A stretch of DNA of 25,785 bases from a virus. Under the pieces are notes generated by a model that was not told the origin of the DNA, made no database searches, and was given only the letters and a program-made list of their open reading frames with translations. The stretch lies in IMG/VR virus record IMGVR_UViG_3300037210_000002, positions 1 through 25,785 of that record; one strand, given 5' to 3'. Below, piece by piece: positions 1 through 25,785 of the stretch. The position numbers and the translations under genes were made by a program. The number at the start of each line of letters is the position of its first letter. The stretch's first letter is position 1.

Positions 1-1
1 C

Positions 2-142
2 ACGCTCCAGCAGCTCGGCGCCATCGAGGCCGTCGCGTCGGTGATCGTGGGCATCCTGGCGAACAGCGCAACTCCCGGCACCGTGCCGACGTTCAGCCTG
101 CGAACCAAGGCCGACGCCGCGTCTTGGCGGGACCTCCGCTAA
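2..142 (+). CDS. C-terminal end of an unrecognised phage protein (5' truncated)
   Basis: An open frame runs in from the window edge and stops at TAA 140-142, leaving 46 residues. The first half is hydrophobic (AIEAVASVIVGILA) and the end is polar (KADAASWRDLR). Codon third positions are strongly G/C, as in the other genes here, and a strong hairpin terminator starts 17 nt after the stop, so it is very probably a real gene end. I do not recognise the family. As the last gene before a terminator and before the early-type block, it may belong to the tail or lysis module of a circularly permuted or wrapped genome; that is inference from position only. Confidence 0.6.
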   Translation, partial: TLQQLGAIEAVASVIVGILANSATPGTVPTFSLRTKADAASWRDLR

Positions 143-158
143 GCATCCAACCGGACAA

Positions 159-190
159 GCGCCAGCAGGCCTCCTCTGCTGGCGCCTTTC
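159..190 (+). terminator. Rho-independent terminator
   Basis: A perfect 10-bp stem (GCGCCAGCAG, 159-168, paired with CTGCTGGCGC, 176-185) encloses a 7-nt loop and is followed by a short T-rich tail (CTTTCTG). It follows the stop of the upstream gene by 16 nt, with no gene overlapping it. It separates the preceding operon from the rightward gene run that fills the rest of the window. Confidence 0.85.
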
Positions 191-220
191 TGTCTCCGGT
201 ACTAACGGCCTATAGCCGGC

Positions 221-387
221 CTCCGCTCCGGGCTCTAGGTTGGGGCTATGAGACTCCCCGCCATCCCGCACACGGACCCCCGACACCGCGCCGACTGGGC
301 TGCGTTCTTCGGGCTCTCCGCCTCGTCATTCCCTCCGATTGTTACGTATTCTTTACCGCACTCCGCCCCGAACGGGTCTAAGGTTGG
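221..387 (+). promoter_or_regulatory. Leader region with a duplicated bipartite motif
   Basis: Between the terminator and the first confident gene there are two imperfect copies of a two-part motif: CTCCGCTCCG (221-230) then TCTAGGTTGG (234-243), and CTCCGCCCCG (361-370) then TCTAAGGTTGG (377-387). Each copy lies just before an ATG (248 and 390). Such a pair could be promoters, operator sites or a duplicated translation leader. No good sigma-70 -35/-10 pair can be assigned. This is the only long stretch that could hold the main promoter for the rightward operon. Confidence 0.25.
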
Positions 388-418
388 ACATGGCCGAACG
401 GCCCCCACACGGAGGTGA
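248..418 (+). CDS. Possible small protein, 56 aa
   Basis: The frame opens with ATG 248 behind a weak purine-rich stretch (GGTTGGGG) and ends at TGA 416-418, which overlaps the GGAGGTGA ribosome site of the next gene. The first 29 codons have the G/C third-position bias of this genome but the second half does not. The protein is Pro-, His- and Arg-rich with a short aromatic patch (DWAAFFGL). I recognise no family. It could equally be untranslated leader sequence containing the duplicated motif at 221-387. Confidence 0.33.
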   Translation: MRLPAIPHTDPRHRADWAAFFGLSASSFPPIVTYSLPHSAPNGSKVGHGRTAPTRR

Positions 419-422
419 ACCG

Positions 423-716
423 ATGATCCGTTGCCAGGCACGTCTCCCACTCGGCCAGCGGCCCCGAGTCGTCATCGCTGAAAGCGGCTGGCCCGAAGCG
501 GTGCAGGACTTCTGCGAGCAGTCCGTCGGCATCGCAACCTGGACGGACGGCACCGGGACGCTCCGCGCCGCCTGCTCTATCGAAGGCCACATGGCGGACG
601 TGCGCTCTCAATCGGACTGCGACGAGGATCGCGCGTTGCGGGTGCTGGACGAGATGCGCGAACGTGCCCGCCGTGAGTGGGAGGAAGACTGGTTCGAGAG
701 GAGTTCATACGCATGA
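423..716 (+). CDS. Hypothetical protein, 97 aa
   Basis: ATG 423 is chosen because a near-perfect Shine-Dalgarno (GGAGGTGA, 411-418) sits 4 nt upstream; an in-frame ATG at 390 would add 11 residues but has a poorer site. The N-terminal half has alternating hydrophobics ([15 protein letters not shown]) and the last 30 residues form a highly charged Glu/Arg helix ([16 protein letters not shown]). No catalytic motif is visible and I do not recognise the family. The stop overlaps the start of the pentapeptide-repeat gene in an ATGA arrangement, so the two are probably translationally coupled. Confidence 0.75.
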
Positions 717-1573
717 AAGGGGCGGAAGTGGCAATCACGATCAAGTCCATTGATGGGGCGGTCCTGTACGTCGCGGAGAGCGCGGCGGATATGCGCGCGG
801 CTCTCGTGGAGGCGGTGGGTAAGGGGGCCGACCTCTCCAGGGCCGACCTCTACGGGGCCTACCTCACCGGGGCCAACCTCACCGGGGCCAACCTCACCGG
901 GGGCGACCTCTACGGGGCCTACCTCACCGGGGCCAACCTCACCGGGGCCGACCTCACCGGGGCCAACCTCTCCAGGGCCAACCTCTCCTGGGCCAACCTC
1001 TACGGGGCCTACCTCTACGGGGCCTACCTCTACAGGGCCGACCTCACCAGGGCCGACCTCTCCAGGGCCGACCTCTACGGGGCCTACCTCTACAGGGCCA
1101 ACCTCTCCGGGGCCAACCTCTACAGGGCCAACCTCACCGGGGCCAACCTCACCGGGGCCGACGGTATAGACCCACGCCGCCACAACGACCTGCTCATGCT
1201 GCTCGACCAGCCGGGCGCCATTTGTGCCTACAAACTCGTCCGGGGCGACTACGGCAGCCCGATGGGCTACGGCCCGCTGTACTACACCGTCGGCACCACT
1301 CTCACCGAGGCGGACGCCGATACAGACGCCACGCACGACTGCGGACGGGGGATCAACCTCGCGACCCTGCCGTGGGCCATGCGCGAATGGACCGAAGGCC
1401 ACCGCATCATGCTCGTGGAATTCACCGCCGCCGATATCGCCGCCATCCCGCTCGGAGGGACGTTCCGGGTGAGGAAGTGCACTGTCATCAAGGAGCTTGA
1501 CCTCGTGGAGCTGGGCCTCGTTGAGCCGGTCGCCAAGCCGAAGCGCGTCCGAAAGCCGAAGGTCGCCGCATGA
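713..1573 (+). CDS. Pentapeptide-repeat protein, 286 aa
   Basis: Residues 39-148 are 22 uninterrupted pentapeptides of the form A(D/N/Y)L(S/T/Y)(G/R/W), the classic pattern of the right-handed quadrilateral beta-helix, predicting about 5.5 coils. The N-terminal 38 residues form a short beta/alpha region. The C-terminal 135 residues are a separate globular part (with [17 protein letters not shown] and FRVRKCTVI) that resembles the C-terminal domain often found behind pentapeptide repeats in phage proteins, followed by a basic tail. ATG 713 is preferred over the in-frame GTG 677: it overlaps the previous stop and has GAGAGGAG upstream. The family includes gyrase-protecting DNA mimics (Qnr/MfpA), but phage members mostly have no known role, so no function is asserted. 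Confidence 0.93.
827..1156 (+). repeat. 15-bp tandem repeat array, 22 units, in coding sequence
   Basis: Consecutive 15-bp units follow GCC-(A/G/T)AC-CTC-(ACC/TCC/TAC)-(GGG/AGG/TGG), with one unit starting GGC. Variation is almost confined to alternative second, fourth and fifth codons, while the GCC and CTC codons are nearly invariant even at silent positions. This indicates recent unit duplication or homogenisation rather than ancient protein repeats. Each unit is an exact codon multiple, so gain or loss would change the number of beta-helix rungs without a frameshift. Confidence 0.97.
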
Positions 1574-1716
1574 CGCAAGCGCAACTCTGGGAGCGGTACA
1601 TGTACTTCACCCACCTGGAGGCCCGGCTGGCGAGCGAGGGTCGGCTGGATGAGTCCGCTGAGGACTTCTACGAGCGCATCTGTTCGATCCTGTTTCGGGC
1701 CGGAGCGCGACCATGA
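1570..1716 (+). CDS. Hypothetical small protein, 48 aa
   Basis: ATG 1570 overlaps the stop of the pentapeptide-repeat gene (ATGA), and TGA 1714-1716 overlaps the next start in the same way, so it sits in an unbroken coupled chain. The protein is mostly helical and acidic ([20 protein letters not shown]). No known domain is recognised. Its compact fit between two overlaps and its G/C-rich third positions support it as real. Confidence 0.7.
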
Positions 1717-1925
1717 CCGTTGACGATCTCCTCGCGCTCTGGCACGCACGCGACGAGCGATACCGCCGCCTACGGACAGCCCGCAAGCCGCGGATGCTCA
1801 GTCCCGTCGAAGTCGCGGCGGTGCGCGACTACCGTATCTCTGAGGCGCTGGACGCCACCGGACCGGGCGGGGGAGACGCGTTCGCGTTGGCACGGAATTG
1901 GGTCCAGCCAGGAGGCGAGGCATGA
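1713..1925 (+). CDS. Hypothetical small protein, 70 aa
   Basis: It starts at ATG 1713 in a 4-nt overlap with the previous gene and ends in a 4-nt overlap with the nuclease gene. The N-terminal half is predicted helical and basic (WHARDERYRRLRTARKPR), the C-terminal half has a Gly-rich turn. No catalytic residues or metal motifs are apparent. I do not recognise the family. An overlapping alternative frame at 1720-1935 is Ser/Arg-rich and lacks the overlap logic. Confidence 0.7.
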   Translation: MTVDDLLALWHARDERYRRLRTARKPRMLSPVEVAAVRDYRISEALDATGPGGGDAFALARNWVQPGGEA

Positions 1926-2665
1926 TCGGACTTAGCAGGGACCAGTGGCATAGATACGCATGGGAGGACGAGAACGGCAAGGTCGGCCCGCTCCCCTCTG
2001 TGACCTCGATCTCGGGGCTGCAGGACTCTCTCGGGGGTGCTGACAACCTCATGCGCTGGGGCGCCGAGATCGCGCTGGATTACTACGAGGCGCACCGGGA
2101 CGACGTGACGCTGCTCGGCGAGGACGACTACCGCCGAGGTGCGCTTCGAACCAACGCAATCGCCGCCATGAAAGGCCCGGCCAACCTCGGATCAGCGGCG
2201 CATGAGCAGGTACGGCGGTGCATCCAGGGCGAACCCCTGAGCCTGACTTCCGAGACGGCTCCGTTCATCGGCCAGTTCGCCGCCTTCTTGGCCAAAGAGC
2301 GGCCCGAGTTCCTGTACGCCGAAGAGACGATCCTCAACCTCGGAGCGGGGTACGGGGGCCAGTTCGACATTATCGCCCGTCTCCGTGGCTCTACGGCGCT
2401 CCTGGACGTGAAAACGGGCAAGGTCAAGGCCTCCCACAGACTCCAACTCGCGGGCTACAGCGAACCAGGAGTGTTCATCGGGCGCTCGGGGTCCTCGGAG
2501 CGCATTGAACTGCCGAAGATCGACGCGTACCACATCCTCGCGCTACGACCCGACGGGTACGGGCTCGTGGAACAGAAGATCACGAAAGCCGACAGAGAGC
2601 ACTGGCGCGTCCTTGTGGAGTTCTACAAGGCGGCCAAGGCATGGAACAAGGGAGATGCAGAATGA
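1922..2665 (+). CDS. PD-(D/E)XK nuclease, Cas4/RecB-like exonuclease, 247 aa
   Basis: The core motifs of the RecB/Cas4-type nuclease family appear in order: a conserved His (H94, in GSAAHEQV), E134-E135, GQFD (146-149, metal-binding Asp), DVKTGK (162-167, the D-x-K signature) and H-x2-Q-x-A-x-Y (172-179). This predicts a metal-dependent DNA exonuclease or endonuclease, which in phages commonly serves recombination or replication. ATG 1922 overlaps the preceding stop (ATGA), with GGAGGCG upstream. No iron-sulphur Cys cluster typical of true Cas4 is visible, so it is closer to the cysteine-less phage members. It sits upstream of zinc-ribbon-like small proteins and the replication block. Confidence 0.85.
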   Translation: MIGLSRDQWHRYAWEDENGKVGPLPSVTSISGLQDSLGGADNLMRWGAEIALDYYEAHRDDVTLLGEDDYRRGALRTNAIAAMKGPANLGSAAHEQVRRCIQGEPLSLTSETAPFIGQFAAFLAKERPEFLYAEETILNLGAGYGGQFDIIARLRGSTALLDVKTGKVKASHRLQLAGYSEPGVFIGRSGSSERIELPKIDAYHILALRPDGYGLVEQKITKADREHWRVLVEFYKAAKAWNKGDAE

Positions 2666-2934
2666 CTCGGATTGTGCGTATCAGGCTCACCCTCGAAGTC
2701 CCCGACGACATGGAGGTTCAGGTCAATCGAGACGATGGCCCCGATCTGTTCGAGAGCGGCCGCGAGATCATCATGGCCGGGAACCCGATGCAGCCCGTAC
2801 TCTCCGGGCCGGCCCCGATCTGCCCGCGTCACAAGAAGTCAAAGGCCGGCAAGGGCGTCTACTACTGTCCGACTCCGATCTCTCCGGTGGGTGTCGAGCC
2901 CAAGGAATGGTGTGATTGGCAGGTGGCTGGATGA
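2662..2934 (+). CDS. Small Cys-rich (zinc-ribbon-like) protein, 90 aa
   Basis: The C-terminal half holds C54-P-R-H57 and then Cys at about 69 and 84 (GVYYCPTP, KEWCDW), a spacing compatible with one zinc site. The N-terminal half is two beta-strand-like segments (RIVRIRLTLEVP, EVQVNR). It is coupled to the nuclease gene by an ATGA overlap, so a DNA-binding accessory role is plausible, but that is inference. The first start in the wider frame (2641) lies inside the nuclease gene; the overlap start 2662 is preferred. Confidence 0.72.
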   Translation: MTRIVRIRLTLEVPDDMEVQVNRDDGPDLFESGREIIMAGNPMQPVLSGPAPICPRHKKSKAGKGVYYCPTPISPVGVEPKEWCDWQVAG

Positions 2935-3080
2935 GCGATCCGACACTCCCGAGTGAACCGACGACGGAGGCGGGACGAGCACTGTTGGCACCTGTCTCGC
3001 GTGATCGAACCCCTGATGGTTGGCGCTGTTCGATGTGCGGGCAAATCGTGGAGCCGGTAGCCAAGGAGACCGAACAGTGA
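2931..3080 (+). CDS. Small CxxC protein, 49 aa
   Basis: A short frame between two 4-nt overlaps (ATGA at the start, GTGA at the end). The first 30 residues are disordered-looking (Pro, Thr, Glu), followed by WRCSMCGQIVEP, a single C-x2-C knuckle. With only one CxxC, zinc binding would need dimerisation or a partner. It is one of several tiny Cys-rich proteins in this block. No family is recognised. Confidence 0.65.
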   Translation: MSDPTLPSEPTTEAGRALLAPVSRDRTPDGWRCSMCGQIVEPVAKETEQ

Positions 3081-3310
3081 GCTGGACATCGCCGGTTACT
3101 GACGCCGAACGGGAGAACGTGCTGGAGATACTCCCAAAGGCGCTCAACGAGGCGGGCATCGCTCTGGTCTACATGGACTTCCGGCCCGAGTTTGTGGAGC
3201 GGGCGCTGCTGGTCCTAACGACCCTTGAGGCCGAAGGTAAGGTGCGGCGCGCCTCAACGGACGTTTGGAAGGTGGCCGCCCCATCCCCGGAGACAGAGGA
3301 GACACCATGA
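3077..3310 (+). CDS. Hypothetical protein, possibly winged-helix-like, 77 aa
   Basis: GTG 3077 gives a GTGA overlap with the previous stop and is preceded by AAGGAGA at a suitable distance, deciding the start. The segment ERALLVLTTLEAEGKVRR followed by DVWKVA has the helix, strand, turn and strand look of a winged-helix C-terminus, so a small DNA-binding protein is possible. This is a weak structural guess. The tail is acidic and Pro-rich. Confidence 0.65.
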   Translation: MSWTSPVTDAERENVLEILPKALNEAGIALVYMDFRPEFVERALLVLTTLEAEGKVRRASTDVWKVAAPSPETEETP

Positions 3311-3627
3311 GCGCATCTGAACGTCTCGCCGCACTTCAACAGGCCGCCCTAACTCCTCCCGGCGAGGATGACGACTACGCCGAGATTGTCCTGGAGCATG
3401 AGCGCGGATCGAGCGGGTTCAACGCGGCCGGAGCCGAAGCCGCCAAGACGGTTCTCAACGCCCTTCCCGAACTGGTCGCGCTCATGGCGGCGGTGGAGGC
3501 GGTGCAAGAAAACGCCTTCGTCATGGTCGAGTATCGAATGGGCGACGGCGTACCCGTGGCCGGCGTTCCAATGACGGAAATGGATACGCTCTTGGCCGCC
3601 CTCGCATCCCTAGAGGCTGTGCTATGA
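3307..3627 (+). CDS. Hypothetical acidic protein, 106 aa
   Basis: ATG 3307 overlaps the previous stop (ATGA) and has GGAGACA upstream. The protein is acidic and Ala/Leu/Val-rich with two helical stretches (AAKTVLNALPELVALMAAV and TLLAALASLEAVL) around a central segment (FVMVEYRMGDGVPV). No catalytic motif, signal peptide or membrane segment is seen, and I do not recognise the family. Confidence 0.7.
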   Translation: MSASERLAALQQAALTPPGEDDDYAEIVLEHERGSSGFNAAGAEAAKTVLNALPELVALMAAVEAVQENAFVMVEYRMGDGVPVAGVPMTEMDTLLAALASLEAVL

Positions 3628-3962
3628 GCCTAACCGCTCCGACCGTCCGCCAGCCCCGGCCTCGCAAGCCGAAGATGACGACGGACCTGCACGAGTACAT
3701 CCGCCGGCGCGATCGAATGTGCTTCCTGTACCGCCTGAACCCAGGCCACATATGCGCTTCACAATGGGGCGTCAGCCATTCGCCGTTCAACCTCGGGCGG
3801 CTCACCGTCGATCACGTCTGGGATGACCACCAGACCCTCGGACTGCGGCCGCTGAGCGATAAGCGGCACCTGGTGGCTATGTGCTGGAAAGGCAACGTTG
3901 GCGGCCCCTCTGCGGCTGTCAGGGAAGCGGAGCGGGCCTATCTCTTGGAGGTCGAGCCGTGA
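3624..3962 (+). CDS. HNH-nuclease-like protein with altered finger, 112 aa
   Basis: After a basic, Pro-rich N-terminus the protein has C33 and C44, then LTVDHVWDD (D63-H64, the first H of an HNH), then HLVAMCWKGN (C87, N91) and PSAAVREAERAYL. The order matches phage HNH proteins in which a DH is followed by a Cys-x-x-His-Asn segment and a Pro-Ser-x-x-Arg-Glu helix. Here the expected His before the Asn appears to be Gly (KGN). It may be a diverged or inactive nuclease, or use the nearby H82 instead. It is coupled by ATGA and GTGA overlaps on both sides. Confidence 0.6.
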   Translation: MSLTAPTVRQPRPRKPKMTTDLHEYIRRRDRMCFLYRLNPGHICASQWGVSHSPFNLGRLTVDHVWDDHQTLGLRPLSDKRHLVAMCWKGNVGGPSAAVREAERAYLLEVEP

Positions 3963-4093
3963 CTGTCATTTGCGGGCCGGCCGTCTGCAAGCAATGCCGC
4001 GCCCTCGTCTATTGGGCCACGTTCGGGGTTATCCGCAGGACGGCTGCATGGCGCGACGCAAATGGCCGTATCCATCACTGCGCAAAGGCGTAG
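3959..4093 (+). CDS. Zinc-ribbon-like microprotein, 44 aa
   Basis: GTG 3959 overlaps the previous stop (GTGA). It encodes C5, then C10-x2-C13, and ends in IHHCAKA. The C-x2-C near the N-terminus and H-x-C near the end is a pattern repeatedly seen in small phage zinc-ribbon proteins. A zinc-binding structural or nucleic-acid-binding role is likely, but no target can be named. It is the last gene of the first coupled chain; a 100-nt gap with a hairpin follows. Confidence 0.65.
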   Translation: MTVICGPAVCKQCRALVYWATFGVIRRTAAWRDANGRIHHCAKA

Positions 4094-4127
4094 AATGGCA
4101 GGCGGTTGCAAGACCCTGGACAGGCTG

Positions 4128-4160
4128 GGCGGGAGCCAGACGCACACTGGCTCCCCCGCC
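4128..4160 (+). terminator. Stem-loop in intergenic gap, terminator or attenuator candidate
   Basis: GGCGGGAGCCAG (4128-4139) pairs with CTGGCTCCCCCGCC (4147-4160) with only a 2-nt bulge, around a 7-nt loop. The stem is very stable, but the downstream sequence (GTCCGAATG) has no T-run, so it is not a canonical intrinsic terminator. It lies in the 100-nt gap between the small accessory genes and the replication block, where a partial terminator, RNA-processing site or attenuator would make sense. Confidence 0.5.
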
Positions 4161-4193
4161 GTCCGAATGTGCGAGGTAGGAGAACCACAAGCC

Positions 4194-4364
4194 ATGAGCC
4201 GCGAAGGTTCCAAGCCGCCCCAGACCAAGCCCGAGGACTGGGAGCGACGCAGGGCGCGTGAGGCTTGCCAGAAGGCCGAGGAGGCGCTGGAACTGGCCGG
4301 GTTCGAGTACGAGGCCCGGCAGGTGCGCAAGATCAGGCTTTATGTCCTGAGCCCCGATGCCTGA
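4194..4364 (+). CDS. Hypothetical charged helical protein, 56 aa
   Basis: ATG 4194 is preferred over upstream in-frame starts because AGGAGA (4178-4183) lies about 10 nt before it and the upstream codons run through the hairpin at 4128-4160. The protein is a long Glu/Arg/Ala helix (WERRRAREACQKAEEALELA) followed by a short basic end. Its stop overlaps the start of the replicative ATPase by 8 nt, so it is probably co-translated with it. No family is recognised; a small replication accessory protein is possible by position. Confidence 0.65.
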   Translation: MSREGSKPPQTKPEDWERRRAREACQKAEEALELAGFEYEARQVRKIRLYVLSPDA

Positions 4365-5784
4365 CCGGCCATCCTCCACTGACCGACTGCCCCCGCAGGA
4401 CTTGGACTCGGAGCGGGCCGCGCTCGGGAGCGTGCTGCTGGATCATTCAGCCATCGTGGACGTGATGGACCTCGTACACGTCCAGGACTTCTACGATCCC
4501 CGGCATCGCCTCATCTACGGAGCCATGCTGTCCCTGTACGAGCGCGGCATAGCGGCCGACGCGGTAACGGTGGCGTCGGAGCTCAACAGCCATTGTGACG
4601 AGGCTGGCGGGGCTGCGTACCTCTCAACGCTGGTCAACACGACACCGACCTCCATCCATGCCGCGCAGTACGCCGAGGTAGTCGCACAGAAGGCCGTACG
4701 ACGCCGCTGGATCACCGCTGCGGGGCGAATAGCCGCGATTGCGTATGAGGACGGGCACGACCTGGCGCGGGACCTTACGCGAGTTGAGGCAGAGATCGCC
4801 GCCGTTAGCGACGTGCCGTACGACGCGCCCGTACCGACCGAAACCTGGACGGTGCGCGAGCTGGCTGACATGCCGTCTGCGGAGGACGAATACCTGATCT
4901 CCGGCGGCATCCTGACGCGCGGCGGGAAGCTACTCCTGTACGCCGGATCGGGCGCGGGCAAGACGACGATGCTCGACTTCATCGTAGGGCCACTGGCGAC
5001 CGGCAAGCCGTTCCTGGGCAAGTACCCCATCGACAAACCGCACCGCGTTCTAGTTATCCAGGGCGAACTTTCGCAGGCTGAAATGTCATCCCACGCGCAG
5101 GCTCTTGTGTCATGCGGGTATGAGTCTGAGAACCTTTCATTTGCGCGCATGACCGACTTGAAGTTGCCGCGCGGTGAGGATCGGATACGGCGGCTCATTG
5201 ATAAAGTGAAGCCCGACGTATTAGCCCTGGACCCGTGGTATCGCCTGTTTTCGGGTGAAAGCTCGGACAAGGCCGAGCAGGTTGGGGTGGTGTTCGACGT
5301 GTGCGACCGCATCCTGGAAGCGGGCTCGGTGGAGGCGGCGATCATCGTCCACCATGCCAACGCCACCGGGCAGCGCACGAGCGGCTCCTGGGTGTTCGAG
5401 GGCTGGCCGTCCACCATCCTGCGGCTCGAAACCGTGGCGGGCGTCGAAAGCCACCGGATACTGGCGTTCGAGAAGATCAGGGCGCCATCGTCGGACCTCC
5501 AGGGGGAGCGCATCCAGATCGCCTTTGGAGAGCACGGCTACCGGCTCGTGGACACGTCATGGACGCCGCCTCCGGCAGCCTGCGAGTACGCGCGGCTGAT
5601 ACTCCGGGAGGCGGGCGGGCAACTGCCGCGCAAGGAACTGCTGGCGCGGCTGATGGTCAAGGCGGACTGCCAGCTCCGAGCGGCGAACAAGTACCTCGGC
5701 GAGGCCGTCCAAGAGGGGCTGCTGACGAAGGTCCCGATGGGCGCCGAGATGGTCTACCAAGTGGCCGAAAGGGAGGAGTACTAA
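4357..5784 (+). CDS. Replicative ATPase: DnaB N-terminal domain fused to RepA-like RecA-fold ATPase, 475 aa
   Basis: Residues about 12-115 match the DnaB helicase N-terminal (primase/loader-interacting) domain: SERAALGSVLLD, DFYDPRHRLIYGAMLSLYERG and the AGGAAYLSTLVNTTPT region. Residues about 175-400 are a RecA-fold ATPase closer to plasmid RepA / AAA_25 helicases than to DnaB: Walker A AGSGAGKTT (196-204), GE at 236-237, Walker B VLALDPWYRLF (288-298) and a conserved HH (332-333). Residues about 405-470 look like a winged helix (ARLILREAGGQLPRKELL). It is likely the phage's main hexameric helicase or origin-melting ATPase. No separate primase or loader is seen nearby. The start overlaps the upstream gene by 8 nt. 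An iteron-like region follows immediately. Confidence 0.9.
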   Translation: MPDRPSSTDRLPPQDLDSERAALGSVLLDHSAIVDVMDLVHVQDFYDPRHRLIYGAMLSLYERGIAADAVTVASELNSHCDEAGGAAYLSTLVNTTPTSIHAAQYAEVVAQKAVRRRWITAAGRIAAIAYEDGHDLARDLTRVEAEIAAVSDVPYDAPVPTETWTVRELADMPSAEDEYLISGGILTRGGKLLLYAGSGAGKTTMLDFIVGPLATGKPFLGKYPIDKPHRVLVIQGELSQAEMSSHAQALVSCGYESENLSFARMTDLKLPRGEDRIRRLIDKVKPDVLALDPWYRLFSGESSDKAEQVGVVFDVCDRILEAGSVEAAIIVHHANATGQRTSGSWVFEGWPSTILRLETVAGVESHRILAFEKIRAPSSDLQGERIQIAFGEHGYRLVDTSWTPPPAACEYARLILREAGGQLPRKELLARLMVKADCQLRAANKYLGEAVQEGLLTKVPMGAEMVYQVAEREEY

Positions 5785-5996
5785 TGCGCACAAGTCATGC
5801 ACAAGTCATGCAGTGCACGGATGAAAATAGCTCTCTATCTCTGATAGAGAGAGCCTATGCACAACCTAGATGCACAACTCTACCCGTGCACTACCGATGC
5901 CCAACGTCCCACGGAACCCACTCGTTACCGTCCAGGCTAGGCTCGCAGAGGAGGCCGCACATGCGTGAGAACGTCAAGCAGATTGGGATAGCGTGA
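5784..5996 (+). CDS. Questionable 70-aa ORF across the repeat region
   Basis: ATG 5784 overlaps the previous TAA (TAATG) with GGGAGGAG upstream, and the frame runs to TGA 5994-5996, one base before the helicase start. The DNA under it is unlike its neighbours: lower G/C, tandem 11-bp repeats and an inverted repeat, and the peptide has no recognisable features (many His, Cys, Ser). A much shorter frame, ATG 5961 to the same stop (11 residues), has an excellent AGAGGAGG site at 5947-5954. Translation here may serve mainly to couple the helicase gene; the segment may instead be the replication origin. Confidence 0.3.
   Translation: MRTSHAQVMQCTDENSSLSLIERAYAQPRCTTLPVHYRCPTSHGTHSLPSRLGSQRRPHMRENVKQIGIA
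5788..5891. other. Candidate replication origin: iteron-like repeats and inverted repeat
   Basis: Two exact tandem copies of GCACAAGTCAT lie at 5788-5798 and 5799-5809. ATGCACAAC occurs at 5857-5865 and 5870-5878, 13 bp apart. The palindrome GTGCAC occurs at 5813-5818 and 5886-5891. Between them is a perfect 9-bp inverted repeat with a 3-nt loop (5831-5851). The common core TGCACAA therefore recurs through about 100 bp of A/T-richer DNA directly behind the RepA/DnaB-like ATPase gene. This combination is typical of iteron-type origins, but origin activity is inference. Confidence 0.5.
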
Positions 5997-5997
5997 G

Positions 5998-7383
5998 ATG
6001 AACTACTCCGACTTCCTGGACCGAAAGACGCAAGGCGGATCAGACTCCGGCTTTGCGCCGATCTGGCAGCCGGACTTTCTGTTACCGTTCCAGGCTCAAC
6101 TCGTGGAGTGGGCGACGCGCAAAGGCCGCGCGGCCATCTTCGCGGACTGCGGACTCGGTAAGACCCCGATGCAGCTCGTATGGGCCGAGAACGTGGTCCG
6201 CAAGCTGAACAAGCCGGTGCTAATCGTGACCCCTCTAGCGGTCGCATGGCAGACGGTCCAAGAGGGCGCGAAGTTCGGCCTTGAAGTCGTCTACTCAAAG
6301 GACGGCAAGCCGCGCGGTGATCTGACCGTGACCAACTACGAACGGTTGGAGAAGTTTGACCGCAACGACTATGGCGGGTGCGTGGCGGATGAGTCGAGCG
6401 CAATCAAAGCCTTCGACGGCGTGCGCCGGCAGATCGTGACCGACTTTCTGCGCAAGATGGAATACCGACTGTTGTGCACCGCGACGGCCGCGCCGAACGA
6501 TTACATCGAACTTGGCACGTCATCCGAGGCACTGGGCGAACTCGGCCATATGGACATGCTCAATCGGTTCTTCAAGAACGACATGAATAACTCCGCTACC
6601 CGTGGCGGCCGCAATCGCTGGGCAGGCAAAGACAAGTTCGGCGCGCCCAAGTGGCGCTTTAAGGGCCATGCCGAAGAGCCGTTCTGGCGTTGGGTCGCAT
6701 CTTGGGCGCGAGCGATGCGCAAGCCGTCCGACTTTGGGTTTGACGATGATGGGTTCATCCTGCCCGAGCTTCAGCACCGGCTCCACATCGTAGAGAGCAT
6801 GTATCACCCCGAGGGCACGATGTTCGCCCTACCTGCCGTGGGGCTGGATGAGGAGCGGGACGAACTCCGGGCAACCCTGAATGAGCGATGCGAACAGGTG
6901 GCGCAACTAGTCAACCATGACCAGCCGGCCGTAGCGTGGTGCCACCTGAATGCCGAAGGGGACTTGCTCGAAAAGCTCATCCCCGGCGCGGTCCAGGTGT
7001 CGGGCTCCGACTCGCTCGACGCCAAGGAAGAGGCGCTGCATGCCTTCAGCCGGGGGGATGTCCGGGTCCTGGTCACAAAACCGAAGATCGGCGCATGGGG
7101 ATTGAACTGGCAGCACTGCGCGCATATGACCTTCTTTCCGAGTCACAGTTACGAGCAGTACTACCAAGCCGTGAGGCGTTCCTGGAGGTTCGGTCAGAAA
7201 CGGCCGGTCATGGTTGATATCGTGACCACGGAGGGCGGAAAGAACGCGCTCGTCAACCTCGAGCGCAAGGCGCAGCAGGCAGACAAGATGTTCGACCGAC
7301 TCATCCTGCACATGCGCGACGCGGTGCACATTGAGCGGACCAACAAGCGAACAGTGGAGATGGGAGTCCCGGCATGGCTGTAG
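5998..7383 (+). CDS. SNF2/DEAD-type superfamily 2 helicase, 461 aa
   Basis: Helicase motifs appear in order: motif I DCGLGKTP (50-57), Ia VLIVTPLAVAWQT (74-86), II DESS (131-134), III TATAAPNDYIELG (161-173), then in the second RecA lobe VLVTKPKIGAWGLNW (356-370) and motif VI QAVRRSWRFGQKRPV (389-403). The DESS box and the RSWRFGQ motif are characteristic of compact phage SNF2-like ATPases. It is predicted to translocate on double-stranded DNA, for replication, recombination or remodelling. The gene directly precedes and overlaps by 10 nt a DNA methyltransferase. The start ATG 5998 lies one base after the previous stop. Confidence 0.93.
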   Translation: MNYSDFLDRKTQGGSDSGFAPIWQPDFLLPFQAQLVEWATRKGRAAIFADCGLGKTPMQLVWAENVVRKLNKPVLIVTPLAVAWQTVQEGAKFGLEVVYSKDGKPRGDLTVTNYERLEKFDRNDYGGCVADESSAIKAFDGVRRQIVTDFLRKMEYRLLCTATAAPNDYIELGTSSEALGELGHMDMLNRFFKNDMNNSATRGGRNRWAGKDKFGAPKWRFKGHAEEPFWRWVASWARAMRKPSDFGFDDDGFILPELQHRLHIVESMYHPEGTMFALPAVGLDEERDELRATLNERCEQVAQLVNHDQPAVAWCHLNAEGDLLEKLIPGAVQVSGSDSLDAKEEALHAFSRGDVRVLVTKPKIGAWGLNWQHCAHMTFFPSHSYEQYYQAVRRSWRFGQKRPVMVDIVTTEGGKNALVNLERKAQQADKMFDRLILHMRDAVHIERTNKRTVEMGVPAWL

Positions 7384-8345
7384 CAGATCAGAAGATCACT
7401 GACCAATTCGCCATCTACAACGGCGACTGCATCGAGGTCATGGCCGACCTGCCGAATGACTCGGTACACCTGTCGGTCTATTCTCCTCCGTTCGCAGGGC
7501 TGTATATCTACAGCTCGGACGAACGGGACCTATCGAATAGCCGCGACTACGCGGAGTTCTTCGCACATTACGACTTCGTAGTTCGGGAACTCCACCGGCT
7601 CACGATGCCCGGTCGCATGACCGCCGTGCATTGCATGGACGTTCCAACGGGAAACACCGGTCGGGACGCACTAACCGACTTCCCCGGCGACATCATTCGA
7701 CAGCACACGAGCCTCGGTTGGGACTACGTGGCCCGCTACCATGTTTGGAAAGAGCCCCTGACCGTCCGCAATCGAACAATGGTCAAGAGCCTTGCCCATC
7801 AGATGATCGTCGAGGACTCGTCGCGTTGCTCGTGCGCATCGGCCGACTACCTGCTGATCTTCCGCAAGCGCGGCGAGAACCCCGTCCCGATTACTCACCC
7901 GCAAGGCTTGACCGAGTATGCCGGCGAGCGACAGATGCCGGCCGATGTGCTGGCCTACAAAGGTTGGACCGGCAAGCAGATCGAGAACCGCTACTCGCAC
8001 TGGATATGGCGACAGTACGCATCCGCGTTCTGGGATGACGTGAGACTCGATCGGGTCCTGCCATTTCGTGAGGCTCGCGACGAAGAGGACGAGAAGCACG
8101 TCCATCCGCTGCAACTCGACGTGATAGACCGGGCGCTCGTGCTTTGGTCGAACCCCGGCGAGACGGTCCTCACCCCATTCATGGGAGTGGGATCGGAGGT
8201 CTACTCGGCTGTGCGTCAGGGCCGTAAGGGCATCGGGGTGGAACTCAAACCGTCCTACTATCGTCAAGCCGTCAAGAACCTCGCCGCCCTGGCCGTGGCG
8301 CATGAGGATCAGTCATGGCTAGAGACTGCGGAGATGGCCGAATGA
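7374..8345 (+). CDS. DNA methyltransferase, beta-class (SPPF type), 323 aa
   Basis: The catalytic motif IV SPPF (37-40) follows an N-terminal GDCIEVMADLPNDSVHL segment, and the AdoMet-binding region comes at the C-terminus: TPFMGVGSEVY (267-277) and GRKGIGVEL (283-291). This order defines the beta-class amino-methyltransferases. SPP(F/Y) in motif IV is more typical of N4-cytosine than N6-adenine enzymes, so m4C is the better guess. The usual DPFxGxG is TPFMGVG here, a mild departure. It overlaps the helicase gene by 10 nt and the MazG-like gene by 4 nt. A likely role is protecting phage DNA from host restriction. Confidence 0.92.
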   Translation: MAVADQKITDQFAIYNGDCIEVMADLPNDSVHLSVYSPPFAGLYIYSSDERDLSNSRDYAEFFAHYDFVVRELHRLTMPGRMTAVHCMDVPTGNTGRDALTDFPGDIIRQHTSLGWDYVARYHVWKEPLTVRNRTMVKSLAHQMIVEDSSRCSCASADYLLIFRKRGENPVPITHPQGLTEYAGERQMPADVLAYKGWTGKQIENRYSHWIWRQYASAFWDDVRLDRVLPFREARDEEDEKHVHPLQLDVIDRALVLWSNPGETVLTPFMGVGSEVYSAVRQGRKGIGVELKPSYYRQAVKNLAALAVAHEDQSWLETAEMAE

Positions 8346-8617
8346 TCCGCGACCGCCTCGAAGATACCGGCCCGGCTCATGACGAGTTCGCCGAGAACGC
8401 GCTAGTAGTCAGAATGGCCGCCCGCATGCGAACCAAGCTTGCCGCCAACCGGCATAAGCGCCACTGGCGCGACCCGGAGGTAACAGACGCCTACCTCTTG
8501 GAACGTCTCCGGGAGGAGGTCACCGAATTGGAGTACGCCATCATGGCCGGCGAGGCGCGATGGCCGGAGGCAGCCGACGTGGCGAACATTGCCGCGATGC
8601 TGGCCGACCGACAATGA
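8342..8617 (+). CDS. MazG-like all-alpha NTP pyrophosphohydrolase, 91 aa
   Basis: The metal-binding signature of the all-alpha NTP-PPase superfamily is visible: E58-E59-x2-E62 in LREEVTELEYAI, then E76-x2-D79 in EAADVANIAAM, with a preceding KRHW segment. The length suits the minimal phage members. The expected reaction is hydrolysis of an NTP or dNTP to the monophosphate plus pyrophosphate, for nucleotide pool control or removal of non-canonical nucleotides. Start ATG 8342 overlaps the methyltransferase stop (ATGA); the longer frame from 8315 is less likely. Confidence 0.82.
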   Translation: MIRDRLEDTGPAHDEFAENALVVRMAARMRTKLAANRHKRHWRDPEVTDAYLLERLREEVTELEYAIMAGEARWPEAADVANIAAMLADRQ

Positions 8618-9024
8618 CTACCGACCTAGCCCGCTACCGCGCCGCACTCAACGGCTCAGACTCCGAAGAAGTTCTCGCCTTTCAACTCAAGGCCGCGGGC
8701 ATCGGGTTCGAGCGTCAGTATCCCTGGCCGCTAGTCCTGAAAGAGGCCGGCCGCCCATTCCCCACGAGCCCAACAGGCAAGCCTCGCCGATGGACGTCAG
8801 ACTTCTACGTGGGACGTAACCTCCTGGTCGAGATAGACGGTCAGGTATGGCACAAGGGCGGCCACACATCCGGTCAAGGCTACACAGACGACCGCGAGAA
8901 GGACTCCGAAGCCCTATGCGCCGGATACCGGACGCTCAGAGTCACCGGGGCTCAGGTGGAGTCGGGCATCGTGCTCACTTGGATCGAGCGGCTCCTGGCA
9001 GGAGTAGACTCCCACCGTGACTAG
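8614..9024 (+). CDS. VSR/DUF559-like PD-(D/E)XK endonuclease, 136 aa
   Basis: The core WTSDFYVGRNLLVEIDGQVW (60-79) contains D63 and E73-x-D75, the acidic residues of a PD-(D/E)XK nuclease of the VSR/short-patch type, with an early Glu pair (E18-E19) that may complete the site and a C-terminal YRTLRVTGAQVESG strand-turn segment typical of these proteins. The enzyme is expected to cut or nick DNA, perhaps at junctions or mismatches. The start at 8614 overlaps the MazG-like stop by 4 nt. Its place right behind a methyltransferase is suggestive of a restriction-like pair, but sequence specificity cannot be read here. Confidence 0.78.
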   Translation: MTTDLARYRAALNGSDSEEVLAFQLKAAGIGFERQYPWPLVLKEAGRPFPTSPTGKPRRWTSDFYVGRNLLVEIDGQVWHKGGHTSGQGYTDDREKDSEALCAGYRTLRVTGAQVESGIVLTWIERLLAGVDSHRD

Positions 9025-9039
9025 ACTAGGAGATGCGAC

Positions 9040-9282
9040 ATGAGCGCATTGACCGACCGAAGCGACAGATCACTCCGCGCCTACCCGATGCTGACGAAAC
9101 CACCCTCTCGCCAGCGGTCGGAGGGGCTATCGAATGGCTGCGTTGCGGTCACTCGCTGGAATACAGCGGAACTGCATCAAATCATCCCCTCGTTGGTCCC
9201 CTATCATCAGGGCAAGATCGGCCACCGAGGCAGCCTGCCGCCTCAGAGGATGCTAGGCGATGTGACCGGGACCGCAAAGTGA
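9040..9282 (+). CDS. Hypothetical protein, 80 aa
   Basis: AGGAG at 9028-9032 lies 7 nt before ATG 9040, the spacing expected, while a competing frame starting at ATG 9033 would leave no spacer. Third positions in the 9040 frame are clearly more G/C-rich than in the competing frame. The stop TGA overlaps the next GTG (GTGA), as in most junctions here. The protein is basic and Ser/Arg-rich without a recognised domain (RSLRAYPMLTKPPSRQRS). Confidence 0.55.
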   Translation: MSALTDRSDRSLRAYPMLTKPPSRQRSEGLSNGCVAVTRWNTAELHQIIPSLVPYHQGKIGHRGSLPPQRMLGDVTGTAK

Positions 9283-9467
9283 GCGACGACAATTTTCGAG
9301 TGGGTAAGCAGCCATGCGGCTCGTTCACGTACCGCACGGTGCTCCCCATGATGCCCGATCCACCCTGCCGAAAGGACGGCTGCATTGCGCGAGTGCGCTA
9401 CTGTGAATGTTGCTCCGCACTTCACCACTCGGGCGGGCTCCAAACCTGTCCGGTCAAGGAGGCGTAA
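9279..9467 (+). CDS. Cys-rich microprotein, 62 aa
   Basis: GTG 9279 gives a GTGA overlap with the preceding stop and splits this gene from a longer 9033-9467 frame. It encodes many cysteines (GKQPCGSF, PPCRKDGC, RYCECCSALHH, TCPVKEA) that could form one or two zinc sites. It ends in a TAATG overlap with the next gene. No family is recognised; it may be a small metal-binding regulator or adaptor. Confidence 0.55.
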   Translation: MSDDNFRVGKQPCGSFTYRTVLPMMPDPPCRKDGCIARVRYCECCSALHHSGGLQTCPVKEA

Positions 9468-9715
9468 TGGGCAAGCTAAGAGACGCCGTAGTCGCGGCTG
9501 ACAGGCCCGTCCGGGTGTTATGTACTGTGGCTCTACTCCGGGCGCAACTCTCCAAGGAGGACAGGGCTGAACTGGACGGACTGCTCGCGGAGGACATCGA
9601 GGCCTCCATACTCGCCGAGCAAATCAGGCTCGTTCACGGGTTCGTCGTCAAGCCTGCCGTGCTGCGTCGTCACCGTGCGGGGGGATGCAAATGCGCACCA
9701 ACGCTACAGGTCTAG
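9467..9715 (+). CDS. Small helix-turn-helix-like protein, 82 aa
   Basis: Start ATG 9467 overlaps the preceding TAA and has AAGGAGG just upstream. The pattern KEDRAELDGLLAEDIEASILAEQI followed by VVKPAVLRRHRAGGCKC resembles a group of short phage HTH proteins whose recognition helix ends in a basic RRHR-x-G-x-C-x-C tail. A DNA-binding regulator is therefore likely. It lies just before a tiny ORF and the metallophosphoesterase. Confidence 0.6.
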   Translation: MGKLRDAVVAADRPVRVLCTVALLRAQLSKEDRAELDGLLAEDIEASILAEQIRLVHGFVVKPAVLRRHRAGGCKCAPTLQV

Positions 9716-9762
9716 TACGCTGCGGGACAAAGAAGCGTAGTGGTGCCCCATGCCAGCTCTGA
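9691..9762 (+). CDS. 23-codon ORF resembling a truncated zinc-knuckle domain
   Basis: ATG 9691, behind a G-run (GGGGGG, 9679-9684), starts an ORF ending TGA 9760-9762 inside the start region of the phosphoesterase gene. Its RCGTKKRSGAPCQL segment is the same C-G-x-(K/R)-x-G-x-P-C-Q pattern as residues 10-29 of the small-terminase candidate at 11176, but the ORF stops just after PCQL. It overlaps both neighbours. It may be a genuine micropeptide, a translational coupler, or the decayed start of a zinc-knuckle gene. Confidence 0.35.
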   Translation: MRTNATGLVRCGTKKRSGAPCQL

Positions 9763-10802
9763 GAGATGCCGTCGAGTCGGCTACGGAGATCGAGGGGCTA
9801 CGCAAGTCCCTCCATAACACCCTGCTGGCACTCGACAAGGCCAGGACAACCAAGACCGATCTAGTGGAGGCGGTCTACCGTGCGAGTCTTGACGCCTTCC
9901 GGGGCATCGACATTCCGCCCGTTCCAAAGCCTGCGGTCGATCATCGTCGCGGCCACGAGGAAGTCGCCGTGCTGGTTCTGTCGGACTGGCAACTCGGCAA
10001 GAAAACGCCGACTTACGACTCCGAGGTCTGCGCCCAACGCATCCAAGCATTGACCCAGAAAGTCAAAGAGATAGTGGCCCTGCACTCTAAGTCCCGACCC
10101 GTCAAAGAACTGCACTGTTTGACGATTGGCGATCTCCTGGAAGGAGAACTAGTTTTCCCCGGCCAGGCTCATCGCATCGACGCATCGCTGTACCGCCAAC
10201 TCGCTACCGGCACGGCGCTGTACGTCAACCTCTTGCGCAGTCTCGCAAGTACATTTCGTGTAGTCACGGCATGGGAAGTAGACGGGAACCATGGCGCCAT
10301 CGGCGGATCGCAAAGACGCGAGATGCACCCCGAGACGAACGCCGACCGCATCCTGTACCACTTCGCCGCCGAACTGACCAAGGACGAGCCGCGCATCGTC
10401 CATCACATGACCGATCCGGTAGGCGAGGCGAACTGGTATCACGTCGCAGCCATCGGCAAATATCGGAGCCTCCTCATTCACGGGCAGGAGTTTCGCGGAA
10501 CCGCGGGGATGCCGTGGTACTCGATCCAGAAGCACGTCGGCGGCTGGGCGCTCGGCGCAATCGATGACTTCGCGGTGGGGTTCAACGCCGGCGGCGACGT
10601 GGACATCGACTGCGGGCACTGGCACCAGCCGACTCGGCTGACCCTCAACCATGTGACGTTTCGCTGCAACGGCTCCACGGAGTCGTACAACACCTATGCG
10701 CAGCAACAGCTCGCATCCGTGGGGCGTCCCTCTCAATCGCTACGTTTCGTTGACCCCGTGAAGGGCCGCGTCACGGCTGAGTACGTGCTCTACCTCGACT
10801 GA
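9750..10802 (+). CDS. Calcineurin-like metallophosphoesterase (SbcD/Mre11-like), 350 aa
   Basis: The five metal-ligand motifs of the superfamily are present: SDWQLGK (78-84; D-x-Q in place of D-x-H), GD (127-128), GNH (179-181), HG (244-245) and GHWH (289-292). A helical N-terminal segment of about 60 residues precedes the domain. Gln for His in the first motif is seen in some phage members. Likely substrates are DNA ends or hairpins, as for SbcD, but a nucleotide phosphatase role is possible. The ATG at 9750 is the first after an in-frame stop at 9738; its ribosome site is weak, so it may rely on coupling with the tiny ORF overlapping it. Confidence 0.88.
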   Translation: MPALRDAVESATEIEGLRKSLHNTLLALDKARTTKTDLVEAVYRASLDAFRGIDIPPVPKPAVDHRRGHEEVAVLVLSDWQLGKKTPTYDSEVCAQRIQALTQKVKEIVALHSKSRPVKELHCLTIGDLLEGELVFPGQAHRIDASLYRQLATGTALYVNLLRSLASTFRVVTAWEVDGNHGAIGGSQRREMHPETNADRILYHFAAELTKDEPRIVHHMTDPVGEANWYHVAAIGKYRSLLIHGQEFRGTAGMPWYSIQKHVGGWALGAIDDFAVGFNAGGDVDIDCGHWHQPTRLTLNHVTFRCNGSTESYNTYAQQQLASVGRPSQSLRFVDPVKGRVTAEYVLYLD

Positions 10803-10918
10803 TGAGCAACTGCAAACGCCGCCGCGCAGCCGTTGCCAACGCACACGTATCGGTTACTATCCCGCAGAATGTAGGTTTGCAACTGACTATCCCTCATCCC
10901 GGCATTGCAGGAGGTTAG
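10802..10918 (+). CDS. Small basic protein, 38 aa
   Basis: ATG 10802 overlaps the phosphoesterase stop (TGATG). The peptide has a basic start (CKRRRAAVANAHV) and a hydrophobic end (LQLTIPHPGIAGG). The gene stops within the GGAGGTTAG segment that supplies the ribosome site for the next gene. No family is recognised. It is short but well placed, so it may be real or simply a coupling ORF. Confidence 0.4.
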   Translation: MSNCKRRRAAVANAHVSVTIPQNVGLQLTIPHPGIAGG

Positions 10919-10921
10919 AAG

Positions 10922-11086
10922 ATGACGCTCGTGTTGCTGATCGCCGGTTGGATGGTGCTGAATGTCCTCGTCCTTCTCTGGGCGCTCGTGCTCGATCAAC
11001 GAGTCGAGCGGCACTGCGACCCGGCCAAGACGTGCGGCGGCGTAGCGGGTAAGTGGCGCGACGACGGGCAGCGTTGGCGAGAGTAG
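10922..11086 (+). CDS. Small single-pass membrane protein, 54 aa
   Basis: ATG 10922 follows AGGAGG by 8 nt. Residues 2-24 are an uninterrupted hydrophobic helix (LVLLIAGWMVLNVLVLLWAL) followed by a charged C-terminus with two Cys (ERHCDPAKTCGG) and a Trp-rich end. A single membrane-spanning protein with a short soluble tail is predicted. Small membrane proteins are common in phages (holin-like, exclusion or accessory), but nothing here assigns a role. Confidence 0.65.
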   Translation: MTLVLLIAGWMVLNVLVLLWALVLDQRVERHCDPAKTCGGVAGKWRDDGQRWRE

Positions 11087-11095
11087 GATGACGCC

Positions 11096-11179
11096 ATGAC
11101 CGCTCCCAACGGACAGACCACCTCGCACCGAGTAGAGTCGCACGCGGTCCCCGGCACCGCGGCGGGTCATCCGCGATGA
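11096..11179 (+). CDS. Possible micropeptide, 27 aa
   Basis: ATG 11096 to TGA 11177-11179, whose TGA overlaps the start of the small-terminase candidate (ATGA). A weak GTAGGA lies upstream. The product is polar (TSHRVESHAVPGTAAGHPR) and has no recognised domain. The ATGA overlap is the best argument for translation; it could act only to couple the next gene. Confidence 0.35.
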   Translation: MTAPNGQTTSHRVESHAVPGTAAGHPR

Positions 11180-11844
11180 AGCCATTCGACTCCGAAACGA
11201 TGTGCGGCGCTACGATCCGTCGCGGTCATGACAGTGACGGGGTTGGCGGACGGCCTTGCCAGAGGCCTAAAGGGTGGGGAACGAGCCACGCTAGCACTGG
11301 GCTGTGCAAGCTCCACCTTGGCTCAACCGCGGGCATGACGCGCGCTGCTGCGACTGAGGGCGCGACCAAAGCGCTCGCAAGGCTGGGCCAGCCGATAGCC
11401 ACCAACCCACAGCAAGCGTTGCTCGATCTGGTGTCAGAGGCAGCCGGCAACGTCGCATTCCTCCGCGAGCAGGCCGGCGGCATGGGAGTCAACCTCACCC
11501 TGAACGCGTCGGAGGTATCCGCACGCGCCACAGACATCTCAGTCGAGATGGACGGCGAGCTTACTGAGGTGCACTCGCGCGTCGTCACGATCCGCGAAGA
11601 CGTACGGGCGCTGGTGAAGCTCTACGGCGAGTGGTGCGACCGCCTCGCCAACTACGCCAAGGAAGCCATCAAGGCAGGCATCGCAGAGCGCGAGATCGCG
11701 CTGGTAGAGGCGCAGGCCGATCTAGTGGCGCGTGTCATCGTGCGGGCGCTGGAAGGCTTGCCGGATGCCGAGTTTGAGCGGCGCAAGATGGACGCAATGG
11801 ACGAACTGGTACGGGTGAAGGTGCTACCCGGAAGCCGCAACTAA
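11176..11844 (+). CDS. Probable small terminase subunit (zinc-knuckle, HGGxSTG-like), 222 aa
   Basis: The N-terminus holds C10-G-x-x-I-R-R-G, then GRPCQRP (C28), then TGLCKLHLGSTAG (C44, H47). This is the Cys/His cluster of phage proteins usually carrying HGGxSTG; here the HGG is replaced by HLG. The rest is helical (residues 75-215). Such proteins are often encoded next to the large terminase and are annotated as small terminase subunits, as is the case here (TAATG overlap with the next gene). The expected role is recognition of the packaging site on phage DNA. The assignment rests on position and the N-terminal pattern. Confidence 0.65.
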   Translation: MKPFDSETMCGATIRRGHDSDGVGGRPCQRPKGWGTSHASTGLCKLHLGSTAGMTRAAATEGATKALARLGQPIATNPQQALLDLVSEAAGNVAFLREQAGGMGVNLTLNASEVSARATDISVEMDGELTEVHSRVVTIREDVRALVKLYGEWCDRLANYAKEAIKAGIAEREIALVEAQADLVARVIVRALEGLPDAEFERRKMDAMDELVRVKVLPGSRN

Positions 11845-13127
11845 TGGGCTTCGAGCAGGCTGTCTATGATCGCCTGGCGGTAAGCGGCCCGCGGGGCTCC
11901 GTCCACATCCCCTACCCGCAGACATGGGCCAGTCCCGAGCATCGGCGGTTCTTCGAGAGCGAGTCGCCCGAGCTGTTGGGCAGCGGACAGATGGGCTCAG
12001 GCAAGAGCCGCGTGCTGGTAGAGAAAGCGTGGTGGCTCGGGCTCTCCTACCCCGGCGCCGAACTGGCGATCATCCGCAAGGTGCACAAAGACCTTGCGCT
12101 GACGACAGAGCGCACGTTCTGGACGGAGGTAGCCAAGCCTGAGCTACTCGTGCATCGCAACATGTCCGAGCATTGGGTGGACTTCGGCTCGCGCTCCAAA
12201 CCCTCAAGACTGTGGTTCTTGGGGCTTGACCACGACCCCACTACCGGGCAGCCGTCGAAGATCGGCTCGGCCAACCTGGACTGGGCAGGCGTAGATGAGG
12301 CGATCCAACTAGACCAAACAGACTGGATCATGGTCGGTGGCCGTATACGCAGACAGACGCTCCCGTACCGCCAGCTGGCAGCCGTGACGAACCCGGCATG
12401 GCCGCGCCACTGGCTCAAACTGCACTTCGCTCCTGGGGAGGGGCACGAGTACATCGACCTGCGCGATAACGCCTTCCTGCCCGACGACTACGCCGTGCGC
12501 CTTGCGTCGATGGGCGACTCAGCCGATGCCAAGCGACTCGCACAAGGGCTGTGGGTACAGGCAGAGGGCACGATCTGGACGCTCTCAGACTCGCAGATAC
12601 GGAGCGTCGAAGGTCCGTTCCGCCACGTCCATGCCGGCGTTGACTGGGGCTTCGTCCATGCGTTCGCGTGTGAGATCGTCGGGCAGGTTTCGGAGGGCAA
12701 GCTCTCAGTCCTGGCGGAGGTTTACGAGCACGGCGCGACCGTGGGCGACGTTATCCCGTACCTGATTGAGCTGCGCGACCGCTATGAAGTCGAGATGTTC
12801 TACGCGGACCCGTCCCAGCCGGAGCACATCCTCCAATGCCAGCGAGCAGGGATACCGATGCAGCCCGCGACAAACGATGTGCTGCCGGGCATCAACGCCG
12901 TGACCGAGGCCATCGCTCACGGCCTAACGGTAGCCCCGGCCTGCTCCGGCCTGCTCTCCGAGATGCCGGGCTACGTCTGGATGCCCGCCCGAGGCGGCGG
13001 CTTGCAGGAACGTCCGATTGAGGTTGGTGACGACGCTTGCGATGCGCTACGATATGCTGTAATGAGTTTTGGGCCTGGGGCAAACCCGTTCGCTCAGCCA
13101 CTGTCTTCGGCAGGGGGTATCGCTTAG
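11844..13127 (+). CDS. terL: Terminase large subunit, 427 aa
   Basis: The ATPase half has Walker A GSGQMGSGKS (46-55) and Walker B LDWAGVDEA with the D151-E152 pair. The RNase H-like nuclease half has GVDWGF (D267), FYADPSQPE (D322) and EVGDDACDALRYAV (about 393-406), the three acidic clusters of Terminase_3 / PBSX-type enzymes. It packages DNA into the prohead, driven by ATP, and makes the cuts at packaging start and end. The length is normal for the family and the start (TAATG) overlaps the small-terminase candidate. Confidence 0.97.
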   Translation: MGFEQAVYDRLAVSGPRGSVHIPYPQTWASPEHRRFFESESPELLGSGQMGSGKSRVLVEKAWWLGLSYPGAELAIIRKVHKDLALTTERTFWTEVAKPELLVHRNMSEHWVDFGSRSKPSRLWFLGLDHDPTTGQPSKIGSANLDWAGVDEAIQLDQTDWIMVGGRIRRQTLPYRQLAAVTNPAWPRHWLKLHFAPGEGHEYIDLRDNAFLPDDYAVRLASMGDSADAKRLAQGLWVQAEGTIWTLSDSQIRSVEGPFRHVHAGVDWGFVHAFACEIVGQVSEGKLSVLAEVYEHGATVGDVIPYLIELRDRYEVEMFYADPSQPEHILQCQRAGIPMQPATNDVLPGINAVTEAIAHGLTVAPACSGLLSEMPGYVWMPARGGGLQERPIEVGDDACDALRYAVMSFGPGANPFAQPLSSAGGIA

Positions 13128-13340
13128 ATGCCTGATCCAATCGATGTGAGCAAGCAGCCGCTCCTTTGGTCCGAGATGTTCCCGGGCTCCGCTCCGGCTG
13201 GAGTGCCGGACCTGGGCGACTCCGGGCCGATGCCGACAGGCTTCCACCAGAACACTCACAAGCTCCCGAGCCAGTGCCGACACCGGGGCAACCCTCCAGG
13301 TTATACGTGGTGTAAGGACTGTGGAACGAGGCTGACGTGA
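13128..13340 (+). CDS. Zinc-ribbon-like small protein, 70 aa
   Basis: ATG 13128 directly follows the terminase stop with no gap. The N-terminal part is Pro/Gly-rich and low complexity; the C-terminus CRHRGNPPGYTWCKDCGTRL has a C-x2-H type start and a C-x2-C pair, a plausible zinc ribbon. It ends in a GTGA overlap with the next gene. No role can be assigned beyond possible packaging or head-assembly accessory. Confidence 0.65.
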   Translation: MPDPIDVSKQPLLWSEMFPGSAPAGVPDLGDSGPMPTGFHQNTHKLPSQCRHRGNPPGYTWCKDCGTRLT

Positions 13341-13537
13341 GTAAGACCAAGCGCACCGGCCACGCCGCTCGTATCGCCGCGCTGGAGCGTGATGTGGCCC
13401 GTCTCCGCGCTCAACTGCCGAAGGAGATACATCACGCCGTGCGCACTGAGGTAAGAGTGGCGTTCAAAGAGGAACGTCCTTCCGTTATTGGGTTTCATAT
13501 GCTCGGTGCTGACTCCTACAGCGAGAAGGCCGAATGA
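13337..13537 (+). CDS. Small coiled-coil-like protein, 66 aa
   Basis: GTG 13337 overlaps the previous stop. The N-terminal half is a basic heptad-like helix (IAALERDVARLRAQLPKEI) and the rest is a mixed segment (VRTEVRVAFKEE). Length and look suit a small coiled-coil assembly accessory. No family is recognised. Confidence 0.65.
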   Translation: MSKTKRTGHAARIAALERDVARLRAQLPKEIHHAVRTEVRVAFKEERPSVIGFHMLGADSYSEKAE

Positions 13538-13710
13538 AGCTTGACAAGTTCGACCGCCTGATCCTCTCCGGCACGATAGCCGGCGCGGTAGGGTTCGGGC
13601 TCGTCTGGCTTCCCCTGGCTCTACTCTTTCTGGCAACTGAGGCGTTCAGCCTGGCAGCCGTAATCGACCGGCGAACCGTAGAGGAGCGCGGAGAGGGCAC
13701 CATGACGTGA
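13534..13710 (+). CDS. Small membrane protein, 58 aa
   Basis: ATG 13534 and the final TGA both sit in 4-nt overlaps. Residues 9-45 are hydrophobic (LILSGTIAGAVGFGLVWLPL, then LLFLATEAFSLAAVI), predicted as one or two membrane helices, with a charged C-terminus. It lies between the terminase and portal genes, an unusual place for a membrane protein. No role is assigned. Confidence 0.65.
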   Translation: MKLDKFDRLILSGTIAGAVGFGLVWLPLALLFLATEAFSLAAVIDRRTVEERGEGTMT

Positions 13711-16331
13711 GTCTGCTAGTCCCTCAGCGGCGCGTGGAAACGGCGCTTCCTCCCGCCGGTCCCGTCAAGGCCGGTCCCGTTGGTCCTGGGGCGGGACCGC
13801 TTCTCACCGAGTACGCTCTGAACACCGTACTCAAGCGCTCCCCTCAGCAGCTGATGGCGCAGTCGGCCACGCTCTGGCGTGAGGTGTCCTGGATACGCGC
13901 AGCCGAGCGAGTTATATCCGGCGCTATCGCGGGCTCACCTATCCCCGGCGGCGAGGGCAAGGTGGGCTGGCACCTGGAGGACCCGGACGGTGAGACGATA
14001 GACGACACGTATGCGGACCCGCGAGCGAAGGAAGCCTATACGCTGCTGAGCAACCCGCAGGCCAACACGGAAGGCCAGCGGTTATCTCGCCGGGCCATGT
14101 GGAGCCTGACTTCGAGGCACATGGGCATCTGCGGGTCATCGTTCTGGTACAAAGACCAGGTGGACGCCTACGGCATCCCCGCGTCGTATCTCTACATCCG
14201 ACCGGACCGCCTCACGCCGATGACGGATGACGACGGCAACCTGGCCTACTGGCTGCTCGACGCGGACAAGCGTGGCCAGAAGCCGCAACGTCTGGAGATC
14301 GCGGACCTGTTGCAGTTCAACCTGGAGGAGCCGGATGAGGGTTTCTTCGGCGTCGGGTTGGTTGTATCGGCGATCAATAAAATCCAGTTCGGTCAGGCGC
14401 TGGATCGGCACGCTACTTCCGTCGTTGCCTCCGGTGGGCGGCTCTCGGGCATCATCAGCCCGAAGCAGGGCGTCATCGATAACGACAACATCTACCAGCA
14501 GCTTGTCCGCGACTGGCGGAACATCACCGAGCAGCCGGACGCCGCCAAGCGCGCTCAGGTAGTCCGCTATCCCATCGAGTTCACCAAGACCGTCGCGGAC
14601 ATGCAGCAGCTAGAGGTTGTCAAGCTGCTTACGAATAACCGCGACGAACTGCTTGAGCTGTGGGGTGTGCCACTCTCGCAGATCGGCGGTAACTCTCCGG
14701 CCGGGCTCAACAGCGGTGACGTGCGCAAGTACGACCGCGCCGCGTTGATACAGAACGCCGTCGAGCCGCGCTGCGACGTGATGACCGAAGCGATCCAGAC
14801 CGACCTGAACTGCTGGACCGGCTACCTTGGTTGGGCTCCGAAGTTCGTGTTCGACGTACCGCAGTTCTCGGACGACTCCGCTCGTCACGATCTCGTTGAC
14901 AAGGACAAGATCGTGCCAATGAAGGGCTGGGAGCGCCGTGCTCAGATCGGTCTGGACCCTCTCGGTCCCGGAGTCCTGGACGCGCAGGGTCGGCCGATTG
15001 ATGACGTGGTGCTGATCTTCGGCGGCGCCTCGGGGATGACCGAGATCGGCATCGGTCCGAGCGCTGCCAGTACGGGCGTTATCGCGGGTGCGCAGGACAC
15101 CTCCGCAGAGTCGCCGAGTCCGGCGGAAGAGGCGGCAGCCGCGCGTGCGCCGAGGGTCACCCCACCGCCTATAGCCAAGGCGAAGCAGCTTTCCCAGGAT
15201 GCGTACGTGAAGCTTGTAACGGTCGATCTGGCCCATCAGTACCCGTCGAAGCTGCTGGATTGGGTGAAGATGTGCACCTGGGAGTTCGATCCTTCCGTCA
15301 AGCTCAAGCGTATCGACATGACCAAGACGCCCACCGAGCTGGCGGGGAATGTCGTGGGAGCGATTGACGCGGCGCTCAAGGTCGGAGCCGATATCGATCC
15401 GCTCGTACTCGTGTCCCTTCCGTCTAAGGCGAAGATGCCCATCGCGAACGGCAATCACCGCGCCGCTGCCGCGGTAGCGCAGGGGATCAAGAAGGTCCAG
15501 GCGTACATCGGCTCCGCTTCCGTGGCGAACGAGCAGGATGTTCTCGATGCCATAACCGAGATGCAGGAACCGAAGTACACCGAGAAGGGCAAGGCCGATC
15601 TTGGCAGCGCTATGCGCGGCTTCCGTACCGGGCTGGAGCTAGAGGTCAAGCCGAAGCTCCTGGCGTCCGCAGCGCGGGTTTTGGCCGCTCAGAAGCAGTC
15701 CGTACTCGGAGAGGTGCGACTCCACTACGCTCACGTCCTTAGCCATCCGAAGGACTCTTCCGTATGGTGGAAGCCGGATTGGGACGCGCAGATGATGGCC
15801 GCGCTCTCCGGCTCTTACGAGGCCATCGGGTCGCAGGTAGCGGCGCAGGTGAACGCCCACAAGGCGGACTTAGGGGTGGCGTTCGGGCCTGCCGTGCCTG
15901 TTCCTCCGAGAGTCATTGCGTCGATTCTCACGAAGGCCGCGGCGCGGGTAAAGGGCATCAACGAGACTACTCGTGACGATCTGACGGCCCTAATCGCTCA
16001 GGGCGCGAAGGACGGTTTGTCTCCAGCGGCGCTGGGAGACGCTATCGGGGCTTACACGGGCTGGGATGAGTACCGCTCCGAGCGCATCGCCACGACGGAA
16101 CTGGCCCGGGCGTACAACGACGCCGCGCTGGGTTCCTACCGTGAGGCCGGGGTGGAGATGGTCCAGGCGGACGACGCCTGCACCTGCGACGAGTGCCAGG
16201 CGGCTTTCGGGGACTCGCCGGTCATGTCGATGGACGACGCTGACGGGATAGAGGACCACCCGAACGGGACGCTGGAGTGGATACCCATCGTGTCCGAAGA
16301 GGTAGACGATAGCGAGGTCACCGATGAGTAG
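13707..16331 (+). CDS. Portal protein fused to ParB-like and MuF-like domains, 874 aa
   Basis: Residues about 35-440 are an HK97-type portal (FWYKDQ, LYIRPDRLTP, DLLQFNLEEPD, LLTNNRDELLELWGVPLSQI). A Pro/Ala-rich linker (about 465-495) leads to a ParB/Srx-type fold (500-602) marked by IANGNHRAAAAVAQGIKKVQAYIG spread over 579-602. Residues about 640-865 are a MuF-like head morphogenesis domain with SERIATTELARAYNDAALGS (791-810) and C825-T-C-D-E-C830. The portal forms the packaging channel at the capsid vertex; MuF domains aid head assembly and may be ejected with DNA. Start GTG 13707 overlaps the upstream stop. A portal-MuF fusion is unusual but known; the central ParB-like domain is the more novel part. 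Confidence 0.88.
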   Translation: MSLLVPQRRVETALPPAGPVKAGPVGPGAGPLLTEYALNTVLKRSPQQLMAQSATLWREVSWIRAAERVISGAIAGSPIPGGEGKVGWHLEDPDGETIDDTYADPRAKEAYTLLSNPQANTEGQRLSRRAMWSLTSRHMGICGSSFWYKDQVDAYGIPASYLYIRPDRLTPMTDDDGNLAYWLLDADKRGQKPQRLEIADLLQFNLEEPDEGFFGVGLVVSAINKIQFGQALDRHATSVVASGGRLSGIISPKQGVIDNDNIYQQLVRDWRNITEQPDAAKRAQVVRYPIEFTKTVADMQQLEVVKLLTNNRDELLELWGVPLSQIGGNSPAGLNSGDVRKYDRAALIQNAVEPRCDVMTEAIQTDLNCWTGYLGWAPKFVFDVPQFSDDSARHDLVDKDKIVPMKGWERRAQIGLDPLGPGVLDAQGRPIDDVVLIFGGASGMTEIGIGPSAASTGVIAGAQDTSAESPSPAEEAAAARAPRVTPPPIAKAKQLSQDAYVKLVTVDLAHQYPSKLLDWVKMCTWEFDPSVKLKRIDMTKTPTELAGNVVGAIDAALKVGADIDPLVLVSLPSKAKMPIANGNHRAAAAVAQGIKKVQAYIGSASVANEQDVLDAITEMQEPKYTEKGKADLGSAMRGFRTGLELEVKPKLLASAARVLAAQKQSVLGEVRLHYAHVLSHPKDSSVWWKPDWDAQMMAALSGSYEAIGSQVAAQVNAHKADLGVAFGPAVPVPPRVIASILTKAAARVKGINETTRDDLTALIAQGAKDGLSPAALGDAIGAYTGWDEYRSERIATTELARAYNDAALGSYREAGVEMVQADDACTCDECQAAFGDSPVMSMDDADGIEDHPNGTLEWIPIVSEEVDDSEVTDE

Positions 16332-17157
16332 CATGAAGGCGGGGGAGCTCAAGGCTGAGCCGTTCGACACCGGGCAGCTGGATCGCTGGCTGGCCGGTAA
16401 GCGACCGCGAAGAGTCCTGGTGGCTCCCTATGGCGGCAAGCTCAAGGCGTCGTTGTTCGGCTACCCCGACGATGAATACGGACGCGACCTCGACGGCGAA
16501 TACTTCCACCCCGATCTACCGGACGCTAAGGCAACTGACTTCTTCGGTTCGGACCGGATGCGCGTAAACCGGGACCGGCTGGTGGACTGGCACCACGTCA
16601 CGTTCATGGGCCAAAAGGACCCAATGAAGACGATGAAGGGTGCCGTTCTCGGCAAGGTCGTACTCGATGCCGGCGCGGAAGCTGATGGGCTCTGGGCCGA
16701 CTGGTGGGCCAACGCCGGAGAGGACCGCCGCCGTCTGGTGGCGTACCTGGAGCGCAAGTCGGTGCCGCTCTACAATTCCACTCAGCCGATCCAGGGCGGC
16801 ATCAAGTACGGCAAGGCCGGCGCGATAGACGTTTGGCCGATCCGCTTCGACACGATCACTACCGCACCTCAGAATGAACTGGCGGCGGTGCCGGCGCTCA
16901 AAGCGCTACTCGCCGACCCCTCTTACAGCGACTTTAGCGGGACGGCCCTGGCGGCTGCTCTCGCAGAGTCAGATGACCTCGACGCGTACCTGGCAGGGAC
17001 CTCGGAAACGGGCCAACTGTCGGCAAAGGCCGGGCGAGTCTTGTCAACCAAGACCCGGACGCAGTTGTACGAACTAGCGCGACAGCTCAGCGAGTTTGTC
17101 CGCAAGTACGATCCGACTGTGCCACCCCTAGAGGTACCAGACGATGCCAAGCACTGA
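16324..17157 (+). CDS. Capsid maturation protease candidate, 277 aa
   Basis: Position between portal and major capsid is where the prohead protease normally lies. The N-terminal two thirds is a compact alpha/beta region (DRLVDWHHVTF, MKGAVLGKVVLDAGAEADGL, GAIDVWPIRFDTITT) and the C-terminus carries SAKAGRVLSTKTRTQLYELA, a segment often seen at the end of prohead proteases. A His (H90 or H91) and Ser candidates exist, but the catalytic residues cannot be fixed by eye. ATG 16324 overlaps the portal stop by 8 nt with GAGGTCACC upstream. A scaffold or head protein is the alternative. Confidence 0.68.
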   Translation: MSSMKAGELKAEPFDTGQLDRWLAGKRPRRVLVAPYGGKLKASLFGYPDDEYGRDLDGEYFHPDLPDAKATDFFGSDRMRVNRDRLVDWHHVTFMGQKDPMKTMKGAVLGKVVLDAGAEADGLWADWWANAGEDRRRLVAYLERKSVPLYNSTQPIQGGIKYGKAGAIDVWPIRFDTITTAPQNELAAVPALKALLADPSYSDFSGTALAAALAESDDLDAYLAGTSETGQLSAKAGRVLSTKTRTQLYELARQLSEFVRKYDPTVPPLEVPDDAKH

Positions 17158-18652
17158 GCAAGACCCCCTGAACGAAACCATGACGGGTCTGCTCGCCGAG
17201 ATGCGAAAGATCACGGCGCAGCAGGAGTCCGGGGGCAAGACAGACATCACGGTGAAAGCCAAGGCCGATACCGTGAAGGCGCTCAACGAAGAGCGCGAGA
17301 AGCTCTCCAAGAAGGAGCGCAAGGAAGCCAAGGCCAAGGCGAAGGACGCCCAGGCCGAGATGGACGAGCGCTTCCGCCGGATCATGCGCGACGAGTTGCA
17401 CGGCGTGCGTGCTCCGAGCCTCAAGATCGGCAAGGCGGATATAGAGAAGGAGCCGAAGGGTCGCATCAAGGCCGGTGCCGTGCAGCGTCCGTTCCGGCCT
17501 TTCGCCAAGGCGTTCCGCGACTACCATGCCGGAGAACTGTTCGAAGCGATGGCCGCTGCCAAGGGCATGCCGCTCTTCGGTCTGGACGACGGCATGGGCG
17601 GCGTCTCGCTGGAGATGCAGCTTCGTGGGAAGGCACGGTTGGGGCAGTTGCTCCGCTATGCCGACTCGCCGGGCTTCGGCATGATCGCCGCGAAGGCGAC
17701 ACTCGGTGCCACCGCGGCTACGGGCGGATACGTTCTGCCCAACAACCTCGTTGACTCCGTGATCAAGCCGAACGTCCAGGAAGCGTTTTACTCGAAGCTC
17801 TGCACGCTGCGCTCCGGCGTGGCGGTCCGTGGAGTGGATCAGCCGTATCGCTCAGATACGACTACCCGCGCACAGATGCAGAACTGGGGTGCAACCAAGG
17901 AGAACCGGAACGAGGCCTACGGCTCGTACACGGCTACCCTCGGCACGATGGCGCTCATATACGATGTCGGGAAGCAGTACTTAAGGTTCTCTGCCGGCTC
18001 GGCAGAGGAAGACGTGATGAACGAACTTGCCAGGGCGCACGGCCTCGGTGAGAACTACGAAGTCATCGCCGGTCCGGGTACCGGCTCCTCGACTCCGGGC
18101 GTCAACGATCCGTGCTACGGCGTGTATCCGGCTCTTGTAGCCGGCATCGCCACCTTCCAGACAACAGGCTTCACCGCCGCGAACGGCACGATACTCGGCT
18201 CTGCGGGCAAGGGCTTCTCGCTCATGCTCAAGGCGCTGGCAAAGCGTGCTCGCCGGGCGACGGCCATTGTCATCGACGCTGGCCCGTATTGGGACCTTCT
18301 GGGACAGGGCACGGACACCGCCGGATTCTTCGTTCCGGCTGTTGAGTCCGCGACCACGATCTCGGGTTTCCAGCGGACCCCGGACGGCACGCTGATGTGG
18401 CATGGCGTCCCGATCTTCTCCGACGCCAACCTGGACGCCAACACGGGCGTCTCCGGCACGGCGATAGCCGGTCAGTGGGACATGCTCAAGCTGTATCGCG
18501 GAGTCGAGTTCCGCATCGACACCTCCGACCAGTCTGGTACCCGTTGGGACCAGAACCTGGTGGGATACCGCGGAGAGCAGGAATTTGGAATCAACGCCGG
18601 TTCTGCTGTCGCGGTTGGAGCGTTCCAGTACCTGACGGGTCTGGTTCCGTAA
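17144..18652 (+). CDS. HK97-fold major capsid protein, 502 aa
   Basis: Residues 1-185 are a lysine/glutamate-rich helical N-terminal region (EEREKLSKKERKEAKAKAKD at 49-68) resembling the delta or scaffold domain removed during HK97-type maturation. The mature fold begins around GATAATGGYVLPNNLVDSVI (188-207), typical of this family, followed by the expected long beta-rich body with a C-terminal LVGYRGEQEFGIN. ATG 17144 overlaps the protease gene by 14 nt, with GAGGT upstream. A hairpin follows the stop. It forms the capsid shell; the neighbouring sugar genes make it a plausible glycan acceptor. Confidence 0.93.
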   Translation: MPSTEQDPLNETMTGLLAEMRKITAQQESGGKTDITVKAKADTVKALNEEREKLSKKERKEAKAKAKDAQAEMDERFRRIMRDELHGVRAPSLKIGKADIEKEPKGRIKAGAVQRPFRPFAKAFRDYHAGELFEAMAAAKGMPLFGLDDGMGGVSLEMQLRGKARLGQLLRYADSPGFGMIAAKATLGATAATGGYVLPNNLVDSVIKPNVQEAFYSKLCTLRSGVAVRGVDQPYRSDTTTRAQMQNWGATKENRNEAYGSYTATLGTMALIYDVGKQYLRFSAGSAEEDVMNELARAHGLGENYEVIAGPGTGSSTPGVNDPCYGVYPALVAGIATFQTTGFTAANGTILGSAGKGFSLMLKALAKRARRATAIVIDAGPYWDLLGQGTDTAGFFVPAVESATTISGFQRTPDGTLMWHGVPIFSDANLDANTGVSGTAIAGQWDMLKLYRGVEFRIDTSDQSGTRWDQNLVGYRGEQEFGINAGSAVAVGAFQYLTGLVP

Positions 18653-18666
18653 GCCTTTAGCCAATC

Positions 18667-18699
18667 GTGGGGGCCGCTCGCGCTCCGGTCGGCCCCCAC
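18667..18699 (+). terminator. Hairpin after the capsid gene, possible partial terminator
   Basis: A perfect 10-bp stem (GTGGGGGCCG at 18667-18676 paired with CGGCCCCCAC at 18690-18699) with a 13-nt loop starts 14 nt after the capsid stop and ends 17 nt before the next start. There is no T-run after it, so it would be a leaky terminator, an mRNA-stabilising hairpin or a processing site. Either would let the capsid protein be made at higher level than the downstream sugar genes. Confidence 0.6.
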
Positions 18700-18716
18700 C
18701 TAAACGGAGCGCACCG

Positions 18717-19331
18717 ATGATCACCTTGTGCATGCTCGTGAAGGACCCGCCGCTGGATCGGTTGGTAGCGCTGCTCGAATACGTCAAGCCGCTCATCGTC
18801 CAGACGGTGGCCGTGGTCGATGACCGCACCGATCCGAGAGCCTTCCTGGCGATGTCGGGCTGGGGCATAGAACTGGTCCCCTTTACCTGGGTGGACGACT
18901 TCTCGGCCGCGCGTAACGCGGCGCTCCCCTACGCCAAGGGCGACTGGATACTCCACCTGGACCCGGATGAGCTGCCGAGCGCCGACATGATGACGTTCCT
19001 CTCGATGGTGGATCGCTCGCCGTGGAGCGACGTGGAGTGGCAGGGTTCGACTTATCCCGCACCGCGCGGCTATCTGTTCTTTACCCGCAACTTCTACGAC
19101 GCCAAGCGAGGCGAGGAATACGAAGAGCACTGGCACTGCCGGCTCTTCCGTACCGCCTCTGGACGCTGGTACAAGCCCGTCCACGAGCAGGTCGCACTGG
19201 ACGATCTGCCGGAGAGCCGAACCCGCGGAACCTCGCTGCTTCCGAAAGCTCCCCGCGGCGCGTGTCTGATCCACTCCCGCATGAACGACTACCGGAAGGA
19301 CGAGCAGTACGCCTCGCTGGGTGCGCTATGA
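18717..19331 (+). CDS. Glycosyltransferase family 2-like protein, 204 aa
   Basis: A compact GT-A fold pattern is seen: LCMLVKD start, VVDDRTDP (33-40), DDFSAARNAAL (60-70, in the position of the D-x-S-x-A-x-R motif), then ILHLDPDE (78-85, the metal/sugar-nucleotide DxD-like motif) and VHE (155-157). It is expected to move a sugar from an NDP-sugar to an acceptor. ATG 18717 has GGAG upstream. This is the first gene of the sugar cassette and lies directly behind the capsid gene. Confidence 0.85.
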   Translation: MITLCMLVKDPPLDRLVALLEYVKPLIVQTVAVVDDRTDPRAFLAMSGWGIELVPFTWVDDFSAARNAALPYAKGDWILHLDPDELPSADMMTFLSMVDRSPWSDVEWQGSTYPAPRGYLFFTRNFYDAKRGEEYEEHWHCRLFRTASGRWYKPVHEQVALDDLPESRTRGTSLLPKAPRGACLIHSRMNDYRKDEQYASLGAL

Positions 19332-20218
19332 GAGTCCTGATTACCGGCGTTGCGGGGTTTATCGGCTCCCGTCTCGCAGAGGCCTTGCTGGCCCACGGCC
19401 ACGAGGTATCCGGCATCGACAACCTCTCGACGGGCGTAGCCGCGAACATCCCCTCGGATGTGAGGTTCATGCTAGGGGATATCGCAGAGGCTCCGCTGAC
19501 AGGCCGCTGGGATGTGATCTATCACTGCGCTGCGTCATATAAGGACCGCGATGCCTGGGAGCGTGACGCCCGGACGAACGTACTCGGGACGATCCGGGTC
19601 ATCCGAGAGGCGCAGCGGGTCGGCGCAAAGATCGTCTACTTTCAGACCTCGCTCTGTTACGGCCCAACTACGGGGCTCATCCGCCCGGGTTGGCCTCTCA
19701 ACCCTCAGGGTTCCTATGCCGTCTCCAAGACCGCCGGAGAGTCGTACATCCGTGACTCCGGCGTGGACTTCGTGAGTCTCCGACTGGCGAACATGTACGG
19801 CCCGCGCAATCTCTCGGGTCCGGTTCCGACGTTCTACAAGCGGCTGTCCGAAGCCCGAGAGTGCACCATCGTCGATTCGCGCCGGGACTATGTGTACGTC
19901 GATGATCTGGTGTGGTTAGCAGTGAAGGCTGCGACTGTGGGCCACGGCGTATACCACGTCAGTTCCGGCGGCGACTACAGCATCGCGGAGCTTTATCTGT
20001 CCGTAGCCGCCGCGATGGGCATAGAAGTCGCGCCGCCAGTCCTGCAAGCGCGCGGCCCCGATGACGTAGCGACTCTGCTGCTGGACTCCTGCGAGACGAA
20101 GAGCGAGTTCGGCTGGATCGCCATGACTCCGTTGCACGAGGGCATCCGTAAGGCCGTTGACTGGTACCAGAGTCACCCGATCACGGAGACGTATACCCAT
20201 CTAGCAATGAAAGGATAG
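19328..20218 (+). CDS. NAD-dependent sugar epimerase/dehydratase, 296 aa
   Basis: An extended short-chain dehydrogenase/reductase: GVAGFIG (7-13, NAD(P)-binding G-x2-G-x2-G), DIAEA (51-55), S108 with Y130-x3-K134 (YAVSK), and RDYVYVDD (186-193), the motif common in NDP-sugar epimerases and dehydratases. It probably makes or modifies the activated sugar used by the neighbouring transferases; exact sugar and reaction (4-epimerase, dehydratase or other) cannot be read from sequence. The start overlaps the first transferase gene in an ATGA arrangement, choosing 19328 over the longer frame. Confidence 0.93.
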   Translation: MRVLITGVAGFIGSRLAEALLAHGHEVSGIDNLSTGVAANIPSDVRFMLGDIAEAPLTGRWDVIYHCAASYKDRDAWERDARTNVLGTIRVIREAQRVGAKIVYFQTSLCYGPTTGLIRPGWPLNPQGSYAVSKTAGESYIRDSGVDFVSLRLANMYGPRNLSGPVPTFYKRLSEARECTIVDSRRDYVYVDDLVWLAVKAATVGHGVYHVSSGGDYSIAELYLSVAAAMGIEVAPPVLQARGPDDVATLLLDSCETKSEFGWIAMTPLHEGIRKAVDWYQSHPITETYTHLAMKG

Positions 20219-20222
20219 TCCG

Positions 20223-21038
20223 ATGCTCGTTGATCTCATCCGCGCCGCCATTGCCGATCGACTCGAAGGGAAGGTTGGAGTCGTGCTCTCCGGCGGGCTC
20301 GACAGCTCCACCGTTGCGAGATTGTCCCCGAAGGAACTGCCGACGTTCACCGGGTACTACAACGAGCCCGGCTTCGATGAGCGCCAATGGGCGAACCTTG
20401 TGCGCCACCCGGAGCACCACGAAATCCTGATCACCCCCGAGGACTTCGTGGCGAACTTCGATGACATGACGAAGTTCCTGCGGCCCCCGATCATGGGCAT
20501 GGGGACGTTCGGCCAGTACATGGTCGCTAAGTACGTCTCGCAGTACATCGACGTGGCAATGTCCGGCGAAGGCTCCGACGAGCTGTTCGGCGGCTACGCG
20601 CGCCAGATGATCGTCGCCGGCGAACCCGCGCCCGAGGGGTACGAGAACTATCAGCTTCCGGCGGGCTACCCGGACAACATCACAGACGCGCTGGCATACG
20701 ATTACGCGCTCCTGCCGGACCTGCTCGCGGTGGACGACCAGATGACCGGAGCGTTCGGCGTCGAGGCTCGGGCACCGTTCACGGATCGCCGGATCGTGGA
20801 CTACGCCCTGGCTCTTCCTGTGAGCGAGCGCATCGGCAAGCGCCACCTACGCGCCGCGGTGCGCGGCATCGTGCCGGACGGGATCATCGACCGCAAGAAC
20901 AAGATGGGCTTCCCCATTCCGCTCGTGGAGTGGGCGCAGGTAGACCCGGTTCGCACGTTCGCTATGGATCGTGTCGGCTTCCTGCCCGACCCCGCGAAGC
21001 CGTGGGACCGGGCTTGGTGGTATGAGATGTGCAAGTGA
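20223..21038 (+). CDS. Asparagine-synthase-like amidotransferase domain without glutaminase, 271 aa
   Basis: The ATP-pyrophosphatase signature SGGLDSS (23-29), SGEGSDELFGGY (114-125), VEARAPFTDRRIVDYALALP (180-199) and KMGFPIP (227-233) define an asparagine synthase B C-terminal domain. The glutamine-amidotransferase domain that normally occupies the first 200 residues or so is absent: the ORF starts at ATG 20223 with a clean AAAGGA site and no upstream remnant. It would need free ammonia, a host glutaminase, or act on another substrate. In a sugar cassette, amidation of a uronic-acid or sugar carboxyl is plausible, as proposed for AsnB-like proteins in surface polysaccharide loci. Confidence 0.88.
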   Translation: MLVDLIRAAIADRLEGKVGVVLSGGLDSSTVARLSPKELPTFTGYYNEPGFDERQWANLVRHPEHHEILITPEDFVANFDDMTKFLRPPIMGMGTFGQYMVAKYVSQYIDVAMSGEGSDELFGGYARQMIVAGEPAPEGYENYQLPAGYPDNITDALAYDYALLPDLLAVDDQMTGAFGVEARAPFTDRRIVDYALALPVSERIGKRHLRAAVRGIVPDGIIDRKNKMGFPIPLVEWAQVDPVRTFAMDRVGFLPDPAKPWDRAWWYEMCK

Positions 21039-21679
21039 TCCTCACTTGTCTCGTCACCTACAACCGCTTGCCACTGACAAAGCGGTGTGTCGAATCGTGG
21101 CGCAAGACGGCCCGCGAGCATGACCGTCTGATCATCGTGGACAACGCATCCACGGACGGCACGGTGGAATGGCTCGGCTCCGGCGTGCCCGCCCAGGTCA
21201 TCCTCAACGCTGCGAACGTCTACCCCGGACCCGCGTGTAATCAGGGCTGGAGTCTCGGGATGCAGTACGGTCCCGACTTCCTCCACCGCTGCGACAACGA
21301 CATCGAGCTTTTACCGGGCTGGGGCGACGAAGTAGAGGCGGCTTTCGCGTCTCATCCCGACCTGGCGCTGCTGGGCATCCTGAACCTGCACGAAGACCGC
21401 CACAGCGAGCCCCACGACGCTCTAGGAGCCATTGAGCCGATAGATAGGGTCGGGGGCAACGTAATCATCCCCTCGCGCTACTTCCCGTCGTGGTCATGGA
21501 CCGAGGGGTTCATCGAGGACGGACCGTTCAGCGCCGCCGGCCACATGCGCGGGACGGTGGCAATGCTCGTCAACACCGTGGCGAACAACATGGCCTTCAA
21601 CCGCGCGCTCGACTTCCCCGATTATTACCGGCAGACCGCCGCCATCCGTGGTATCGGGGACTGGGAGCACTCCACATGA
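21035..21679 (+). CDS. Glycosyltransferase family 2, 214 aa
   Basis: GT-A features: a TCLVTYNRLPLTKRCVESW start, IIVDNASTDGT (the conserved V-D-x-x-S-x-D-x-T) and HRCDNDIELLPGW with a D-N-D metal motif. GTG 21035 gives a GTGA overlap with the preceding gene and is preferred; GTG 21029 in the same frame is an alternative. The short length and lack of membrane helices suggest a soluble enzyme. It is expected to add a sugar to the growing glycan or acceptor protein. Confidence 0.85.
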   Translation: MILTCLVTYNRLPLTKRCVESWRKTAREHDRLIIVDNASTDGTVEWLGSGVPAQVILNAANVYPGPACNQGWSLGMQYGPDFLHRCDNDIELLPGWGDEVEAAFASHPDLALLGILNLHEDRHSEPHDALGAIEPIDRVGGNVIIPSRYFPSWSWTEGFIEDGPFSAAGHMRGTVAMLVNTVANNMAFNRALDFPDYYRQTAAIRGIGDWEHST

Positions 21680-22242
21680 TCACCGTGATCATCCCCACGA
21701 TCTCCGGGCGCGAGGACTCCCTGAAAAGGGTCGTCGCCGCCTATCGACGGATGCGCGGGCTCCAGATCGTCACCCCGAAGGACTACCCGAACTGGCCGGC
21801 GGGGTGCAATGCCGGGCAGCTACAGGCCAAGGGCGACATCCTCCACTTCGGCGCTGACGACCTGGAGCCTATCGATGGCTGGGCCGAGCCCATGCTGGAG
21901 TGTCTCTCGAATGGCTATATCCCGGCTCCGCAACTGTGGAACTGGGTAAAGGAAGGCGAGCCCGTCAACCAGGCCGAGGACGGTCTACCAGGGAGCTTCA
22001 CCACGTTCTCCCGCGTCCCGGCTCTGACACGCGAGATGGCGAAGGCAATCGGCCCCTGGCCGGAAATCCCGTACTACGCCGATAACTGGGTGTCCCTCAA
22101 GGGTTCTAAGGTCGGCTATCTAACGCGAGTGACCGGCGGCTACTCGTTCATCCACCACTGGAGCCAGATCGGGCGGCTGGATCAGGGTGATTGGGTGGGA
22201 AGATACCTTCCCTTGTATGAGGCTGAGGTGGCGAAGCTATGA
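21676..22242 (+). CDS. GT-A type glycosyltransferase-like protein, 188 aa
   Basis: It starts ITVIIPTISGREDSLKRVV, as GT-A enzymes do, and has HFGADDLEPIDGW with a D-D in the DxD place, but lacks the usual central V-D-D-S/G motif. Either it is a diverged glycosyltransferase or its donor-binding loop is reduced. The gene overlaps both neighbours by 4 nt. It belongs by context to the sugar cassette. Confidence 0.72.
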   Translation: MITVIIPTISGREDSLKRVVAAYRRMRGLQIVTPKDYPNWPAGCNAGQLQAKGDILHFGADDLEPIDGWAEPMLECLSNGYIPAPQLWNWVKEGEPVNQAEDGLPGSFTTFSRVPALTREMAKAIGPWPEIPYYADNWVSLKGSKVGYLTRVTGGYSFIHHWSQIGRLDQGDWVGRYLPLYEAEVAKL

Positions 22243-22793
22243 CAGTCTCCGTCGTCATCCCCACCTACAACCGCCCGGAACAATTGAAACGTGCCATCGC
22301 CTCCGTGCAGGCGCAGACGTACCCCGTCGAGTTCGTGGTGGTCCCTGATGAAACGCCCCGAGAGAACTACCCTTCCGACCCTCATGCGTTCTGGTGCGCC
22401 AAGGGCTGCAACCCCCGCAACGAGGGCTTGGACCGGGCAACCGGCGATTGGGTGATGACGCTCGACGATGACGACGAGCTAGAGCCGAACGCCGTACAGG
22501 TGCTCTTCGACGCGGTGATCTCGAACGATTGGGACGTAGCCTATGGCCGCTCGCAGATCGCGGGTGGAGGGTTTCTGGGTTCCTGGCCTCCCAGACCTTC
22601 CGGGTTCGTCAATGGCTCCGTTCTCTGGAGAGCGTCGATGGGGTATCGCTTCGATGTGGAGTGCTGGCGCAAGGGGCTACCGGCGGACTGGGACCTTTGG
22701 AGCCGCATGATCGCGGACGGCCGCAAGTGGGGCTTCGTGCCGGTAGTTGTGCATCACTACTTCCCGGCGGGACCGGCACCGATATGCGACTAG
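22239..22793 (+). CDS. Glycosyltransferase family 2, 184 aa
   Basis: Clear GT2 pattern: VVIPTYNRPEQLKRAIASV, then RNEGLDRATGDWVMTLDDDD with the D-D-D metal motif (76-79), then a short C-terminal part with DWDLWSRM. It is single-domain without membrane segments. ATG 22239 overlaps the preceding stop by 4 nt and the following start by 10 nt. Donor and acceptor are unknown. Confidence 0.88.
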   Translation: MTVSVVIPTYNRPEQLKRAIASVQAQTYPVEFVVVPDETPRENYPSDPHAFWCAKGCNPRNEGLDRATGDWVMTLDDDDELEPNAVQVLFDAVISNDWDVAYGRSQIAGGGFLGSWPPRPSGFVNGSVLWRASMGYRFDVECWRKGLPADWDLWSRMIADGRKWGFVPVVVHHYFPAGPAPICD

Positions 22794-23401
22794 CGGCCAT
22801 TATCCCCACGCGCTTTCACCCGCCTCAGCTCGACCCACTGGTCGCGCTGCTCGAGGCAGACGGCGTTCAGGTTCATATCCTGGAGTCGGAGCAGTACGGC
22901 CACCGCATCTACCGGATGTGGAACGCGGGCATGGAATTGGCTCAGGCCGACTTCATCGCCGTGCTGAACGACGACATTACGATACTACCGGGGAGTATGC
23001 CGCTGATGGCCGAGGCGCTCTCCGATCCTTCCGTGGGCATCGTCTACCCCGATGTACGGGCGGGACTGAACTTCCTGCCGTCGCTGCCGCTCACGCTGGA
23101 GCCGACCACGAGCACATGGGGCGCGGCGGGCATGACCGGCTTCTGCTTCATGTTCCGACCGCCGGCTAAGTTCGATGAGTCGTACTCGTGGTGGTACGGC
23201 GACGACGACTTCGAGGAACGCACCCGCCTATCGGGGCTGACGGTGTGCCGGATCGTCGGTCTACCGATAGGTCACTCCCCGGACGGCTCGGCAGGGCGGG
23301 TTATGCACGAGCTTGGGCCGCTGATCCAGGCGGATAGAGCACTCTGGGACAGCCGACACGGCGCACCCTCTACCGGATCGTCTTATCGGAGCGTGGAATG
23401 A
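22784..23401 (+). CDS. GT-A type glycosyltransferase-like protein, 205 aa
   Basis: Typical elements are LAAIIPTRFHPPQLDPLVAL, MWNAGMELAQADFIAVLNDD with an N-D-D motif, and a C-terminal FRPPAKFDESYSWWYGDDDF, the acceptor-side acidic cluster of GT2-like proteins. ATG 22784 overlaps the previous gene by 10 nt. The family is likely GT2, but the donor-binding motif V-D-D is replaced by VHILESEQ. Confidence 0.78.
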   Translation: MRLAAIIPTRFHPPQLDPLVALLEADGVQVHILESEQYGHRIYRMWNAGMELAQADFIAVLNDDITILPGSMPLMAEALSDPSVGIVYPDVRAGLNFLPSLPLTLEPTTSTWGAAGMTGFCFMFRPPAKFDESYSWWYGDDDFEERTRLSGLTVCRIVGLPIGHSPDGSAGRVMHELGPLIQADRALWDSRHGAPSTGSSYRSVE

Positions 23402-24570
23402 AGCTGCTGATGGTCGGCGATCTTGACGTGACGGGGTTTGGCACGGTCACGATGGACCTGGGTAAAGCCCTACTCGCCGCGGGCGTAGATGTGCGGTTCG
23501 TAGCGGATGCCGCCGGAGAGCTACCTGAGCCGTTTGCGTCTCGGACTGCCATTCTGAAAGAGGGACGGCTGGAGCTCACCGACGAAGGCCGGGAGAACTT
23601 CTCGCACCTGTTCCGGGGCGGCGCGTTCGAGGATGGCTGGATACCTGATGTCGGGCTTCTGATCGGCGATCCGGGATCATTGCTGGGTAACCCAATCCTG
23701 CTGGTCGCCGAGGACTGTCCGCTGTGGCACTACGCACCCATCGAAGGCACCGACATTCCTCCGGCGTGGCGGTTCATCTGGGACGTGGCGAAACCTATCG
23801 CGTACTGCGAGTTCGGCGCTAACGAGATCGAGCGGGCTACCGGGGTCCGTCCGCCGTGGATATATCACGGCGTAGATACCGACACCTTCCGCGAAGTTTC
23901 CGGGCTGCATCCGTTGGTAGTCGAAGGGCAAATCCTACGGACGAAGGCTCAGTGCAAGGCCCTCTTCGGATTGAACCCCAACCGGACGATCCTGCTGCGG
24001 ACGGATCGCTTCATGCCGCGCAAGGCATATCCGTCGATGTTCCGTGCCGTCATGCCGGTACTCGCGGCGCGTCCCGAGGTCGATCTGGTGATCCATTGCC
24101 GGCCCCGTGACTTAGGCGGGGACATCCGCGTGGAGCTGTCCAAGTACGGCGACCTATCGAAGCGGGTTATGTTGACGCCCGGACGGCTCCCGAGAGAAGG
24201 ACTCGTCGCGCTCTACAACGCGGCGGACCTGTATCTCTCGTCCGGCCCGGAAGGGTTCGGGCTCACCATCGCGGAGGCTCTGGCGTGCGGAGTGCCGGCG
24301 GTCGGGCTCGACTACACCGCCGTACCGGAGGTGATCGGACCTGCGGGGATGGTAGTGCCAATCGGCGCGCTAACTGATAGCATCTACTCGTACTTCTGGG
24401 CCGTCCCGGATGAGGAGCGCTACGCAGAGGCGGTAGCGTTCCTGGTGACGCACAAGCACCACCGGGAACAACTGGGGATGTTGGGCTCGATGCACGTCCG
24501 TTCGAAGTTCCAATGGGCCGAAGCTGCCCGTAAGTTCATCGACGTGATGACGCCGGAGGTAGCAGCATGA
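23398..24570 (+). CDS. Glycosyltransferase family 4-like (GT-B fold), 390 aa
   Basis: The GT-B pattern shows GDLDVTGFGTVTMDLGKAL (7-25, acceptor domain), IYHGVDTDTF (155-164), ILLRTDRFMPRKAYPSMFRA (198-217) and PEGFGLTIAEALACGVPAVG (284-303) with the E285-x7-E293 donor motif. It is a retaining transferase of a different fold from the five GT-A proteins before it, so the cassette can make at least two different linkage types. It ends in a 4-nt overlap with the connector gene, tying the cassette to the morphogenesis operon. Confidence 0.9.
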   Translation: MKLLMVGDLDVTGFGTVTMDLGKALLAAGVDVRFVADAAGELPEPFASRTAILKEGRLELTDEGRENFSHLFRGGAFEDGWIPDVGLLIGDPGSLLGNPILLVAEDCPLWHYAPIEGTDIPPAWRFIWDVAKPIAYCEFGANEIERATGVRPPWIYHGVDTDTFREVSGLHPLVVEGQILRTKAQCKALFGLNPNRTILLRTDRFMPRKAYPSMFRAVMPVLAARPEVDLVIHCRPRDLGGDIRVELSKYGDLSKRVMLTPGRLPREGLVALYNAADLYLSSGPEGFGLTIAEALACGVPAVGLDYTAVPEVIGPAGMVVPIGALTDSIYSYFWAVPDEERYAEAVAFLVTHKHHREQLGMLGSMHVRSKFQWAEAARKFIDVMTPEVAA

Positions 24571-25301
24571 GTCTCCTGTACCCGGTGGTCCCCCAGGACA
24601 TCCGCAACTACCTCTCGCTTGCCGATGCGGGAGCCGGTCCGCCTACGGGTAAGACCCGGTACGAGGACGCGGTGCTGTACGGGCACATCGCAGCGGCTAA
24701 CTCGTATCTAGAGCACGCCACTCACCGCTATCTCGCGGACCACGGCAAGGTTACCTGGGCCACTACGACTCTCCTTAGAGCACAGATGCCCATCCCCGGC
24801 TTCCGCTCGTTTGACTCGGTGACCTGGGGGCCGGTAGGCGGCACGGTGGCGTTCAACGTCTCGCTCCCTGGCGACGGCACGTCGGGCCCGCTCTACGCCC
24901 TCCAAGATGAGCTGGCGACGGGTGTATACATCGCCCTCCAGCAGCGTCCCTGGCGAGTCGATAACGAGACGTGGTACCTCGCCATGTTCGATTGGTTCGG
25001 CCACTCGGCAGACTCGCCCTTCTATCCCGGCAATATCGGCGGCGGTTACGCCTGGACCTCGATGCCGAATGACTTGGTGGTGATCGGCGAGGGGGGTTGG
25101 CTCTACGGCTCCGCGCCGGACGCCTATCGTCATGCGCTGTTGGTCCTGTCGAGTTTCTACACGAAGCGCGGATCGTCGGTGCTCTCGGACGTGACGATCA
25201 CCCCGGGCAGCGGAGAGATGCACTTCTCCCGCCTGCCGGAAGAGGCGCGAGAGTTCATCGACCAGTGGAAGCTCGGCGAGCAGGCGGTTAGCGTCGGATG
25301 A
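24567..25301 (+). CDS. Probable head-tail connector protein, 244 aa
   Basis: It begins PVVPQDIRNYLSLADAG and has AAANSYLEHATHRYL, which resembles the N-terminal helices of phage head-tail adaptor proteins, but the centre is a longer beta-rich insertion (FNVSLPGDG, WYLAMFDWFG, WTSMPNDLVVIGEGG). The C-terminus returns to a helix (YRHALLVLSSFYTKRG). Position right before a gp10-like gene supports a connector role. The start is coupled to the GT4 gene by an ATGA overlap. Confidence 0.65.
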   Translation: MSLLYPVVPQDIRNYLSLADAGAGPPTGKTRYEDAVLYGHIAAANSYLEHATHRYLADHGKVTWATTTLLRAQMPIPGFRSFDSVTWGPVGGTVAFNVSLPGDGTSGPLYALQDELATGVYIALQQRPWRVDNETWYLAMFDWFGHSADSPFYPGNIGGGYAWTSMPNDLVVIGEGGWLYGSAPDAYRHALLVLSSFYTKRGSSVLSDVTITPGSGEMHFSRLPEEAREFIDQWKLGEQAVSVG

Positions 25302-25753
25302 CAACTACCCTGTACGGCTACGACGCGCTGCAAGCCCGGTTTAGGAGACTCGGGCAGGTGGACTCGCGCCTGATGCAGATGATCCTCACCAAGGCCTCCG
25401 CGGAGGCGAAGCTCCGAGCACCCCGCCGGACCGGGAACCTCCGACGAACTATCGGCTTTACGCAACTTGGCGCGACCTCCGGGCGCGTGTTCGCTAGAGC
25501 TTCCTACGCGGCAGCGGTTGAGAAGGGCTCTCGGCCTCACGTCATCGTTCCGCGCCGGGCGTCGGTCCTGGCTTTCGCTCTCGGGTCCGGGGCACGTTTG
25601 ACGGGTTCCGCGCGAGTAGGCGCCAACATGATCTTTGCGATGCGCGTTCATCACCCCGGTACGAAAGCCAAGCCGTATCTCCTTCCGGGAGTCCGGGCGG
25701 CTATCGCCGGATCGGGGATGGCGAACGTAATCAAGGAAGCGTGGAACGAATGA
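25298..25753 (+). CDS. HK97 gp10-like morphogenesis protein, 151 aa
   Basis: APRRTGNLRRTIGF (40-53) followed by ASYAAAVEKGSRPHVIVP (68-85) and HHPGTKAKPYLLPGVRAA is the signature of the HK97 gp10 / tail-completion family that joins head and tail. Length is normal. ATG 25298 overlaps the previous stop (ATGA). Confidence 0.9.
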   Translation: MTTTLYGYDALQARFRRLGQVDSRLMQMILTKASAEAKLRAPRRTGNLRRTIGFTQLGATSGRVFARASYAAAVEKGSRPHVIVPRRASVLAFALGSGARLTGSARVGANMIFAMRVHHPGTKAKPYLLPGVRAAIAGSGMANVIKEAWNE

Positions 25754-25785
25754 CGATCATAGCCACCATCCCCTCAACGTTCCAG
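25750..25785 (+). CDS. Start of the next morphogenesis gene (3' truncated)
   Basis: ATG 25750 overlaps the gp10-like stop (ATGA) and reads MTIIATIPSTFQ before the window ends. By synteny the next gene in such operons is often a tail terminator or minor tail protein, but only 12 residues are visible. Confidence 0.55.
   Translation, partial: MTIIATIPSTFQ

Follow-up and report, generated by a model that had tools for sequence, protein, structure and literature searches.

A putative virion-glycosylation locus with an exchangeable interior at a fixed site between capsid and connector genes of an uncultured phage lineage

Introduction

In the Cluster J mycobacteriophages Omega, Thibault, and LittleE, 8–10 genes, several of them encoding glycosyltransferases, lie between the genes for the major capsid protein (MCP) and the head-tail connector (2013; PMC3706429). 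Virion glycans have been reported for the mycobacteriophages Che8, Corndog, and Myrna, in which they were shown on the capsid and the tail tube (Freeman et al., 2023, as summarized in PMC12363180, PMC11256854, and PMC12619734). In bacteria, AsnB proteins of the WbpS/WbqG type turn a uronic acid into a uronamide (PMC7468200), and the pockets of WbmG and WbmH were judged by King et al. to be able to hold diacetamido uronic acids, with UDP-diacetamido-uronic acid as an unproven substrate (PMC2279256).

Here we analyzed a 25,785-nt stretch of viral DNA (IMG/VR record IMGVR_UViG_3300037210_000002, positions 1–25,785; hereafter the window), in which eight same-strand genes, A to H, lie between the gene for an HK97-type MCP and that for a head-tail adaptor. 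We think it likely that A–H form a virion-glycosylation locus with a fixed place between capsid and connector genes, in which H is the constant last gene and the interior can be exchanged, resembling a bacterial serotype locus transplanted among phage head genes.

Results

Genes were called with a codon-usage caller, tblastn being used instead for the bacterial contigs L100, L102, and L107. With gene limits recomputed, the locus and its surroundings are as follows.

11844..13127, + strand: terminase large subunit (context; phrog_5653/phrog_2)
13707..16331, + strand: portal with C-terminal head-morphogenesis (MuF-like) part (context; phrog_2662, phrog_12, phrog_19480)
16324..17157 (start 16324 or 16333), + strand: conserved head gene 5′ of the MCP gene, role unassigned; orthologue at the same place in relatives, no match in the PHROG search
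17144..18652, + strand: MCP of the HK97 type, bounding the locus on its 5′ side (TIGR01554 at 49 bits, exceeding the cut-off; phrog_10)
18667..18699, + strand: intercistronic hairpin past the MCP stop codon (10-bp perfect G+C stem, 13-nt loop, no T run)
18717..19331, + strand: A, GT2 transferase, 204 aa (PF00535, 28.1 bits)
19328..20218, + strand: B, SDR nucleotide-sugar epimerase of the WbmG/WbmH class (PF01370, Epimerase, 134.7 bits)
20223..21038, + strand: C, stand-alone AsnB-type synthetase domain, 271 aa (PF00733, Asn_synthase, 178 bits)
21035..21679 (alternative GTG start 21029), + strand: D, GT2 transferase, 214–216 aa (PF00535, 43.8 bits)
21676..22242, + strand: E, GT-A-fold protein, 188 aa (fold match)
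22239..22793, + strand: F, GT2 transferase, 184 aa (PF00535, 68.6 bits)
22784..23401, + strand: G, GT2 transferase, 205 aa (PF00535, 24.2 bits)
23398..24570, + strand: H, GT4 transferase, 390 aa, last cassette gene (PF13692/PF00534, above cut-off)
24567..25301, + strand: head-tail adaptor, bounding the locus on its 3′ side (phrog_442, E 9e-5)
25298..25753, + strand: tail completion/neck protein (context; phrog_5, PF04883)

A reading made from the sequence alone had described short overlaps linking the cassette genes, and recomputation bore this out: all eight genes share an overlap with one or both neighbors, and H overlaps the adaptor gene. The overlaps measure 4 nt at A/B, D/E, E/F, G/H, and H/adaptor, 4–10 nt at C/D, and 10 nt at F/G; B/C, with a 4-nt gap, is the sole non-overlapping junction within the cassette. 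The enzyme content claimed in the same reading was likewise recovered. Pfam matched the one GT4 transferase (H, Glycos_transf_1), the one sugar epimerase (B), and the one AsnB-like domain (C), and of the five GT-A transferases four were matched by sequence (A, D, F, and G, all above the Glycos_transf_2 cut-off, G narrowly at 24.2 vs. 23.3 bits) and the fifth, E, by predicted fold. E had no match in the Pfam search and only chance matches when its sequence was compared with solved structures. Its AlphaFold model (mean pLDDT 75, poor in the C-terminal part) resembled the GT-A enzymes WrtF, TarS, and TarP in Foldseek (probability 1.00, best E 6e-6), and relatives 40–56% identical to it occur one or two genes 3′ of C in four contigs (L036, L038, L039, and L041). 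A orthologues are 53–65% identical, with an invariant DPDE motif, and H has an invariant E-x7-E region, EGFGL..AE.

We surveyed related phages for the content of the MCP-adaptor site, a check that the sequence-only reading had proposed. All 37 complete intervals, each from a distinct contig, were occupied, and in every one the cassette was closed by an orthologue of H. Twenty-nine of these intervals, including that of the window, were reached through the capsid protein, and H was therefore not the bait for those. H adjoins the adaptor gene in 34 of the 37 intervals and overlaps it in 31. Because the same arrangement recurs in 37 distinct contigs, it is far from what chance would produce. An H-like GT4 gene was also found immediately 5′ of the protease, capsid, and adaptor genes in a second, unrelated lineage with another capsid family, which further ties a multi-enzyme glycan cassette to virion genes. 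When the capsid protein was the sole query, no match was found among deposited phages. H probably performs the constant step, either the transfer of the first sugar to protein or another step common to these phages.

The interior varies. Its genes fall into 51 families, 18 of them singletons, and the cassettes have one of two mutually exclusive backbones, type I (n = 17), which A opens and in which G (family 5) is present in 11 cassettes, and type II (n = 20). The backbone type changes six times on the capsid tree, and four of these changes are forced by starred branches. The nearest relatives of the window (capsid 67–70%, H 72–76%) have a different interior, and the window's C is closer to those of L014 (78%) and L016 (74%) than to those of its own lineage (67–69%); the terminase of L016 belongs to another family than the window's. 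The cassette interior is thus exchanged between phages, as bacteria swap serotype genes.

We observed that B and C travel as a pair, occurring together in 24 of 26 contigs. The solved structures nearest to B were WbmH (2q1w, 339 bits) and WbmG (2pzk, 297 bits), the next scoring 178; B is closer to these two Bordetella wbm O-antigen SDRs than to other solved SDRs and stands well apart from GalE. It has their T-Y-K triad, which as T107-Y130-K134 is invariant in 11 sequences. Unlike them, B is encoded in gene clusters of phages, and a partner of the WbmF type was not recognized in the window cassette. C has the motifs SGGLDSS and SGEGSDELFGGY; with WbpS/WbqG amidotransferases it has in common the AsnB synthetase domain, the ATP-binding motifs SGGLDSS and GEGSDE, and a neighboring sugar epimerase. 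Asparagine synthetases were its top scorers in both sequence and fold, including the best structural match of its AlphaFold model (pLDDT 91). Against TIGR03108 it scored 80.2 bits, the cut-off being 816.9, which a single domain is not expected to reach.

However, WbpS/WbqG have an N-terminal glutaminase domain, which phage C lacks: it is 271 aa long, whereas the AsnB proteins beside bacterial WbmG/WbmH-class epimerases have 613–652 aa. The phage C proteins formed one clade in the tree (99), grouped with the AsnB proteins of these bacterial loci (88), and this viral clade was not found in bacterial genomes. A pattern search of bacterial and archaeal genomes gave 16 pattern matches and no relatives of C; bacterial counterparts were therefore sought through epimerase B. 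AsnB was nearby in 16 of 17 bacterial loci of WbmG/WbmH-class epimerases, compared with 0 of 63 loci of other epimerases, and these epimerases, with full-length AsnB in their vicinity, belong to sugar loci. Bacteria use this pair in other sugar loci, probably ones for the cell surface. Glutaminase domains (PF13537, PF13522, and PF00117) were absent from 21 of the 22 C-carrying contigs searched for all three, and we rejected a phage-supplied glutaminase acting in trans for these 21; the exception is the contig of L041, in which a 512-codon frame some 22 kb distant contains a glutaminase domain. C, with or without B, can also lie away from head genes, at 17.6 kb from the portal gene in L026 and 10.8 kb in L039, and in ten other contigs, outside the window lineage, the distance to the portal gene was not clearly shorter than expected by chance.

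The suggestion that the glycan is possibly amidated gains support from the combination of a WbmG/WbmH-class epimerase with a uronamide-class AsnB, and the window's glycan probably contains a uronamide, with a hexuronic acid as the presumed amidated sugar. The view that the operon holds a whole pathway did not stand, since the host has to supply the NDP-uronic-acid precursor. No uronate-making dehydrogenase was recognized among the scanned window proteins.

The hairpin past the MCP stop codon has a fold of -28 kcal/mol, with a z of -1.35 for the window alone. Among the 32 loci whose gap is 50 nt or longer, 20 have a perfect stem of 9 bp or more at the post-MCP site, compared with 0.2 expected by shuffling. 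Scans for promoters and terminators gave nothing above shuffled sequences. The conserved hairpin suggests that the cassette is expressed more weakly than the capsid gene. The co-expression with capsid genes that had been proposed is thus probably attenuated by this strong post-MCP hairpin.

Discussion

In the mechanism that we propose, B, as a member of a C4 oxidoreductase/epimerase class, would fix the stereochemistry of a UDP-hexuronic acid that the host supplies and that is possibly of the diacetamido type. C would activate the uronic carboxylate with ATP, and the amide would then be formed from free ammonia, a nitrogen donor suggested by the missing glutaminase domain. A, D, E, F, G, and H, all soluble transferases, would work in the cytoplasm during particle assembly and build up on a virion protein a short glycan that includes the uronamide; exchange of interior genes would alter the particle's glycan. 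Several observations weigh against this reading: C, with or without B, can lie away from head genes, bacteria use the pair in other sugar loci, C scores far below the TIGR03108 cut-off (in part as a single domain), no uronate-making dehydrogenase was recognized among the scanned window proteins, and deposited mycobacteriophages, the group with proven capsid glycans, lack a close H match.

Alternatively, the virion may be glycosylated while C couples the activated carboxylate to another amine, such as an amino acid, an amino sugar, or a protein side chain. Beta-lactam synthetase and lasso-peptide cyclases would be models for such a reaction. The missing glutaminase domain is also what one would expect if the nucleophile is not ammonia, the C model matches beta-lactam and carbapenam synthetases as well, there are weak matches to lasso and macrolactam cyclases, and the T9SS linking sugar offers an example of an amide bond between a sugar and the C terminus of a protein (PMC7468200). 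However, asparagine synthetases outscore everything else, and C groups with the AsnB proteins of WbmG/WbmH loci, which presumably use ammonia because they keep a glutaminase-type N terminus (MCG...). NAD synthetases, with structure entries titled NH3-dependent, provide a precedent for glutaminase-free, ammonia-dependent enzymes. We regard another amine as unlikely.

The target may also lie elsewhere than on the virion. Bacterial homologues of B and C occur in sugar and polysaccharide loci, phages with seroconverting transferases exist, and some cassette proteins weakly match GtrB-type or exopolysaccharide transferases, all of which would fit a cassette that acts late in infection on the O-antigen, teichoic acid, or capsule of the host surface. 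Such a change might, for example, stop progeny phages from adsorbing again to debris or shut out other phages. However, seroconversion genes are usually located elsewhere than among head genes, and the present site is constant at the capsid-connector junction in all 37 intervals and near head genes in the second lineage. The gtr-type O-antigen seroconversion clusters consist of a GtrA flippase and a membrane-anchored GtrB, neither of which was matched in the cassette by Pfam; nor was any flippase, multi-segment membrane polyprenyl-phosphate transferase, or other multi-segment membrane protein recognized there. We consider modification of the host surface quite unlikely. Glycosylation of phage DNA (hypermodified bases) rather than protein appears very improbable. 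Viral glycosyltransferases for DNA hypermodification have been described (Pyle et al., 2024, as cited in PMC12619734), and the window encodes a DNA methyltransferase. However, a homologue of thymidylate synthase, the usual maker of hydroxymethyl bases, is missing from 24 of 25 related contigs (PF00303 was found in only one, and the contigs may be incomplete), and the cassette has a late, structural position. Moreover, a uronamide pathway is not known to take part in DNA hypermodification.

If glycosylation of the virion is correct, the particles of this lineage wear interchangeable sugar coats encoded at the head-building genes, which would offer a concrete system for studying the function of phage capsid glycans outside animals. 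Such glycans might shield particles from environmental proteases or protists, or mediate adhesion to or avoidance of host surfaces. The model predicts a uronamide on the virions of those relatives that carry the B-C pair, and C would represent an unusually small amidotransferase domain with testable chemistry.

The sequence-only reading had considered a whole stepwise pathway in the head operon unusual. The cassette is not unique, as Cluster J mycobacteriophages (PMC3706429) and the Pontimonas phage phiPsal1 (MG835450) have comparable arrangements. The phiPsal1 genes occupy the same site in the order MCP, GT4, methyltransferase, GT2, neck, and the H profile recognizes its GT4 (86.8 bits); however, its capsid and neck proteins were not matched by profiles of the window lineage, and its set comprises just two transferases and a methyltransferase. 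Our tblastn search for H (limit 1e-8) matched three of 50,697 phage records and no mycobacteriophage, and none was among the matches listed for C. The deposited mycobacteriophages thus have no close H match, although capsid glycans have been proven in mycobacteriophages. Corndog carries phage-encoded glycosyltransferases within its head operon, as the window does, as an insertion between portal and protease genes (PMC4351075). Che8 gp108–110, unlike the window cassette, lie near the right genome end; candidate orthology of cassette families with gp108–gp110 was rejected, the matches being generic (13–15 bits). The gene sets of Che8, Corndog, and Myrna are smaller than that of the window, and no uronamide genes were seen in the Che8 stretch. 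Glycosyltransferase insertions at the MCP-connector site (Cluster J) and capsid glycans (Che8, Corndog, and Myrna) are therefore already known. It is possible, if somewhat doubtful, that the uncultured lineage as a whole has a fixed-site, modular “virion serotype locus”, its particle glycan varying as O-antigens do and one module making a uronamide through a virus-only, glutaminase-free AsnB that uses ammonia or another amine. Cluster J and the window lineage have in common glycosyltransferases and tailoring enzymes at the MCP-connector site that vary between relatives; they differ in the putative uronamide module, which the window carries and which the passages considered of PMC3706429 do not describe for Cluster J.

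A fixed site with an exchangeable interior

The window is a single linear virus record of 25,785 bp. Its replication genes are followed by TerL, a gene fusing portal and MuF, a head gene of unknown role and the major capsid protein gene (MCP); next come the eight cassette genes, and then the genes for the head-tail adaptor and the neck. The gene limits, overlaps and families that the sequence-only reading had assigned to the cassette were borne out, with two refinements: E is a GT-A protein by predicted fold and has no Pfam match, and the Pfam score of G is barely over the cut-off. The features are as follows:

713-1573, pentapeptide-repeat protein, about 25 tandem 15-nt units (PF00805, 137 bits), its non-repeat C-terminal part also matched by RIIB-annotated PHROGs
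18667-18699, just 3' of the MCP stop, hairpin with a 10-bp perfect G+C stem and no T run
18717-24570, cassette genes A-H, all on the same strand: A, D, F and G, GT2 transferases; B, SDR nucleotide-sugar epimerase; C, AsnB-type synthetase domain; E, GT-A-fold protein; H, GT4 transferase

Relatives were gathered by scanning with the capsid protein and with H, then calling genes and applying profiles; 37 distinct contigs have a complete MCP-to-adaptor interval. Four contigs are almost identical to the window. An orthologous GT4 (H) lies at the adaptor end in all 37; in 34 it adjoins the adaptor, and in 31 the two genes overlap. Since 29 of the 37, window counted, were found via the capsid query, this constancy does not stem from H having served as a query. 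That H is invariant suggests a role on an unchanging acceptor, such as transfer of the first sugar.

The interiors fall into two mutually exclusive types. In type I (17 contigs, including the window) A is the first gene, while type II (20 contigs) has families 1 and 2 and mostly also family 4. Family 4 is a methyltransferase of the FkbM type and family 2 resembles GT4 enzymes; the members of family 1 that were scanned match nothing in Pfam. There are 51 cassette families in total, 18 of them confined to one contig each, and they include a GDSL hydrolase, a hexapeptide-repeat protein, a cytidylyltransferase, methyltransferases and a second kind of epimerase. On a quick capsid tree without bootstrap the type changes six times, four of these changes being forced by starred branches. 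The two contigs nearest to the window by capsid (L181 and L183) have a quite different interior, seen again in the distant L194. With its fixed site, constant end gene and exchanged middle, the locus behaves like a serotype locus. In one relative (L019, 11651-12849) the GDSL hydrolase occurs with the acyltransferase-like hexapeptide-repeat protein, which suggests that sugars are acylated or deacylated there.

A putative uronamide module

C, at 271 aa, corresponds to the synthetase half of AsnB alone; its ATP-binding and GEGSDE motifs are intact, and its confident predicted structure (pLDDT 91) has asparagine synthetases as nearest matches. The nearest solved structures to B are Bordetella WbmH and WbmG, and a Bordetella wbm locus is reported to hold predicted asparagine synthase genes (PMC12243275). 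Among 80 bacterial epimerase loci fetched, 17 were of the WbmG/WbmH class (42-51% identity); 16 of these had an AsnB no more than about 5 kb upstream, the exception being cut by a contig end, and none of the other 63 did. These AsnBs group with phage C (support 88), apart from other phage AsnBs, in a quick tree with some long branches. WbpS/WbqG AsnB proteins have been shown genetically to convert uronic acids to uronamides (PMC7468200). Taken together, these homologies make a uronamide the most likely product of C. Two Bacteroidota loci (L105, L111) have an AsnB followed by four consecutive SDR genes, possibly a complete uronamide sugar operon, and could help to identify the substrate on which B and C act.

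Unlike its bacterial relatives, which are 613-652 aa where called and often begin MCG, C has no glutaminase domain, and a separate glutaminase was not found in 21 of the 22 C-carrying contigs searched. C may draw on free ammonia, as NH3-dependent NAD synthetases do, or on another amine.

The clade holding C comprises 26 viral contigs (support 99, in a quick tree with some long branches), among them phages whose terminases are unrelated (phrog_2, phrog_38 and phrog_9). B adjoins C in 24 of them, once in reversed order. Relatives of E flank the pair in four contigs (L036, L038, L039 and L041), often with relatives of D in the last three. The window's C is nearest to that of contig L014 (78%) and only 67-69% identical to those of its own lineage, so the B-C pair travels. 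Two clade members have no epimerase nearby: in L043, C heads a gene run in which a GT2 related to F also lies, and in L026 the neighbours of C show no similarity to the window's cassette genes.

Target and expression of the cassette

The transferases are soluble and cytoplasmic, no flippase was recognised in the cassette and the place among the head genes is constant, all of which fits modification of virion proteins during particle assembly, the probable role of the cassette. It could conceivably modify the host surface instead, but it lacks the membrane parts for this. Glycosylation of DNA would usually involve a base-making enzyme, a thymidylate-synthase homologue, which was not found in 24 of 25 related contigs, although contigs may be incomplete. 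A moron-like accident of placement is unlikely, because second-tier relatives of H (28-34% identity), on contigs whose capsids are unmatched by the lineage profile, lie immediately upstream of a head protease, capsid (phrog_752) and adaptor, and the cultured Pontimonas phage phiPsal1 has the order MCP-GT4-methyltransferase-GT2-neck, its GT4 being matched by the H profile (86.8 bits).

Contigs L246, L249, L255 and L256 represent this different, phrog_752 lineage, with the H-like GT4 directly 5' of the protease. In the cultured Tetrasphaera phage TJE1 (L302, 4875-10218), a nucleotidyltransferase, an epimerase, a methyltransferase and an H-like GT4 are consecutive upstream of the terminase genes, a candidate further glycan locus.

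The window's hairpin taken alone has a z of only -1.35. Of the 32 loci whose gap is 50 nt or longer, 20 have a perfect stem of at least 9 bp within the first 65 nt (base-shuffled expectation, 0.2). Stem sequences differ while the position is kept in most relatives having a gap there; five type I contigs have gaps of at most 18 nt and no hairpin. We consider it a likely regulatory element, a candidate attenuator or processing site, which would curb transcription or stability beyond the abundant capsid message so that less enzyme is made.

Comparison with known systems

In 2013, Cluster J mycobacteriophages were reported to carry glycosyltransferase genes at the capsid-connector site (PMC3706429), and Corndog has such genes between portal and protease (PMC4351075). 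Mycobacteriophage capsid and tail-tube glycans were demonstrated later (Freeman et al. 2023, as related in PMC12363180, PMC11256854 and PMC12619734). What is new with respect to the open-licence literature is that the site is constant throughout the lineage and its interior exchanged, that its GT4 is invariant, that B and C make up a putative uronamide-type module and that a viral AsnB clade lacks the glutaminase.
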